A stretch of DNA of 64,000 bases from Rhizobium tropici CIAT 899 (lineage in GTDB: Bacteria > Pseudomonadota > Alphaproteobacteria > Rhizobiales > Rhizobiaceae), in NCBI RefSeq assembly GCF_000330885.1, contig NC_020059.1, positions 981,001 through 1,045,000 on the forward strand, in the 5' to 3' direction. Each line of letters begins with the position of its first letter. Position 1 is the first letter of the stretch. The position numbers were made by a program, and so were the translations under genes. The notes beneath the pieces were generated by a model, which was given only the letters and a program-made list of their open reading frames with translations, ran no database searches and was not told where the DNA came from. Of the stretch, positions 1 through 64,000 are shown one piece after another.

Positions 1-3000
1 ATCAACGGCAAGGAAGCGCGCGCCAAGGATGTCCAGCTGCTGTTCGCCGATGCCTCCACCGGCGCCCGGTCGCCGTCCATGGTGGGGCAGGGGCGTATCG
101 GCGAGCTGATCCAGGCAAAGCCTCAGGCCAGACGCCAGCTTCTGGAAGAGGCAGCAGGCATTTCCGGCCTGCATTCGCGCCGGCATGAAGCCGAGCTGCG
201 CCTGCGCGCCGCCGAAAGCAATCTCGAGCGGCTGGATGATGTGACATCGCAGCTCGAAAGCCAGATCGAAAGCCTGAAGCGCCAGGCGCGGCAGGCCAAC
301 CGTTTCAAGACGCTCTCGGCCGAGATTCGGGCCCACGAGGCCATGTTGCTGCATATCCGCTGGGTGCAGGCCAAGGAAGCCGAGGCCGAGGCCGATAGCG
401 CGCTCAACCAGGCGACTGTGCTGGTCGCCGAAAAGGCGCAGATCCAGATGGAAGCGGCAAAGGCGCAGGGCATCGCCAGCTTCAAGCTGCCGGAACTGCG
501 CGAGGATGAGGCAAAGGCCGCCGCCGCCCTGCAGCGTCTGCAGATCGCCCGCTCTCAGCTGGAGGAGGATGTCAACCGTATCCTGCGGCGGCGGGATGAA
601 TTGATCCGTCGGCTGGCACAGTTGGCGGAGGACATCAGCCGCGAACAGCGCCTGGTCGCCGATAACGCGTCCATCCTTGCCAAGCTGGACGCCGAAGAGG
701 CTGATCTTGCCGACATCCTCGCCGATTCCGGCCGGCTCGCGGAAGAGACGCGTATCGCCTTCGAGGAAGCCGCTGCCAAGCTCGCCGACAGCGAGCGGGT
801 TTTTACTGTTCTGACCGCAGAACGCGCCGAAGCCGCTGCCGCCCGCAATCAGCTGGAGCGCGCCATCCGCGATCTCGCCGATCGCAAGATGCGGCTCGAG
901 CGGCAGGTCGACGAAGCAAACAACGAGCTTGCCGCCATCGACGAAAAGATGGCCGATCTGCCCGACCCAAGCGAAAAGCGCGACATGGTCGAGGCGGCTG
1001 AGAATGTCGTCGCCGATGCGGAGGGCGAAATCCAGCGTATCGAAGCCGTTCTCGCCAGGGCGCGCGAAACCGAGGCGCTGTCCCGTGGTCCGGTCGAGCA
1101 GGCGAGGGCGCGCCTGAACGCGCTGGAAACCGAAGCGCGCACCATTTCCAAGATGCTGGCGGCGGGCGATACGTCAGGCGCCTTTTCGTCTGTGGCCGAG
1201 GAGTTGCGCGTCGACCGTGGTTTCGAGACGGCACTTGGCGCAGCGCTCGGGGACGATCTGGAGTCCTCGCTCGATTCCAAGGCGCCCGTCTATTGGTCCG
1301 ACAATGGCAGTGGTGCCGGCGATCCGGCTCTGCCGGAAGGTGCCGCCCCCTTGATCACCCATGTCGGCGCGCCGGCGGCACTGGCGCGGCGCCTGCGTCA
1401 GATCGGCATTGTTTCGGTGGAAGATGCGCTGCGACTGATGCCCGAGCTGAAGCCGGGGCAGCGGCTGGTGACCAGGGACGGCGCCGTGTTCCGCTGGGAT
1501 GGTCATGTAACCGGCGCGGATGCACCGAGTGCGGCTGCCCTGCGGCTTGCTCAGAAGAACCGTCTTTCCGAGTTGGAGGCCGAAGCCGAGCTTGCGCGTG
1601 ATGTGCTAGCCGAGGCCGAGGAGCGCCTTGCGGCAGCCGCCGATGCGATCCGGGCCGAAGAGGGCCGTCTCGCGACCGCCCGCGACGCCAGCCGCCTTGC
1701 CGCCCGGCATCTGGCCGAAGCGCGCGAAGCGCTCGCTGCAGCGGAGCGTGCGTCCGGCGATCTCATCCGCCGCCGCGATGTGATTGTCGAGGCCGTCAGC
1801 CGGCTCCAGGAGCAGCTGGAAGATGTGGCCGTGCAGGATGAGAATGCCCGCATCGAACTGGAAGATGCGCCGAATCTCGACGCTATCGATCTGAAGCTGC
1901 GCGATCAGCAGGCTGAAGTCGCGACGGATCGCGGCGTCCTGGCCGAAGCCCGGGCGCGACACGAAGGCCTGAACCGCGAAAACGAGGCGCGGCAGCGCCG
2001 TCTTCTGGCGATCCGGCAGGAGCGCGATACCTGGCGTCAGCGCGCAGCCAGCGCCGAGGAGCACATTCAGACGCTGCGCGACCGTGAGGAGGAAGCGCGA
2101 GACGAAGCGGCCGAACTCGATTTGGCACCCGATGAATTCGATGACAAGCGCCGCGCCTTGATGAATGAGCTTCAGAAGGCGGAGGAGGCTCGACGCCGTG
2201 CTGCCGATCGTCTTGCCGAAGCGGAGGTCGTTCAGCGCGAGGCCGATCGTCATGCGACCACGGCTCTCTCCGAACTGGCGGAAAGCCGTGAGAAGCGCGG
2301 TCGTGTCGAGGAGCGGCTGGTGTCGGCTCGCGAACGTCGGCAGGAAAGCGAATTGCGCATCCGCCAGTCCCTCAATGTCGAGCCGCATGAGGCCATGCGC
2401 CTGACCGGCCTTTCGCCATCGCAGAATGTACCTGATCTCCGCGAGGTCGAACGCGAGCTGGAACGGCTCAAGATCGAACGCGAGCGTCTTGGCGCCGTTA
2501 ATCTGCGTGCCGAGGAAGAGAGCAAGGAGCTGACGGAGCGGCTGCAGGCGCTGATCAAGGAACGCGATGACGTTATCGACGCCATCCGGAAGCTGCGCGG
2601 CGCGATCCAAAGCCTCAATCGCGAGGGGCGTGAACGTCTGATCGCTGCCTTCGACGTCGTCAATGCGCAGTTCCAGCGTCTGTTCACCCATCTCTTCGGC
2701 GGCGGCACAGCGGAGCTGCAGCTGATCGAGTCGGACGACCCGCTGGAGGCAGGCCTCGAAATTCTCGCCCGCCCGCCGGGCAAGAAGCCGCAGACAATGA
2801 CGCTGCTTTCCGGCGGCGAGCAGGCGCTGACGGCCATGGCGCTGATCTTTGCGGTGTTCCTCACCAATCCCGCGCCGATCTGCGTTTTGGACGAAGTGGA
2901 CGCGCCGCTCGATGACCACAATGTCGAGCGCTACTGTAATCTCATGGACGAAATGGCGGCCTCCACCGAGACCCGCTTCGTGGTCATCACCCACAATCCG

Positions 3001-3114
3001 ATCACCATGGCCCGCATGAACCGGCTCTTCGGCGTGACCATGGCGGAACAAGGCGTCTCGCAACTCGTCTCCGTCGATCTGCAGACCGCCGAACGGCTGC
3101 GCGAAATCGCTTGA
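1..3114 (+). CDS. smc: Chromosome segregation protein SMC (5' end missing)
   Basis: Structural maintenance of chromosomes ATPase, which forms a condensin that organises and helps segregate the chromosome. The frame is open from base 1, so the start and the Walker A part lie outside the window. What is visible begins just before the conserved motif around bases 85-170 (GQGRIGELIQAKP, then RRxLLEEAAGISG). Long coiled coils rich in Ala, Glu and Arg follow, with a hinge near bases 1170-1550 and a second coiled coil. The C-terminal ABC head carries the signature LLSGGEQALTA (about 2805) and Walker B CVLDEVDAPLDD (about 2880), then the H-loop region VVITHN. About 1037 residues are present of a usual 1150. 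The stop is TGA at 3112. Confidence 0.97.
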   Translation: MNGKEARAKDVQLLFADASTGARSPSMVGQGRIGELIQAKPQARRQLLEEAAGISGLHSRRHEAELRLRAAESNLERLDDVTSQLESQIESLKRQARQANRFKTLSAEIRAHEAMLLHIRWVQAKEAEAEADSALNQATVLVAEKAQIQMEAAKAQGIASFKLPELREDEAKAAAALQRLQIARSQLEEDVNRILRRRDELIRRLAQLAEDISREQRLVADNASILAKLDAEEADLADILADSGRLAEETRIAFEEAAAKLADSERVFTVLTAERAEAAAARNQLERAIRDLADRKMRLERQVDEANNELAAIDEKMADLPDPSEKRDMVEAAENVVADAEGEIQRIEAVLARARETEALSRGPVEQARARLNALETEARTISKMLAAGDTSGAFSSVAEELRVDRGFETALGAALGDDLESSLDSKAPVYWSDNGSGAGDPALPEGAAPLITHVGAPAALARRLRQIGIVSVEDALRLMPELKPGQRLVTRDGAVFRWDGHVTGADAPSAAALRLAQKNRLSELEAEAELARDVLAEAEERLAAAADAIRAEEGRLATARDASRLAARHLAEAREALAAAERASGDLIRRRDVIVEAVSRLQEQLEDVAVQDENARIELEDAPNLDAIDLKLRDQQAEVATDRGVLAEARARHEGLNRENEARQRRLLAIRQERDTWRQRAASAEEHIQTLRDREEEARDEAAELDLAPDEFDDKRRALMNELQKAEEARRRAADRLAEAEVVQREADRHATTALSELAESREKRGRVEERLVSARERRQESELRIRQSLNVEPHEAMRLTGLSPSQNVPDLREVERELERLKIERERLGAVNLRAEEESKELTERLQALIKERDDVIDAIRKLRGAIQSLNREGRERLIAAFDVVNAQFQRLFTHLFGGGTAELQLIESDDPLEAGLEILARPPGKKPQTMTLLSGGEQALTAMALIFAVFLTNPAPICVLDEVDAPLDDHNVERYCNLMDEMAASTETRFVVITHNPITMARMNRLFGVTMAEQGVSQLVSVDLQTAERLREIA

Positions 3115-3253
3115 GCGTCGTTCCACGTCTGGATTGAGAAAACTGTTCCCGTTTCGACAAGAAATTGCTGCATCGGCTGCCGCGCATTATGAAAGCGTGC
3201 TAGTTTCGTTTTTCGATCAACAACATGGGCGCTGATCCGCCCGGAAGGGAAGT

Positions 3254-4579
3254 ATGTCTGACTCGACTGGCGGTATTTTCGATATCCTCGGAATACTTGC
3301 CGTATTGCTGCTCGTCGCTGCCAACGGCTTTTTCGTTGCGGCGGAGTTCTCTCTGGTGTCCGTTCGCCGCAGCCGCGTTACGGAACTCGTTGCCGAAGGC
3401 CGCATGAACGCCAAGGCGCTGCAGAAGGCGGTCGATAATCTCGATGCCAACCTGGCGGCGACACAGCTCGGCATCACCATTTCGTCGCTGGCGCTTGGCT
3501 GGGTCGGCGAACCCGCTCTTGCTCATCTGCTCGAGCCGCTGCTCGATTTTCTGCCTGGAACATGGGCCGCGGCCGGATCGCATGCGATCGCCGTCGCCAT
3601 TTCCTTCATCATCATCACGGCGCTTCATATCGTGCTTGGTGAACTCGCGCCGAAGAGCCTGGCATTGCAGCGCAGCGAAGGCACGGCTCTTGGTGTCGTG
3701 CGCCCGCTCGGCCTGTTCCTCTTCCTGCTGCGCCCGGCCATCACCGTGCTGAACGGCCTCGGCAATCTCGTCCTTCGCCTCTTCGGCCTGCGCCCCGGCG
3801 CGGGCGAGGGGTCGCTGCATTCGCCGGCCGAGATCAAGCTCTTGATTGCCGAAAGCCAGGAGGCGGGCCTCCTGGAACAGGCGCAGCAGGATCTGGTTGA
3901 GCGCGTCTTCAACATCGGCGACCGCGATGTCTCCGACATCATGACGCCGCGGCTCGAGGTCGAATGGATCGATGCCGAAGATCCGCCGGAGGAAATGCAG
4001 AAAACCATTCGCGAAAGCCGCTTCGAACAGCTCCTGGTTGGCCGCGGCTCAATCGACGAGCCGATCGGGATGATCCTGAAGAAGGATCTGCTTGACCAGC
4101 TTTTGAACGGCGGGCCGCTGAATCCCATGGCCGTCATCCGCCAACCGCTGGTCGTTCACGAATCCACGGCCGTCTTCAAGGTGCTTGAAAATTTCAAGCG
4201 CGCGCCGGTCCGCCTCGCCATGGTGATCGACGAATATGGCAGCCTCGAAGGCATCGTGACGCAGACGGACCTGCTGGAAGCGATCGCCGGCGACCTGCCC
4301 GATATGGACAACGACACGCCCGATGTCGTCGAGCGGGCCGACGGATCGCTGCTGATGGAAGGCATGATGCCCGTCTATGATGCCTTTGCGCGGCTGGGGC
4401 TTCGCTTCAGCGAGGAGGAGGTCAATTTCCATACGCTCGCGGGCTTTGCACTCTATCAGCTCGGTCATCTGCCCGAGGTGGGTGAAAGCTTCTCCTTCGG
4501 CGACTGGCATTTCGAGATCGTCGATCTCGACGGCATGCGCATCGACAAGATCCTGGCCCAGCGCGAGCCGCAGGCTTAG
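3254..4579 (+). CDS. Hemolysin-family CNNM/CBS/CorC-HlyC membrane protein
   Basis: A 441-residue inner-membrane protein of the CNNM/CorC family, linked in characterised members to Mg2+ or Co2+ transport; the historical name is hemolysin-like. The N-terminal half is the CNNM membrane domain, with several hydrophobic helices from about residue 7 (ILGILAVLLLVAANGFFVAAEFS). A pair of CBS domains follows (DRDVSDIMTPRLEVEWI at about 225 and LAMVIDEYGSLEGIVTQTDLLEAI at about 325). The C-terminal CorC_HlyC transporter-associated domain is at about 360-435. The start is the ATG after GGAAGGGAAGT. It stands alone between smc and ppdK. The substrate cannot be read from sequence. Confidence 0.93.
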   Translation: MSDSTGGIFDILGILAVLLLVAANGFFVAAEFSLVSVRRSRVTELVAEGRMNAKALQKAVDNLDANLAATQLGITISSLALGWVGEPALAHLLEPLLDFLPGTWAAAGSHAIAVAISFIIITALHIVLGELAPKSLALQRSEGTALGVVRPLGLFLFLLRPAITVLNGLGNLVLRLFGLRPGAGEGSLHSPAEIKLLIAESQEAGLLEQAQQDLVERVFNIGDRDVSDIMTPRLEVEWIDAEDPPEEMQKTIRESRFEQLLVGRGSIDEPIGMILKKDLLDQLLNGGPLNPMAVIRQPLVVHESTAVFKVLENFKRAPVRLAMVIDEYGSLEGIVTQTDLLEAIAGDLPDMDNDTPDVVERADGSLLMEGMMPVYDAFARLGLRFSEEEVNFHTLAGFALYQLGHLPEVGESFSFGDWHFEIVDLDGMRIDKILAQREPQA

Positions 4580-4599
4580 CCATCAAGTCGCTCTGGATG

Positions 4600-4653
4600 G
4601 ACCCGGAGGCTCCCGATTTCGATCAATCGATTGAAATCGGGAGCCTCCGGGTC
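4600..4653. terminator. Perfect 21-bp inverted repeat, likely bidirectional terminator
   Basis: Arms 4600-4620 and 4633-4653 are perfectly complementary over 21 bp, with a 12-base spacer that itself contains the palindrome CAATCGATTG. It lies 20 bp past the stop of the CBS protein and about 95 bp before ppdK. There is no proper T tract, only an AT-rich ATATTTA, so the terminator role is an inference from position and stem strength. Confidence 0.6.
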
Positions 4654-4747
4654 ATATTTATTGTGCGGTGCAACATTTTGCCGTATTTGTCGATTTTCAT
4701 TTGTGTTGCAGTGAATTAAGTTCAACCGGAGGAGTTGGACGGAGACA

Positions 4748-7414
4748 ATGACGAATTGGGTCTATACATTCGGCGACGGCAAGGCCGAGGGGGGCGCCGG
4801 CGATTTTGAGCGGCTCGGCGGTAAGGGCGCTAATCTTGCGGAAATGTGCAATCTCGGCCTGCCGGTTCCGCCAGGCCTGACGATCGTCAGTGACGTCTGC
4901 ACCTTCTATTACAAGAACGGCCGCAAGATTCCCGAAGAGCTAAAGCCGCAGGTCATGCGGGGTTTGCAGCGGATGGAGGCCATTACCGGACGCAGGTTCG
5001 GCGATACCGCGCGGCCGCTGCTGGTTTCCGTGCGTTCCGGCGGCCGTGCCTCGATGCCGGGCATGATGGATACCGTCCTCAATCTCGGCCTCAATGACGC
5101 CACGGTGCAGGCCCTCGGCCACGATGCCGGCGACGCGCGGTTTGCCTGGGACAGTTACCGCCGCTTCATCCAGATGTATGCCGATGTCGTCATGGGCCTC
5201 GACAACGAGGTCTTCGAAGAGATTCTCGGGGATGAGAAGGCGCGGTTTGGTCATGAGTTCGATACCGATCTCACCGCCGTCGAATGGCAGCACGTCGTCT
5301 CGATCTACAAGAGCGTCATCGAGGAAGAATTGGGCGAGGCCTTTCCGCAGGAGCCGGAGGTTCAGCTCTGGGGCGCTGTCGGTGCCGTTTTTGCCAGCTG
5401 GATGAATGCGCGCGCCGTCACCTATCGCCAATTGCACAATATTCCCGAGGCATGGGGAACCGCCGTCAACATTCAGGCGATGGTGTTCGGCAATCTCGGC
5501 AATTCGTCCGCGACAGGCGTTGCCTTCACGCGCAATCCATCGACGGGGGAGAAGGAGCTTTACGGCGAATTCCTCGTCAATGCGCAGGGCGAAGATGTCG
5601 TTGCCGGCATCCGCACGCCGCAAAGCATCACTGAAGTCGCCCGCATCGCCTCCGGCTATGAAAAGCCGTCGATGGAAAAGCTGATGCCGGAAGCCTTTGT
5701 CGAGTTCCGCAGCATCTGCGCGCAGCTGGAAGCGCATTACCGCGACGTGCAGGATCTGGAGTTCACCATCGAGCGCGGCAAGCTCTGGATGCTGCAGACC
5801 CGCAATGCCAAGCGTACCACCAAGGCGGCGATGAAGATCGCCGTCGACATGGTCGACGAGGGGCTGATTACCGAGGATGAGGCGGTTTCCCGCATCGATC
5901 CGACGTCGCTGGATCAGCTTCTGCATCCCACGATCGATCCGCGCGTCCCCCGCGAGGTCATCGGCTCCGGTCTCCCAGCATCGCCGGGTGCGGCGACGGG
6001 CGAAATCGTCTTCACCGCAGAAGAGGCGATCGTTGCCGAGGAAGAGGGCCGCAAGGCTATTCTCGTGCGGATCGAGACGAGCCCTGAAGATATTCATGGC
6101 ATGCATGCCGCCGAGGCGATCCTGACCACCCGCGGCGGCATGACGAGCCACGCGGCCGTCGTTGCCCGCGGCATGGGCATTCCCTGCGTGGTCGGCACCG
6201 GAACCATGCGCATCGACATTCGCAATGAAAAGCTGATCGGCATCGGTGTCACCTTGAAGAAGGGCGACATCGTCACGATAGACGGCTCCACCGGCCAGGT
6301 GCTGAAGGGCGAAGTGCCCATGATCCAGCCGGAGCTTTCGGGCGATTTCGGCCGTATCATGGCGTGGGCAGACCGCTCGCGCCGCATGACGGTGCGCACC
6401 AATGCCGACACACCTGCCGATGCGCGGGCTGCCCGCTCCTTCGGTGCCGAGGGCATCGGCCTTTGCCGCACCGAACACATGTTCTTCGAAGGCGATCGTA
6501 TCCACGTGATGCGCGAGATGATCCTTGCGGAGGACGAAGCGGGGCGCCGTGCCGCCCTTGCCAAGCTCATGCCGATGCAGCGGCTCGATTTCACCGGCTT
6601 GTTCACCATCATGCATGGCCTGCCGGTGACGATCCGCCTGCTCGATCCGCCGCTGCACGAATTCCTGCCGAAGACGGATGAAGAGATCGCCGAAGTGGCT
6701 GGGATCATGGGCATGGAGCCTGCCGCGCTGCGCCAGCGGGTGGATGCGCTGCACGAGTTCAATCCCATGCTCGGCCATCGCGGCTGCCGCCTGGCAATTT
6801 CCTATCCGGAGATCGTCGAAATGCAGGCCCGCGCGATTTTCGAGGCCGCGGTTCTCGCCGCGCGCGAAACAGGCGCGGCGGTCGTGCCGGAAATCATGGT
6901 GCCGCTGGTCGGTCTGCGCTCGGAGCTTGATTACGTCAAGGCCTGCATCGACGAGGTGGCGCGCGCCGTCATGACCGAAGCGAAGATGAAGATCGACTAT
7001 CTCGTCGGCACGATGATCGAGCTGCCGCGCGCGGCCTTGCGTGCCCATATCATCGCGGAGGCTGCCGAGTTTTTCTCCTTCGGCACGAACGACCTGACGC
7101 AGACGACGTTCGGCATGTCACGCGACGATGCCGCCGCCTTCATTCCGACCTATCAGCGCAAGGGCATCATCGAGCATGACCCCTTTATATCCCTCGATTT
7201 CGATGGGGTCGGTGAACTCATCCGTATCGCGTCGGAGCGCGGCCGCCGCACGCGCAACGACATGAAGCTCGGCATCTGCGGCGAGCATGGCGGCGACCCC
7301 GCCTCGATTCACTTTTGCGAGGATATCGGGTTGGACTACGTGTCCTGTTCGCCGTTCCGCGTGCCGATAGCGCGGCTCGCGGCGGCGCAGGCGGCGATCA
7401 AAGGGCGGGCTTGA
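4748..7414 (+). CDS. ppdK: Pyruvate, phosphate dikinase
   Basis: Interconverts pyruvate, ATP and phosphate with PEP, AMP and pyrophosphate, linking glycolysis and gluconeogenesis in the cytoplasm. It has 888 residues, the family's usual length. The N-terminal ATP-binding domain starts at KGANLAEMCNLGLPVPPG. The central phosphohistidine domain carries the swivelling-histidine motif LTTRGGMTSHAAVVARGMG at about residue 460. The C-terminal PEP/pyruvate TIM barrel includes GLCRTEHMFF, GTMIELPRAAL, FSFGTNDLTQ and the end motif CGEHGGDP with a catalytic Cys. The start is preceded by GGAGG at about 4729. It is monocistronic, with a roughly 170-bp upstream region. Confidence 0.98.
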   Translation: MTNWVYTFGDGKAEGGAGDFERLGGKGANLAEMCNLGLPVPPGLTIVSDVCTFYYKNGRKIPEELKPQVMRGLQRMEAITGRRFGDTARPLLVSVRSGGRASMPGMMDTVLNLGLNDATVQALGHDAGDARFAWDSYRRFIQMYADVVMGLDNEVFEEILGDEKARFGHEFDTDLTAVEWQHVVSIYKSVIEEELGEAFPQEPEVQLWGAVGAVFASWMNARAVTYRQLHNIPEAWGTAVNIQAMVFGNLGNSSATGVAFTRNPSTGEKELYGEFLVNAQGEDVVAGIRTPQSITEVARIASGYEKPSMEKLMPEAFVEFRSICAQLEAHYRDVQDLEFTIERGKLWMLQTRNAKRTTKAAMKIAVDMVDEGLITEDEAVSRIDPTSLDQLLHPTIDPRVPREVIGSGLPASPGAATGEIVFTAEEAIVAEEEGRKAILVRIETSPEDIHGMHAAEAILTTRGGMTSHAAVVARGMGIPCVVGTGTMRIDIRNEKLIGIGVTLKKGDIVTIDGSTGQVLKGEVPMIQPELSGDFGRIMAWADRSRRMTVRTNADTPADARAARSFGAEGIGLCRTEHMFFEGDRIHVMREMILAEDEAGRRAALAKLMPMQRLDFTGLFTIMHGLPVTIRLLDPPLHEFLPKTDEEIAEVAGIMGMEPAALRQRVDALHEFNPMLGHRGCRLAISYPEIVEMQARAIFEAAVLAARETGAAVVPEIMVPLVGLRSELDYVKACIDEVARAVMTEAKMKIDYLVGTMIELPRAALRAHIIAEAAEFFSFGTNDLTQTTFGMSRDDAAAFIPTYQRKGIIEHDPFISLDFDGVGELIRIASERGRRTRNDMKLGICGEHGGDPASIHFCEDIGLDYVSCSPFRVPIARLAAAQAAIKGRA

Positions 7415-7439
7415 TTTTCCAAATCTGGATGTTCGTGGA

Positions 7440-7721
7440 TCAGTGGCGCCAGTAGCCGCGATGATAGTAATATCCCGGGCCGCCAACGACGACGGTCGGA
7501 CCCCAGAAGAAGTCGTCATTGCTTTCCATGAAAGCCCGCTGATCCGCGCGCCGGCTAAGGTCCTGATTCATCAGGCAATTAGCAAAGTTCTGGGTACCTG
7601 GTTTAAAGCCATAGCCGCTGCATCTTGACGCGTCGGCCGCCCGGATTTCCTCGGCCGTCTGGCAGGAGGAGAGTGCAAGCATAATGGCGAGAAGAGATAG
7701 TGCGGAAGCTGCGATGCGCAT
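7440..7721 (-). CDS. Small putative lipoprotein, 93 aa
   Basis: Unrecognised small exported protein. Residues 1-20 form a signal peptide ending in a lipobox (LALSSC), so Cys20 should be lipidated. The mature part is short, with two more Cys (34 and 49) and a Gly/Tyr/His-rich tail (GGPGYYYHRGYWRH). It converges on ppdK with only 25 bp between stops. Two further small lipoproteins (11095-11475 and 11656-12081) are encoded nearby, but I see no sequence relation. Function unknown. Confidence 0.75.
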   Translation of the reverse strand: MRIAASALSLLAIMLALSSCQTAEEIRAADASRCSGYGFKPGTQNFANCLMNQDLSRRADQRAFMESNDDFFWGPTVVVGGPGYYYHRGYWRH

Positions 7722-7812
7722 GACATGTTATCCCGAATGCGGATTTACAGGCACAGACTATAGCGTCGCGCGTGGTGGCGCGAAAGGCGTATTACCACCG
7801 CAGCCATGTTGC

Positions 7813-8238
7813 TTAGGCCGCTTCCCTCGGTTTTGCCGGCATCCGCTGCAAGAGATCGACGAAGGCATCGGCGAAGCGCAGCAGGTGCTCGGTCTCCCCG
7901 TCGGGTTGCAGGAGACGGATTTCCGCGCCATCTTCGTCCAGAGCGGCAAAGAGGGTGCGCATCGTCGCGTCTCCTTCCGGAATTCGCAGCACCGCCAATC
8001 TGCGGCAATCCGGTATCAGCCCTTCAGCCGGCAGATCGAACAGGAAATCGCCCTGTACGGCCGAAGCCGCCTTGCGCACGGCTTCGCAGAAGCCGGGCTC
8101 GCCACCGGAAAAACCCTCGAGCGAAAGCTCCAGTTCCAGCAGTTCCAGCGGCAGAAACGGGTCGCTCGCTTCGGCTCCGGTAATCGTTGCCCCCGGCAGC
8201 GACTGGGCCGCGACGTCTTGAGAAAGCATCGGTTCCAT
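7813..8238 (-). CDS. Hypothetical acidic protein, 141 aa
   Basis: No family recognised. The product is soluble and acidic with amphipathic segments (LPLELLELELSLEGFSG, HLLRFADAFVDLLQRM) and no signal peptide or membrane helix. I chose the ATG at 8238 because AAAGGA sits nine bases upstream; a GTG at 8256 in the same frame would overlap that site. An overlapping plus-strand open frame (7684-8292) has worse residue composition and no ribosome site. The gene is alone between a lipoprotein gene and the DUF1499 gene. Confidence 0.6.
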   Translation of the reverse strand: MEPMLSQDVAAQSLPGATITGAEASDPFLPLELLELELSLEGFSGGEPGFCEAVRKAASAVQGDFLFDLPAEGLIPDCRRLAVLRIPEGDATMRTLFAALDEDGAEIRLLQPDGETEHLLRFADAFVDLLQRMPAKPREAA

Positions 8239-8470
8239 CTCATCAAGTCCTTTCACAGCCTCGATAAAACGCTAAAGCATGGCCTTTTTTAGGAATTTAA
8301 GCAAGTGCTCACGTTTTTGGTCTAGGCGTTACTGGTTTGAGCTTCGACAAAACATTGGACGACGATGCCGTGACATTCGATTTATTTTCGGCATTTCTTG
8401 ATCTAAACATAAGTCGCTTTCCGGGATTCGGTGCATCCGGCTTCCGATCCGACGCGCCGACGAGCCTTTG

Positions 8471-9403
8471 ATGACCATTCGTTTCGACCGTCCTGTTTCA
8501 CATGCCGCCCGTGCCGCGCGTTTGATCGCTTCATTTGCATCGGTGCTCTGTGGCGTGACGCTGATCGGCCACCGTTTTGCGCCGCTGGAAACGCCTTATT
8601 TCGTCCTGCTGCTACTGATTTCTGCCGGCTGCGCGATCCTGGCGGTGCTGCTGGCGCTGGTCGGCCTGGCGCAGCTCTGGCAGAGCGCTGCCATTGGCGG
8701 CGTCTCCGCCGTCAAGGCGCTTGTCTATGCCGCTCTGCCGCTCGCCATTCTCGGCCTCGGTGTCGAGCGTTACTGGACGCGCCCGCATATTTATGAGATT
8801 TCGACCGACCTCAACGATCCGCCGGACTGGCTGGCGACCCCGGATACACGGCAACTGTGGCTGCCGCCGCGCCATCTGGTCACGCAGCAGGAACGCGAGG
8901 CGCAGTTCGAGGCCTATCCCGCCTTGATCAGCCGGCGTTATGAAGGTGCGTCCGACCGCGTGTTGGAAGCGGTGCGCAAGGTCGCGCATGATCGCCACAT
9001 CACCATCGTCAAGGCTGAAGGCGCCGATGTCGCGGATCCGAACGGCAACGTAAAGCCGAAACGCCGTACACGCCCGCAGACCGTCAATCCGGCGCAGGAC
9101 GGCAGCGCCGCCGGCGATGTGCCTGCCATCGTTCCGGTGCCGACCCCGCGTCCTTTCCGTGATGGAGTGGCGGAACTCATCCGCCAGAATACCGACGTCA
9201 TCCTGCAGGGTGAAACACGAACCCGCATCTTCGGCCTGCCATGCGATATATTGATCCGCATTCGCGAGGAGGCGGAAACGACGCTCGTCGATATTCGCGT
9301 CGCCTCCCGCTACGGCCAGGATGATCTCGGCGTCAGCGCCGATCTGGCCGATGACTATCTGAAGGCACTGGATGCGGAATTGCTCGGCATCGCCGGAAGC
9401 TGA
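8471..9403 (+). CDS. DUF1499 domain membrane protein
   Basis: About 310 residues. Three hydrophobic segments lie in the first 105 residues (near 15-35, 40-70 and 78-95). A soluble C-terminal domain resembling DUF1499 follows, with the typical pattern of a long strand-rich region, a Pro-rich insert (PAIVPVPTPRPF) and a closing VDIRVASRYGQDDLGVSADLADDYLKAL. I start at the ATG 8471 rather than the TTG at 8468. The biochemical role of this family is unknown. The gene is followed by a palindromic repeat. Confidence 0.75.
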   Translation: MTIRFDRPVSHAARAARLIASFASVLCGVTLIGHRFAPLETPYFVLLLLISAGCAILAVLLALVGLAQLWQSAAIGGVSAVKALVYAALPLAILGLGVERYWTRPHIYEISTDLNDPPDWLATPDTRQLWLPPRHLVTQQEREAQFEAYPALISRRYEGASDRVLEAVRKVAHDRHITIVKAEGADVADPNGNVKPKRRTRPQTVNPAQDGSAAGDVPAIVPVPTPRPFRDGVAELIRQNTDVILQGETRTRIFGLPCDILIRIREEAETTLVDIRVASRYGQDDLGVSADLADDYLKALDAELLGIAGS

Positions 9404-9600
9404 GGCTTGCGTCCTCTCCTTCTCCTCAAGGGGGTCCGAAGGACGGGTTGAGACCCGCGGCTCAACCCCGGCGAGGAGGCCCGAAGGGTCGAATGAGGGG
9501 GGTTGCCGCTTTGGATGCGGGAATTTTCGTGCTCTTGATACCCCTCACCCTGCCCTCTCCCCAAGGGGAGAGGGGGAACCGTGCCCGCCATCAAACTTCT
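9404..9600. repeat. Rhizobial palindromic intergenic repeat
   Basis: The 225-bp intergenic space holds purine/pyrimidine-skewed palindromes. The clearest is a 10-bp stem (9553-9562 with 9565-9574, CCCTCTCCCC/GGGGAGAGGG). Imperfect elements lie around 9410-9500 (CTCCTCAAGGGGGTC, GAGGAGGCCCGAAGGG). Its style matches the mosaic palindromes seen in many rhizobial genomes, and a related one lies at 31400-31530. It sits between the tail of the DUF1499 gene and the convergent MBL gene, so it may also end transcription. Confidence 0.7.
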
Positions 9601-9628
9601 GAAATCGCGGATAATCACCCGTCTCAGC

Positions 9629-10537
9629 TCAAGCCGGGCGATAGGCCCCGAAAAGCGCCGGCGGTCCATCGGTTTCCACCTGACCCTTCTCGACCAGGTC
9701 TTCCAGATGTGCCAGCACCGAAAGGGCGGCTGCGCCATGCAGGCGCGGGTCCGTATCGCGATAGATGGCTTTCACCATGTCCGGGATCAGCCGGTCGCCG
9801 GCCTTGATGCGCTCCAGCACGGCGCGCTCGCGCATGCGGCGGTGGGTTCTGAGGCCGCGTAGGAAGGAGGCTGGCTCCTTTACCGGACCGCCGTGACCGG
9901 GCAGAAACAACCGGTCGTCGCGGGCAAGAAGACGTTCCAGCGAGGTCATATAATCCGCCATGGAGCCATCCGGCGGCGCGACGATCGAGGTCGCCCAGGC
10001 CATGACATGATCGGCCGAGAAGACGATGCCTGTGCCGTCGAGCGCGAAGCAGGCGTGGTTGGCCGTATGGCCCGGCGTCAGCAGCGCCGTCAGCTGCCAG
10101 CCGTCTCCGGCGACGCTTTGGCCATCGGCAAGCACGATATCCGGCTGGAATTCCATGTCGGAGCTTTCGGCAAAAGGATTGACCTCGCCCTGATGGAGCG
10201 GACGCGCCGCGCGGTGCGGCCCTTCGCCGGCGGTCAGTGCCCCAGTTGCTTCTTTCAATCGCTTGGCCAGCGGCGAGTGATCGCGATGGGTGTGGCTGAC
10301 GAAGATATGCGTGACCTCACGTCCTTTCAGCGCCGCCATCAGGGCAGCGAAATGCTCATCATTCTCCGGACCGGGATCGATGACGGCGACGGAGGAGGTG
10401 CCGACGATGTAGCTGTTAGTGCCGTGGAACGTGAAGGCGCTGGGGTTGTTGACCGTCATCCGCTCGATGCCGGGCGCAATGGGAACGGCCCGGCCATAGG
10501 CGGGTTCGAAGGCGAGGTCGAAGTCCGGCGTGCTCAT
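9629..10537 (-). CDS. MBL-fold metallo-hydrolase, LACTB2-like
   Basis: A 302-residue metallo-beta-lactamase-fold enzyme. The metal motif HTHRDHSP (HxHxDH) is at about residue 81, a second ligand region is LLTPGHTANHACF, and FSADHVMAW carries the Asp ligand. A C-terminal winged-helix extension (about 225-295) is as in LACTB2-type hydrolases. No signal peptide is seen. The start codon overlaps the stop of the upstream cupin gene (ATGA), so the two are co-transcribed and translationally coupled. The natural substrate cannot be determined; candidates are thioesters, RNA or small esters. Confidence 0.88.
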   Translation of the reverse strand: MSTPDFDLAFEPAYGRAVPIAPGIERMTVNNPSAFTFHGTNSYIVGTSSVAVIDPGPENDEHFAALMAALKGREVTHIFVSHTHRDHSPLAKRLKEATGALTAGEGPHRAARPLHQGEVNPFAESSDMEFQPDIVLADGQSVAGDGWQLTALLTPGHTANHACFALDGTGIVFSADHVMAWATSIVAPPDGSMADYMTSLERLLARDDRLFLPGHGGPVKEPASFLRGLRTHRRMRERAVLERIKAGDRLIPDMVKAIYRDTDPRLHGAAALSVLAHLEDLVEKGQVETDGPPALFGAYRPA

Positions 10538-10836
10538 GATTGCTTGTATTCGATTTCGATGAATGACATCGGCTCGGTGCCGGCATTGACGACATTGTGC
10601 TCGGCGCCTGCCTCACGCCGATAGGCGGCGCCCTTGGCAATATCGACCCGCCTGTCGCCGCCCGGCTCCTCCAGCAGAAACTGGCAATCGGTCATCGGCA
10701 CCACGACATAGCCGAGGCCATGGACATGATGCCCGGTATCGGCGCCCGGCTCGAAATCCCAGCGCGTGATGCGGCAGACGGCATCGTCGAGAAGTACGGT
10801 GGGGACGGCCGGAGGGCGCGCGCGAAACTGGCTCAT
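10534..10836 (-). CDS. Small cupin-domain protein
   Basis: A 100-residue single-domain cupin. The metal-binding pattern is visible as GADTGHHVHGLGYVVVPMTDCQF (His pair at about 38-40) and a second motif region AGAEHNVVNAG. I use the ATG at 10836, which has GGAGG close upstream; TTG at 10839 is less likely. It overlaps the MBL hydrolase gene by four bases. Small cupins of this kind bind or modify small ligands; nothing further can be said. Confidence 0.8.
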   Translation of the reverse strand: MSQFRARPPAVPTVLLDDAVCRITRWDFEPGADTGHHVHGLGYVVVPMTDCQFLLEEPGGDRRVDIAKGAAYRREAGAEHNVVNAGTEPMSFIEIEYKQS

Positions 10837-10994
10837 CAAGCCTCCTCATTTCGAATGCAGTGCAACAAGACCTATCATAGCCGCCTGGAAAGCACACAGA
10901 AATATGCGTCCCTGCATCACTTAGTCATTGTAGCGCGATGCGACCTTTGCTAATCAGACGCCGGTTTGGCTGGCATGACAGCCATTTCCCATGT

Positions 10995-11069
10995 TGGGGC
11001 GTCGCCAAGCGGTAAGGCACCGGTTTTTGGTACCGGCATTCCCAGGTTCGAATCCTGGCGCCCCAGCCA
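10995..11069 (+). tRNA. tRNA-Gln (anticodon TTG)
   Basis: A 75-base cloverleaf including the encoded CCA end. The acceptor stem pairs TGGGGCG with CGCCCCA. The D-arm contains AAGCGGTAAGG, the anticodon stem is CCGGT/ACCGG with loop TTTTGGT (anticodon TTG), and the T-arm has GGTTCGAATCC. It closely matches bacterial tRNA-Gln. No integrase or att duplication is seen beside it. Confidence 0.97.
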
Positions 11070-11094
11070 CACTCCACTATCGACAAAGTAGTGA

Positions 11095-11475
11095 TCAGTT
11101 GACCTTCTTCGGCTTGACGACCGTGGGCGCAACAGGTGTTGATCCTACCCATGCGAGCTTGTTCATGAATGCGCTGCAAGTCTGCATGTCGCCAACCAAG
11201 ATCGACGCGCCTACGAAGTTTCCGTTCACCCGGTCGCGAGCCTTCTTAACGTCCGCGTCCGTCGCGCCGAGTGCTTTCGCCTGGGCAAGGTTCTTTTCCG
11301 CATCGGCGCGCATCTGTGCAACCGAACTGTATCCGCCATAAGCCGGACAGTTCGTAGCAATCGTTTCTGCGCCAGCATAGCGATTAAGATAAGTTTCCAT
11401 CGGCGATCCGGGGGTGGTTGCACAGCTTGCTAATGCAGATACCACAGCTAATGCCGCAAGAGCTTTCAACTTCAT
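11095..11475 (-). CDS. Putative lipoprotein, 126 aa
   Basis: No family recognised. The signal peptide has lipobox ALASC, so the predicted lipidated residue is Cys18. The mature domain contains Cys43 and Cys100, which could form a disulfide, and a helical stretch (MRADAEKNLAQAKALGATDADVKKARDRVN), and ends in a Lys-rich tail. Translation starts from the ATG at 11475. The gene converges on tRNA-Gln with 25 bp between. Probably a periplasm-facing envelope protein. Confidence 0.72.
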   Translation of the reverse strand: MKLKALAALAVVSALASCATTPGSPMETYLNRYAGAETIATNCPAYGGYSSVAQMRADAEKNLAQAKALGATDADVKKARDRVNGNFVGASILVGDMQTCSAFMNKLAWVGSTPVAPTVVKPKKVN

Positions 11476-11591
11476 ATTAGCACCAATAAAAGTAAATTAA
11501 CGCTGAAGTTGTAACCAACGATATAAATTTTGGGATGTCTATAGTGAAATAACGAAGAGTGAGAGGGAAATCTCTTAGGCGCGTGACTTGC

Positions 11592-11624
11592 AAACAAAAA
11601 CGGGCCGCCCTCGCAGGCCGCCCG
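11592..11624 (-). terminator. Intrinsic terminator of the 141-aa lipoprotein gene
   Basis: Read on the minus strand, arms 11615-11624 and 11600-11609 form a GC-rich 10-bp stem with one mismatch, followed by TTTTTGTTTG. It lies about 30 bp after the stop at 11656. Confidence 0.8.
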
Positions 11625-11655
11625 TTGATATTGTCTCGGGATGAAGCTTTTGGCC

Positions 11656-12081
11656 TCAGTCCGCTTGTTCAGCTTTTGCAGTCTTTTCCGGTGGAGCCAG
11701 AAGCTCGGCGCAATAGGACGAACCGCTGACGCCAGGCTGGTCGCCGAGGATTTTGACGGAGCGGATTTCGTAGCTCTGGTTGGTGACGATGTCGGCCTTG
11801 CAGCTGAGGGAGCGCTTGCCGGCTTTCTTGCCTTCCTTGTTGACGATGGTGACGTTCTTGTAGCCGCCGCGCCAGGTGTAGACGCGATTGCCGCCTTCGT
11901 CGCGGTCGGAGAGCGGCGGTCCGTAAGCCGCGAAGAAGCGGCCTGCAGACTGGCCCTGCCAGCGATCTTGAACGGGGTTCTTCGCAAGCAGCGGCAGGGC
12001 TGCTGTCGTTGTTGTCGTCGTGGTGCTGCAACCGGCCAGCGCCAGCAACAGTCCAGCCGCGGTGATCATGCGGATATTCAT
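11656..12081 (-). CDS. Putative lipoprotein with poly-Thr linker, 141 aa
   Basis: The signal peptide ends in lipobox LALAGC (Cys18), followed by a run of Thr residues. The mature domain contains GRFFAAYGPPLSDRDEGGNRVYTWRGGYKN, resembling the small SmpA/BamE-like or outer-membrane-assembly fold seen in many alphaproteobacterial lipoproteins, and two Cys that could pair (SLSCKAD and SSYCAEL). I am not sure of that family assignment. It has its own downstream intrinsic terminator. Confidence 0.75.
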   Translation of the reverse strand: MNIRMITAAGLLLALAGCSTTTTTTTAALPLLAKNPVQDRWQGQSAGRFFAAYGPPLSDRDEGGNRVYTWRGGYKNVTIVNKEGKKAGKRSLSCKADIVTNQSYEIRSVKILGDQPGVSGSSYCAELLAPPEKTAKAEQAD

Positions 12082-12341
12082 CGTGTCGTCCTTGAGCTTC
12101 TGTCACGCAAAGGTCGCGGAAAAGCCGCGCTGTCCCACGACATTTCCACCTGTCCCGCTTAGGGCTTTAGCGCCAAAGCCGGCAAAAGAAAATTCCTATC
12201 ATTGTGTACAAACGGGATTTTACTTGATCTGTTGCGTCTTTTGCACGCCGGCATTTTCGGCCGCTGTTTCCTGCCGATTTTCTAGGCAGATGCGGGTGTA
12301 ATTTTTTCGTCAAAAATCAAAAGGTTTTTTGAGATTGGTGC
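12082..12341. other. Intergenic region without a recognised gene
   Basis: The first 100 bases hold the upstream region of the minus-strand lipoprotein. The remainder is AT-rich, with poly-A and poly-T patches near 12300-12335, and leads into the tRNA-Pro promoter. I see no coding sequence. Confidence 0.6.
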
Positions 12342-12370
12342 TTGTGCATCAAAAATGGCTGGTCTATAGA
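12342..12370 (+). promoter_or_regulatory. Predicted promoter of tRNA-Pro
   Basis: TTGTGC at 12342-12347 and TATAGA at 12365-12370, separated by 17 bases, end 14 bases before the mature 5' end of tRNA-Pro. This is an inference from consensus match and position. Confidence 0.6.
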
Positions 12371-12384
12371 AGCGCCGCTGGTCA

Positions 12385-12461
12385 CGGAGTGTAGCGCAGT
12401 CTGGTAGCGCACCACGTTCGGGACGTGGGGGTCGAGTGTTCGAATCACTCCACTCCGACCA
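12385..12461 (+). tRNA. tRNA-Pro (anticodon CGG)
   Basis: A 77-base cloverleaf with encoded CCA. The acceptor CGGAGTG pairs with CACTCCG; the D-arm contains AGCGCAGTCTGGTAGCGC. The anticodon stem is CCACG/CGTGG with loop TTCGGGA (anticodon CGG), and the T-arm has GTTCGAATC. Confidence 0.97.
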
Positions 12462-12790
12462 GCTTAAATTACTGATCCTGTTCCCGAAAAATCTCCCGTT
12501 TAGGAATGCTGTCTGGCTGGCTTGCGCAAGGCCGGAGTGGTTCCGCCAATATCATCGCGGCATTTCTATCACGCTGTCCCGCTTCCGGCCGCGGGCCGTA
12601 TGGAGTTTTGCTACAATTCTGCTGGTGCCCTTCGGCCCTTTCCCCACTCCATGGGCTCACATCCAAGCTACGTCTTAGATATGCTTTTGCAAAACCGGCT
12701 CTTTTTGTCGCCCGAAGCACCATGTACAAGGAAGAGGGACGTGCATCCGACTCAAGGCGAGAGTTCGGCTGGCAGTAGCGGAGTAACGGA
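12462..12790. other. Intergenic region, no convincing gene
   Basis: About 330 bases between tRNA-Pro and the pentapeptide gene. Short open frames on both strands lack ribosome sites and ordinary composition. A TGCTACAAT element near 12610 resembles an extended -10 box pointing right but has no clear -35. Confidence 0.4.
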
Positions 12791-13600
12791 ATGGATCTTG
12801 TGGACGGGGTGGCCAGATTGGTTGGGGAGACGATCATGGGGTGGCGCCAGCATAACGATGCTTTGCGCGGTAATGCTGTCGGGAAGAGATTGAGAATCGC
12901 AACCTTCTTTGGGGTGCTGGCGTTGAGCGCCGCATTTCTTCTGGGTTCCGGCGGTACTGCCCTGCGCGCCGGCGATTGCGGCAATGTCGCCGGGCCGGGA
13001 CTGGATTGGAGTGGCTGCAGCAAGGCCAATATCATGCTGCAGAGCAGCGACCTGAAAGGCGCCAATCTGGCCGGCGCGCATTTCGACAGCACTGATCTCA
13101 GCGACACCAACCTGACCTCGGCCAATCTCGAAAAGGCTACACTCGTGCGTGCCTGGCTGAAGAATGCCAAGGCCGATGGCGCCAACTTCGCCAAGATCGA
13201 GGCATACCGCTCCGATTTCAGCAACGCTACTGCCAACGGCGCGTCCTTTGCCAATGCCGAATTGCAGCGGGCCGAATTTGCCGGCGCACAGCTGAAGAAC
13301 GCTGATTTTCAGAAAGCGGAGCTCGGCCGCGCCGATTTCGACAAGGCCGTACTGACGGGAGCGAATTTCTCCTTCGCCAATCTCTCGCGCGCGACCTTGA
13401 ACGGTGCGGTGATGGACGGATCGACTTCCTTCAGCGGCGCCTTCATGTATTTGACGCGCATCGAGGGTCTCGATCTGTCGAACGCAAGCGGTTTGCAGCA
13501 GGCCCAGGTCAATCTGGCTTGCGGGGACAATACGACCATATTGCCGTCTTGGCTGAAGGCGCCGTCCAGCTGGCCTTGCCCTCCCGACGATAAGGACTGA
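12791..13600 (+). CDS. Pentapeptide-repeat protein, probably exported or membrane-anchored
   Basis: A 269-residue protein. A basic N-terminus is followed by one hydrophobic segment (about 36-58), a likely uncleaved anchor or long signal. From about residue 68 to 200 it is built of A(D/N)LxX-type pentapeptides (LKGANLAGAHFDSTDLSDTN and onward), which fold as a right-handed quadrilateral beta-helix. The end is less regular and has Cys at about 245 and 264. GGAG seven bases before the ATG supports this start; an internal ATG at 12836 is an alternative. The target is unknown; it lacks obvious similarity to Qnr/MfpA gyrase protectors. Confidence 0.85.
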   Translation: MDLVDGVARLVGETIMGWRQHNDALRGNAVGKRLRIATFFGVLALSAAFLLGSGGTALRAGDCGNVAGPGLDWSGCSKANIMLQSSDLKGANLAGAHFDSTDLSDTNLTSANLEKATLVRAWLKNAKADGANFAKIEAYRSDFSNATANGASFANAELQRAEFAGAQLKNADFQKAELGRADFDKAVLTGANFSFANLSRATLNGAVMDGSTSFSGAFMYLTRIEGLDLSNASGLQQAQVNLACGDNTTILPSWLKAPSSWPCPPDDKD

Positions 13601-13637
13601 TAGTCTCTCCAGGACGGAACTTCGAAAGACCAAGTCA

Positions 13638-14135
13638 ATGTTTGCAGAAAAAGCGGTCCAGCACGACAGCAAGCCCGAATTCTATCGAGAACTTGCGGAT
13701 CAGCTGAAGGCCTTGCTTGATGGTGAGCACGATTGGATTGCCAACGCGGCCAACACCTCTGCATTGATCTACCAGATGCTGCCGGACCTCAATTGGGCGG
13801 GCTTCTATTTCCTTCAGCGGGAAGAGGGGCTTGTGCTGGGGCCGTTCCAGGGAAAGCCAGCCTGTGTCCGCATTGCCGTCGGTCGCGGCGTCTGCGGGAC
13901 GGCGGTCGAAAGGGCGCAGTCGATCCTCGTCGAGGACGTGCATGCCTTTCCCGGTCACATTGCCTGCGATGCGGCCTCGCGCTCGGAGCTGGTCGTGCCG
14001 CTCCTTCGCAATGGAAAGGTCTTCGGCGTCATCGATCTCGACAGCCCGCTTCTCGGCCGCTTCGATGGTGACGATCAGGCCGGCATCGAGGCGCTTGCCG
14101 CCATTTATGCCGCCTCAAGCGAAGCGAATAGGTAA
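13638..14135 (+). CDS. msrC: GAF-domain free methionine-(R)-sulfoxide reductase
   Basis: Reduces free L-methionine-(R)-sulfoxide to methionine in the cytoplasm. A single GAF domain fills the 165 residues. The family motifs are all visible: [20 protein letters not shown] and [23 protein letters not shown]. The three redox Cys fall at 76, 86 and 110, the same spacing as in characterised fRMsr enzymes. It is followed 180 bp later by msrB and msrA, which handle protein-bound and S-form methionine sulfoxide, so the locus covers all stereoforms. Confidence 0.93.
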
Positions 14136-14316
14136 GCGCGGGAAGGGCGAGGCGTCACGCCGTCGTGATCGATATGGCAAATCGTTCATGCGATGCCTAT
14201 ATTGGCTCTGCAACCACTCCCTTAGCGCTGATCGAGCTCATTCCGGCCTTCTCCAGTCCTCATTGAGGGCGTCAGGCCAAGCTCGGAAGACGTGCCAAGG
14301 GGCAAGGAGAACAACA

Positions 14317-14766
14317 ATGGGCAAATACAGCAAGACGGCAGAGGCAGTAGCCAAGCTTACCCCTGAGCAGTATCGCGTGACGCAGCAGAGCGGCACGGAA
14401 CGTCCCGGCTCCGGCGAATATCTCTACAACAAGCAGTCCGGCATCTATGTCGACATCGTCTCCGGCGAGCCGCTTTTTGCCTCGGCCGACAAGTTCGATT
14501 CCGGCTGCGGCTGGCCGAGTTTTACCAAACCGATTGAACCCGCCAACGTCAGCGAATTGACCGACAAGTCGCATGGCATGATCCGCGTCGAAGTACGCTC
14601 GGCCAATGGCGATAGCCATCTGGGCCATGTTTTCCCGGATGGGCCGATCGATCGCGGCGGCCTGCGCTATTGCATCAATTCCGCCTCGCTCCGCTTCGTG
14701 CCGCGTGACCGCATGGAAGCAGAGGGCTATGGTGCCTATATTGATCAAGTGGAGGATGTAAGATGA
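14317..14766 (+). CDS. msrB: Peptide-methionine (R)-S-oxide reductase MsrB
   Basis: Reduces the R form of methionine sulfoxide in proteins. It has 149 residues. The catalytic Cys is 119 in [12 protein letters not shown], and a possible resolving Cys64 lies in SGCGWPSF. The two CxxC zinc pairs of many MsrB proteins are absent, so this is a zinc-free type. I start at ATG 14317, following GGCAAGGAGAACAAC; the frame is open far upstream but that part is not MsrB-like. It overlaps msrA by four bases (ATGA). Confidence 0.95.
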
Positions 14767-15290
14767 CAACGGAACGTGCAGTTCTCGCCGGCGGTTGCTT
14801 CTGGGGTATGCAGGATCTCATCCGCCGTTACAACGGCGTCATCTCGACGCGCGTCGGCTACAGCGGCGGCGATGTCCGCAACGCCACTTATCGCAACCAT
14901 GGCACCCATGCCGAGGCGATCGAAATCATTTTCGATCCGCAGAAGATCAGCTATCGCGATCTATTGGAATTCTTCTTCCAGATCCATGATCCCTCCACTC
15001 GCAATCGTCAGGGCAACGATGTCGGCTTGAGCTACCGCTCGGCGATCTTCTACACCAGCGAAGAGCAGAAACAGGTCGCGCTTGATACGATCGCCGATGT
15101 CGACGCTTCCGGCCTATGGCCCGGCAAGGTCGTCACCGAGGTCGCGCCGGTCGGCGACTTCTGGCAGGCAGAACCGGAGCACCAGGATTATCTGGAGCGC
15201 TATCCGAACGGCTATACCTGCCATTTTGTCCGGCCCGGCTGGAAACTGCCCCGCCGGCAGGCTGACGCAACGCAGCGTGCGGCCTCATGA
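14763..15290 (+). CDS. msrA: Peptide-methionine (S)-S-oxide reductase MsrA
   Basis: Reduces the S form of methionine sulfoxide in proteins. It has 175 residues. The active-site motif AGGCFWG places the catalytic Cys at 12. GYSGG, HAEAIEI and the region [27 protein letters not shown] are typical of the family. It is coupled to msrB upstream and to the DUF6314 gene downstream by ATGA overlaps, so the three form one tight operon. Confidence 0.96.
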
Positions 15291-15703
15291 TGAAAGGATC
15301 GGCCGGTACTGACCGGCTGAACCTCTATCTCGGCACATGGGAGGTGAAGCGGCGAATCCTCGATCGCTTCAACCGCTCCCTGCTCACATTCGAAGGGCAG
15401 GCGTTTGTCACGCCTGTCCAGTTCGAAGAACACGGCGATACGCGAAGCGACCAGGCGACGCTGAGAAGCAGCCGCACCTATCGGCTTGATGAAGCGGTCG
15501 ATAATCTCGTCGTGCTCTTCCCCAATCTTTCCGAATTTATTCGCATCGGTGACGGCGCCGCGCAGCGTGTCGCACATCATTGCGGTGACGATCTTTACCG
15601 GGGTCGCCTGTTCTTTCGCTCGCCCGACTCCTGGGCGGAGATGTGGCAAGTGCGCGGACCCAGAAAGAACTATCTGAGCCTCGCGCACTACCGACGCATT
15701 TGA
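15287..15703 (+). CDS. DUF6314 family protein
   Basis: A 138-residue protein matching the DUF6314 layout from memory: an N-terminal [13 protein letters not shown] block, a central Tyr/Arg strand (RTYRLDE), [15 protein letters not shown] and the closing [16 protein letters not shown]. It probably folds as a small lipocalin-like barrel. It overlaps msrA by four bases, which suggests a link to methionine or redox repair, but that is inference. ATG at 15287 or 15290 could be used. Confidence 0.75.
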
Positions 15704-15732
15704 CCCGAACCTCTCTCGAATGAGAGACGGTG

Positions 15733-16791
15733 TTAGCGCGTCTGGCGCCGTGCCCGGACGGCCTTTGCCAGGTCTTCCAGCGTACGCACGGAGGTCGGCC
15801 AGTCGATGCAGCCATCGGTGATGCTCTGGCCATAGACCAGCGGCTTGCCCGGCACGAGATCCTGGCGGCCTGCAACGAGATTGCTCTCCATCATCATGCC
15901 CTTGATCCGCCGGTTGCCGGCTGCAACCTGCTCGGCGACTGACGTGACGACGAGCGGCTGATTTTCCGGGTTCTTGCTGCTGTTGGCATGGCTGGCATCG
16001 ATGATGATGCGTGGCTCAAGACCCACCTTGAGAGACTGTTCTGCCGTCGACTGCACGCTGGCTGCATCATAGTTGGGCTCTTTGCCGCCGCGCAGGATGA
16101 TGTGACAGTCCTCATTGCCGCGGGTCGAGGCGATCGCAGCAAGACCTTCCTTGGTCACGGCGGGGAAGTGATGCGGCTGTGATGCCGCGACGATCGCGTC
16201 GAGCGCGATGCGCACATCGCCATTCGTGCCGTTCTTGAAACCGACAGGGCAGGAGAGGCCGGATGCCAGCTGCCGATGCACCTGGCTTTCGGTTGTCCTC
16301 GCGCCGATCGCGCCCCAGCTCACCAGATCGGAAATATATTGCGGCGTGATCGTATCGAGATATTCGCAGCCTGCCGGCAAGCCGATCTCGTTGACATCGA
16401 ACAGCAGCTTGCGGGCAATGCGCAGACCTTCTTCGATGCGGTAGCTGCCGTCGAGATGCGGGTCGTTGATCAGGCCCTTCCAGCCCACCGTCGTGCGCGG
16501 TTTCTCGAAATAGACGCGCATGATGATTTCGAGATCGTCGGCGAAGCGATCCCGCTGTTCTTTCAGTCGCGCCGCGTAATCGAGCGCTGCGGCTGGATCG
16601 TGGATGGAGCAGGGGCCGATGACGACGATCAGTCGGTCGTCTTCATCACGCAGAATGTTGTGAACGGCGTTGCGCGCGCCGGTAACGGTCGTCGTCACGG
16701 CTTCGTCGCGAGGGATTTCGTCAATGATCCGAGAGGGCGGCGTCAGCGCCGTGATCTCGACAATGCGCAAGTCGTCGGTGGAATTCAACAC
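15733..16791 (-). CDS. aroG: 3-Deoxy-7-phosphoheptulonate (DAHP) synthase, type I
   Basis: First enzyme of the shikimate pathway: PEP plus erythrose 4-phosphate gives DAHP. I start at the GTG at 16791 because AAAGGA lies nine bases upstream, giving 352 residues, close to E. coli AroG (350). The motif GPCSIHD places the metal-ligand Cys at 61, as in AroG; EKPRTTVGWKGL, LRGGKEPNYD and IIDASHANSSKNP are further active-site blocks. A longer TTG start at 16827 would run through the terminator T tract. An apparent attenuator with a Phe/Tyr-rich leader peptide lies directly upstream, which fits end-product control by aromatic amino acids. Confidence 0.96.
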   Translation of the reverse strand: MLNSTDDLRIVEITALTPPSRIIDEIPRDEAVTTTVTGARNAVHNILRDEDDRLIVVIGPCSIHDPAAALDYAARLKEQRDRFADDLEIIMRVYFEKPRTTVGWKGLINDPHLDGSYRIEEGLRIARKLLFDVNEIGLPAGCEYLDTITPQYISDLVSWGAIGARTTESQVHRQLASGLSCPVGFKNGTNGDVRIALDAIVAASQPHHFPAVTKEGLAAIASTRGNEDCHIILRGGKEPNYDAASVQSTAEQSLKVGLEPRIIIDASHANSSKNPENQPLVVTSVAEQVAAGNRRIKGMMMESNLVAGRQDLVPGKPLVYGQSITDGCIDWPTSVRTLEDLAKAVRARRQTR

Positions 16792-16825
16792 GGTATCGGT
16801 TCCTTTTGGGTCATACCGTGGCGAC

Positions 16826-16853
16826 AAAAAAGCCGCCAGGTAGACTAGCGGCT
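16826..16853 (-). terminator. Attenuator terminator in the aroG leader
   Basis: On the minus strand the arms 16853-16845 and 16839-16831 form a 9-bp stem with one G-U pair and a 5-base loop, followed by five T (16830-16826). It ends 35 bases before the aroG start. Its 5' arm can instead pair with the leader-peptide hairpin (agcgg at 16909-16905 with ccgct at 16851-16847; cggg at 16901-16898 with cccg at 16861-16858), giving an antiterminator. Confidence 0.8.
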
Positions 16854-16886
16854 GGTTCGGGTCTTTTGCTGTCGTGTCTCTTCTAA

Positions 16887-16961
16887 CTACGCACAGGCCC
16901 GCCTCCGCTGAGAGCAGCGGTACGAATAAAATCGCGAGGCATATGCGAAGGTCAAAGACAT
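16887..16961 (-). CDS. Putative aroG leader peptide, 24 aa, Phe/Tyr-rich
   Basis: Reading the minus strand from ATG 16961 gives MSLTFAYASRFYSYRCSQRR, then RACA and a stop at 16887. Phe5, Tyr7, Phe11, Tyr12 and Tyr14 cluster just before a perfect 6-bp hairpin (CCGCTG-CTCT-CAGCGG, 16920-16905) that overlaps codons 15-19. This is the layout of a transcription-attenuation leader: stalling at the aromatic codons would free the 3' half of that hairpin to block the terminator. There is no Shine-Dalgarno, and the predicted transcription start falls on the ATG, so it would be leaderless, as reported for rhizobial trpL. The peptide itself is inferred. Confidence 0.72.
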   Translation of the reverse strand: MSLTFAYASRFYSYRCSQRRRACA

Positions 16962-16967
16962 GGGTCG

Positions 16968-16996
16968 TCTCTACGATAAAAAATGCCTGATGTCGA
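16968..16996 (-). promoter_or_regulatory. Predicted promoter of the aroG leader
   Basis: On the minus strand, TCGACA (16996-16991) and TAGAGA (16973-16968) are spaced by 17 bases. The usual start point about seven bases after the -10 box coincides with the A of the leader ATG at 16961. Confidence 0.6.
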
Positions 16997-17150
16997 TGAG
17001 GGAGAATGAGAATTGAGAGGGTAGCGTCAAGAGGCCTTCATTTAGGGCCAAATGCCAGTGTACTCGGCTCACAGACCCATCTCGCCGGAGCTCCTCGGCA
17101 AGTTAATCCCTGGGCCTGCCTGAGAGAAATAACGAACCCCTGGCTCGGAA

Positions 17151-17186
17151 GGATCGGCCGGACTTCGCTGGAAGTCAGGCCGATCC
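17151..17186 (-). terminator. Stem-loop after the porin gene
   Basis: Arms 17151-17165 and 17172-17186 pair over 15 positions with a single G/A mismatch and a 6-base loop. It lies 47 bp beyond the porin stop. There is no T tract, so the terminator role is an inference. Confidence 0.55.
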
Positions 17187-17232
17187 CCATCCGATCAGGG
17201 GTCAAGTCAGATCAGATTTCGTAAACGAGCTA

Positions 17233-18294
17233 TTAGAAGCTGCGCTGGAAGCGGAGAACGCCAGCCCACTGGTCCTGATTGATGGAGTCCCAGTTGGTGT
17301 AGGAAACTTCCGGCGTGATCTGGAGGTTCTTGACCGGGTTCCACTTGACGTTCGCCGTAGCGGCGAAGATCTTCGAGTCGGTGTAAGCAACCTGAGCGTT
17401 AGCCTGCAGCTTTTCGTTGATCGGAACGGTGACGCCGCCCCAAACAGCCCAATCGCCCCAGCCGATACCCTTGGCAGGGCCGGCGCCGTTGGCGTTTGCG
17501 TACTTGTTCAGCTTGTCGCCATCGGTGTTCCAGCCGCCCATCAAGAAGGCCTTGAAGACGCCGAAGTCGGCATCGACGCGAGCCTTGATGGCGCCTTCTT
17601 CGACGATCGAGTCGTAACCGCCGACGATCTTGAAGCCGAAGTTGCCAGCCTTGTAACCAGCACCGGCAACAACGTCAGGGATGTAGTGGTTGGTGCTGTC
17701 TTCGCCGTTGACGCCCTTAGCGCCCGAACCGGAATTGCTGTCTTCAACCGAGACCACAGCCGTGAAGCCGTTGCCGGCGTCGTAGTTGTAGGTCAACTGG
17801 TTGAGTTCGTACGGGCCGTCATTGACCACGTCGTCGTTGATGACGCCGCCAGCGTAACCGATGTACGAGTTGTACTGGGAGTCAGCCTTACCGACGAGGA
17901 AACCGCCGAGGCTGATGTTTGCGAACAGCAGCTTCGTGGTGGTCGCGCCGCCATCCTGCCAGTCGAAGCGGATGACCGTGTTGGTCTTCAGCGGACCGTA
18001 TTCAGTGTCGGTTGCCGTGTCGAGGCTCAGATGAGCACGCGTGTGCCACAGCGTACCGTTATGGCTGTCCGGGTTGTAGGCATCGTACCACTTGCCTTCG
18101 GTACGGACATAACCGCCGATCTTGAGGCAGGTTTCCGAGCCCGGGATGAAGAAGTAGCCAGCGCCATATGCGTCGCAGATGCGGACGTATTCGAGCGGTT
18201 CCGGCTCGGCAGCAACGATAGCGTCGGCTGCGTGAGCGCCAGAAACTGCTGCCAGGGCAGCAGCGGAGCCGAGAAGAAGGCTCTTGATGTTCAT
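17233..18294 (-). CDS. Outer-membrane porin, RopA/Omp2b type
   Basis: General diffusion porin of the Rhizobiales porin family. I start at ATG 18294, with GGAG seven bases upstream, giving 353 residues; a longer in-frame extension to 18324 lacks a ribosome site. Residues 1-22 are a signal peptide ending in GAHA-A. A characteristic N-terminal block follows (EPLEYVRICDAYGAGYFFIPG, then TCLKIGGYVRTEG), with two Cys that may form a disulfide. Alternating beta strands end in RFQRSF with the terminal Phe that outer-membrane proteins need for assembly. Strong codon bias suggests high expression. Confidence 0.95.
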   Translation of the reverse strand: MNIKSLLLGSAAALAAVSGAHAADAIVAAEPEPLEYVRICDAYGAGYFFIPGSETCLKIGGYVRTEGKWYDAYNPDSHNGTLWHTRAHLSLDTATDTEYGPLKTNTVIRFDWQDGGATTTKLLFANISLGGFLVGKADSQYNSYIGYAGGVINDDVVNDGPYELNQLTYNYDAGNGFTAVVSVEDSNSGSGAKGVNGEDSTNHYIPDVVAGAGYKAGNFGFKIVGGYDSIVEEGAIKARVDADFGVFKAFLMGGWNTDGDKLNKYANANGAGPAKGIGWGDWAVWGGVTVPINEKLQANAQVAYTDSKIFAATANVKWNPVKNLQITPEVSYTNWDSINQDQWAGVLRFQRSF

Positions 18295-18715
18295 AAAAAC
18301 TCCAATCCAATATAGATTGGGCATAGGCTATCGCGCCGAAAATCGACGTGCCCTTACCCTATCCCTGTTTAAAACCCCGACTCGGGAGAAACGGGCCCCA
18401 CCCGCTTCTGGTCCTTATTAGAGACCAATTCCTATAAAGTTATATGATATATTTTTCTCGGAATGACTTTTTCGTGAAATTTAAGTTTCAGTTGCAGGAA
18501 AGCAACATCAGCAAATAAAGATGCTAAGTGATCCATAATGTTTGCTGCGCAATAGTCACCTTCGTGTACAATAGGTCGCTTACTCGTTCATTATTGTTTC
18601 AAAATATTGTTGCCATCCGGATATCCGAGCACAATTGCCCGCCGACGCAATTGAGGGCCACGGCCAAGAAGGCATGTCCGCGCGGTCGATGTTGCTCTTC
18701 CTGTGCGGGTTAATA
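18295..18715. other. Porin upstream region, no gene seen
   Basis: About 420 bases. The part to 18470 is the presumed porin promoter and 5' leader; a very AT-rich block at 18420-18480 (TATATGATATATTT on the plus strand) is the probable core promoter. Nearer the convergent end I see no coding sequence or stable hairpin of note. Confidence 0.5.
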
Positions 18716-19075
18716 TCAGGCGGGCCGCTTCGAAGCCGGGATGAGGAGCTTGGCCAGCATCGAGCCGATCATAATTCCCCAAAGCCCGCTGGTCATGCCA
18801 ACGATAATGTCTAGCGTCGAACCAAAATTCCCGTTCGCCAGAAGATGCGAAACGGAAAGCGCCAATACGCTGCCGATCATCAAAAGGCAGGTGAAAGAGG
18901 GGGATTGCGGATAAGCGAGGCGCGCCAGCATGCCTGCGACACAGAGTGCGGCGGCGCGAAAAATGTCGAACGGATTGCCGAATGCGGCCTGCCAATTGAG
19001 ATGTGCGAGCGTCACGCCGACGAGCGCCGCTATATAGGTCCAGGCAATAATCTTCAAAAACCGGTCTGATATCAT
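18716..19075 (-). CDS. VanZ-like small membrane protein
   Basis: A 119-residue protein with about four hydrophobic segments (near 8-26, 38-52, 58-76 and 85-110). The pattern FDIFRAAALCVAGMLARLAYP followed by LDIIVGMTSGLWGIMIG resembles VanZ-like proteins of rhizobia. The open frame extends upstream to 19384 but that part is Arg/Cys-rich and not protein-like, so I start at ATG 19075. Function unknown; VanZ relatives are linked to envelope traits. Confidence 0.65.
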   Translation of the reverse strand: MISDRFLKIIAWTYIAALVGVTLAHLNWQAAFGNPFDIFRAAALCVAGMLARLAYPQSPSFTCLLMIGSVLALSVSHLLANGNFGSTLDIIVGMTSGLWGIMIGSMLAKLLIPASKRPA

Positions 19076-19283
19076 GCGGATATGATATAGCAGCGGTGGA
19101 TATAAACGCCAACCGGGCGCTGCCCAGGGGAGCGTTCGCAGATGGATCTGGCGCGCACATTTTATGTGGCCTCGAAACATTCTGTTGCAGCGTGGCAGGT
19201 TTTTCGGTCTTCGATCGGCCTTCTTGTTATGCCGGGTCGGGGCGGACTGACCGAGTAATTTTCCGGTCAGCCGCCAACATTGC

Positions 19284-20833
19284 TTAAGCGTTCGATGCGC
19301 GCATCGTATCCTCTTCCTCTCCCGGTTGTTCGGCATCTTCTGCGACGGCGCTTGCTGACGATCGGCCGAGGAAGGAAAAGACAACGGCTGCCGTCAGAAC
19401 AGTGATGCCGGTCAGTAGCCAGAGCAGTGTGCTGAAGGCGTCGCCATAGCTCTGGATAAGAGCGTCGTGACCGATCGCGGGCACATTCGATGCTGCGGCG
19501 GCGAGATTGCCGGTTACGAGCTGCTGTGCAGCCATAGCGGCGTGCTCACCGAGCTTCGACTGGATAAGGGCGGAGAGAACGGCGCTGACGATGGCAAGTG
19601 CGACCCCTTCGCCGGCGACGCGGGTGGTGCTGAAAATGCCGGTTGCCATGCCGGCTCGCTCCTTGGGAACAACGCTGACGGCGAGCCCATCCATCAAGCC
19701 CCAAGGCAGGCTGATGCCGACGCCGATCGTCAGCAGCGGGCCGATGAGGACAAATGGAGCCGAGCCTGCAGCAAGATGGCTGAGCCAGAAAAGGCCTGCC
19801 GCCGAGATGATGAGGCCGGTGCCGCAGATCGTTGCGGGGCTGAACCAGCGGGTGAGAAGTCCTGCAGCGATCGGCAGGACGAGCAGCGGCGCGGATAGCG
19901 CAACCATCATCCGCCCGGCACCGATCTCGCTCATGCCTTCGATGCCGACGAAGCGCACGGGCAGCAGGATCAGCAAAACGACGAAGGCATAGGCGGGCGC
20001 TGCCGCCAGAAGCTGCACACCGACGAAACGCGGATAGCGAAAGAGGCTGAGATCCAGCATGGGCCGTTTCACGACGCGCTCGACGATGCCGAAAGCAAGG
20101 AAGAACAGTGCTGCGCGGCCAGCAGGGCGAGGACGAGCGGATCGCTCCAGCCGGTTTCCGGCGCGCGCAGCACGCCGTAGGTGAAGAGCGTCAAGGCAAG
20201 CGTGAAGCTCAGTGCGCCCGGCCAATCCAGCCCCGCCGCGTCGGGATCTTTGGATTCGCGCAGGAAGCAGGCGCCGAGGCCAAGTGCGAGCAACGCCAGG
20301 GCGACCACGAGAATGAAGATGGACGGCCAGCCGAAGGCATCGATCATCAGGCCGGACGCGATTGGCCCGAAGGCGAGGCCAACGCCGAAGCTGGAGCCGA
20401 CGATGCTGAAAGCACGCATCCGCGCCGTGCCGTCGAACTCCTGAGCCAGCGAGGCCATGCCTCCGGAAAAAGCGGCGGCTGCGCCAAGGCCCTGCAGTGC
20501 CCGCAATATGTCGAACCAGACGATGTTGCCGGCTAGCGCCAAGCCGGCTGAGAAGAGCGCAAAGCAGCCGACGCCAGCCAGGAAGATACGCCGCCGGCCA
20601 AAGCTGTCTGCCAGCGCGCCGGATGCCATCAGGCAGCTGCCGAAGGTCAGCATGAAGGCGTTGGTGACCCAGTTGAGTGCGATCGGGCTGCCGCCGAGCG
20701 TGCGGCTGATGGCCGGCAGGGCAACAGCGGGGCCGGTGAATGTCAGCGGCATCGCCGCTGCGGCGCAGCAGACGGCGACGAGGACAAAGAATTTCTCGGT
20801 CGGACTTGCGACCTTTGTCTGTGGAGAGGTCAT
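19284..20833 (-). pseudogene. Frameshifted MFS multidrug-type exporter (14-TM type)
   Basis: Two overlapping frames together make one major facilitator. Frame one (from ATG 20833) gives MTSPQTKVAS and helices 1-7, with LNWVTNAFMLTFGSCLMASGALADSFGRRR (helix 2-3 motif A). It then runs out of frame near 20110-20125 and stops at 20069. Frame two resumes with ALFFLAFGIVERVVKRPMLDLSLFRYPRF and carries the remaining helices to 19284. One missing base (or two extra) explains it. The family is DHA2-like drug/proton antiport. It is divergent from a LysR gene. It could be a true pseudogene, a programmed shift, or a sequencing error. Confidence 0.85.
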
Positions 20834-21000
20834 CGGATTACCGTTGGGTTCGAGCAAGGGGAAAGCGGCGGGCAACCTTGGGAGTGGTGCTGGCCATCGG
20901 CCGGTGCTCGCGCGCTTCAAATGACTCAAGCAGGATATATTTGCTGTAATCGGATGATAATTGCGCTAGTTTTCCATATATACCGGAATAAAACTCTCGA

Positions 21001-21936
21001 ATGGAATGCACCATGGATCGTTTGAGCGGCCTGACGGCCTTTGTTCGCACCGCGGATCTCGGCAGCTTTGCCGCTGCCGGACGCGTGCTCGGCCTTTCGG
21101 CATCCGCCGTCGGCAAGGCGGTCAGCAATCTGGAGCATCAGCTTGGCGTCCGGCTGCTGCAGCGTTCCACGCGCAGCATCCGGTTGACCGAGGAGGGGCG
21201 TCTCTTTCATGAACGCTGCCGGCGGGTGCTCGACGATCTCGAGGATGCGCAGGCTTCGCTTGCGCAGGCGGTCGCCGTGCCGCGCGGGCGGTTGCGTGTC
21301 AGCGTGCCCATCGTCAGCTATCACTTCCTCTTGCCCGTCGTGCCGGAATTCGTGGTCCGTTATCCCGAGGTCGAACTCGACATCGATTTCAACGACCGCA
21401 TCGTCGACATGATCGAGGAGGGCGTCGATGTTGCGATCCGCAGCGGCGATCTGCCGGATTCGCGGCTGATATCGCGTACCTTGCGGCCGTTTCAGATGCT
21501 GCTCTGCGCTGCGCCCAGCTATCTCGAACGCCTCGGCATTCCCGATTGCCCCCGCGCACTCAACGAGCATCTGGCCGTCAGGTTTCGCTTTCCCAACAGC
21601 GGCAAGCTGCAGGATTGGCCACTGACCATGCCGGAAGGTGAGCCGGAGCTGCGGATGCGGACAGCCTTCTCCTGCAACAATATGGAGGCAGTGCGCGGCG
21701 CGACCGTTGCCGGCCTCGGCATCGGCTGTATGCCGGATTTCCTCGTGCGCAGTACGCTTGCGGAAGGAACGCTCAGAACCGTTCTCGATGATTTTATCGA
21801 CGAACCCGGCCATTTCCATCTGCTCTGGCCGTCCAATCGCCATATGTCGCCCAAGGTTCGGGTTTTCGTCGATTTTCTGAGCGAGCGGTTGTTTGCAAAG
21901 AGCTGTGATGTTTTGCCGGCGACGACCGCTGCCTGA
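21001..21936 (+). CDS. LysR-family transcriptional regulator
   Basis: A 311-residue regulator (or 307 from the ATG at 21013). The N-terminal winged helix-turn-helix is FVRTADLGSFAAAGRVLGLSASAVGKAVSNLEHQLGVRLLQRSTRSI. The C-terminal part is a substrate-binding co-inducer domain. It is divergent from the frameshifted MFS exporter with about 170 bp between the starts, the classic arrangement of a LysR gene and its target. If the exporter is really inactive, the regulator has lost its main partner or controls other genes. Confidence 0.93.
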   Translation: MECTMDRLSGLTAFVRTADLGSFAAAGRVLGLSASAVGKAVSNLEHQLGVRLLQRSTRSIRLTEEGRLFHERCRRVLDDLEDAQASLAQAVAVPRGRLRVSVPIVSYHFLLPVVPEFVVRYPEVELDIDFNDRIVDMIEEGVDVAIRSGDLPDSRLISRTLRPFQMLLCAAPSYLERLGIPDCPRALNEHLAVRFRFPNSGKLQDWPLTMPEGEPELRMRTAFSCNNMEAVRGATVAGLGIGCMPDFLVRSTLAEGTLRTVLDDFIDEPGHFHLLWPSNRHMSPKVRVFVDFLSERLFAKSCDVLPATTAA

Positions 21937-22101
21937 GACACAGATCATCGTATCGGCTTGAGGTCCGCTTGCCTGCCGAGTGAGATAATTTCAGAATTGC
22001 TCGGGAGGCAGTTGTCGCGGGAGCTCGAGTTTGCGACGGTGTTTGCTCATATACAGACTTGCCGCACGATCGGTCTGCAGTCGCTAACTTTGGAAATCAC
22101 G

Positions 22102-23160
22102 ATGAGCCGCTTCTGGAGCCCTATTGTTCATTCCTTGATCCCCTATGTCGCCGGCGAGCAGCCAGCCACCGGCGACATAATCAAGCTCAACACCAATGAG
22201 AGCCCTTACGGTCCTTCGCCGCTTGCCCTGGAGGCGATCTCGAAGGCTACAGCCGACACACTGCGGCTCTATCCGGATCCGACGGCGCGGGAGTTGCGTG
22301 TTACAATCGCCGAGAGTTTCGGGCTCGACAAGGACGAGGTCTTCGTCGGCAATGGATCGGACGAGGTTTTGGCTCACACGTTCCAGGCGCTGCTGAACCA
22401 TGATGAGCCCTTGCTTTTCCCCGACATCAGCTACAGCTTCTATCCGACCTATTGCCGCCTCTTCGGCGTGGCGTACCGGCAAGTTCCGGTCGATGCCGAA
22501 ATGCGGGTCCGCCTCGAGGATTATCGCCAGCCCTGCGGTGCAATCATCCTGCCCAATCCCAATGCGCCGACAGGCATCGGCCTGCCTCTGGCGGATATTG
22601 AAACTCTTCTTAGGGATCATCCTGATCAGGTCGTCGTCATCGACGAGGCCTATGTCGATTTCGGCGGTGAGAGCGCCGTTCCGCTTGTCCGGACATATCC
22701 GAACCTCTTGGTGATCCAGACCCTGTCGAAATCGCGCGGGCTTGCCGGCTTGCGCGTCGGTTTCGCTGTCGGGCAACGGCCGCTGATCGAGGCACTGGAA
22801 AGGGTCAAGGACAGCTTCAATTCCTATCCTCTTGATCGGCTTGCTCAGGCAGGTGCCGTCGCCGCCTGGAAGGATCGGGACTGGTTCGAACGCCATCGCG
22901 CCATGATCATCGCCAGCCGGGAACGGCTGGCCGCCGAACTCGGAGATCTGGGCTTTCACGTTCTGCCGTCATCCGCCAATTTTCTCTTCGCGCGGCATCC
23001 GAGCAGGCCGGGTGTGGAACTCGCGGCAGAGCTTCGGAGCAGGAACATTCTGGTAAGACGGTTTTCCGCCGAGCGTATCGACGACTTCCTGCGCATCACG
23101 ATTGGAACGGATGAGGAGTGCGACCGCCTGGTGGCGGCTTTCGGCGAGATATTGCGGTGA
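22102..23160 (+). CDS. hisC: Histidinol-phosphate aminotransferase
   Basis: PLP enzyme that converts imidazole-acetol phosphate and glutamate to histidinol phosphate. I start at ATG 22102 ([12 protein letters not shown]), giving 352 residues, the family length; the open frame upstream to 21958 is not conserved in style. Visible motifs are [36 protein letters not shown], and the PLP lysine in [16 protein letters not shown]. It is not in a his cluster, so it may be a second copy or also serve aromatic amino acid transamination. Confidence 0.93.
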
Positions 23161-23210
23161 TCGCAAGCTTTGGGCGATTGCTCCAGGGCTGATTGGGTGA
23201 GTAGCCTTAC

Positions 23211-23246
23211 AAATGAAAAAGGCGGCGGAGCCGAGCCCGCCGCCTT
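23211..23246 (-). terminator. Terminator of the cys operon
   Basis: Arms 23219-23228 and 23237-23246 form a perfect 10-bp stem. On the minus strand it is followed by TTTTTCATTT. It lies about 22 bp after the cysN stop. Confidence 0.88.
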
Positions 23247-23268
23247 CTGTCATCACATATGATGGCGA

Positions 23269-24759
23269 TCAGATGTCGCTTGCCGCGTTCGCCCAGATTT
23301 CTGCGGCCTGTGCGGCGGTGACGCGGCGCACATCCGTTTCATCGCGGCGGCTGGCGAAGAGTTCGCTTGCCATGATCTGCTCGGCGAGATCGGCGGGCAG
23401 GGACAGGAGGACGCGCTGGCCATCCTTGTGGATGCCGCCGACATCGGAACGCTTGCCGGTGATCATGCCGCCCGCAACCGTGTTGTTGCTTTCCGGATCG
23501 ATCAGGATGAAGGAGCCGGTCGAGCGGTTCTGCTCATAGGGATCGAAGATGGCGCTCTCATCGAAGGTCAGGCGGACCTTGCCGATCGCGTTCATCCAGA
23601 GCGCCTGCGCCGGAGCCCATGCGCCGGTCTTCAGCTCAAGCTGGGCAATCGGCTGCACCTGTACGCGCTGGCGGCGGCTGCCGCTCTTCAACCAGTAGCG
23701 CTTGCCAGGCTCGATGCCCTCAGGCTGCAGGGCGACGATTTGCGCGTCGAAGGAGAGGCCGGTCTGCGGCTGGCTGTCGATGGCGACGATCATGTCACCA
23801 CGCGATACGTCGACCTGGCGGTCGAGAACGAGCGTGATGGCATCGCCGGCGACCGCCGCGTTGCGCACGAGATCGAATGTGACGATCTTCGAGACATTGG
23901 CGACCATGCCCGACGGCAGGATCATGACGCTGTCGCCCGGCTTCACCGAGCCGCCGGCGACCGTGCCCTGATAGCCGCGGAAGCTCTCACCAGGGCGGGA
24001 GACGCGCTGCACCGAAAGTCGGAAGCCGACCGTCTGCGCCGAGCGAACGGTCGCCAGTTCCAGCGCCTCGACCAAGGTCGGGCCGTTGTACCAGGGCATG
24101 ACAGCCTGGCCGGAATAGACGACATTTTCGCCCTTCAGCGCCGACATCGGGATGGCCGTGATCTGCTTGACGCCGAGCGAAAGCGCAAATTCGCGGAAGT
24201 CGTTGGAGATCTTCTCGAAGCCGGCGCGGTCGTAATTCGTCAGGTCGATCTTGTTGACGGCGAGCACGAACTGCTTGATGCCGAGCAGCGACGCGATCGT
24301 CGCATGGCGGCGGGTCTGCTCGAGGATACCCATGCGCGCATCGACCAACAGCACGGCGAGGTCGGCGGTGGAGGCGCCGGTTGCCATGTTGCGGGTGTAC
24401 TGCTCGTGGCCGGGCGTGTCGGCAACGATGAAGGAGCGCTTGTCGGTCGAGAAATAGCGATAGGCGACATCGATGGTGATGCCCTGTTCGCGCTCGGCCT
24501 GCAGTCCGTCGAGCAGCAGTGCGAAGTCGGGCAGGCCGAGATCGTTCTGCTTGCCGGTGGAATCACGCTGAAGCGTGGCAGCCTGGTCTTCCTTGACCGC
24601 CTTGGTATCCCAGAGGAGACGGCCGATCAGCGTCGATTTGCCGTCATCGACGCTGCCGCAGGTAATCAGGCGAAGCGGGCGCGAATCGCGAAGGGCTTTG
24701 GCCGTTTCGGCAGCAGGCCCGACAGCGGGAATTGTGACGACGTTTGCGTTGACGGTCAT
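23269..24759 (-). CDS. cysN: Sulfate adenylyltransferase subunit 1 (GTPase)
   Basis: GTP-hydrolysing subunit of ATP sulfurylase; with CysD it makes adenosine 5'-phosphosulfate (APS). I start at ATG 24759, giving 496 residues; the frame extends upstream into the cysD gene. G-protein motifs are in order: GSVDDGKST (35-43), DTPGHEQY, NKIDLTNYD, with beta-barrel domains after residue 230. Unlike rhizobial NodQ it lacks the C-terminal APS kinase domain. The start is one base after the cysD stop (TGAGATG), so translation is coupled. Confidence 0.96.
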   Translation of the reverse strand: MTVNANVVTIPAVGPAAETAKALRDSRPLRLITCGSVDDGKSTLIGRLLWDTKAVKEDQAATLQRDSTGKQNDLGLPDFALLLDGLQAEREQGITIDVAYRYFSTDKRSFIVADTPGHEQYTRNMATGASTADLAVLLVDARMGILEQTRRHATIASLLGIKQFVLAVNKIDLTNYDRAGFEKISNDFREFALSLGVKQITAIPMSALKGENVVYSGQAVMPWYNGPTLVEALELATVRSAQTVGFRLSVQRVSRPGESFRGYQGTVAGGSVKPGDSVMILPSGMVANVSKIVTFDLVRNAAVAGDAITLVLDRQVDVSRGDMIVAIDSQPQTGLSFDAQIVALQPEGIEPGKRYWLKSGSRRQRVQVQPIAQLELKTGAWAPAQALWMNAIGKVRLTFDESAIFDPYEQNRSTGSFILIDPESNNTVAGGMITGKRSDVGGIHKDGQRVLLSLPADLAEQIMASELFASRRDETDVRRVTAAQAAEIWANAASDI

Positions 24760-24760
24760 C

Positions 24761-25714
24761 TCAGAAATATCCTTCGCGCTTCTTCTTTTCCATGGAGCCG
24801 GACTGGTCCCGGTCGATGGCGCGGCCCTGTCGCTCGGAAACCGTGGCGATTTCCAGCTCTGCAATGATCTCTTCAAGGGTCGTGGCGGTGGAGCGGATCG
24901 CGCCGGTCAGCGGGAAGCAGCCGAGCGTGCGGAAGCGGATGAGCTCCTCGCGCTTGGCTTCGCCGGGCAAGAGTTCCAGCCTTGGATCTGCCGCCATGAT
25001 CATCATGCCGTCGCGCTCGACGATCGGGCGCTTGGCCGCGAAATAGAGCGGTACGATCGGGATTTCTTCGGCCTGGATGTAGCGCCAGATATCAACCTCG
25101 GTCCAGTTGGAGAGCGGGAAGACGCGCACGCTTTCGCCCTTGCGGATCTGGCCGTTATAGACGTTCCAGAGTTCCGGGCGCTGGTTGCGCGGATCCCAGC
25201 GATGATCTGGCGTGCGGAAGGAATAGATGCGCTCCTTGGCGCGCGAGGCTTCCTCGTCGCGGCGGGCACCGCCGAAAGCCGCGTCGAACTGGCCAGCATC
25301 GAGCGCATGACGCAGCGCTTCCGTCTTCATGATATCGGTATAGCGCGCCGAGCCATAGGTGAAGGGCGTGATGTTCTCCGCCTTGCCACGCGGATTGATG
25401 TGCTCGATCAGGTCGAGATCATACTTCTTCACGATCTCGTCGCGGAAGGTGATCATCTCGGCGAATTTCCAGCCGGTATTCACGTGCAGGAGCGGGAAGG
25501 GGACGCGGCCGGGATAGAAGGCCTTTCGCGCCAGATGCAGCAGCACCGACGAATCCTTGCCGATCGAATAGAGCATGACGGGACGCTCGAACTCGGCCGC
25601 CACTTCACGGAAAATGTGAATGGCTTCGTTTTCCAGCGCCTTCAGATGCGGATCGAGGGGCGGCTTGACGCTTTGCGGATGGGAGATTTCCGTATCCGGA
25701 CGGCTATCGGGCAT
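24761..25714 (-). CDS. cysD: Sulfate adenylyltransferase subunit 2
   Basis: Catalytic subunit of ATP sulfurylase. I start at ATG 25714, with GGAG seven bases upstream, giving 317 residues; TTG at 25735 is a weaker alternative. The PP-loop motif [11 protein letters not shown] is at about residue 50. Also seen are [16 protein letters not shown] and the conserved C-terminal end [11 protein letters not shown]. It sits between cysH (126 bp upstream) and cysN. Confidence 0.96.
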
Positions 25715-25840
25715 TGATGACTCCAGAACTTTCAAATGTCCCGACCGAAACTTGGCCGGAAAGAATGGATGCGTTGGTTCCCTAGATATCGGCGGCGCGG
25801 GAGACGCGCTTCGGATCGATGCCGGGAGCCGGCGGGTGCT

Positions 25841-26581
25841 TTATTGCGCGGGTGCGGCAGCACCTTCTTCGTGGACATGCAGACCGCATTCGCGCTTTTC
25901 GTCGTTCTCCCACCACCAGCGGCCGGCTCGCTCCGGCTCGCCGGGCTTGATGGCGCGGGTGCAGGGCTCGCAGCCGATCGAGGGATAGCCGCGCGCATGC
26001 AGCGGGTTCACCGGAACGCTGTTGTCGGCGACGTAAGCGCGGATCACATCGATATCCCAATCGGCAAGCGGGTTGATCTTGATCAGGTTGCGCTCGGGAT
26101 CGAATTCGGCAAAGGGCGTATCGGCGCGGTTGGCGGACTGGCCGCGGCGCAGGCCGGTGATCCAGATGGTAGCGCCGGAGAGTGCGCGCGCAAGAGGCTT
26201 CAGCTTGCGCGCGCCACAACAGGCATGCCTGGCTTCGACGCTCTCATAGAAACCGTTCAGACCGTATTTTGCGGCATAGGCGTCGATATCGGTCTGCTCC
26301 GGCTCGTAGCGAACGATGTGGATATCGTATTGGGTTTCCGTCTCGTCGATCAGAGCGAGCGTTTCCGGGAAGAGGCGGCCGGTCTGCAGGGTCGCCACCT
26401 CGATCGGCAGGCGGTGATTGCCGATCTCCGCGGTGATCACCTGATCCTCGATCCCGAGCGACGTCGTGAACACGGCACGGCCACCGAGGCCGGCCACGAG
26501 AGACAGACGGCCGGCAAGGTCGAGCGATGCAAGCTGGCTGTTGAGCGTCGCGGCATCTTCAATAAGGGTAATGGCAGTCAT
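25841..26581 (-). CDS. cysH: Assimilatory adenylyl-sulfate (APS) reductase
   Basis: Reduces APS to sulfite with thioredoxin. I start at ATG 26581, giving 246 residues. Cys121-Cys122 (ACCGARK) and Cys204-Cys207 (GCEPC) are the four [4Fe-4S] ligands that mark APS rather than PAPS reductases. Cys232 in RECGLH is the catalytic one. This fits a cysN without an APS kinase domain: sulfate to APS to sulfite. It is the first gene of cysH-cysD-cysN. Confidence 0.95.
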   Translation of the reverse strand: MTAITLIEDAATLNSQLASLDLAGRLSLVAGLGGRAVFTTSLGIEDQVITAEIGNHRLPIEVATLQTGRLFPETLALIDETETQYDIHIVRYEPEQTDIDAYAAKYGLNGFYESVEARHACCGARKLKPLARALSGATIWITGLRRGQSANRADTPFAEFDPERNLIKINPLADWDIDVIRAYVADNSVPVNPLHARGYPSIGCEPCTRAIKPGEPERAGRWWWENDEKRECGLHVHEEGAAAPAQ

Positions 26582-27071
26582 GGGGATCCTGTCCTGATAT
26601 TGCCGGGAGTATCGCAGTTCGTAACGGCAGCGGACAGAAAAATAGATTTCGAAAGGATGCAGATGGAGAGTAAATATCTCCATGAAGCAGCGCCCATAAG
26701 GAAAAGCGACCGCCTCGGCTGTTAACCAAGGCGATTTGCCGCCGGAAGCGGGCCTTCGAAAGCACTTGATATGGCTGACCATGTTTAAGTGCTTGCTTTA
26801 ATGTCTATAGAAATAGTAGAGTTACACATAGCTTGTCAAATGGAAATCCGAAGTGATGCCCGAAATGATGCGCTGCGGCGGATTTTGTGCTAAACCATGG
26901 GCATAGCGACGAAGAATGATAACAAGTCTGGGTTGCTAATGTTTCCTGGCCGTGCGCCAAGGGTGTGAGTGCTTCGAAATTGCCCCTCGGGACGAGGGCT
27001 GAGGAGTTCTATAGCGGACCGGCCGAATCGCTCGACCGGACGTATCGCATGTGTGTGTGAAGCGGTTCGAA
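26582..27071. other. Divergent control region of cysHDN and the Rrf2 regulator
   Basis: A 490-bp gene-free space. It holds a predicted minus-strand promoter at 26810-26839. A perfect 7-bp inverted repeat with a 7-base spacer (26663-26669 with 26677-26683) lies 82 bp before cysH. A second part towards 27071 is the upstream region of the Rrf2 gene. No open frame here looks coding. Confidence 0.6.
26805..26839 (-). promoter_or_regulatory. Predicted cysH promoter with overlapping palindrome
   Basis: On the minus strand a perfect TTGACA (26839-26834) is followed after 18 bases by TATTTC (26815-26810). The short palindrome CTAT-TTCT-ATAG (26816-26805) covers the -10 box, as a repressor site would. 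It implies a 5' leader of about 220 bases for cysH. This is inferred from consensus only. Confidence 0.5.
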
Positions 27072-27518
27072 ATGATTACTCAGAAAGCAAAATATGCGCT
27101 GCGGGCGCTGTCTGCCTTGGCCCAATCCGAGGCGGGTGAGCCAATGATGATTTCCGACATCGCCGCCCAGCAAAAGATCCCGAAGAAATTCCTCGAACAG
27201 ATCCTTCTCGACCTGAAGCATCAGGGTATCGTCATCAGCCGCCGCGGCAAGCAGGGCGGCTATCTCCTGCGCAAGCCGGCAAACGAAATCACCTTCGGCG
27301 AAATCCTGCGGGTCATCGACGGGCCGCTGGCGCCGCTGCCCTGTCTGTCACTGACAGCCTATCGCCGCTGCGACGATTGCGACGGCGAGCAGACTTGCGA
27401 AATCCGCCACGTCTTTGCCCGGGTGGCGGACGCGACCCGCAAGGTGTTGTTCTCGACGACCATCGCCGATGCCATCGCTCAGCCGGAGGACGCAGAAGTT
27501 GCCAGGCTGATGGCCTGA
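27072..27518 (+). CDS. Rrf2-family transcriptional regulator, probable sulfur regulator
   Basis: A 148-residue winged-helix protein. I start at ATG 27072 (MITQKAKYALRAL), the usual Rrf2 start. The DNA-binding part includes ISDIAAQQKIPKKFLEQILLDLKHQGIVISRRGKQGGYLL. A Cys group follows (PCLSLTAYRRCDDCDGEQTCEIRHVF), which could bind an Fe-S cluster or sense redox state. It is divergent from cysHDN, so control of sulfate assimilation, like CymR or IscR-type relatives, is likely but unproven. Confidence 0.88.
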   Translation: MITQKAKYALRALSALAQSEAGEPMMISDIAAQQKIPKKFLEQILLDLKHQGIVISRRGKQGGYLLRKPANEITFGEILRVIDGPLAPLPCLSLTAYRRCDDCDGEQTCEIRHVFARVADATRKVLFSTTIADAIAQPEDAEVARLMA

Positions 27519-27575
27519 CGGATCAGGTCAAAGGGAACTCACGGTCTTCCCTGCGGGCTCGCAGCGCTTCGACAA

Positions 27576-28967
27576 TCAGTGGGCGGGGTGTTCCTCGCCG
27601 CCTTCCTTTTCCATGGCGCGCCGGGCGCGGATCGCCGCTGCGATGAAGACGCGGGACAGGCCATGATATAAGGGCTCGCGCGACAGCAGCCGCGAGGTCA
27701 CATAGCCGATCATCGATACAGCCATGATCGGGATGACGGCCTGATGATCGCCGGTCATTTCGAGGATGATGACGAAGGCGGTCATCGGTGCCTGAACCAC
27801 GCCGGCGAAATAGCCGGCCATGCCTAGGATCGCCGCAAGAGCAATGCTGCCACCGACAAGCGTGCCGACCGTGCTGCCGAAGCCGGCGCCGACGGCAAGC
27901 GAAGGCGCGAAAATGCCGCCGGGAATGCCTGATATCATCGACAGGAAGCTTGCCAGTAGCTTCTCGACGAAGAAGAGCAGCGGCGGGGCATGTCCTTCCA
28001 CGGCGCCGCGGGCTTGCTCGTAACCGGTGCCGAAGGTCTGGCCGCCGGAGAGCACGCCGACAGCGGCAACGACAAGACCGCAGAGGCCGGCAAGGATCAG
28101 CATGCGTTTCAGCGGCTGCGGCTGTGCCCAACGGCGGATGCGGATGCCGGCATAGAGCGCCAATCCGCTGAAGGTGGCGCCGAGCGCGCCGCCGCCGACC
28201 CCACAGATCAGCATGACGATCCAGTCCCGAAACATTGTCGGGGCGGCATCGGCCGTGCCGAAATAATTGTAGCTGCCGGAAAGTCCGAGCGCGGCAAGGC
28301 CGGAAAGGATGACGGCCGTCAGGACCAGGCCGTTGGCACGTGATTCATAGGTGCGGCTCATCTCCTCGATGGCAAAGACGATGCCGGCAAGCGGCGTGTT
28401 GAAGGCGGCGGCGATGCCGGCGGCCGAGCCGGCAAGAATCAGCCCCTTCGCCTGCGCCATGCCGCCGAAGCGGGCAACCGCCAGCATGAAGGAGGCGCCG
28501 ACCTGCACGGTTGGTCCCTCGCGGCCGATCGAGGCGCCGCTGAGCAACCCCAATATGGTCAGCACGATCTTACCGAAAGCGAGCCTGAGCGAGAGGAGCT
28601 TCGTGCGGTCCTCGTCATGATGCAGATGTCGCGCGGCAATCGCCTGCGGAATGCCGCTCCCTTGCGAATTGGGAAACAAGGTCGTGGCGAGATAGGCTGA
28701 TAGCACAAAGCCAAGCGGCGTCAGCACGAGCGGCAGCAGCCATGTCCATTCTCCCGAATGGGTCACGCCCGTGAAAGTCCGCTGCGCCAGATCGGCCAGC
28801 TTGGCAAAGCCGACACTGATGACGCCGATCGCGAGAGCACCTGTCCAGAACACCAGGCGCGGCCGCCAGAGGTTGAAGGAGCCCCAGATGACACGGGAAC
28901 GGCGGAGCAGCTTGGACTTGCGGTAGATGGGGGGCATGGGACGTGTGACCGTTATGTTGACCCGCAT
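27576..28967 (-). CDS. ClC-family chloride channel/transporter
   Basis: An integral membrane anion channel or H+/Cl- exchanger of about 463 residues from ATG 28967 (AAAAAGG close upstream; 28937 is an alternative start). The selectivity-filter blocks are GSGIPQAI, GREGP (the gating Glu) and GGIFAPSLAVGAGFG. About ten or more hydrophobic helices are present, with no C-terminal CBS pair. The frame is open up to 29225 but that part is Arg-rich and not ClC-like. It converges on the Rrf2 gene. Confidence 0.93.
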   Translation of the reverse strand: MRVNITVTRPMPPIYRKSKLLRRSRVIWGSFNLWRPRLVFWTGALAIGVISVGFAKLADLAQRTFTGVTHSGEWTWLLPLVLTPLGFVLSAYLATTLFPNSQGSGIPQAIAARHLHHDEDRTKLLSLRLAFGKIVLTILGLLSGASIGREGPTVQVGASFMLAVARFGGMAQAKGLILAGSAAGIAAAFNTPLAGIVFAIEEMSRTYESRANGLVLTAVILSGLAALGLSGSYNYFGTADAAPTMFRDWIVMLICGVGGGALGATFSGLALYAGIRIRRWAQPQPLKRMLILAGLCGLVVAAVGVLSGGQTFGTGYEQARGAVEGHAPPLLFFVEKLLASFLSMISGIPGGIFAPSLAVGAGFGSTVGTLVGGSIALAAILGMAGYFAGVVQAPMTAFVIILEMTGDHQAVIPIMAVSMIGYVTSRLLSREPLYHGLSRVFIAAAIRARRAMEKEGGEEHPAH

Positions 28968-29071
28968 GCCTTTTTGGAGGCATTTTTCCGGGCCGCTCGC
29001 CTCGTGGGGAGAATTGCGATATCGATCTTTCTTACAGAATTTCCTTTTGCGGCCAAGGCTTAATCCACGTG

Positions 29072-29099
29072 TTGACCGTTTCGGGCGATCGAATAGAAT
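29072..29099 (+). promoter_or_regulatory. Predicted promoter of the toxin-antitoxin pair
   Basis: TTGACC (29072-29077) and TAGAAT (29094-29099) are separated by 16 bases. The box ends 32 bases before the antitoxin ATG. An ATTGCAAT palindrome (29108-29115) between promoter and start could be an autoregulatory site. Confidence 0.6.
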
Positions 29100-29131
29100 G
29101 TATCGTAATTGCAATGCAAAGGAGCCGATGA

Positions 29132-29404
29132 ATGAAATCCGCTTCCATACCCCCCTTGAGGGTTGATCCCGCCTTGCGCGCCGCTGCTGAAAGCGTGCTG
29201 CGAGAGGGCGAAACCTTATCGGCATTTGTGGAAAGTTCGCTGCGTGCGCAGATTGAACACCGCCGAACGAGGACCGAATTCATCGCTCGCGGCCTTGCTG
29301 CGCGGGAGGATGCAAGGAAAACAGGCGTGTATCATAGCGCTGACGACGTGCTGGGAATGCTGAAGCGCAAACTTGAAGCTGCAAAAGCGTCCGGACGAAA
29401 ATGA
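29132..29404 (+). CDS. Antitoxin of a RelE/ParE-type system (YlcI/YnfO-like)
   Basis: A 90-residue protein preceded by AAAGGAG at a good distance. The N-terminal half (LRVDPALRAAAESVLREGETLSAFVESSLRAQIEHRR) has the ribbon-helix-helix style of small DNA-binding antitoxins. The C-terminal half (GVYHSADDVLGMLKRKLEAAK) would bind the toxin. It overlaps the toxin gene by four bases (ATGA), the usual order of antitoxin first. Confidence 0.8.
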   Translation: MKSASIPPLRVDPALRAAAESVLREGETLSAFVESSLRAQIEHRRTRTEFIARGLAAREDARKTGVYHSADDVLGMLKRKLEAAKASGRK

Positions 29405-29700
29405 CGTTTGCGGTGCGTTACTCCCAAGGCGCGCTCGATGATCTCGAACGACTCTATGATTATCTCCTAGTGAGAGACATCGAGCTTGCGGAAAAGGCCT
29501 ACCAAGCAATCGCCAAGGCAACGGAATTTCTGGAGAGTTTCCCATTCAGTTGCCGCAAAGCGTCAGCGGACAACGCATTTCTCCGCGAACTCGTTATCCC
29601 TTTTGGTTCGTCCGGTTATGTCGCGCTATTCGAGATTGAAGATAGTAAGACAGTGACGATATTGGCGATCAGGCATCAGCGGGAAGAAGACTATCACTGA
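29401..29700 (+). CDS. RelE/ParE-family toxin
   Basis: A 99-residue protein of the RelE/ParE fold: FAVRYSQGALDDLERLYDYL at the N-terminus, a helix pair, then FLRELVIPFGSSGYVALFEIEDSKTVTILAIRHQREEDYH, which is the ParE-like C-terminal sheet ending in IRHxREEDY. ParE members poison gyrase and RelE members cleave mRNA; the ending favours ParE-like. No disruption is seen, so the pair appears intact. Confidence 0.86.
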   Translation: MTFAVRYSQGALDDLERLYDYLLVRDIELAEKAYQAIAKATEFLESFPFSCRKASADNAFLRELVIPFGSSGYVALFEIEDSKTVTILAIRHQREEDYH

Positions 29701-29712
29701 TGCCCGCCAATC

Positions 29713-31362
29713 CTACCGATCACTCATCTCCCACCGCGGATTAACCCACGGCTCCTGGTTCGAGCGCGCAAGCCGCGGCTTGCCGAGAATATGGTCGGCG
29801 GCCTTTTCGCCGGTCATGATCGAGGGGCCGTTCAGGTTGCCGTAGGTGACGTGCGGGAAGATCGAGCTGTCGGCAACACGAAGGCCATCGACACCGATAA
29901 CGCGGGTGTCGGGATCGACCACCGCCATCGGATCGTCCTTCGAGCCCATCTTGCAGGTGCCGCAGGGATGATAGGCGCTTTCCAGATGTTCGCGCAGGAA
30001 GGCATCGATCTGGTCGTCGGTCTGAATATTCGCCCCTGGCTGGATTTCCGTGCCCCGGTAATCGTCGAAGGCCTTCTGCCCGAAGATCTCGCGGGTGAGG
30101 CGAACGCAGTGACGGAATTTCTCCCAGTCTTCCGGATGGCTCATATAGTTGAAGCGGATCACCGGATCGGCCTTCGGGTCGGAGGAGCGCAGCGTCACGT
30201 TCCCACGCGATTTCGACAGGTTATAGCCGACATGCACCTGGAAGCCGTGGCTCTTGGCCGCCGCCTTGCCGTCATAGCTGATGGCGACAGGCAGGAAGTG
30301 ATACTGGATATCCGGCTGTTTGACGCCGGGCGCCGAACGCAGGAAGGCGCAGGCTTCGAACTGGTTCGAGGTGCCGAGCCCTTTCTTGAAGAACAGCCAC
30401 TGCGCACCGGCAATGCCCTGCATGTACCAGGGCAGCCAGGAATAGAGTGACACCGGCTTCAGGCTTGTCTGCTGGAAATAGAATTCCATATGGTCCTGCA
30501 GGTTGGCGCCGACGCCGGGCCGGTCGGCCTTAACCTCGATCCCCATGTCGCGCAGATGCTGCCCAGGCCCGATGCCTGACAGCATCAGCAGCTTCGGCGA
30601 ATTGAACGAGGAGGCGGAGACGATCACCTCGCGGTTTGCCTTGATGATCTCGATCTTGCCGTCCCGCTCGACTTCAACACCGGTCGCGCGGCCGTTTTCG
30701 ATGACGATCTTGCGGGCAAAGCAACGGACGAGCTCGACATTCGGTCGCTTCAAGGCAGGCTTGAGATAGGCAGTCGCCGCAGACCAGCGCCGGCCCATCC
30801 AGGTCGTCTGCTCCATCAGGCCGAAGCCTTCCTGCTTGCTGCCGTTATAATCCTCGGTCGCCTCGAAGCCCGCCTGCTTGCCCGCCTCGATGAAAGCGTG
30901 AAAGAGCGGGTTGCGCGCATCGCCCCGGCGCACATGCAGCGGGCCGTTCGTGCCCCGCCAACCCTCTTCGCCCCCATGCGAATGTTCCATCCGCTTGAAG
31001 TAGGGCAGCACGTCGGCATACGCCCAGCCTTGGGCTCCGAGCTCTTCCCAGCGGTTGAAATCCTCCGCATGGCCACGCACATAGACCATGCCGTTGATCG
31101 AGGAGGACCCGCCGATCACCTTGCCGCGCGGGGCGGTGATGCGGCGGTTGTTGAGCTGCGGTTCCGGCTCGGAGAGATAGCCCCAATTGTAGCGATCCAT
31201 GCTCATTGGCCAGGCAAGGGCGGCTGGCATCTGGATGAACGGCCCGAAGTCGCTGCCGCCGAATTCCAGAACGATAACGGAATGCTTGCCGTCTTCCGAC
31301 AGGCGGTAAGCCATGGCGGAGCCGGCCGAACCCGAGCCGACGATGACGAAATCTGCTTGCAT
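29713..31362 (-). CDS. betA: Choline dehydrogenase
   Basis: FAD-dependent GMC oxidoreductase that oxidises choline to betaine aldehyde at the membrane. It has 549 residues from ATG 31362 ([23 protein letters not shown], the FAD-binding GxGxxG). [15 protein letters not shown] and the GMC signature blocks are present, with HPCGTCKMG and [22 protein letters not shown] at the C-terminus carrying the catalytic His region. It is last in betI-betB-betA, separated from betB by a palindromic repeat. The product pathway gives the osmoprotectant glycine betaine. Confidence 0.96.
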
Positions 31363-31399
31363 GACATGTGCTCCAGGTGGCAACAGGCGTAAATCGAAG

Positions 31400-31530
31400 G
31401 GTCTACACCCTCCCCTTGAGGGGGAGGGTCGGCCGCAGGCCGGGGTGGGGTGATTGTTGCTATACGCGTTGCGGCTGGTAACCCCCACCCGCCGCTTTGC
31501 GGCGACCTCCCCCCTCAAGGGGGAGGTGGA
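31400..31530. repeat. Palindromic mosaic repeat between betB and betA
   Basis: Three hairpins in 125 bp: ACCCTCCCC/GGGGAGGGT (31407-31415 with 31421-31429), GCCGC-TTT-GCGGC (31491-31503) and ACCTCCCCC/GGGGGAGGT (31505-31513 with 31519-31527). The inner parts GGGGTGGGG and CCCCCACCC can pair over distance. It is of the same style as the repeat at 9404-9600 and sits inside the bet operon, leaving the genes themselves intact. Confidence 0.78.
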
Positions 31531-33000
31531 TCAATAAGGCGCCTGTACCGGCCCCATGCCGACATAGACGGTCTTCAATTCCGAATAGTGCTCCAGCGCC
31601 GCCAGAGAATTCTCGCGACCGAAGCCGGATTGCTTGGAGCCGCCGAAGGGGATTTCGACCGGGCAGAGATTGTATGTGTTGATCCAGAGCGTGCCTGCCT
31701 CGAGCTGGTCGACCACGCGGTGGGCGCGGGTGAGATCGGCTGTGAAGACGCCGCCGGAAAGGCCGAATTCGGTCGCATTGGCGCGGGCGATCACTTCGGC
31801 CTCGTCATCGAAATCGAGAACGCACATGACCGGCCCAAAAATCTCCTCGCGCGCGATCGTCATGTCGTCAGTGACGTCGGCAAAAACGGTCGGTTGGATG
31901 TAATAGCCTTCACCGGAGACATTGTTCGGGATGCCGCCCCCGGTCAGCAGCATCGCGCCCTCGGCCTTGCCCTTTTCGATATAAGAAAGCACCTTCTCGC
32001 GCTGCGCCCAGGAGACCATCGGACCGATCTGTGTTGCCTCGTCCATCGGGTCGCCGATGAGCATGGCGTCTGTGCGGGCCTTCAGTCGCTTCAGGAATTC
32101 AGACTTGATCTTGCGGTTGACGAAAACGCGGGTGCCGTTCGAGCAGACCTGGCCGGTCGAATAGAAGTTGCCGAGCATCGCGCCGCCGATGGCGCTGTCG
32201 ATATCGGCATCCTCGAAAACGATCAGCGGCGACTTGCCGCCGAGCTCCATGGTGACATGCTTGAGATTGCCGGCGGCCGAAGCCGCCACCTTGCGGCCGG
32301 TCGGCACCGAGCCCGTCAGCGATACCTTCGCCACGTCGGGATGGTTGATGAGCAGCGGTCCTGTTTCGCGGTCTCCCTGGATGACATTGTAGAGCCCCTT
32401 CGGCAGACCGGCCTCGATGAGGATTTCAGCGATCTTCAGTGCGCCGAGCGGCGTGTTTTCCGAAGGCTTGAACACCATGGCGTTGCCGGCGACCAGTGCC
32501 GGCGCGCCTTTCCAGCAGGCGATCTGCTGCGGGTAGTTCCATGCGCCGATGCCGACGCAGACGCCGAGCGGCACGCGCTTGGTATAGGCGAAATCGCCGC
32601 CGAGCGGGATATAGGAGCCGTTGAGGCCGGCCGCCGCGATGCCGCCGAAGAATTCGAAGCTGTCTGCGCCCGAAGTCGGGTCGGCGACGATGGTTTCCTG
32701 GATCGGCTTGCCCGTATCCAGCGTCTCCAGTTCAGAAAGCTCGCGGTTACGCTCGCGCATGATGTCGGCCGCCCGCTTCAGGATGCGACCGCGCGCCGTC
32801 GGGCTCATGGCGGCCCATTCGGGCTGCGCACACTTGGCAGCCGCGATCGCCTTTTCGACGATGGCAGGCGTTGCCGCGTGCAGGCGGGCGATCACCTCGC
32901 CGGTCGCCGGATAGATGCTTTCGATAAGAGTGCCGTCGGTGTCCTCGACATATTCCCCGTCGATGAAATGCGAGGCGGTTGGCTGGGCTTTGAGGGTCAT
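31531..33000 (-). CDS. betB: Betaine-aldehyde dehydrogenase
   Basis: NAD(P)+-dependent aldehyde dehydrogenase that converts betaine aldehyde to glycine betaine. It has 489 residues. The catalytic Glu lies in [11 protein letters not shown], the catalytic Cys in [14 protein letters not shown], and the cofactor region in [22 protein letters not shown]. The end ([11 protein letters not shown]) lies next to the repeat. Its start overlaps the betI stop (ATGA), so translation is coupled. Confidence 0.97.
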
Positions 33001-33611
33001 GTTTCAGTCCTTTGAACGGCGGCCTCTCTGGAAAGCGGCGCAAGCAGTGAATTGATGTAATCTTCCGTAAGCGCGATCGAAGCCTTGATGCTGATCGGCG
33101 CTGATCTCAGACTTTGACGGATATAAAGGCCGTCGATCATCGCGGCAGCGCCTTCGGCGATGCGTTCTGCGTCTTCCTCCGGACATAGAGCCTTGAGATT
33201 GGCAAGCAGGTTGGAGCGCAGCCGTCTCGCGTAGATGACGAGAAAGCGGCGCGTCTCTTCCGAGCGCTGCGCCTCGGCATAGAAGGCGAGCCATGCCGCG
33301 ATCGTTTCCGGCGCAAACTGGTCGGCCTGGAAACTGACGCGGATGACGGCGGAAAGCTTTTCGCGGGGTGTCGTGGCGGCCCGAAGCGCCGTCACGACGC
33401 TGTCGCGCAGCCGCTGTAGATGCACGCGGACGGTTTCGATCAGCAGCTGTTCCTTGCTGCCGAAATAGTGATGCGCAAGGGCGGGGGAAACGCCGGCCTG
33501 CTTGGCAATTTCGGACATGGTGACGGTCAGCGAGCCGTGATCGCCGATCACGCGCATCGCAGCATCCACCAGCGCCTTTCGGCGCACCGGTTCCATTCCG
33601 ACTTTCGGCAT
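32997..33611 (-). CDS. betI: TetR-family choline-responsive repressor BetI
   Basis: A 204-residue TetR regulator. I start at ATG 33611 ([28 protein letters not shown]), which matches the BetI N-terminus. The helix-turn-helix is [28 protein letters not shown]. The C-terminal ligand domain fits choline binding in known BetI. It is first in the bet operon and an inverted repeat suited to it lies 36-55 bp upstream. Confidence 0.95.
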
Positions 33612-33646
33612 TGCGTCAATCCCCAAGACTGAAGAGGAGTGTATTT

Positions 33647-33666
33647 TTGATTGACTGATCAATCAA
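33647..33666. promoter_or_regulatory. Candidate BetI operator
   Basis: An 8-bp inverted repeat (TTGATTGA at 33647-33654 and TCAATCAA at 33659-33666) around a 4-base centre, upstream of betI. Size and position suit a TetR-type repressor; assignment to BetI is inferred from location. Confidence 0.65.
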
Positions 33667-33765
33667 TAAAAAAATCACGTCGCCAGCCCTCCCTTGGGAA
33701 AAATCCGCAACCTCTTTCCGCAAAGCATTTCTGTGCCATACTTCCGAAGAGGAGGAGGTGCAGTC

Positions 33766-34314
33766 ATGGTCGATATTCTTGATGAAGTTCCCCCATCCGC
33801 GATGCGCGACAAATGGGGATGGTTCCTCGGGCTCGGGATCTTGCTGCTGATCTGCGGCGGCATCGCCCTTGGCAATCTGTTCATCGCCACGGTGGCTTCG
33901 GTCTATTATGTCGGCATGCTGATGCTGATCGGCGGCATCGTGCATCTGGCCCATGCCTTTCAGGTAAGGGGCTGGGAGCACATTTTGTTCTGGGTTCTCA
34001 GCGGCCTGCTCTATACGGTTGCCGGCGTGCTTGCCTTCGCTAATCCACTATTGGCGTCGGAAGCCTTGACCCTGTTCCTCGCCATCGCACTGCTCATCGC
34101 CGGCACCTTTCGCGTCTGGGTCGGCCGCAAGCTGAAGCCGGAGCGTGGTTGGGTCTGGATTGTCATCGGCGGCCTTGCAACCGCCGCCGCCGGCATTGCC
34201 ATTGCAGTTGGCTGGCCGGTCAACAGCCTCTGGATTCTTGGCCTTTTCCTGGCCTTTGACCTGATTTTCCAAGGATGGACGCTGGTGGCCTTCGGCCTTG
34301 TGCTTAGGCGGTAG
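33766..34314 (+). CDS. HdeD-family (DUF308) membrane protein
   Basis: A 182-residue inner-membrane protein with six hydrophobic helices, the layout of HdeD/DUF308 proteins. The first follows MRDKWGWFLGLGILLLICGGIAL. GGAGGAGG upstream supports ATG 33766; the open frame extends upstream to 33694 but lacks a ribosome site. HdeD relatives in enteric bacteria are linked to acid resistance; the role here is unknown. It is a single gene. Confidence 0.85.
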   Translation: MVDILDEVPPSAMRDKWGWFLGLGILLLICGGIALGNLFIATVASVYYVGMLMLIGGIVHLAHAFQVRGWEHILFWVLSGLLYTVAGVLAFANPLLASEALTLFLAIALLIAGTFRVWVGRKLKPERGWVWIVIGGLATAAAGIAIAVGWPVNSLWILGLFLAFDLIFQGWTLVAFGLVLRR

Positions 34315-34541
34315 GGCACCGCCCGAAAGGGGTAACGGACTGCTACTTTTTGACAAGGAGCGTGAGCGGCGTTACTCTTAGGGCCTCTGCCATGTCGGGC
34401 AGAACGGCGTTGCGTTGATGTAACGACAGTATCTTCATCCGAAAGTGCGTGTGTCGATAGACATGCGTGAAGAAACTGGTCAAAGCCGCGGAACATGCTT
34501 CCAGACAAATTTCCGCTAGATAACGTCAAGGGAGGAATATC

Positions 34542-34799
34542 ATGCCGATGGTAACGGTTTCCATCTCTCCGCTTCAGGCTGCGGGCATCCGGGCAGCGGT
34601 CGACACCGGCACTTATGCCTCGAGCAGCGAAGTCGTGCGGGAAGCCCTGCGCATGTGGGATGCAGCCCGCAGGCGCGGCGACATTTGCGATGTGCCTCAT
34701 GCCGCCAACGATGGCGGGGAGACGACAAAGAGCGGCCGTTGCGTCGCCGACATGTTTGCCGACTACGAGGCGGAACGGCACTCGAGCAATCAGCACTGA
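34542..34799 (+). CDS. ParD-like antitoxin without adjacent toxin
   Basis: An 85-residue protein with GGGAGGA upstream. The first 45 residues are a ParD-type ribbon-helix-helix (VTVSISPLQAAGIRAAVDTGTYASSSEVVREALRMWDAARR). The C-terminal half (GDICDVPHAANDGGETTKSGRCVADMFADYEAERH) is unlike usual ParD toxin-binding tails and has two Cys. No ParE-like frame follows before the EAL-GGDEF gene, so it is an orphan, perhaps a stand-alone DNA-binding protein. Confidence 0.78.
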   Translation: MPMVTVSISPLQAAGIRAAVDTGTYASSSEVVREALRMWDAARRRGDICDVPHAANDGGETTKSGRCVADMFADYEAERHSSNQH

Positions 34800-34811
34800 A
34801 CCCCGCTCATC

Positions 34812-34833
34812 ACGGCAGCCTGTCGGCTGCCGT
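34812..34833. terminator. Hairpin after the ParD-like gene
   Basis: A perfect 9-bp stem with a 4-base loop (34812-34820 with 34825-34833) begins 13 bp after the stop. No T tract follows, so termination is only probable. Confidence 0.5.
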
Positions 34834-35003
34834 ATGCCGGGTCTGCGCCCCGACGAATGGTTAATATTGCTTTACCATTCATGAAACTTTCACATAGGGG
34901 AAAGGTTTCGTTGACGCTTTATGACGCATCTTCGGCCGAAAACGCGGTAAACCCAAAGTTTTACTCAAATAAATTAGATTAGAATCCGCAAGTGGAGATG
35001 GGC

Positions 35004-36809
35004 ATGTCCCTGACTGCCGCAGCCGAACCGGGCGTCTTGCGCCGATACGCCAGCGATCAGATCGTTACTCTCGCCAAACTCGTCATCGAAAATGCATTTC
35101 AGCCGATCGTGGAGGCCGGCACGGGCGCCGTTTTCGGTTATGAATCCCTCATGCGCGGCCAGGAGCGCATCGGTTTCGACAGCCCGGTCGATATCCTCGA
35201 CGAGGCCGAGCGCGGTGGCCAGCTTCTTGGGCTCGAGCAAATGGTCAGCAGCCGCGCGCTTGCGAAGTTTGCCACCCTGCCCAATATGGTTGCCGCTACG
35301 CTTTTCCTCAACCTGGATGTCCGGTTGATCCCGCAGGGCGCCGCCTTGGTCGACGGCCTGCTGCAGCATATGAGAAAGGCCAGCATCGCCCCTTCCTCCG
35401 TTTGCTTCGAATTCTCCGAACGTTTCGACAATACCGTCGTGCCGGAGTTTTCGGCGCTGGTTGCCAAGATGCGCGATGCCGGCTTCAAGCTCGCCATCGA
35501 CGACTTTGGCGTCGGTCACGGTGAAATGAAACTGCTGTCCGATTATCCGGTCGACTATCTGAAGATCGACCGGCATTTCATCGTCGATATCGATCGCAGC
35601 GCCCGCAAGCGCCATATCCTTCGAAATCTCGTCAACATCGCCCATGTCCTCGGTACGCGCGTCATCGCCGAAGGCATAGAGACCGAGGCGGAATTCCTGA
35701 CCTGCCGCGAATTCGGCGTCGATCTCGTCCAGGGCTGGTTCATTGCCCGCCCGACCGTACTGGTCAACGAGCTGAAGCCGAGCTTTCCGCATTTGCAGGA
35801 TCTCGGCAAGACGGCGCGCAACAGCCACTCGCTCGATGAAATCCTTATCCGCAAGCAGATTGAAGTGCTGCCGACCATCCGCGAGAGCGATAGTATCGAT
35901 AGCGTCTTCGAGCTCTTTCGCCGCAATCCGCGCCGAGCTTATTTCCCGGTCGTGAATGCCAATGACGAGCCGCGTGGGATCATCCACGAATACCAGCTGA
36001 AGGAATATATCTATCAGCCTTTCGGCCGCGACCTTTTGAAGAACAAGGTTTATAAACGGTCGATCTCGCATTTCGTCGAAATGGCGCCGATCGTCGGCCT
36101 CGATTCCGATGCCGATACGCTGATGACGATCTTCGCCAACATGGAAAGCAGCGATTGCCTGATCGTCACCGAAGGCACGCATTATGCGGGCATCGTCTCC
36201 GCTGCCTCTCTCATCAAGGTCATCAACGAGAAGCAGCTGAAGATTGCCCAGGACCAGAACCCCTTGACCGGCCTTCCCGGCAACAGGGCGATCCATGATT
36301 TCATGCAGAGCGCCGGCCGCGATGGTGATGAAGTCAGGCATTTCTGCTATTGCGACTTCGATAATTTCAAGCCGTTCAACGATGCCTATGGTTTCCATCT
36401 CGGCGACCATGCCATTTCGCTGTTCGCCGCATTAATGCGTCGCTATTTCTTTGCCGAGCGCCATTTCCTCGGTCATGTCGGCGGCGACGATTTCTTCATC
36501 GGTGTCACCGGCTGGAGGATGCAGGAGCTGCGCGAAGTTCTGGACCGGCTGCTTGCCGATTTCCACGCCGACGTGCTCGATCTTTACTCGGCCGAGGATC
36601 GTGCCGCAGGCCGCATTCGCGGCCACGACCGCACCGGCGCCGAGGCCGAGTTCCCACTGATGCGCTGCTCGATCGGCATCCTGCAGCTGCCGGAGGGACT
36701 GGTGATCGACAATATCAATCGCGTCAGCACCTCCATCGCCGGCATCAAGACCAAGGCGAAGGAGAGCGCTGCCGGCGTCGCATTCCTCGGTTTGGCCGAG
36801 ACGAATTGA
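35004..36809 (+). CDS. EAL-CBS-GGDEF signalling protein
   Basis: A 601-residue cytoplasmic cyclic-di-GMP protein in the unusual order EAL, CBS pair, GGDEF. I start at ATG 35004 with GGAG six bases upstream; GTG 34992 and ATG 34998 are alternatives. The EAL domain (about 25-255) has ESL at 47, Asn103, Glu136, DDFG at 166, Lys187, Glu223 and Gln243, so its phosphodiesterase residues are present. Two CBS modules lie at about 285-405. The GGDEF domain (about 418-590) has NPLTGLPGN and [12 protein letters not shown], but GGDDF (493-497) replaces GGDEF, so cyclase activity is doubtful. No membrane segment is seen. CBS modules may bind an adenine nucleotide. Confidence 0.93.
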
Positions 36810-36888
36810 CGCCTTTCCGCCGTGCCATCTTTTCAAGCGCGCTGCGCTAAACTATCTCCACTGCTTTGCTGGGAGAGGAGATTGCACC

Positions 36889-37887
36889 ATGCCCTTGCCG
36901 TCTGAAATGCGTTTCGTGGATTTGCCATCTTTTGGTGGACCTGAAGTCATGACCATCGCCCGAAAGCCTCTCCCGGTGTTGAAGCCAGGCGAGATCCTGG
37001 TCCGCGTCGAGGCTGCCGGCGTCAACCGGCCGGATGTGGCGCAACGGCAGGGGACCTATCCGCCGCCGAAGGAAGCAAGCCCGATCCTCGGTCTCGAAAT
37101 ATCAGGCGAAGTCGTCGATGTCGCGCCTGGCGTGACCGAGTTTGCCATCGGCAACAAGGTCTGCGGCCTAGCCAATGGTGGCGGCTATGCCGAATATTGC
37201 GTGCTCCCCGCCGGCCAGGCGCTGCGCTTCCCGAACGGTTATGACGCCGTCCGCGCGGCCGCCGTCCCCGAGACCTTCTTCACCGTATGGGCCAATCTCT
37301 TCCAGATGGCGGGGCTGACCGAAGGCGAAAGCGTGCTGATCCATGGCGGCTCCAGTGGCATCGGCACGACGGCGATCCAGCTTGCCCACGCTTTCGGTGC
37401 GACGGTCTATGCGACCGCCGGGTCGAAGGAAAAATGCGAGGCCTGCGAGAAGCTCGGCGCCAAGCGGGCGATCAATTACAAAGAGGAAGATTTCGCCGAG
37501 GTCATCAAGGCCGAGACGGAACATGGTGTCGATATCATTCTCGACATGATCGGCGCCGCCTATCTGGAGAAGAACCTCGCCTCGCTTGCCCGTGACGGCT
37601 GCCTTTCCATCATTGCCTTCCTTGGCGGCGCGGTGGCGGAGAAGGCCAACCTTGCGCCGATCATGGTCAAGCGCCTGACGGTGACCGGATCGACCATGCG
37701 TCCACGCACGGCTGAGGAAAAGCGAGCCATTCGCGACGACCTTCTCGCCCAGGTCTGGCCGCTGCTCGACCAGGGCACCGTCGCCCCGGTCATTTATCGG
37801 ACCTTCTCTTTCGACGATGTGGCCGAGGCGCATCGCCTGATGGAAACGAGCGACCACATCGGCAAGATCATGCTGAAGCTGGCTTGA
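36889..37887 (+). CDS. NAD(P)H quinone oxidoreductase, zinc-independent MDR (PIG3-like)
   Basis: A 332-residue medium-chain dehydrogenase/reductase without catalytic zinc ligands. [19 protein letters not shown] and the nucleotide-binding [30 protein letters not shown] are typical of the quinone oxidoreductase/PIG3 group. The start ATG has GGGAGAGGAG upstream. The 3' end overlaps the convergent MFS gene by 20 bp. Confidence 0.92.
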
Positions 37888-39292
37888 TCGTGAAGGACAG
37901 GATGATCGCGATCAGGCCGGGTATCGCCATCAGCGCATAGAGCCACATTGCTGCAGAGAGGCCGCCGCTGATACCGCCAGGATATGTCAGGCCCGCTCCA
38001 TTGACGATGACGCCTGCGAGCGCTGCACCAAATGCGCCGCCCAGCGACTGCGTCATAGAGATCGCCGCCGAAGCCTTGTCCTGTTCGGTCCTGCGAGCGA
38101 TGCCGATGATCCTGGTCACAAGATGCGCCCAGCCGAGACCGACGCCGAATCCCATCAGGAACATCGTGATGACGGCGGGCGCAAACCTGGCGACGGTATC
38201 AAAGGGCGTGTTCGTTGCCAGGAAGGGGATCAGTGATGCGGTCGCGGTTGTTTCCAGAATGCAGCCGCTGATGATGGCAATGGCGGCCTGCCTGCCGGAA
38301 AAAGAGGCGCTGAAGAAGGCCGCAATGGTCCAGCCCAATGCGACGAGCGCAACGAGATAACCGGAGACGAGCGGCGTGACGCCGTGCAGGGTCTGAAGGA
38401 AATAGGGAATGTAAATGTCGCTCGTCAGCACAAGCATCATCGTGAATATCGTGAGATAGAGTCGCGAAATCGGATTGCCGAGCATGACGGCGCCATAGGG
38501 CAGGAGCCGCACTTCGCGCTTGCGCTCGATCACGACCATCGTCGCGACCAAAATGATGGAAACCGCAATCAGCACTACCTTGTAGGTTCCGTGATCGACG
38601 GTGCCGGCGATGCTGACGAACAGGACGGCAGCCAGCAGAAGCCCGATCTGGGCGAGCGGCGTCCTCGTATCGACGCGGTCATCCGCAACATCGGGCAGCA
38701 GCCGGCGCGCGGAAAGCGCCATGATGACGGTCAGCGGCACGAGAATGATGAATGCCTCGCGCCACGCGCCCCCGGCGGCGAAGAGGCCGCCGAGTGTTGG
38801 CCCGAGCACGGTCGCCACACCCCAGATAGCGGCATAGAGGGTAGAGGCCTTGCGCCACAATATCTCCGGATAGACGAAACGGATGAAGGCATAGGCGAGG
38901 CCGGAGAGCATGCCGGCCCCATAGCCCTGGATGGCGCGACCCGCGAGCAATACGGGCATTATCGGCGCGATGGCGCAGGCCAGGCTGCCGATGCCGAAAG
39001 TAAGCGCCGCCCCGACATACACCGTGCGCAGGCCCATGCCCTTCGGCCGCGTGGCAACGGTAATCGAGCCAAGCACGCCGGCGGCGACGAAGAGTGTCGT
39101 CATCCATGAGAATAGTTCAAGGCCGCCGATGTCCCGCACGATCGAGGGGGCGATCGTCGCCGTGATGTAAGACTCGACGGCATAAAGCGTGACACCTCCG
39201 CCGAGCATCAGCGTGGCGGGCAGAAGTTTCGGCGAAAACAATGTGAAGACGGAAGAGGGTGAGGCAGGGGTGGTGTTTTCGATGCTGGACAT
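37868..39292 (-). CDS. MFS transporter, 14-TM drug-export type
   Basis: A 474-residue major facilitator with about 14 hydrophobic segments. Motifs include [28 protein letters not shown] (motif A region) and [24 protein letters not shown]. Substrate unknown. It is divergent from a SufR-like regulator 101 bp away, and a strong inverted repeat lies between them, so it is probably controlled by that regulator. It is intact, unlike the other MFS gene in the window. Confidence 0.92.
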
Positions 39293-39307
39293 CGGGCGAT
39301 CCTCGGT

Positions 39308-39395
39308 ATTTTCCCTAGCGGTTGATTATTTTCCAAGTTATAATTTGGAAAATTACATCCTAGCCGGATTAAAACAAGAGAAAACTTGGAAAAAT
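39308..39395. promoter_or_regulatory. Operator array between the MFS gene and the SufR-like regulator
   Basis: A perfect 9-bp inverted repeat ATTTTCCAA (39328-39336) and TTGGAAAAT (39345-39353) with an 8-base spacer. Further half-sites are at 39308-39314 (ATTTTCC) and 39386-39395 (TTGGAAAAAT), the last overlapping the regulator's start codon. The spacing suits a dimeric winged-helix repressor that also controls itself. Confidence 0.7.
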
Positions 39396-40020
39396 GCGTC
39401 AGTCACCCGCCAATCGAATTCTGATCCTGTTGAAAACCGACGGGCCGCAATTGGCGGCCGCCGTTGGCGATGCGCTCGGCATATCGTCGGAGGCGGCACG
39501 CCAGCAGCTCACGAAGATGGCTGAGGAGGGGTTGGTCGAGCCGGTGGCGGAGGCTTCATCCGGCCGGGGCAGGCCGCGTCAGTTCTGGCATCTGACGGCG
39601 GCCGGCAACAGGCAGTTTCCCGATGGCCATGCCGATCTGACCGCCACTCTGCTTGCGACCATGGTCAGCCAGTTGGGGCAGGGCGCCGTCGATGCCGTTA
39701 TCTCCGCCCGTGAAACGGAGACACTTCGGCGTTACCGCAGCGAAATCGACCTTACGGCCGATCTGTCGTCGCGCGTCACAAGCCTCGCCGCAATCCGCAC
39801 GCGGGAAGGCTATATGGCCGATCACTGGCAGGACAAGGATGGCTCGCTGGTTCTGGTGGAGAACCATTGCCCCATCTGTGCTGCCGCCTCTGCCTGCGCC
39901 GGCTTCTGCCGATCGGAGCTGGAGACTTTCCGCATGGTGCTTGGTGCTGATGTCGAACGGGAGGAGCATATCCTGCTCGGCGCCCGGCGTTGCGCCTACA
40001 GGATCCGCGACGCAGCCTGA
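39394..40020 (+). CDS. SufR/DeoR-like winged-helix regulator with Cys cluster
   Basis: A 208-residue regulator. The N-terminal HTH is QLAAAVGDALGISSEAARQQLTKMAEEGLVEP, followed by a GRGRPRQFWHLTAAG wing. The C-terminal part has Cys at 159, 162, 168, 172 and 200 (NHCPICAAASACAGFCRSELETF, then RRCAYRI). Cys159-x12-Cys172 and the distal Cys200 resemble SufR, which binds an Fe-S cluster. It is divergent from an MFS transporter. Whether it senses iron, redox state or a drug is unknown. Confidence 0.85.
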   Translation: MRQSPANRILILLKTDGPQLAAAVGDALGISSEAARQQLTKMAEEGLVEPVAEASSGRGRPRQFWHLTAAGNRQFPDGHADLTATLLATMVSQLGQGAVDAVISARETETLRRYRSEIDLTADLSSRVTSLAAIRTREGYMADHWQDKDGSLVLVENHCPICAAASACAGFCRSELETFRMVLGADVEREEHILLGARRCAYRIRDAA

Positions 40021-40120
40021 GAGATCGCTTTTTGATATTGCCCGCCGGCATCGGCGGTTGGCAATCCCGGAGGCAGCGGCTATCACTGGCCGTCTAGCAA
40101 ATCAGAGGCTGCATTCCGTC

Positions 40121-41128
40121 ATGTCCAATCCCATCTGCGTCGAAGTCACCCGTGGCAATCAGGTGGAAAGCTATCATCGCGGCTCCGTCGTTGTCGTCGA
40201 TGGCGATGGGAAGCTGGTTTTCTCGCTCGGCGATATCGAAAGCGGCGTCTTTCCACGCTCGGCCTGCAAGGCGATGCAGGCCCTGCCGTTGGTCGAAAGC
40301 GGTGCCACGGATGCCTATGGTTTCGGTCATAAGGAATTGGCGCTCGCCTGCTCATCCCACAATGGGGAGGATGAGCATGTGGCGCTCGCCGCCGGCATGC
40401 TGGCGCGTGCCGGCCGCGATGTCGGCACGCTCGAGTGCGGCGCGCATTGGTCCTTCGATCAGAAGACATTGATTCATCAGGCCCGCACGCTCGACAAGCC
40501 GACGGCACTGCATAACAATTGCTCTGGCAAGCATGCCGGCTTCGTCTGCGCCTGCTGCCATCAGGACATCGATCCCCGGGGCTATGTCGGTTATGACCAT
40601 CCGCTGCAGCAGCAGATCCGCGACACGATGCAGGGCCTGACCGGCGCTATTCTGGCGCACGACAATTGCGGCACAGACGGCTGCTCGATTCCGACCTATG
40701 CGGTGCCGCTGAAGGGACTGGCGCATGGCTTTGCCAAAATGGCGACCGGTGTCGGGCTGGAGCCGCTACGCGCCAAGGCGTCACGCCGGCTGTTCGAGGC
40801 CTGCATGGCCGAGCCCTTTTACGTTGCCGGCACCGATCGCGCCTGCACCAAGCTGATGCAGATCGCTCCCGGCCGCATCTTCGCGAAAACCGGCGCGGAA
40901 GGCGTATTTTGCGCGGCGATCCCCGAACAGGGCATCGCCATCGCGCTCAAATGCGACGACGGCACCGCTCGCGCGGCGGAGATCATGGTTGCCGCAACAT
41001 TGGCCCGCTTCTTCGAGAAGGACGGCGCTGTTCATGCCGGACTGATGGCAATGGCCGAGCGATCTTTCAAGAACTGGAACGGCATCCAGGTCGGTGATAT
41101 CAGGCCGGCAGTGGCGTTGAGGGCATAG
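40121..41128 (+). CDS. ansA: L-asparaginase, Rhizobium etli type (class 3)
   Basis: Hydrolyses asparagine to aspartate and ammonia. It has 335 residues from ATG 40121. Residues equivalent to those recalled from the R. etli ReAV structure are present: Ser47 and Lys50 (PRSACK), Ser79 (CSSHNGED), and zinc-site Cys134, Lys137 and Cys188 (NNCSGKHAG, DNCGTDGC). Cys242 and Lys256 (FAKTG) also match, the last two shifted by a six-residue deletion. The gene follows the SufR-like regulator by 100 bp. It converges on a DUF2127 gene. Confidence 0.9.
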   Translation: MSNPICVEVTRGNQVESYHRGSVVVVDGDGKLVFSLGDIESGVFPRSACKAMQALPLVESGATDAYGFGHKELALACSSHNGEDEHVALAAGMLARAGRDVGTLECGAHWSFDQKTLIHQARTLDKPTALHNNCSGKHAGFVCACCHQDIDPRGYVGYDHPLQQQIRDTMQGLTGAILAHDNCGTDGCSIPTYAVPLKGLAHGFAKMATGVGLEPLRAKASRRLFEACMAEPFYVAGTDRACTKLMQIAPGRIFAKTGAEGVFCAAIPEQGIAIALKCDDGTARAAEIMVAATLARFFEKDGAVHAGLMAMAERSFKNWNGIQVGDIRPAVALRA

Positions 41129-41140
41129 CTTACTTTCATC

Positions 41141-41629
41141 TCAGCCACTCGTTTTCTGAGCCGATACATGGTGCCGGACGACCTTATATTCCTGCCAGAT
41201 GAGAACCATGACCATCAGGTCGAAGATGGTGAGGATGATGAGCCCGATGCCATGCGTGTCGGTGAAGCGGTAAAGCTGGTAGACGATGAAAAGACCCAAG
41301 GCGACCAGCGAGGCCGGATAGGCCCACAGCTTGCCCCGAAGCAGGCCGATGACCAGCAGCACCTTCACCAGCCCGTGGCTCAGCAGGTAATAGGCATAGA
41401 AGTTCTTCGTACTGACCGAGAAATCCTGCGCCCACGTGAGCAGGTGCGTCGCGATGAAATCATGCGGGTCGTTGAGCAGCTCGGGCTGCGTGATCCGGTT
41501 CGCCAGCCGAAGGATCGAGTCGGTGCTGACGAGCGCGAGCACAAGGCCGCCCATGCATTCGATCAGGGCATGCGCGCCCTTCAATAGGACGCTGATTTCG
41601 AAGAGCTGATGAATGCGTCGTTCGTTCAT
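41141..41629 (-). CDS. DUF2127 membrane protein
   Basis: A 162-residue membrane protein with about four hydrophobic segments; the pattern HQLFEISVLLKGAHALIECMGGLVLAL and FYAYYLLSHGLVKVLLVIGLLRGKLWAYP is typical of DUF2127. I start at ATG 41629; the longer frame to 41821 has Arg-rich, non-conserved sequence. Function unknown. It is 81 bp downstream of the DeoR gene on the same strand and could be in its transcript. Confidence 0.85.
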   Translation of the reverse strand: MNERRIHQLFEISVLLKGAHALIECMGGLVLALVSTDSILRLANRITQPELLNDPHDFIATHLLTWAQDFSVSTKNFYAYYLLSHGLVKVLLVIGLLRGKLWAYPASLVALGLFIVYQLYRFTDTHGIGLIILTIFDLMVMVLIWQEYKVVRHHVSAQKTSG

Positions 41630-41709
41630 GGGTGGTCGCAACCTCTGGGGCCTATTCAGGTAGGCTTGATCGGCGGCGACGACAAGGCATACCGATCTCC
41701 GGCCGTCGG

Positions 41710-42465
41710 TCAGGCCAGGAAGATCGGCACGTCCATATCTCGATAGGGTGTCAGGCTCTCCTCCGGAATATCGGACGGCACGATCACGCCGGAGACGCCT
41801 GTCAATGGCAGGATCTGGCATGGAGAGGCCGCGTCGAGCTTTTCAGCTGTCGCCAGCACATAGGTTTCCGCTGAGCATTGCGCGATATGCCGCTTGATGG
41901 CCGCTTCCTCGAAATCGCCGGTCGAAAAGCCGCGGGCGGGATGGATGGCGGTGACGCCCAGAAAGAAAATGTCGGCCCTTATCGATGCGATGGCCGCCAT
42001 GGCGACGGCACCCGTCGCGACCATCGAATGCTTGTAGAGCTTGCCGCCGATCAGGATCACTTCGGCCAGCGGATGATGCTCCAGCTCGCCTGCGATCGTC
42101 GGGCTGTGGGTGACGATGGTGACGGGGAGATCCTTCGGAAGCTGGCGGGCGATCTCGGCATTGGTGGTGCCGCCATCGAGAAACACGGTCTGGCCCGGCT
42201 GGATCAGGCTGACCGCATGGGCACCGAGCCGGCGCTTCTCATCGGATGAGACCGTCTGCCGCGCGGTAAAATCGGGCAGCTCCGGTGACAGCGGCAGTGC
42301 GCCACCATGCACCCGCTTCAGCAATTTTTCCGTCGCCATTTCCCGCAGATCCCTACGGATCGTATCTTCGGATAGCCCGAGGTCATCGGCCAAGGCCTTG
42401 GCGATTACCTGGCCGTCCCGGCGCAATCTGTCGAGGATGAGGGTTTTCCGTTGGCTGGTCAGCAT
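41710..42465 (-). CDS. DeoR-family transcriptional regulator
   Basis: A 251-residue regulator from ATG 42465. The N-terminal HTH is QRKTLILDRLRRDGQVIAKALADDLGLSEDTIRRDLREMATEKLLKRVHGGA, the DeoR signature. The C-terminal sensor has the phosphosugar-binding pattern (LDGGTTNAEIARQLP). It is divergent from a DUF4406 gene with palindromes in between, suggesting control of that gene. Probable ligand a phosphorylated sugar, identity unknown. Confidence 0.92.
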   Translation of the reverse strand: MLTSQRKTLILDRLRRDGQVIAKALADDLGLSEDTIRRDLREMATEKLLKRVHGGALPLSPELPDFTARQTVSSDEKRRLGAHAVSLIQPGQTVFLDGGTTNAEIARQLPKDLPVTIVTHSPTIAGELEHHPLAEVILIGGKLYKHSMVATGAVAMAAIASIRADIFFLGVTAIHPARGFSTGDFEEAAIKRHIAQCSAETYVLATAEKLDAASPCQILPLTGVSGVIVPSDIPEESLTPYRDMDVPIFLA

Positions 42466-42485
42466 GCCGATCTCTGCACGATATA

Positions 42486-42545
42486 TCACGAATAATCGTG
42501 AATTTATCAGAATCGATTCGACATTCAAGAAAATATGCGCATATT
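42486..42545. promoter_or_regulatory. Palindromes in the DeoR/DUF4406 divergent region
   Basis: Two palindromes: TCACGA-ATAA-TCGTGA (42486-42501) and AATATGCGCATATT (42532-42545), the second followed by another TTCGTG half-site. They lie between the two divergent starts and are candidate DeoR operators. Confidence 0.55.
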
Positions 42546-42592
42546 CGTGCAAATTCCTGCAGCAAGCAGGAGCAAAAAAACGGAGGCAAGAC

Positions 42593-42949
42593 ATGTTGAT
42601 CCTAATCGCGGGGCCTTATCGCTCCGGCACTGGTGATGATCCGAAGAAGATGGCTGAAAACCTCAAACGCCTTGAGGAGCCGTCCTATGCGCTGTTCAAG
42701 GCCGGGCATCTGCCGATGATCGGCGAATGGGTTGCCCTGCCGGTCTGGCACGCCGCCGGCGGCAAGAGCATCGGCGACGATCTCTATGAGGAGATTTTCC
42801 ATCCAACGGCCGGCCGCCTGCTACAGCTTTGCGAGGGTGTTTTGAGATTGCCCGGTGATTCCAAGGGCGCGGATAACGATGTCCGCATTGCCCGCGAGCG
42901 CGGCATTCCCGTCTGGTACAGGCTGGAAGACGTGCCCGGCTGCGCCTAA
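42593..42949 (+). CDS. DUF4406-like protein (nucleoside deoxyribosyltransferase fold)
   Basis: A 118-residue protein with CGGAGGCAAGAC before the ATG. MLILIAGPYRSGTGDDPKKMAENLKRLEEPSYALFKAGHLPMIGEW and CEGVLRLPGDSKGADNDVRIARERGIPVW follow the small nucleoside 2-deoxyribosyltransferase-like / DUF4406 pattern (GPYR near the start, a D-rich late motif). The reaction is not established. It is divergent from the DeoR gene, its likely regulator. Confidence 0.7.
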   Translation: MLILIAGPYRSGTGDDPKKMAENLKRLEEPSYALFKAGHLPMIGEWVALPVWHAAGGKSIGDDLYEEIFHPTAGRLLQLCEGVLRLPGDSKGADNDVRIARERGIPVWYRLEDVPGCA

Positions 42950-43103
42950 ACGCGAGCAGCCCATCCCCATCGCGCCAGCCCATGGGGATGGGTGTGCCTG
43001 CCCGACCGATCAAAACCTTTTGTGGCGCCCATCAGCGTCAGCCACTTCCGTATCGGCCGGGTTCGCTTTAGCTTCCTCACGGACTTCAATCGAGGAACGG
43101 AAC

Positions 43104-43724
43104 ATGCTGACATTCTATTTCGCGCCCGGAAGCTGCGCGCTCGCCAGTCTCATCGCCCTGGGAGAATCCGGTCTCGCCTACGAGCACCGTCGCCTCAACC
43201 TCGCCAATGGCGATCAGCGCCAGCCGGACTATCTGGCCATCAATCCCAAAGGTCGTGTCCCGGCGCTGGTGACCGATCGCGGCGTCCTTACCGAAAATAT
43301 CGCGATTATGGCCTACATCGCCCAGATCGTGCCGGCCGCGAAGCTGGCACCGCTCGACGACCCCTTCGAATTCGCGCAGATGCAATCTTTCAACAGTTAC
43401 ATCGTCTCCACCGTTCATGTGAACCATTCACACAAGGGACGCGGCTACCGCTGGACCGACGATGCGGCAGCCATCGAGACGATGAAGGCCAAGGTGCCGC
43501 AGACCATGACCGAAAGCTTCGCGTTGATCGAAGACAAGATGCTGAAGGGGCCGTGGGTGATGGGCGAGCAATATACCGTCGCAGACGGCTATCTCTTCAC
43601 CATGGAGAAGTGGCTGCCGGGAGACGGTGTCGATATCAAGCAGTTCCCCAAGGTTAGCGCGCATTATGAGCGTATGCTCGAGCGCCCGACCGTTCAGAAG
43701 GCGCTTGCCGTCGAACAGGGCTGA
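43104..43724 (+). CDS. Glutathione S-transferase
   Basis: A 206-residue cytoplasmic transferase, beta-class-like. The thioredoxin-fold N-terminus is MLTFYFAPGSCALASLIALGESG, with a Cys10-region active site typical of bacterial beta-class enzymes. NPKGRVPALVTDRGVLTENIAIMAYIA holds the glutathione-binding cis-Pro and TEN motif. An all-helical C-terminal half follows. Substrate unknown. It converges on the YjbR-like gene with four bases between. Confidence 0.92.
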   Translation: MLTFYFAPGSCALASLIALGESGLAYEHRRLNLANGDQRQPDYLAINPKGRVPALVTDRGVLTENIAIMAYIAQIVPAAKLAPLDDPFEFAQMQSFNSYIVSTVHVNHSHKGRGYRWTDDAAAIETMKAKVPQTMTESFALIEDKMLKGPWVMGEQYTVADGYLFTMEKWLPGDGVDIKQFPKVSAHYERMLERPTVQKALAVEQG

Positions 43725-43728
43725 TCGA

Positions 43729-44085
43729 TCAGCCGAACGTTGCCAGAAGTTTTTTCGGGGCGCGGTATCGCCATGCCTCGATCAGACGCAGCTCCAGTTC
43801 CTCATCGCCGATCGCAGCGATGCGCAGCGGCAGGAATGGCCAGCCGACATAATGATCAGTCTGGAAATAGATCTCCGGCGCCATTTCCATCAGCTGTTCC
43901 TTGCGATCGATCGGCAGCGAAAGCACGATGGTCTCGTTGTTCTTCACCGTCACGAACGCCTTGCCGCCGACCTTGAAGGCCGGCAGGCCGTAATGCAGGC
44001 CAGACTCAACCGCCGGCAGCCCAGTTTGCGCGATAAGCCGCTGCAATCGTCCGGCGATGACGTCCATATCGATGGTCGATGTCAT
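43729..44085 (-). CDS. MmcQ/YjbR-like protein
   Basis: A 118-residue protein from ATG 44085. The pattern GLPAVESGLHYGLPAFKVGGKAFVTVKNNETIVLSLPIDRKEQLMEMAPEIYFQTDHYVGWPFLPLRIAAI is that of the MmcQ/YjbR (CyaY-like fold) family, annotated as DNA-binding in some members. The open frame upstream to 44343 is not conserved in style. It sits just downstream of a 61-residue gene. Confidence 0.82.
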   Translation of the reverse strand: MTSTIDMDVIAGRLQRLIAQTGLPAVESGLHYGLPAFKVGGKAFVTVKNNETIVLSLPIDRKEQLMEMAPEIYFQTDHYVGWPFLPLRIAAIGDEELELRLIEAWRYRAPKKLLATFG

Positions 44086-44111
44086 GTTTACGCGTATAGA
44101 GCAGGTCTCCG

Positions 44112-44297
44112 TCAGGCGCATTCTTCCGGCTGAACATACCGCTTGTCCAGCGGACGCCCGAGATTTTCCGGCATAAGCGGCAGGTCGGCCAGTTCTTCCA
44201 GCGACATGCTCGCAAGCATCGGATGCTGCAGCGGATCGCCTTCCTGTTCGCGATCCTCCTCCAACAGATGATTGAAGAAAAGCTTCAAGATCGACAT
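44112..44297 (-). CDS. Hypothetical 61-aa acidic protein
   Basis: A small protein with a near-perfect AAGGAGG six to eight bases before ATG 44297, which argues that it is translated. The sequence is acidic and helical at the start (MSILKLFFNHLLEEDREQEG) then Leu/Pro-rich (MSLEELADLPLMPENLGRP), with one Cys near the end. No family recognised. It is divergent from a LysR gene 150 bp away and 26 bp upstream of the YjbR-like gene, so those two may be co-transcribed. Confidence 0.7.
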   Translation of the reverse strand: MSILKLFFNHLLEEDREQEGDPLQHPMLASMSLEELADLPLMPENLGRPLDKRYVQPEECA

Positions 44298-44447
44298 GTG
44301 ATTGCCTCCTTGGATCTCCGCATCGATGCAACCACAGGGACATCAGCCGGCGAAGTGGCGGCGATTTTCAATTTAATGCTGCAATATCGCGCATTTTCCC
44401 GCTCTACGCAATTGAGAATGATGGGATGCTTATATAGATATTCTATA

Positions 44448-45344
44448 ATGAGAAACCTAAACAACGTTCATCTGAATGGCTTGCGCGCCGTTGAAGCTGT
44501 TGGCCGGCTGGGCTCGCTGCAGGCGGCCGCCGACGAACTCGGTGTAACGGTCGGTGCGGTCAGTCAGCAGGTCATCAAGGCGGAGGCCCAGCTCGGACGA
44601 CCACTGTTCGAGCGAACTCCAAAAGGCATGATGGCCATGGCGTCGGGGCTGGCGATAATGACGAGGCTTAACGAGGGCTTCCAAGCGCTTACGGCCGCAG
44701 TCGCGCTTGCGCAGCACGAGGATGAGAATATCCTTACGATTTCGGTCGCGCCGGTCTTTGCGGCCCGCTGGCTGGTCTATCGGCTGGACCGCTTCGCCAG
44801 CCGCCACCCGGATATCCGTCTACGCATCGATGCCACCACGCGCCTGATCAATCCCGCGACATCGGATGTCGATATCGGCATCCGGGTCGGCAGCGGGCAA
44901 TGGCCCGGCGTCAAGTCCGAGCTGCTACTAGCTCAGGAGGTGTTCCCGGTCGTCACGCCGCAGATCGCCGCCACGCTCCGGGAGCCCGCCGATCTCTTGA
45001 AAGTCCCCGCCGTCATCGACGGACACGCGATGTTCGGCTGGGAGGTGTGGCTGCGCAAGGCGGGACTATCGGGCCATTGCATGGAAGAGCGGCACATCTT
45101 CAATGATGCATCGCTCTGTCTGGATGCCGCCATAGCAGGGCAGGGGGTAATGCTCGCCTGGCAGACGCTGGCTGGCTATGCTCTGCAGCAGAAATGCCTC
45201 GTCGATCCCTTCGGCATCCGCGTAAAGACGGGCTTCGGCCATTATTTCGTCACCGCCCCCGGCGTGCGGGAGCCGAAGAAGGTGACCGCCTTTAAGGCCT
45301 GGATTCGCGAGGAGATGGAAGAGAGCATGCGTCTCTTCCGATAG
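44448..45344 (+). CDS. LysR-family regulator, GcvA-like
   Basis: A 298-residue regulator from ATG 44448. The HTH region is LNGLRAVEAVGRLGSLQAAADELGVTVGAVSQQVIKAEAQLGRPLFERTPKGM, of the GcvA/AmpR style. The substrate-binding domain follows, ending EPKKVTAFKAWIREEMEE. It lies between the divergent 61-aa gene and the convergent glutathione transferase gene (stops six bases apart), so its target is uncertain. Confidence 0.92.
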   Translation: MRNLNNVHLNGLRAVEAVGRLGSLQAAADELGVTVGAVSQQVIKAEAQLGRPLFERTPKGMMAMASGLAIMTRLNEGFQALTAAVALAQHEDENILTISVAPVFAARWLVYRLDRFASRHPDIRLRIDATTRLINPATSDVDIGIRVGSGQWPGVKSELLLAQEVFPVVTPQIAATLREPADLLKVPAVIDGHAMFGWEVWLRKAGLSGHCMEERHIFNDASLCLDAAIAGQGVMLAWQTLAGYALQQKCLVDPFGIRVKTGFGHYFVTAPGVREPKKVTAFKAWIREEMEESMRLFR

Positions 45345-45350
45345 GATCTA

Positions 45351-46010
45351 TCAGACCGGCTCGTGACCGCGGGTCGCCTGCATGGCCTTGTAGGCATCAC
45401 GTGCCTGGCAGCGCTCGATCCAGGCCTTCATCTTCGGACGCGCGTCGAACAATTCCTGTTCTGTCTGGGCATAGCGCATCACTTCCGCGAGGTTCAAGTC
45501 AGCGGCTGTGAAGCGATTGCCGACGAGATAATCCTGACTTTGCAGATGCTTTTCCAGCACGTCGAGCGGCTTCTTCAGCGAGCGGCAGGCAACGGCGATC
45601 CCGGCCTTGCCGGCCTCGCTGTTTTCCTGGGCATTGTCATAGATGCGCACGAGCGCGACACTGTAGGGCTCCACTTCGGTTGCCGCCCACATCGTCCACA
45701 TCCCCAGCAGCCCTTCTTCCTCGACCGTCTTGCCGGCGAGCGGGCCGCCATATTTGCGCGCGAGGTAGAGATTGATGGCAAGCGACTCATGCATCATGAG
45801 ATCGCCGTCCTTGATGCAGGGGATCATACCCATCGGATTGACCGCCAGAAACTCCGGCGACATCGTATTGATCGGCGCGTCGGCGGCAAGCGGGTTGGGC
45901 AGCCGTCCGGCCTGGATGACCGGCACGGATTTGAACTCGATGCCGAGCTCGTGAGCCATCCAATAGTTGCGCGAAGCGCGCGAGCGATAGACACCGTAGA
46001 TCGTCAGCAT
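45351..46010 (-). CDS. Glutathione S-transferase
   Basis: A 219-residue transferase from ATG 46010. N-terminal [23 protein letters not shown], then [31 protein letters not shown] with the cis-Pro and E-S glutathione site. The C-terminal half is helical. It differs clearly from the other transferase at 43104. Upstream lies the ferredoxin oxidoreductase gene on the other strand, 300 bp away. Confidence 0.9.
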
Positions 46011-46310
46011 ATGCGTCTCCCAGATTCGAGTCGGCGCGACCTTAGGGGGTGAGTCGCATGCATAAAACCCCTTGCGGCTAATATCTCCGATGAAAGCTCG
46101 TGATGGATGCCCGCACGCGACGCGCTGAAGCACGAAAATATCTGTCAGCAGCCCAAATTCTTTACAAATCATGCGGCCGACGCCCCGCCTTCGTTCGGAA
46201 ATTAGCGCGAGTGCATGTTAGACTTCTGCAATGATTTTCGTTGGAAGCGGTAGGAGGTTTCCGGCGAGAAGAAAGCGCAATTGGTGACTGCGATCTCGGG
46301 AGGAGAGCAG

Positions 46311-49300
46311 ATGCTTGCGACCAGTGTATCGCTAGACGACAAATACACAGCAGAGGAAGGCCGCGTTTTCATGACCGGCCTGCAGACGCTGGTGCGGCTG
46401 CCCATGACGCAGATGCGCCGCGACCGCGCCGCCGGCCTCAATACGGCGGCCTTCATTTCAGGTTATCGCGGTTCGCCGCTCGGCGGTTACGACCAGCAGC
46501 TTCTGAAAGCCAAAACCTACCTTGACGCCCATGACGTCACCTTCCAGCCCGGGATCAACGAGGATCTGGCTGCGACGGCCGTATGGGGCTCGCAGCAGGT
46601 CGGCCTTTCCCCCGGTGCCCGCAAGGACGGCGTGCTCGGTATCTGGTATGGCAAGGGCCCGGGCGTCGACCGCTCCGGCGATGTGCTGAAGCACGGCAAT
46701 GCGGCTGGCACCTCCAAATATGGCGGCGTCCTCTGTATTGCCGGCGACGATCATTCCGCCAAATCCTCCACCATGCCGCATCAGACCGACCATGATTTCA
46801 TGTCTGCAGTCATCCCGGTCATCTATCCCTCATCCATCCACGAATTCCTCGAATACGGCCTCCTCGGCATCGCCATGTCGCGCTATTCCGGCTGCTGGGT
46901 CGGCATGAAGTTCATCGCCGACACCATCGAGACGACGGCGGCTGTCGATCTCTCGGGCGAGAGGCGGCAATTCGTCCTGCCGACCGATTTCGAAATGCCG
47001 CCCGGTGGCCTCAATCTGCGCTGGCCCGATCCACCCTTGGTCCAGGACGATCGTCTGCAGACCTACAAGGCCTATGCGGCCATCGCCTTTGCCCGTGCCA
47101 ATCGCGTCGACGAAATCACGCACAATGTACCGAACGCCCGCCTCGGCATCATCTCGTCCGGCAAGGCCTATGAGGATGTGCTGCAGGCACTGCGCGAGCT
47201 GGAGATCGGCCCACAGGAAATGGCCGCGATCGGCCTGCGTATCCTGAAGGTGCGCATGCCCTGGCCGCTGGAGCCCGAGGCTGTCAGGCATTTCTCCGAA
47301 GGGCTGGACGAGGTTCTCGTCGTCGAGGAGCGACGCGAGATCATCGAGAACCAGATCAAGCAGCAGCTCTTCAACTGGCGCGCCGATGTCCGTCCGCGAA
47401 TCATCGGCAAGTTCGACGAACACGATAAGCCCTATCTCAGCCTCTCGGCGGCATTGACTGTCGGCGCCGTCGCCAGAGCGATTGCGGGGCGTATCGTCAA
47501 GCTCGATCTCGATCAGGGCCTGCATGACCGCATCGCCGCCAAGCTTGCCTATCTCGCCGAGCGCGGCCAGATCAGCCGCAGCCATGTGGCGCCGCTGAAC
47601 CGCACACCCTTCTTCTGCTCCGGCTGTCCGCACAATACGTCCACCCGCGTTCCCGAAGGCAGTCGCGCCATTGCCGGCATCGGCTGCCACTACATGGTCA
47701 CCTGGATGGACCGCAACACCGAGACTTTCACCCAGATGGGCGGCGAAGGCGTGCCATGGACGGCGATCGCCCGGTATACCGACGAAAAGCATATGTTCGT
47801 CAATCTCGGTGACGGCACCTATTTTCACTCCGGCATTCTCGCCATCCGCCAGTCCGTCGCCTCCAAGGTCAACGTCACCTACAAGCTGCTTTACAACGAT
47901 GCCGTCGCCATGACCGGCGGCCAGCCGATCGACGGCTACCTGACGCCACAACTGGTCACGAAGCAGCTGCATGACGAAGGCGTCAAGCCGATCTACCTGC
48001 TATCTGATAATCCCGATGCCTATCGCGCCTCAGAGCTCGCGCCCGGTGTCAAGGTGCTGCACCGCGACCATATCGATCAGGTGATGTTGACGCTGCGCGA
48101 AACCGAAGGTTGTTCGGCGATCGTCTACGTTCAGACGTGCGCCGCGGAGAAGCGCCGTCGCCGCAGCCGCGGGCTGATGGAAGACCCGGCCAAGCGTGTC
48201 TTCATCAACCCGGCCGTCTGCGAGGGCTGCGGCGATTGCTCGGTGCAGTCCAACTGCATCTCGGTCGAGCCGCTGGAAACGGAGTTCGGTCGCAAGCGCC
48301 AGATCAATCAGTCGAGCTGCAACAAGGATTTCTCCTGCGTCAAAGGCTTCTGCCCCTCCTTCGTGACGGTTCATGGCGGCAAGCGCCGCAAGCGCAAAGC
48401 GCTTGACCATGCCGAAGTCGATGTGCCGATGCCCGAAATCCCCGTCATCGGCGATCGGCCCTGGAATATCGCGATTGCCGGCGTCGGCGGCACCGGCATC
48501 CTGACCATCGGCGCGATCCTCGGCATGGCCGCGCATCTGGATGGCAAGGTGCCGATGATCCTCGACATGGCAGGCCTTGCCCAGAAGGGCGGCGCGGTTA
48601 TGAGCCACCTGCGCATCGGCCACAATCAGGCCGACGTCACCTCCTCGCGTATCGTCAATGGCGGCGCGGATCTGCTGTTCGCAGCGGACGAGGTGGTGGG
48701 TGCCTCCAAGGATGCGATCACGCTCTGCTCGCCGACGCGCACCACGGCCATCGTCAACACCGGGCTGATGCCGGTCGCCGATTTCGTGCGCAACCGCGAT
48801 TTCGATTTCAAGACCGGTTCGATCCAGCATACGATCGGCAAGACCGTCAGCGACAAGTCCGTCTTCCTCGACTTCGGCCACGTCGCGACGGAGGTGACCG
48901 GCGATGCCATGTCGACCAATATCCTGCTGACCGGCTTTGCCTGGCAGCGCGGCCTTCTGCCTCTCTCCTTGGAAGCGATCGAAAAGGCGATTGAGCTCAA
49001 CGGTGTCGCCGTCAAGGCGAGCCTTTCCGCCTTCCAGTGGGGGCGGCTTCTGGCGCATGACCCGCAGGCCGTACATGCCATGATGGCGGAACCCCAAACT
49101 GGCAAGACGCTGGCGGAGATGAGCCTCGATGAACTCATCAAGCACCGCAAGGCGCATCTGACCGCCTATCAGAATGCGGCGCTTGCGGAACGCTATGCCG
49201 CCTTTGTGGCCCATGCCAATGCTCTCGCTGCAAGAGAGCGGCTTTCGGATAAGGTGCCTTTTGCCGTTGCCGTCACCTATGCACGCGTTCTCGCCTACAA

Positions 49301-49793
49301 GGATGAATACGAAGTCGCGCGTCTTCTGACCGACCCCGCCTTGGATGCGCATCTGCGCGAGGAGATGGAAGGCGACTTCAAGCTGGCCCTCAATCTCGCG
49401 CCGCCCATCCTTGGCGGCAAGGATCCGAACGGCCGGCCGAAGAAGCGCGAGTTCGGCGCGTGGATCCTGCCATTGCTCCGCGTCCTTGCGCCGATGAAGC
49501 GCCTGCGCGGCACGCCCTTCGACCCCTTCGGCTATATGGCGGAACGCCGGCTGGAGCGTCGCCTGATCGCTGATTATGAAGGGGTTGCCGAGCGGGTACT
49601 TGCCGGGCTGCACCATGACAACGAGGTCGAGGCCCTTGCCATCCTCTCGCTGTTTGATGAGATAAGAGGCTTCGGACCGGTCAAGGAGGAGGCCGCCCGC
49701 AAGATCATGGTGAGAATTGCTGACAAGCTGAAGGCCTATGAGGCGCCTGTGGAGAAGCTGGGCAAACAGCCCATGCCTGCCGACGCCGCATGA
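46311..49793 (+). CDS. Indolepyruvate/2-oxoacid ferredoxin oxidoreductase, fused
   Basis: A 1160-residue fusion of the alpha and beta parts of indolepyruvate:ferredoxin oxidoreductase, which oxidatively decarboxylates aryl or branched 2-oxoacids to acyl-CoA. The start at 46311 is set by GGGAGGAGA just upstream. Order: TPP/pyrimidine domain (GYRGSPLGGYDQQ), TPP-binding region with CSGCPHNTST at about 436 and GDGTYFHSG, an Fe-S block at about 637 (CEGCGDCSVQSNC, then CNKDFSCVKGFCPSF), and a gamma-like domain (GVGGTGILTIGAILG). The C-terminal 300 residues are DUF6537-like. It is 86 bp upstream of the liu genes, which may imply a branched-chain oxoacid substrate. Confidence 0.94.
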   Translation: MLATSVSLDDKYTAEEGRVFMTGLQTLVRLPMTQMRRDRAAGLNTAAFISGYRGSPLGGYDQQLLKAKTYLDAHDVTFQPGINEDLAATAVWGSQQVGLSPGARKDGVLGIWYGKGPGVDRSGDVLKHGNAAGTSKYGGVLCIAGDDHSAKSSTMPHQTDHDFMSAVIPVIYPSSIHEFLEYGLLGIAMSRYSGCWVGMKFIADTIETTAAVDLSGERRQFVLPTDFEMPPGGLNLRWPDPPLVQDDRLQTYKAYAAIAFARANRVDEITHNVPNARLGIISSGKAYEDVLQALRELEIGPQEMAAIGLRILKVRMPWPLEPEAVRHFSEGLDEVLVVEERREIIENQIKQQLFNWRADVRPRIIGKFDEHDKPYLSLSAALTVGAVARAIAGRIVKLDLDQGLHDRIAAKLAYLAERGQISRSHVAPLNRTPFFCSGCPHNTSTRVPEGSRAIAGIGCHYMVTWMDRNTETFTQMGGEGVPWTAIARYTDEKHMFVNLGDGTYFHSGILAIRQSVASKVNVTYKLLYNDAVAMTGGQPIDGYLTPQLVTKQLHDEGVKPIYLLSDNPDAYRASELAPGVKVLHRDHIDQVMLTLRETEGCSAIVYVQTCAAEKRRRRSRGLMEDPAKRVFINPAVCEGCGDCSVQSNCISVEPLETEFGRKRQINQSSCNKDFSCVKGFCPSFVTVHGGKRRKRKALDHAEVDVPMPEIPVIGDRPWNIAIAGVGGTGILTIGAILGMAAHLDGKVPMILDMAGLAQKGGAVMSHLRIGHNQADVTSSRIVNGGADLLFAADEVVGASKDAITLCSPTRTTAIVNTGLMPVADFVRNRDFDFKTGSIQHTIGKTVSDKSVFLDFGHVATEVTGDAMSTNILLTGFAWQRGLLPLSLEAIEKAIELNGVAVKASLSAFQWGRLLAHDPQAVHAMMAEPQTGKTLAEMSLDELIKHRKAHLTAYQNAALAERYAAFVAHANALAARERLSDKVPFAVAVTYARVLAYKDEYEVARLLTDPALDAHLREEMEGDFKLALNLAPPILGGKDPNGRPKKREFGAWILPLLRVLAPMKRLRGTPFDPFGYMAERRLERRLIADYEGVAERVLAGLHHDNEVEALAILSLFDEIRGFGPVKEEAARKIMVRIADKLKAYEAPVEKLGKQPMPADAA

Positions 49794-49879
49794 TGGCGCC
49801 GGCCGAAACTTGAAGCAGGCATAAAGAGGTATAGGTTCGTAAGGATCGCGCGTTCGGGAATATCGGGAGGAGAAGCCGG

Positions 49880-51043
49880 ATGTTTGCAGGGGGATTGAAC
49901 TTCGCGCTGGGAGAGGACATCGACGCATTGCGCGAGCAGGTGCGCCGTTTCGCTGCCAACCGTATCGCACCGTTTGCCGACGAAATCGATCGCAACAACA
50001 ATTTTCCGATGCATCTGTGGCGGGAAATGGGTGACCTTGGCCTGCTGGGGATTACCGTCGATGAGGCCTATGGCGGGGCTGGCCTCGGCTATCTCGCCCA
50101 TACGGTGGCGATGGAGGAAATCAGCCGCGCTTCCGCCTCCGTCGGCCTAAGCTATGGCGCCCATTCCAATCTCTGCGTCAACCAGATCTACCGCAACGGC
50201 ACGACCGCGCAGAAGGAGCGCTATCTGCCGAAGCTGATTTCGGGCGAGCATGTGGGGGCTCTCGCCATGTCGGAACCGGGCGCGGGCTCCGATGTCGTCT
50301 CCATGAAGCTGCAAGCGGAGAAACGCGGCCACCGCTATGTGCTGAACGGCAGCAAGATGTGGATCACCAACGGTCCGGATGCCGATGTTCTCGTCGTCTA
50401 CGCCAAGACGTCTCCGGATGCCGGCCCGCGCGGGATCACCGCCTTCCTCGTCGAGAAAGGCTTCCCCGGCTTCTCCGTCGGCCAGAAGCTCGACAAGCTC
50501 GGCATGCGCGGCTCGAACACTTCGGAGCTGATCTTCCTCGATTGCGAGGTGCCGGAGGAGAATGTTCTTGGTCAGGTGGATGGCGGGGTGCGGGTGCTGA
50601 TGTCGGGTCTCGATTACGAGCGCGTCGTCCTCTCCGGCGGCCCCGTCGGCATCATGGCGGCCTGCATGGACGTAGTGCTGCCCTACATGCATGAGCGCAA
50701 GCAGTTCGGCCAGTCGATCGGCGAGTTCCAGCTGATGCAGGGCAAGCTTGCCGACATGTACGTCACCATGAATGCCGCGCGTGCCTATGTCTATGCGGTG
50801 GCGGCCGCCTGCGATCGCGGCGAGACGACGCGCAAGGATGCAGCCGGCTGCATCCTCTATTCCGCCGAGAAGGCGACGGCGCTGGCGCTCGAATGCATCC
50901 AGGCGCTCGGCGGCAATGGCTATACCAATGACTATCCCGCCGGACGGCTGCTGCGCGACGCCAAGCTCTACGAGATCGGTGCCGGCACATCTGAAATCCG
51001 GCGCATGCTGATCGGCCGCGAGCTGTTCGGCGAAACGGCCTGA
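49880..51043 (+). CDS. liuA: Isovaleryl-CoA dehydrogenase
   Basis: FAD flavoprotein that oxidises isovaleryl-CoA to 3-methylcrotonyl-CoA in leucine breakdown. It has 387 residues. The acyl-CoA dehydrogenase signatures are [19 protein letters not shown] and the C-terminal [42 protein letters not shown]. The catalytic Glu of isovaleryl type lies in helix-7-region [13 protein letters not shown]. It is first in the liu genes and has GGGAGGAGAAG upstream. Confidence 0.95.
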
Positions 51044-51078
51044 CTGCGAAATTCCATTCCCATCAACCGGTGAAGCGC

Positions 51079-52686
51079 ATGACCGTCCTGAAATCAGAGA
51101 TATCGACGCATTCGGATCGCTTCCGGGAAAATCGCGCCGCCATGTTGGAGGCGATCGGCATTGCCGAGGCTGCGGCGTCGCAGGCGGCGGAAGGCGGCGG
51201 CGCGCAGGCGCGCGAGCGCCATGTCAGCCGCGGCAAGATGCTGCCGCGCGATCGCGTTGCCGGCTTGATCGATCCCTCCACGCCGTTTCTGGAAATCGGC
51301 ATGACTGCCGCGCACGGTCTCTACAGCGGCGACGCGCCGGGTGCCGGCCTGATCGCCGGCATCGGCCGGGTTTCCGGCCGCGATTGCATGATCGTCTGCA
51401 ACGATGCCACGGTCAAAGGCGGCACTTACTATCCGATCACGGTGAAGAAGCATCTCCGCGCGCAGGAAATCGCCGCCGAAAACAATCTCCCCTGCATCTA
51501 TCTCGTCGATTCCGGCGGCGCCAACCTGCCGAACCAGGACGAGGTGTTTCCGGACCGCGATCACTTCGGCCGCATCTTCTACAATCAGGCCAATATGTCG
51601 GCCGCCGGCATTCCGCAGATCGCCGTCGTCATGGGCTCCTGCACCGCCGGCGGGGCCTATGTGCCGGCCATGTCGGACGAGACCATCATCGTCGAGAAGC
51701 AGGGGACGATCTTTCTCGCCGGTCCGCCGCTGGTCAAGGCGGCGACGGGGGAGGTGGTCTCGGCCGAAGACCTCGGCGGCGGCGATGTTCACACGCGCCT
51801 CTCCGGTGTTGCCGATCATCTGGCGCGCGACGATGCTCATGCACTTGCGCTTGCCCGCCAGGCGGTCGCCAATCTCAATCGCCGCAAGCCCGAGAGCGTC
51901 GAGCTTCGTACGCCCGAGGCACCGCTCTACGATCCCCAGGAAATTCTCGGCATCGTCCCCTCGGATCTGCGCACGCCCTATGATGTGCGTGAGGTCATCG
52001 CCCGCATGGTGGACGGCTCCCGCCTCGATGAGTTCAAGGCGCGCTACGGCACGACGCTGGTCTGCGGCTTTGCCCATATACACGGCATTCCAGTCGGCAT
52101 CATCGCCAACAACGGTGTTCTTTTCTCGGAATCGGCGTTGAAGGGCGCGCATTTCGTCGAGCTCTGCTCGCAGCGCAAGATCCCGCTCGTCTTCCTGCAG
52201 AATATCACCGGCTTCATGGTCGGCCGCAAATATGAGACCGAGGGGATCGCCAAGAACGGCGCCAAGCTGGTGACGGCTGTGGCCACGACCAAGGTCCCGA
52301 AGATCACCATGCTGATCGGCGGCTCCTTCGGCGCCGGCAATTACGGCATGGCCGGCCGCGCCTATTCGCCGCGTTTCCTCTGGACCTGGCCCAACAGCCG
52401 CATATCGGTCATGGGCGGAGAGCAGGCGGCGGGCGTGCTCGCCACCGTGCGCGGCGAGGCGCTGGCGCGTGCCGGCAAGCCTTGGACGCCGGAAGAAGAG
52501 GCCGCCTTCAAGGCGCCGACGCTCAAGATGTTCGAAACCCAGAGCCACCCGCTCTACGCCTCGGCCCGCCTTTGGGACGATGGCATCATCGATCCGCGCA
52601 AGAGCCGCGACGTGCTGGCTCTGTCGCTTTCAGCAGCACTCAACGCACCGATCGAAGATACACGCTTCGGTCTGTTCAGGATGTGA
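51079..52686 (+). CDS. liuB: Methylcrotonyl-CoA carboxylase, carboxyltransferase (beta) subunit
   Basis: Transfers CO2 from biotin to 3-methylcrotonyl-CoA. It has 535 residues from ATG 51079, the size of the human homologue; GTG 51070 is possible. The crotonase-like carboxyltransferase fold is shown by [52 protein letters not shown] and [16 protein letters not shown]. It is followed after ten bases by a RidA gene and then by its partner biotin subunit. Confidence 0.96.
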
Positions 52687-52696
52687 GGAGACGGAG

Positions 52697-53080
52697 ATGA
52701 AACGCGATGCCATCAATGCCAAGAATGCGCCGCAGCCCCGCGGCGGCTATGCCCAGGCCGTGAAGCTCGAGAATTTCGAGCGACTACTTTTTATCAGCGG
52801 ACAGATACCGACCGATGTCGATGATGCCTTGCCGGAGGGATTTAAGGCGCAGGCCCGTCAAGTCTGGCACAACATCGACGCCCAGCTGAAGGCGGCCGGC
52901 ATGACGAAAGAAGATATCGTCAAGGTCACCACCTTTCTGGCGGATCGACATCACACCATGGAGAACCGCGAGATCCGCAGCGAATATCTCGGCTCGCTCG
53001 CGCCGGCCATGACTGTGGTGATCGCTGGTATTTTCGATACGGCCTGGCTGCTCGAAGTCGAAGTCATTGCCGCGCAATAG
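52697..53080 (+). CDS. RidA/YjgF-family protein within the liu operon
   Basis: A 127-residue RidA-like trimer subunit. RidA proteins hydrolyse reactive enamine or imine intermediates to oxoacids and ammonia. The family fold is visible: YAQAVKLENFERLLFISGQIP, then GMTKEDIVKVTTFLADRHHTMENREIRSEYL and the end PAMTVVIAGIFDTAWLLEVEVIA. The catalytic Arg of classic RidA (in the PxRxxV segment near residue 105) is not seen, so it may be a non-deaminase subgroup. GGAG lies just before its ATG. Its place between the two carboxylase subunits is unusual. Confidence 0.9.
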   Translation: MKRDAINAKNAPQPRGGYAQAVKLENFERLLFISGQIPTDVDDALPEGFKAQARQVWHNIDAQLKAAGMTKEDIVKVTTFLADRHHTMENREIRSEYLGSLAPAMTVVIAGIFDTAWLLEVEVIAAQ

Positions 53081-53089
53081 GGTCTACCG

Positions 53090-55078
53090 ATGTTTTCGAA
53101 GATACTGATCGCCAATCGCGGCGAAATCGCCTGCCGCGTCATCCGCACGGCGAGGCGTCTCGGCATCCGCACGGTCGCCGTCTATTCCGACGCCGATCGG
53201 GATGCGCTGCACGTGGCGCTAGCCGACGAGGCCGTCCATATCGGCCCGGCGGCGGCGAACGAAAGTTATCTTTCGAAAGAGAAGATCATTGCGGCGGCTC
53301 AACGCACCCAAGCGGAGGCCATTCATCCAGGCTACGGCTTTCTCTCGGAAAATGCCGATTTCGCCGAGGCGGTCGAGGCTGCCGGTCTCGTCTTCATCGG
53401 CCCATCGCCGGCCTCGATCCGGGCCATGGGCCTTAAGGATGCGGCCAAGGCGCTGATGGAGCGGGCGTGCGTGCCTGTCGTGCCCGGCTATCATGGCGAT
53501 GGTCAGGAGGCCGGCTTCCTTGCCGATCAGACGGCCGCAATCGGCTTTCCCGTTCTCATCAAGGCGCGGGCAGGCGGCGGCGGCAAGGGCATGCGCCGCG
53601 TCGACCGTCCGGAGGATTTCGAGGCTTCGCTGGAGGCGGCGAAGCGCGAGGCGAAATCCGCTTTCGGCGACGATGCCGTGCTGATCGAGAAATATCTGAC
53701 CAAACCGCGCCACATCGAGATCCAGGTCTTCGGCGACAGTCATGGCAATGCCGTGCATCTTTTCGAGCGTGATTGCTCGCTGCAGCGCCGGCACCAGAAG
53801 GTGATCGAGGAGGCACCGGCCCCCGGCATGACAGAGGAGATGCGCAACGCCATGGGCGAAGCGGCCGTTCGCGCCGCCCGCGCCATCGATTATCGCGGCG
53901 CCGGCACGGTCGAATTCATCGCCGATGTCTCCGATGGGCTGTCGCCGGATCGCTTCTTCTTCATGGAAATGAATACACGCCTGCAGGTCGAACACCCCGT
54001 CACCGAAGCGATCGCCGGCGTCGATCTGGTGGAGTGGCAGTTGCGGGTCGCTAACGGCGAGCCTTTGCCAAAAACGCAGGATGAACTCACCATAAACGGC
54101 TGGGCTTTCGAAGCGCGCATCTACGCCGAAGACCCTTCACGCGGCTTCCTGCCGGCAACCGGCACGCTCTCGCGCTTACGCTTTCCCGAAAGCGATGTCC
54201 GCATCGATGCAGGCGTTCGCGAGGGCGATACCATCACCCCGCATTACGATCCGCTGATCGCCAAGCTGACGGTGCATGCGCCGGATCGGGCAGCCGCCCT
54301 GGCGAAGCTCACGCGAGGCCTGGAGAAGATGCAGGTCGCCGGGACCACGGCGAACCTCGATTTCCTCATTCGCCTCAGCCGTCAGTCGGATTTCGCCGCC
54401 GGCCATCCGGACACCGGATTGATCGATCGTGACGTCGAGGCGCTGACCTCGGCGCGGCAGCCCGACGATGCGGCTCTTGCGATAGCTGCTATTGTCGAGG
54501 CGGGTGGGTTCGCAGAAGCCGCTGGCAATGACCCGTGGCTGTCGCTCGGCCCTTGGCAGCTCTGGGGAGAGGCGAGCCGTCCCGTCACGCTGCATTTTGC
54601 TGGTGGTCATCAGATTTGCCGCGTGGCTGCAAAGGGTCGGTCGCTGTTCAGCGTCGCCTTTGACGATCGCATCATTCTCGTTCGCTTGCTCGCAGGTGAG
54701 GGCTTTGCCCGCCACGTCGAGATCGACGGCCGTCAATCTCAACTGGATGTCTTCGAGACATCGTCCGGTGTGACTTTGTTCCTTGATGGGCAGACGCATC
54801 TTTTCCATCGCCTCGATCTTCTCGACGGAGGAGAGGAGGAGGCCAGCGGCGGCGATCGCGTGATCGCGCCGATGCCAGGCCTCGTCAAGATCGTCCGCGT
54901 GCGCGAGGGAGATCCGGTGGCAAAGGGACAGGCGCTGATCGTCATGGAAGCCATGAAGATGGAACTGACGCTGACGGCGGCTCGCGATGGCATCGTCGAA
55001 AGCCTGCATGTCGGCGAGGGGGATCAGACCAGCGAAAGCGCCGTGCTTCTGTCGCTTCGACCGGAGGATGCGGCATGA
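53090..55078 (+). CDS. liuD: Methylcrotonyl-CoA carboxylase, biotin-carboxylase (alpha) subunit
   Basis: Carboxylates its own biotin with ATP and bicarbonate. It has 662 residues. The biotin carboxylase N-terminus is FSKILIANRGEIACRVIRTARRLGIRTVAVYSDAD, followed by the ATP-grasp glycine loop (KARAGGGGKGMRRV) and FFMEMNTRLQVEHPVTEAI. The C-terminal biotinyl domain has VIMEAMKMELTL with the biotin Lys at about 623. Its stop overlaps the HMG-CoA lyase start (ATGA). Confidence 0.97.
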   Translation: MFSKILIANRGEIACRVIRTARRLGIRTVAVYSDADRDALHVALADEAVHIGPAAANESYLSKEKIIAAAQRTQAEAIHPGYGFLSENADFAEAVEAAGLVFIGPSPASIRAMGLKDAAKALMERACVPVVPGYHGDGQEAGFLADQTAAIGFPVLIKARAGGGGKGMRRVDRPEDFEASLEAAKREAKSAFGDDAVLIEKYLTKPRHIEIQVFGDSHGNAVHLFERDCSLQRRHQKVIEEAPAPGMTEEMRNAMGEAAVRAARAIDYRGAGTVEFIADVSDGLSPDRFFFMEMNTRLQVEHPVTEAIAGVDLVEWQLRVANGEPLPKTQDELTINGWAFEARIYAEDPSRGFLPATGTLSRLRFPESDVRIDAGVREGDTITPHYDPLIAKLTVHAPDRAAALAKLTRGLEKMQVAGTTANLDFLIRLSRQSDFAAGHPDTGLIDRDVEALTSARQPDDAALAIAAIVEAGGFAEAAGNDPWLSLGPWQLWGEASRPVTLHFAGGHQICRVAAKGRSLFSVAFDDRIILVRLLAGEGFARHVEIDGRQSQLDVFETSSGVTLFLDGQTHLFHRLDLLDGGEEEASGGDRVIAPMPGLVKIVRVREGDPVAKGQALIVMEAMKMELTLTAARDGIVESLHVGEGDQTSESAVLLSLRPEDAA

Positions 55079-55944
55079 TCGACAAACCCTCCAACCACGT
55101 CACTATCGTCGAGATGGCGCCGCGCGACGGGCTGCAGAATGAAAAGCAGCCGGTTGATACCGCGCGGAAGATCGAGCTGGTAAACCAGCTCTCTGATTGC
55201 GGTTTCGAGCGCATTGAAGTGACGAGCTTCGTCAGTCCGAAATGGGTGCCGCAACTGGCCGATGCCGCCGATGTCATGGCCGGCATAGAGCGGCGTTCCG
55301 GCATCCGCTATGCAGCGCTGGCGCCCAACATGCAGGGCTTCGAGGCCGCCCTCGCCGCCGGCGCCGATGAGGTCGCGATCTTTGCGTCCGCTTCCGAAAC
55401 CTTCTCCATGCGCAACATCAACTGCTCGATTGCCGAGAGCATTGAACGCTTCCGGCCGGTGGCCGCTGCCAGCCGGGATCGTGGCGTCCCATTGCGCGGC
55501 TATGTCAGTTGCGTCGTCGAATGCCCCTATGAGGGCGCCATACCGCCGCAGAATGTCGTCAGCGTTGCCTGGCAGCTTCGTGCCCTTGGCTGCTATGAAA
55601 TCAGCCTCGGCGACACGATCGGCAAAGGTACGCCTGAGGCTGTCGACGGGATGCTTGCCGCAGTGCTGGGCGAATTGCCCGCCACGGTTCTGGCAGGGCA
55701 TTTTCACGATACGTCGGGACGCGCGCTTGAGAATATCGCCGTCGCCCTGGAGCGCGGCCTGCGCGTCTTCGATGCTTCAGCCGGCGGCCTCGGTGGTTGC
55801 CCCTTCGCCCCTGGTGCCAAGGGCAATGTCGATACGGTGGCGGTCTGCGACTATCTGAAGGCGCAGGGATACGAAACCGGCCTGGACAAGGACAAGCTTG
55901 CGGCCGCCGCCGCCTTCGCCCGCAGCCTCAGGAGTACCGCATGA
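55075..55944 (+). CDS. liuE: Hydroxymethylglutaryl-CoA lyase
   Basis: Cleaves HMG-CoA to acetoacetate and acetyl-CoA, the last step of leucine breakdown. It has 289 residues. TIM-barrel lyase motifs: VEMAPRDGLQNEKQ, GFERIEVTSFVSPKWVPQLAD, and the catalytic-Cys loop SAGGLGGCPFAPGAKGN. It overlaps liuD and the next hydratase gene by four bases on each side. Confidence 0.96.
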   Translation: MIDKPSNHVTIVEMAPRDGLQNEKQPVDTARKIELVNQLSDCGFERIEVTSFVSPKWVPQLADAADVMAGIERRSGIRYAALAPNMQGFEAALAAGADEVAIFASASETFSMRNINCSIAESIERFRPVAAASRDRGVPLRGYVSCVVECPYEGAIPPQNVVSVAWQLRALGCYEISLGDTIGKGTPEAVDGMLAAVLGELPATVLAGHFHDTSGRALENIAVALERGLRVFDASAGGLGGCPFAPGAKGNVDTVAVCDYLKAQGYETGLDKDKLAAAAAFARSLRSTA

Positions 55945-56729
55945 TATCGCAAACGATCCGCATCACCACAGACGAGCGCGGCGTTGCCTATTTGACCCTG
56001 ACGCGCGCCGAAAAGCACAATGCCCTGTCGGCCGAGATGATCGATGATCTCACGGCTGCAACGAATGAGCTTGCCCACGACAAAGCGGTGCGTGTCGTCG
56101 TGCTCACCGGCGAAGGTGCCAGCTTCTGCGCTGGCGGCGATCTCGGCTGGATGCGTGTCCAATTCGACGCCACGCGGGACGGACGCATGGTGGAAGCGCG
56201 GCGGCTTGCCATGTTGTTCAAGACGTTGAACGAGCTCCCCAAGCCGCTGATCGCCCGCGTTCACGGCAATGCCTTCGGCGGCGGCATCGGAATCCTCAGC
56301 GTCTGCGACATGGTGATCGCGGCATCGACAGCCCGCTTCGGTTTGACGGAAGTACGCCTCGGCATCATTCCCGCAACGATCAGCCCCTATGTCGTCGCCC
56401 GGATCGGCGAGACGAATGCCCGCCCGCTCTTCCTCTCCGGCAAGATCATCGATGCCTGGCAGGCACATGCTACGGGCCTTCTGTCACGGGTCGTGGCGGA
56501 TGAGGCGTTGGACGAGGCCGTGGAGGCGGAGGTTCGCCATTTTCTAGCGGCGTCACCGCAGGCTGCCGCTCGTGCCAAGGCCTTGACGCGCTCCGTTGGC
56601 AGGCCGGTTACCGATAGCATGATCGATCACGTCGTCGAGCAGCTGGCGGATGCCTGGGAGACCGACGAGGCGAAGGAAGGCATTACCGCCTTCTTCGAAA
56701 AACGGCAGCCGAACTGGCGAACGGGTTAA
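55941..56729 (+). CDS. liuC: Methylglutaconyl-CoA hydratase (enoyl-CoA hydratase family)
   Basis: Hydrates 3-methylglutaconyl-CoA to HMG-CoA, placing it between the carboxylase and the lyase. It has 262 residues. The crotonase oxyanion-hole motifs are GASFCAGGDLGWM and HGNAFGGGIGILSVCDMVIA, with RLGIIPATISPYV. The function within the family is assigned from the operon. It is the last gene, followed by a hairpin repeat. Confidence 0.92.
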   Translation: MISQTIRITTDERGVAYLTLTRAEKHNALSAEMIDDLTAATNELAHDKAVRVVVLTGEGASFCAGGDLGWMRVQFDATRDGRMVEARRLAMLFKTLNELPKPLIARVHGNAFGGGIGILSVCDMVIAASTARFGLTEVRLGIIPATISPYVVARIGETNARPLFLSGKIIDAWQAHATGLLSRVVADEALDEAVEAEVRHFLAASPQAAARAKALTRSVGRPVTDSMIDHVVEQLADAWETDEAKEGITAFFEKRQPNWRTG

Positions 56730-56730
56730 A

Positions 56731-56780
56731 GCGCATGCCGTTATCGCAAAACCGCTGCATATTTTTGCGCGGCATGCGTT
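56731..56780. repeat. Rhizobial palindromic repeat, probable terminator of the liu operon
   Basis: Nested stems: CGCATGCCG/CGGCATGCG (56732-56740 with 56770-56778) enclose CGCAAAA/TTTTGCG (56745-56751 with 56763-56769), with a 4-base TTAT bulge. The element starts directly at the liuC stop and ends against the stop of the convergent Tat protein gene. I recall near-identical sequence as a common dispersed repeat in rhizobial genomes. Confidence 0.72.
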
Positions 56781-58149
56781 AAGCCAGTCTGTTGTTTTCG
56801 ATGGTCAATTGCGGGAACTGCGCGCTTCCCTTGGTGAGGTCGCCCGATGCAGGCTTATCCCACCGAAAGCCCATGATGGCAGCCTGCTGCATCTCCTGGA
56901 AGAGGTTGCCCGCAATCACCGCCGAACCGGCACCATCCGCAACCGAGACGACGCAGCCGATGCCGGCATGTCTGACGATATTGCCGGTTGCAACGACATT
57001 GCGGAGATATTGCCCCCAGCCGAGGCGCATGCCCCAGAGCGGCGCATTCTCGATGACGTTGTCGGCAACAAGCGTATCGGCTTCCGCCAGGATACCGATA
57101 CCGAAGCCACCATCCTGCGCGTAGGGCGCTGTCAGCGAAAGATTGCGGATGACATTGCCTGTCACCGAGGCAAGCCTTCCGCCCTTGTCGAAATTGGTGA
57201 CCGAGATGCCGTTCGTTGCGCCATCGACAAGGTTGTTGTTGATCGTGGCGCCGACGAATTCGAATTCGCAGTAGATGGCCGTTTCGCCCGAACGCAGGCA
57301 CTGATTGTTCGAGATCTGCACATTCGATGCCGAATTGGCGCGGATGGCGGTGAAAGCGCAATCGGTGATCTGATTGCCCGAAACCGTGACGCCATCGGCG
57401 CGGAAGACGTTGATGCCGTTGCCGTTCTGGCCGGTGCCGCCGCCATTGGCGCGAATGCGGGCAATGCGATTGTTGATGACACTGCTGCCATCCTCGGCCT
57501 TGTCCCAACGATGGATCAGAATACCGCCATTGCCGCAATCCTCGACGCGATTGCCTGTCAACGTCAATCCGGTTGACTGGACGGAATAGATGCCGGCTTC
57601 CGCCGCACCGGAGATGCGGCTGCGCTCGATCCGGCCGCCGCAACGTTCGAGCTGCAGAGCATGCTTGCGGCTGCCGGTAACTTCGCAATTGTCGATCAGC
57701 ACCTCGTCGACGCCGGTAAATTGCAGAAGGCCACCTGCATAATCAGCGAGCCAGCGATTGCCGCCATCGAGCACGAGGCCGGAAAGCTCGATACGCTTGG
57801 CCTTGTCAGCATTCATCAGGTGGCCGTCGCCGCTATAGACCAGCCGTGAAGCACCGGGAACGCCGGTGATACGGGTGTTATCCGGCAATGTCAGGTTGGA
57901 GATATTGTATTTGCCCGGCGGCAGGAAGAGCGGCATGTTGGTCCGTGCCGCATTGTCGATCATCGCCTGCAGCTTGCCGCTCTTGAAGTCGTTGGCGCCC
58001 GGCGTCGTCTTCAGCGCAACGGCATCGATAGGACCGCGCAGCTCGGCACCGGCCATCTTGGCCAGCGGCGCGGCGAAAACGCGCGGCGTAAGCAGGCCGG
58101 CCGCCGCCGAGACGGCGAGGGAAGCGACGAAGGTGCGGCGTTGGATCAT
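56779..58149 (-). CDS. Tat-exported beta-helix repeat protein (TIGR03808-like)
   Basis: A 456-residue protein. The N-terminus (MIQRRTFVASLAVSAAAGLLTPRVFA) has a twin-arginine signal. The rest is a right-handed parallel beta-helix of pectate-lyase style, with many NN and GN turns (VINNRIARIRANGGG, VSGNQITDC, ISNNQC). It matches the family described as twin-arginine-translocated repeat protein found in Rhizobiales. It may bind or cut a polysaccharide; no catalytic residues can be named. It converges on the liu operon. Confidence 0.82.
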   Translation of the reverse strand: MIQRRTFVASLAVSAAAGLLTPRVFAAPLAKMAGAELRGPIDAVALKTTPGANDFKSGKLQAMIDNAARTNMPLFLPPGKYNISNLTLPDNTRITGVPGASRLVYSGDGHLMNADKAKRIELSGLVLDGGNRWLADYAGGLLQFTGVDEVLIDNCEVTGSRKHALQLERCGGRIERSRISGAAEAGIYSVQSTGLTLTGNRVEDCGNGGILIHRWDKAEDGSSVINNRIARIRANGGGTGQNGNGINVFRADGVTVSGNQITDCAFTAIRANSASNVQISNNQCLRSGETAIYCEFEFVGATINNNLVDGATNGISVTNFDKGGRLASVTGNVIRNLSLTAPYAQDGGFGIGILAEADTLVADNVIENAPLWGMRLGWGQYLRNVVATGNIVRHAGIGCVVSVADGAGSAVIAGNLFQEMQQAAIMGFRWDKPASGDLTKGSAQFPQLTIENNRLA

Positions 58150-58399
58150 TGCGAGCTCCTGGAACGGCGCTTACGAAGCAGAAATCGTGCCAAGACTATC
58201 TGTGCCGTTTTGATGCATGCGCCGCTGATCAATGCGCTGAGCGGCCGAAGAGCAGAACTGTTCCATTTCATTTAGTGGCTCAGACAGGGGCTGCCGTCCT
58301 TGTCTTCGACCTGCCGTATCGGCAACCGATACCCGGATTCGATCAAAAAGCTGCCGCCATCGCTACCTAATCGTGCAAATCGCGCTATCCTCTTTAATC

Positions 58400-59410
58400 A
58401 TGAGACCCGATCAACTGCTTTATCCGGCGCCCGAGGGCTTGTTCTGCCCGATCGGCGGTTTCCATATCGATCCTGTGCAACCGGTCGAGCGGGCGCTCGT
58501 TACACATGGTCATTCGGATCATGCCCGCTCCGGCCACGCGCATGTGCTCGCCACGCGCCAGACGCTCGATATCATGCGCATCCGCTACGGCGATGGCTTT
58601 GCCGGGTCGGAGCAGGCGATTGCCTTCGGCGAGGAAGTGACGATCAATGGCGTAAAGGTGCGGTTCTATCCCGCCGGCCATGTGCTCGGCTCTGCTCAGA
58701 TCGCCGTGGAGAAGGATGGACTGCGCATCGTGGTCTCAGGCGATTATAAGCGCCGGCCGGACCCGACCTGTGAAGCCTATGTCCCGGTTCCCTGCGACGT
58801 CTTCATCACCGAGGCGACCTTCGGCCTGCCGGTTTTCCATCACCCGGATCCGATGTCCGAAACGCGCAAGCTCCTGGCTTCGCTTCGCCAGTTTCCGGAA
58901 CGAACGCATCTGATCGGCGCCTATGCCCTCGGCAAGGCGCAGCGCGTCATCCGACTGCTGCGCGATGCCGGCTATGATAAGCCGATCTATATTCACGGCG
59001 CATTGGAAACACTCTGCGATTATTATGTGAGCCAGGGCATCGCGCTCGGCGAACTCAAGCCGGCCACCATCGAAAGCCGCGATCAGTCGATCTTCCACGG
59101 CGCCGTCGTCGTCGGCCCGCCCTCCGCGTTTCAGGATCGCTGGGCGCGGCGCTTTCACGATCCTCTGCCGGCCTTCGCTTCCGGCTGGATGATGGTGCGT
59201 CAGCGCGCCAAACAGCTCGGCGTCGAGCTGCCGCTGGTCATATCGGATCATTGCGACTGGCCGGAGCTGACCGAGACGATCTCCGATCTGAAGCCGAGCG
59301 AGGTCTGGGTCACGCACGGCCGCGAAGAGGCGCTGGTACGCTGGTGCGAGCTTCAAGGTATTGTCGCCAGGCCGCTGCATCTCATCGGCTATGAAGACGA
59401 GGGCGATTGA
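58400..59410 (+). CDS. DNA ligase-associated exonuclease, MBL fold
   Basis: A 336-residue metallo-beta-lactamase-fold nuclease of the ligase-associated group (TIGR04122-like). It has the metal motif VTHGHSDHARSGH (about residue 36), a second region PAGHVLGSAQI and VSGDYKRRPDPTCE, with late LVISDHCDW and VWVTHG. ATG 58400 is chosen over an upstream in-frame start. Its TGA overlaps the ATG of the ligase gene by one base (TGATG), so the two are coupled and probably work in one DNA end-repair pathway. Confidence 0.9.
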   Translation: MRPDQLLYPAPEGLFCPIGGFHIDPVQPVERALVTHGHSDHARSGHAHVLATRQTLDIMRIRYGDGFAGSEQAIAFGEEVTINGVKVRFYPAGHVLGSAQIAVEKDGLRIVVSGDYKRRPDPTCEAYVPVPCDVFITEATFGLPVFHHPDPMSETRKLLASLRQFPERTHLIGAYALGKAQRVIRLLRDAGYDKPIYIHGALETLCDYYVSQGIALGELKPATIESRDQSIFHGAVVVGPPSAFQDRWARRFHDPLPAFASGWMMVRQRAKQLGVELPLVISDHCDWPELTETISDLKPSEVWVTHGREEALVRWCELQGIVARPLHLIGYEDEGD

Positions 59411-61047
59411 TGAAAGCCTTTGCCGACCTTCTCGACCGCCTAGTGCTGACGCCGAGCCGCAATGGCAAGCTGAAGCTGCTGACCGATTATTTCCGCGATA
59501 CGCCAGACCCGGACCGCGGCTATGGTCTGGCCGCCATTGCCGGCACGCTCGAGGTGCGCAACGTCAAGCCCGCTATGCTGCGCGAGCTTGTTCTCGAACG
59601 TATGGACGAGGTGCTGTTCCGCTACTCCTACGATTATGTCGGCGATCTCGCCGAAACGATCTCGCTGGTCTGGGACAAGGAGAGCGACATCGAGCGCCCT
59701 GCCGGCGCGCAGCCGAAACTCGGCGAGGTTATCAGGCGCATGAATGCGCTTGGGCGGACGGAGGTGCGCAGCTTCGTCCGCGATCTGCTTGATCGGTTGG
59801 ATACTTCGGGCCGTTTCGCATTCTTAAAGCTTGCGACGGGTGCGATGCGCATCGGCGTCTCGGCTCGGCTTGCCAAGCAGGCGCTGGCTGAGATGAGCGG
59901 CAAGGATGTAACGGAAATCGAGACGTTGTGGCATGGCCTGCAACCGCCCTATGAAAGCCTGTTCCACTGGCTTGAGGGCAAGGGCGAGAAGCCGATTCTG
60001 GCGACGCCGGCGATCTTCCATTCCGTCATGCTCGCCAACCCGGTCGAACCGGGCGATCTCCACGGGCTCGACCCCCGCGATTTCGCCGCCGAATGGAAAT
60101 GGGATGGCATCCGCGTCCAGCTTTCGCGCGCGGGCGCCACGAGCAAGCTCTATTCTCGCTCCGGCGATGACATATCCGGAGCCTTTCCCGACGTTGTGGA
60201 CGCCATGAACTTCGAGGGTGTTATGGATGGCGAGCTGCTGGTCGGCGGCACCGTGCGTTCCAACAGCCCGACGCGCAGCTTTTCCGATCTGCAGCAGCGC
60301 CTGAATCGTAAGACTGTGACTTCGAAGATGCTCGACGAGTTTCCGGCCTTCATCCGCGCCTATGATCTCCTCTTTGACGGTGCGGAGGACGTGCGCGCCC
60401 GTGGCTTCCTCGATCGGCGCGAGCGGCTGACCGAGATCATCGAGGCGGCACCGCACGACCGTTTCGATCTATCGCCGCTCGTCGATTTCATTTCTTGGGA
60501 GGAGCTCGACCGGCTGCGCTCCTCGCCGCCCGACCCGGTCATCGAAGGTGTGATGATCAAGCGCAGGGACAGCGCCTATCTCGCAGGCCGCGCCAAAGGC
60601 CCATGGTTCAAGTGGAAGCGCGATCCCTATAATGTCGATGCCGTGCTGATGTATGCGCAGCGGGGCCATGGCAAGCGCTCCAGCTACTATTCCGATTTCA
60701 CCTTCGGCGTCTGGGCGATGACGCCCGAGGGCGAGCAGCTGGTTCCGGTCGGCAAGGCCTATTTCGGCTTTACCGATGCCGAGTTGGAAGTGCTCGACAA
60801 GTTCGTGCGCAATAATACGGTCGATCGTTTCGGCCCGGTGCGTGCCGTGCGTGCCGATCGCGATTTCGGTTTCGTGCTCGAGGTCGCCTTCGAAGGCATC
60901 AATCGTTCCACCCGCCATAAATCCGGCGTTGCCATGCGCTTTCCCCGCATTGCAAGGCTACGGCCAGACAAGCCGCCCTACGAGGCCGACAGGCTGGAAA
61001 CTTTGATCGCGATGATTGACGCCAAGGCTCCGGTTGTCGATGAATAG
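59410..61047 (+). CDS. ATP-dependent DNA ligase (cisplatin-type LigB group)
   Basis: A 545-residue DNA ligase that joins nicks with ATP, distinct from the essential NAD+-dependent LigA. A long N-terminal domain precedes the catalytic core; the adenylated Lys is at about 230 in EWKWDGIRVQ (KxDG motif). Further nucleotidyltransferase motifs are MDGELL, EGVMIKRRDSAYLAG and the GPWFKWKRDP motif. Translationally coupled to the MBL exonuclease. The helicase and phosphoesterase that often accompany this pair are not in the window. Confidence 0.93.
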   Translation: MKAFADLLDRLVLTPSRNGKLKLLTDYFRDTPDPDRGYGLAAIAGTLEVRNVKPAMLRELVLERMDEVLFRYSYDYVGDLAETISLVWDKESDIERPAGAQPKLGEVIRRMNALGRTEVRSFVRDLLDRLDTSGRFAFLKLATGAMRIGVSARLAKQALAEMSGKDVTEIETLWHGLQPPYESLFHWLEGKGEKPILATPAIFHSVMLANPVEPGDLHGLDPRDFAAEWKWDGIRVQLSRAGATSKLYSRSGDDISGAFPDVVDAMNFEGVMDGELLVGGTVRSNSPTRSFSDLQQRLNRKTVTSKMLDEFPAFIRAYDLLFDGAEDVRARGFLDRRERLTEIIEAAPHDRFDLSPLVDFISWEELDRLRSSPPDPVIEGVMIKRRDSAYLAGRAKGPWFKWKRDPYNVDAVLMYAQRGHGKRSSYYSDFTFGVWAMTPEGEQLVPVGKAYFGFTDAELEVLDKFVRNNTVDRFGPVRAVRADRDFGFVLEVAFEGINRSTRHKSGVAMRFPRIARLRPDKPPYEADRLETLIAMIDAKAPVVDE

Positions 61048-61136
61048 CGCAGGGCGATTCCTCACCACAAAGTGAGTTGGCCTTGCCTTTCAACCCGTGC
61101 AGATTTGCACTGCGCCGGGACATTTAGACAGAGCTC

Positions 61137-62120
61137 ATGACCATGTCTGACGACAACGCATTTCGTCCCAATCGCCGCGGCGTTCTTGCCGGTATCGCCG
61201 TTACGCTTTTTGCGCCCGCAATCGTCAGGGCGGCTGATGACAGCACCACAGGCAGCAAGCCCGCCGAGACAAAGGCGATCGCCCGGAGCGATGAAAAGGC
61301 CGAGGATGCGCCGCCGCTGCTTTCGGGCGATTATGCCAAGGAGCGCCACCTGTTTCGAACCGATCTCCTGAGCAAGGGACCGGCCCCCGATATCTACGAG
61401 AGGCTCGTTACGCCATCGACGGCCGAACGGCTTTTCTATCGCAGCGGCGTTGGCGAGGAACTGGAGCTCGTTGCCTGGGTTTCCCGCTATACGCGTTCGG
61501 AGAAGCAGAAGCCGGCCGTATTGTTCCTGCATGGCGGCAACGCCATCGGCCAGGGGCATTGGCAGCTGATAAAGCCCTATGTCGAGGCCGGCTACGTCGT
61601 CATGATCCCCTCCATGCGTGGAGAAAACGGCCAGAAGGGCAATTTTTCGGGTTTTTACGACGAGGTTGCCGATGTGTTGGCTGCTTCCAACCGGCTGCGG
61701 CATCTGCCGGGTGTCGATCCGCACCGCATGTTCCTGGCCGGGCACAGCATCGGCGGCACGCTCGCCATGCTGGCTGCGATGTCGACCCATCGCTTCCGGG
61801 CGGTCGCGCCCATATCGGGCAATCCGGATGCCTATGCCTTCTTCGGCCGCTATCCGCAGGATATCCGTTTCAACACCGGGAACCCGCGCGAATACCAGAT
61901 GCGCTCGCCGCTCTGCTATGCGCACAGTTTCAAAAGCCCGATAAAGTTGTTTCACGGCACGGAGGAAGCTCACTTCGATTCGCGTCTGGCCCTGCTTGCA
62001 AAGCGGGCGACGGCTGCAGGCGTGAAGATGGAGATGGCGACTGTGCCAGGCAGCCATAATTCGGCGCTGCCGGGCGAGATCGAGCAGAGCATCGAATTCT
62101 TCAAGAGCGTGGCCGTTTAA
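61137..62120 (+). CDS. Alpha/beta hydrolase with Tat-type signal
   Basis: A 327-residue protein. The N-terminus (NRRGVLAGIAVTLFAPAIVRA-A) looks like a twin-arginine signal with a cleavage site at about 33. The mature part is an alpha/beta hydrolase: oxyanion VLFLHGGNAIGQG, nucleophile Ser in LAGHSIGGTLA, and a catalytic His in VPGSHNSALPG. ATG 61137 or 61143 could be the start. Substrate unknown; probably periplasmic. Confidence 0.82.
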   Translation: MTMSDDNAFRPNRRGVLAGIAVTLFAPAIVRAADDSTTGSKPAETKAIARSDEKAEDAPPLLSGDYAKERHLFRTDLLSKGPAPDIYERLVTPSTAERLFYRSGVGEELELVAWVSRYTRSEKQKPAVLFLHGGNAIGQGHWQLIKPYVEAGYVVMIPSMRGENGQKGNFSGFYDEVADVLAASNRLRHLPGVDPHRMFLAGHSIGGTLAMLAAMSTHRFRAVAPISGNPDAYAFFGRYPQDIRFNTGNPREYQMRSPLCYAHSFKSPIKLFHGTEEAHFDSRLALLAKRATAAGVKMEMATVPGSHNSALPGEIEQSIEFFKSVAV

Positions 62121-62140
62121 ACCAGTTCCCTATAAGAGCG

Positions 62141-62180
62141 GCGCGGGAGATAGCCGGAGGCCTCTCCGCGCGTCGCTTTT
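62141..62180 (+). terminator. Terminator after the alpha/beta hydrolase
   Basis: GCGCGGGAGA (62141-62150) pairs with TCTCCGCGC (62163-62171) with a one-base bulge; TTTT follows at 62177-62180. It lies 20 bp past the stop, in the convergent gap with methylmalonyl-CoA mutase. Confidence 0.6.
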
Positions 62181-64000
62181 CAAGCCATCAGCTTCTCGAT
62201 CAGTGCTGTCGCCGCTTCTGCAATTACGGTTCCGGGCGGAAAGATCGCATCGGCTCCGGCTGCCTCCAGCGCCGCAAAATCCTGCGGCGGGATGACGCCG
62301 CCGACCGCAATCAGAATGTTGCGGGCATGACGTCGGATGAGCGCCTCCTTCAATTCCGGCACCAGCGTCAGATGACCGGCGGCAAGCGACGATGCGCCGA
62401 CGATGTCGACGCCCTCGCGCACGGCGACGTCGGCGACTTCCTCAGGCGTCTGGAACATCGCACCGACGACGACATCGAAACCGAGATCGGCAAAGGCCGT
62501 GGCGATGACCTTCTGGCCGCGATCGTGTCCATCCTGGCCCATCTTGGCGATGAGGATGCGCGGCTTCTCGCCCCGCGCCCTGCGGAACGCCTCGATTTTG
62601 GCCACTGCCGTATTGAAGACCGGATCTTCGGAGCCGACTTCCTTGCGGTAGACACCGGAGATGGTCCTGATCTCGGCGACATGACGTCCATAGGCTTTTT
62701 CGAGCGCCATCGAGATTTCGCCGACGGTGGCTCTCGCTCTCGCTGCCTTGACGGCAAAATCGAGCAGATTGCCGGTGCCGTTTCGCGCGGCATCCGTTAA
62801 GGCATCCAGGGCTGTTTCGACGGCTGTCGTCTCGCGCGTGCCCTTCAGCTGCTGCAGCTTGGAAAGCTGGCGTGCACGCACCTCGGAATTCTCGACCTTC
62901 AGGACATCGACTTCGATATCCTGCTCCGGTTTGGAAAAATTCACGCCGACGACGGTCTGATGGCCGCTGTCGATGCGCGCCTGCGTTCGGGCCGCGGCTT
63001 CCTCGATACGAAGCTTGGGGATGCCCTTCTCGATCGCCTTCGCCATGCCGCCGAGCGCCTCCACCTCCTCGATATGGGCAAGGGCGCGGGTTGCCAGATC
63101 ATGGGTTAGTCGCTCGACATAGGCTGAGCCGCCCCATGGATCGATGATGCCTGTCGTGCCCGATTCCTTCTGCAAGAGGATCTGCGTGTTGCGGGCGATC
63201 CGGGCGGAATGATCGGTCGGCAGAGCCAAGGCTTCGTCGAAGGAATTGGTATGGAGCGATTGCGTATGCCCCTGTGTCGCCGCCATCGCCTCGACCATGG
63301 TGCGGATGATGTTGTTCATCGGGTCCTGCGCCGTCAGCGACCAGCCGGAGGTCTGGCTGTGGGTCCTGAGCGCGAGGGATTTCTGGTCCTTCGGCGCGAA
63401 ATTCTTCCGCATCAGCGCTGCCCAGATCAGCCGTCCGGCGCGCATCTTGGCGACCTCCATGAAGAAGTTCATGCCGACGGCCCAGAAGAAGGAGAGGCGA
63501 GGGGCGAAACTGTCTATATCGAGACCCGCGGCAACGCCCGCGCGCGCATATTCGATGCCGTCGGCGATCGTGTAGGCGAGCTCGAGATCCGCCGTCGCGC
63601 CAGCCTCCTGCATGTGGTAGCCGGAGATCGAGATCGAGTTGAACTTCGGCATCCGCTGGCTGGTATAGCTGAAGATGTCCGAAACGATGCGCATCGAGGG
63701 CTGCGGCGGGTAGATATAGGTGTTGCGGACCATGAACTCCTTGAGGATGTCGTTCTGGATCGTGCCCGACAGCTTGTCCTCGGAAACGCCCTGTTCCTCC
63801 GCTGCGACGATATAAAGCGCCATGATCGGCAGCACCGCGCCGTTCATGGTCATTGAGACGCTCATCTCATCAAGCGGAATGCCATCGAAGAGCTGGCGCA
63901 TGTCGAGGATGGAATCGATTGCCACACCCGCCATGCCGACATCGCCCGCCACCCGCGGATGATCGCTGTCATAACCGCGGTGGGTGGCAAGATCGAAGGC
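62180..64000 (-). CDS. Methylmalonyl-CoA mutase (5' end missing)
   Basis: Adenosylcobalamin enzyme that isomerises (R)-methylmalonyl-CoA and succinyl-CoA, completing propionate, valine and isoleucine breakdown. The frame runs to the window edge, so the start is outside; about 606 residues of some 710 are present. The TIM-barrel part includes GMAGVAIDS near the edge, [18 protein letters not shown], and [16 protein letters not shown]. The C-terminal B12 domain has [15 protein letters not shown] with the cobalt-ligand His (DxHxxG) and [11 protein letters not shown]. It neighbours leucine catabolism but is on the opposite strand and about 5.5 kb away. Confidence 0.96.

Follow-up and report, generated by a model that had tools for sequence, protein, structure and literature searches.

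Directly upstream of aroG in Rhizobium tropici CIAT 899 lies an element that is very probably a transcription attenuator of the ribosome-mediated kind, responsive to charged tRNA-Phe and tRNA-Tyr; this reading draws on the sequence and on computed folding. The element was found in a stretch of 64,000 nt that we analyzed as a whole (the window), where a leader and a terminator are placed on the minus strand between a gene at 17233-18324, which we take to be porin-like, and aroG itself. Its parts are collected in Table 1.

Table 1. Features of the aroG leader region, in window coordinates.
Feature	Position	Strand	Basis or remark
aroG, class I (AroFGH-type) DAHP synthase, GTG start	15733..16791	minus	TIGR00034, 514 bits (cut-off 173.2)
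-35-like hexamer TCGACA	16991..16996	minus	sequence; GTGACA/TCGACA at about the same spacing in relatives (by eye)
-10-like hexamer TAGAGA	16968..16973	minus	17-nt spacer from -35; 6 nt before ATG
Leader peptide ORF MSLTFAYASRFYSYRCSQRRRACA	16887..16961	minus	24 codons + stop; ATG at 16961
Segment 1 CCGCTG, protector arm	16915..16920	minus	sequence, alignment structure, RNAalifold
Segment 2 CAGCGG	16905..16910	minus	partner of segment 1 or segment 3
AGGCGGG, second possible partner	16904-16898	minus	
Segment 3 AGCCGCTAG, terminator 5' arm and antiterminator partner	16845..16853	minus	terminator scan, RNAalifold
Segment 4 CTGGCGGCT (16839-16831) and U tract (T5), intrinsic terminator	16826..16839	minus	terminator scan, RNAalifold

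Most of these parts had been proposed in an earlier sequence-only reading of the same DNA, made before any search. Its promoter (TCGACA, 17 nt, TAGAGA) reads back at the minus-strand positions given for it; a generic promoter scan found none and left the leader promoter unscored. The 24-codon frame does carry aromatic codons where they had been claimed, at F5, Y7, F11, Y12 and Y14, and it has no Trp codon. Segments 1 and 2 form a perfect 6-bp hairpin with the loop CTCT, as predicted, but its first base is the last one of codon 14, just before the codons 15-19 assigned to it. The 9-bp terminator ending in T5 was recovered by a terminator scan, with RNAalifold in agreement; the loop TCTAC lies between segments 3 and 4, and 34 nt separate the T run from the aroG GTG start at 16791. 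The proposed alternative pairing of the 3' half of the hairpin with the 5' arm of the terminator is possible and short (AGCGG with CCGCT, 5 bp). The 143-nt leader as a whole is more stable than dinucleotide shuffles (z = -2.95), with 1/200 equally stable.

The sequence parts, their conservation, their tie to aroG and the effect of the stall position on computed pairing are observations; from them we infer where transcription starts, that the leader is translated and the terminator works, and that the element responds to Phe and Tyr. These steps would fit together as follows. RNA polymerase would begin at the A of the leader ATG, and the leaderless end of the RNA would take up a ribosome. When either charged tRNA-Phe or charged tRNA-Tyr is scarce, the ribosome would stall at F11/Y12, perhaps at Y14, and cover segment 1, leaving segment 2 to pair with segment 3, so that no terminator would form and aroG would be transcribed. 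When both charged tRNAs are plentiful, the ribosome would reach the stop codon, segment 3 would be free for segment 4, and formation of this stem would stop transcription about 34 nt short of aroG.

The window AroG scored below the cut-off of the narrower AroG model NF006723 (537.2 vs. 568); the top match in the PDB was the Phe-sensitive enzyme of E. coli. An R. tropici AroG (L046) is 97% identical to it, which points to Rhizobium as the genus. A class II DAHP synthase is also encoded in the host genome (G000, C1:2056883-2058205), so that aroG supplies a second isozyme for entry into the pathway. The porin-like gene upstream of the leader had no match in NCBIfam. On its 3' side, at about 17130-17220 on the minus strand, we observed a long hairpin of high stability together with a site resembling a terminator, which could insulate the aroG leader from transcription of the porin-like gene. 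At the gathering threshold, Rfam (release 15) recovered only two tRNAs in the window, on its plus strand at 10995-11066 and 12385-12458.

To describe the layout in other genomes we used a rule that asks for an ORF of 18-33 codons with at least three F/Y/W codons within nine codons, followed by an intrinsic terminator. Among relatives, class I aroG was found in 30 of the 61 genomes searched, and a leader ORF and terminator precede it in 29 of the 30. The exception is a congener (G030; loci L028 / L045), whose aroG was again seen without a leader on a second fetch.

The layout extends well beyond the Rhizobiaceae, to other Alphaproteobacteria, the Burkholderiales and the Xanthomonadales, with Trp codons also present in many of these relatives. 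When the covariance model R1 was run at E ≤ 0.01 against an even draw of 385 alphaproteobacterial genomes, it matched in 13, all of them among the 14 in which an AroG protein search of the same draw found class I aroG. No match was found in the other 371 genomes, an absence that is weaker than it appears because eight candidates per genome were scored under strict filters. Twelve of the 13 matches, including that of the window, lie directly 5' of aroG; the thirteenth is 53 nt from a contig edge, and aroG of that genome starts another contig. The fourteenth genome (G398) has a leader, MNLTGHQNRFWYVFYPTPLAPVGTRSA, and a terminator ahead of aroG. All 14 aroG-bearing Alphaproteobacteria of the draw thus have the layout; 13 have it directly before the gene, the other at a contig edge.

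From the named scan the best 80 loci were kept, and 59 of these passed the rule; they come from Alphaproteobacteria, Burkholderiaceae, Oxalobacteraceae, Lysobacteraceae (Xanthomonas and its kin) and Rhodanobacteraceae. The 21 misses among the 80 include Vibrionaceae, Methylophilaceae, Zoogloeaceae and others, and also count L108, L113 and L120, which look leader-like by eye and fail the rule. L032 is matched by the RNA model and fails the peptide rule, with one F-Y pair. In a draw across the phylum, 225 of 398 genomes had a class I aroG; 23 of these are Alphaproteobacteria and 202 belong to other groups. We fetched 60 upstream regions, 20 new ones from Alphaproteobacteria and 40 from 39 genomes of the other groups. 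The rule was passed by 20/20 of the former and by 11/40 of the latter, these 40 being hand-picked for family spread from the better-scoring places listed, one of them with about 150 nt upstream. All 23 alphaproteobacterial aroG genes of the phylum draw therefore have a leader (the 20 new ones plus those of G000, G017 and G421). One genome (G669) has two class I aroG places (L155, L186), with a leader by the rule at one only. In a Chloroflexota MAG (L110), an ORF beginning MSRYFSFFSWYGYFAAGQ lies about 206 nt upstream of aroG, but no terminator acceptable to the rule follows it. When plasmids were searched with aroG and its leader as query, 80 records were returned, each at 60-80% identity; among the matches listed, none covers 80% of the query.

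To ask where a ribosome would have to stall, we folded the stretch of RNA that begins at the ATG and stops short of segment 4, placing a stalled ribosome on every codon in turn. Its assumed footprint, reaching from 18 nt before to 11 nt past the first base of the A-site codon, was kept out of pairing. In the window leader, the probability of pairing between segment 3 and the segment 2 region was 0.93 at F11, 1.00 at Y12, 0.65 at S13 and 0.56 at Y14; it was 0.54 at F5, 0.14 at Y7, and 0.00 both from codon 15 to the stop and without a ribosome. The peak stayed at codons 11-13 with all seven footprints tried, and was lowest and broadest with the smallest (15, 8), at 0.49 for F11, 0.35 for Y12 and a maximum of 0.81 for S13. 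Under this model the switch is likely to lie at codons 11-14, with F11, Y12 and Y14 as the control codons. F5 and Y7, which the sequence-only reading had listed among the Phe and Tyr codons, are probably not control codons; its attenuator reading as such is supported.

The same scan was applied to 84 distinct leader peptides selected by the rule. The best stall codon was aromatic in 60 of them, where picking codons at random would give 20.6 (sd 3.9) (Rhizobium 18/20, other Alphaproteobacteria 17/29, elsewhere 25/35). Mean values over the 84 leaders were 0.84 at aromatic codons, 0.30 at the stop codon and 0.46 without a ribosome, the aromatic-codon mean lying above the stop value in 74/84 leaders and above the no-ribosome value in 65/84. 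Outside Rhizobium, antitermination was also predicted for stalls upstream of the core, and the means were 0.67 and 0.55 without a ribosome and 0.43 and 0.34 at the stop codon. The computed switch is therefore cleanest in Rhizobium.

The core of these leaders holds Phe, Tyr and Trp codons in 47 cases, Phe and Tyr in 36 and Phe and Trp in one. The three residues interchange within the core, and both FYSY and FYWY are found in Rhizobium leaders. Over half of the leaders have codons for all three strung together just before segment 1. Phe is encoded by TTT 170 times vs. 42 for TTC. The rule itself requires aromatic residues, so that aromatic enrichment and the codon and frame counts of these rule-selected leaders arise partly by construction. 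The rule says nothing of the mix of F, Y and W, of promoter spacing or of covariance model matches, and these three do not arise by construction.

These data also bear on a narrower form of the main reading, in which the attenuator would respond to a single amino acid, Phe or Tyr, with the remaining aromatic codons as passengers. Precedent comes from the aroF operon of Corynebacterium glutamicum, which the accessible part of PMC11802643 reports to respond to Phe and not to Tyr limitation. In the window, however, the stall scan reached its maximum at Y12, and 47 of the 84 leaders carry all three aromatic residues; we consider a single signal rather unlikely, though a good deal more plausible than the alternatives discussed below.

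The pairing of segment 2 with segment 3, on which the two-signal attenuator would turn, was also considered by energy and by paired changes. In the window, the duplex was not stronger than in shuffled versions of this GC-rich sequence (p = 0.46). Over all 84 leaders, 43 reached p ≤ 0.05 (median z -1.9), and Rhizobium contributed no leader to these. In Rhizobium, where segment 3 reads CCGCT, the partner AGCGG is present in 19/20 leaders; in the 63 other leaders with CCGCC, GGCGG is present in 55 and AGCGG in 10. This argument from paired change is weakened by GGCGG occurring in 9/20 Rhizobium leaders as well, that of the window included. L103 has CCGCT with GGCGG only. Support for the pairing rests on the relatives and on the stall scan with its assumed footprint.

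Both promoter elements vary among relatives by eye, the -35 between TCGACA and GTGACA and the -10 as well, and in most alphaproteobacterial rows the ATG follows the -10 by about 6-7 nt, again by eye. At this distance the transcript would start on the A of the ATG. The window leader transcript is probably leaderless, with its start predicted from the sequence to fall on that A. A Shine-Dalgarno-like motif precedes 4/84 leaders vs. 63/71 of the aroG starts tested. The base before the leader ATG is C in 35/38 alphaproteobacterial and 33/39 other rows shown. Rows from Xanthomonadales have TTATCAAT-like boxes at a similar distance, and in Burkholderia leaders transcription appears, by eye, to start about 35 nt upstream of the leader ATG. 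A leaderless attenuator RNA has a precedent in rnTrpL of Sinorhizobium meliloti, as described in the available portions of PMC10117765 and PMC7298713.

A second alternative would be a constitutive terminator preceded by a chance ORF, the hairpin dampening aroG or ending transcription from upstream and the frame going untranslated. The 3' part of the element would be explained by a terminator alone, and terminators do occur nearby, such as the hairpin 3' of the porin-like gene; the terminator scan returned two sites vs. 0.3 expected, that of the leader and one at 17147-17133. A chance frame would not account for the way F, Y and W stand in for each other within the cores of the 84 leaders, 47 of which have all three, nor for the place of the ATG relative to the promoter, which is kept by eye, and the combination of such an ORF with a terminator is rare elsewhere. 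On both strands of the 64-kb window, the rule picked out this place alone, as two nested start codons, and in 902,598 nt of the remaining fetched loci it found 15 places, or about 0.008 per 450 nt. We regard the chance-ORF explanation as very improbable.

Conservation of the frame and stems in relatives, one of three checks named by the sequence-only reading, is seen in the alignment, with the rule and with RNAalifold. The 29 leaders from close relatives gave an alignment of 144 columns, from which RNAalifold, given no structure, recovered the same hairpin and terminator plus a 3-pair stem. In the named structure 98.2% of alignment cells pair, compared to 22-63% when the structure was slid by 1-3 columns. 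Both sides have changed in only 3/15 pairs of this Rhizobium-heavy alignment. Among 500 shuffles, none reached the observed covariation score, three had at least as many doubly changed pairs and 31 at least as many pair types, counts that overstate the support since the aligned sequences are closely related. A conserved RNA core ahead of a biosynthetic gene could also suggest a small-molecule riboswitch or a protein-binding RNA overlapped by an ORF by chance, but Rfam matched nothing in the leader (region 16780-17010) even at E ≤ 1 and RNAalifold gave two main hairpins and a 3-pair stem rather than a complex fold, leaving this idea with hardly any credibility.

The history of the leader was approached through a tree of 99 AroG proteins, L044 being left out as too short. 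Rhizobium rows cluster with those of Rhodopila (Acetobacteraceae) and of two genomes from another family (99/97), with a Pseudogemmobacter row on a long branch inside this group, and Mesorhizobium rows fall with Bradyrhizobium (100/100). The leader types follow these groups, RFY-type in Rhizobium/Rhodopila and FWYFSY...SLAAGG-type in Mesorhizobium/Bradyrhizobium, which suggests, from one gene tree, that aroG and its leader moved together. The AroG of the leaderless congener G030 sits on a long branch adjoining Rhizobium genes whose aroG does have a leader. With L032, L108, L113 and L120 labelled as having a leader, leader presence requires 10 changes on the tree vs. a shuffled mean of 17.7; at least 6 are forced and 20 of 96 inner branches are open, so gains and losses are both possible. 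On balance we lean towards an old attenuator family that has travelled with class I aroG in Alpha-, Beta- and Gammaproteobacteria and merged three end products in one leader, Rhizobium being a branch partly without the Trp codon, the window species included. If so, shortage of any aromatic amino acid would switch on the common first step.

The pheL-pheA leader of E. coli answers to Phe only and precedes a different gene. The window leader was rejected as a member of a known RNA family, Rfam having no match to it, and as a known peptide family, since four leader peptides had no match in NCBIfam or Pfam at E ≤ 10. Among the closest systems, compared by description, is the aroR leader peptide (Phe-Tyr-Phe) of C. 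glutamicum ahead of the DAHP synthase gene aroF, with attenuation upon ribosome stalling (Neshat 2014, via the accessible parts of PMC11802643 and PMC4046766). It differs in being actinobacterial and in its reported response to Phe and not Tyr, and Trp goes unmentioned in those parts. The uORFC-13-1 motif upstream of aroF in Acholeplasma, again compared by description, likewise places a predicted uORF with one or more Phe codons beside a terminator before a DAHP synthase gene; in the portion of PMC8632094 available it comprises 24 sequences, from Acholeplasma and environmental samples only, with one Phe codon as the minimum, and it includes a ribosome-binding site and an additional paired substructure. 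Rhizobial trpL/rnTrpL, before trpE(G), has a leaderless ORF at the RNA 5' end and ribosome-mediated attenuation in S. meliloti, both as predicted for the window leader, but has Trp codons, a 14-aa peptide and another gene downstream; its products act in trans (PMC7298713, PMC10117765, both in part). Excerpts of PMC11802643 present E. coli pheL-pheA as a classic attenuator reading aromatic codons, as proposed for the window leader, and describe repression of E. coli aroF and aroH by TyrR/TrpR, as do those of PMC5343134.

We found no proteobacterial aroG leader peptide in the literature that we searched: the available part of a survey of proteobacterial regulons (PMC5343134) mentions no aroG attenuator, and aroG is absent from the main text of a paper on alphaproteobacterial RNA motifs (PMC1273637) and of a survey of premature terminators (PMC2965389). 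For DAHP synthase in general, an attenuator was already known in Corynebacterium. An earlier prediction may exist in Vitreschak 2004 or Lopatovskaya 2010, and would alter the claim to priority, not the biology. This kind of attenuator is thus described for C. glutamicum and predicted for Acholeplasma, and the proteobacterial aroG family is apparently widespread and unnamed.

The usual picture, drawn from E. coli, has repressor proteins and feedback inhibition controlling entry into the aromatic pathway. Our data place a candidate translated leader before nearly every alphaproteobacterial class I aroG examined, and show it to be common in Burkholderiales and Xanthomonadales. Since the layout recurs in so many Proteobacteria, the cell probably raises its output of the enzyme when Phe or Tyr is short. 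The leader would offer a direct, testable way for a shared pathway step to sense several of its end products together.
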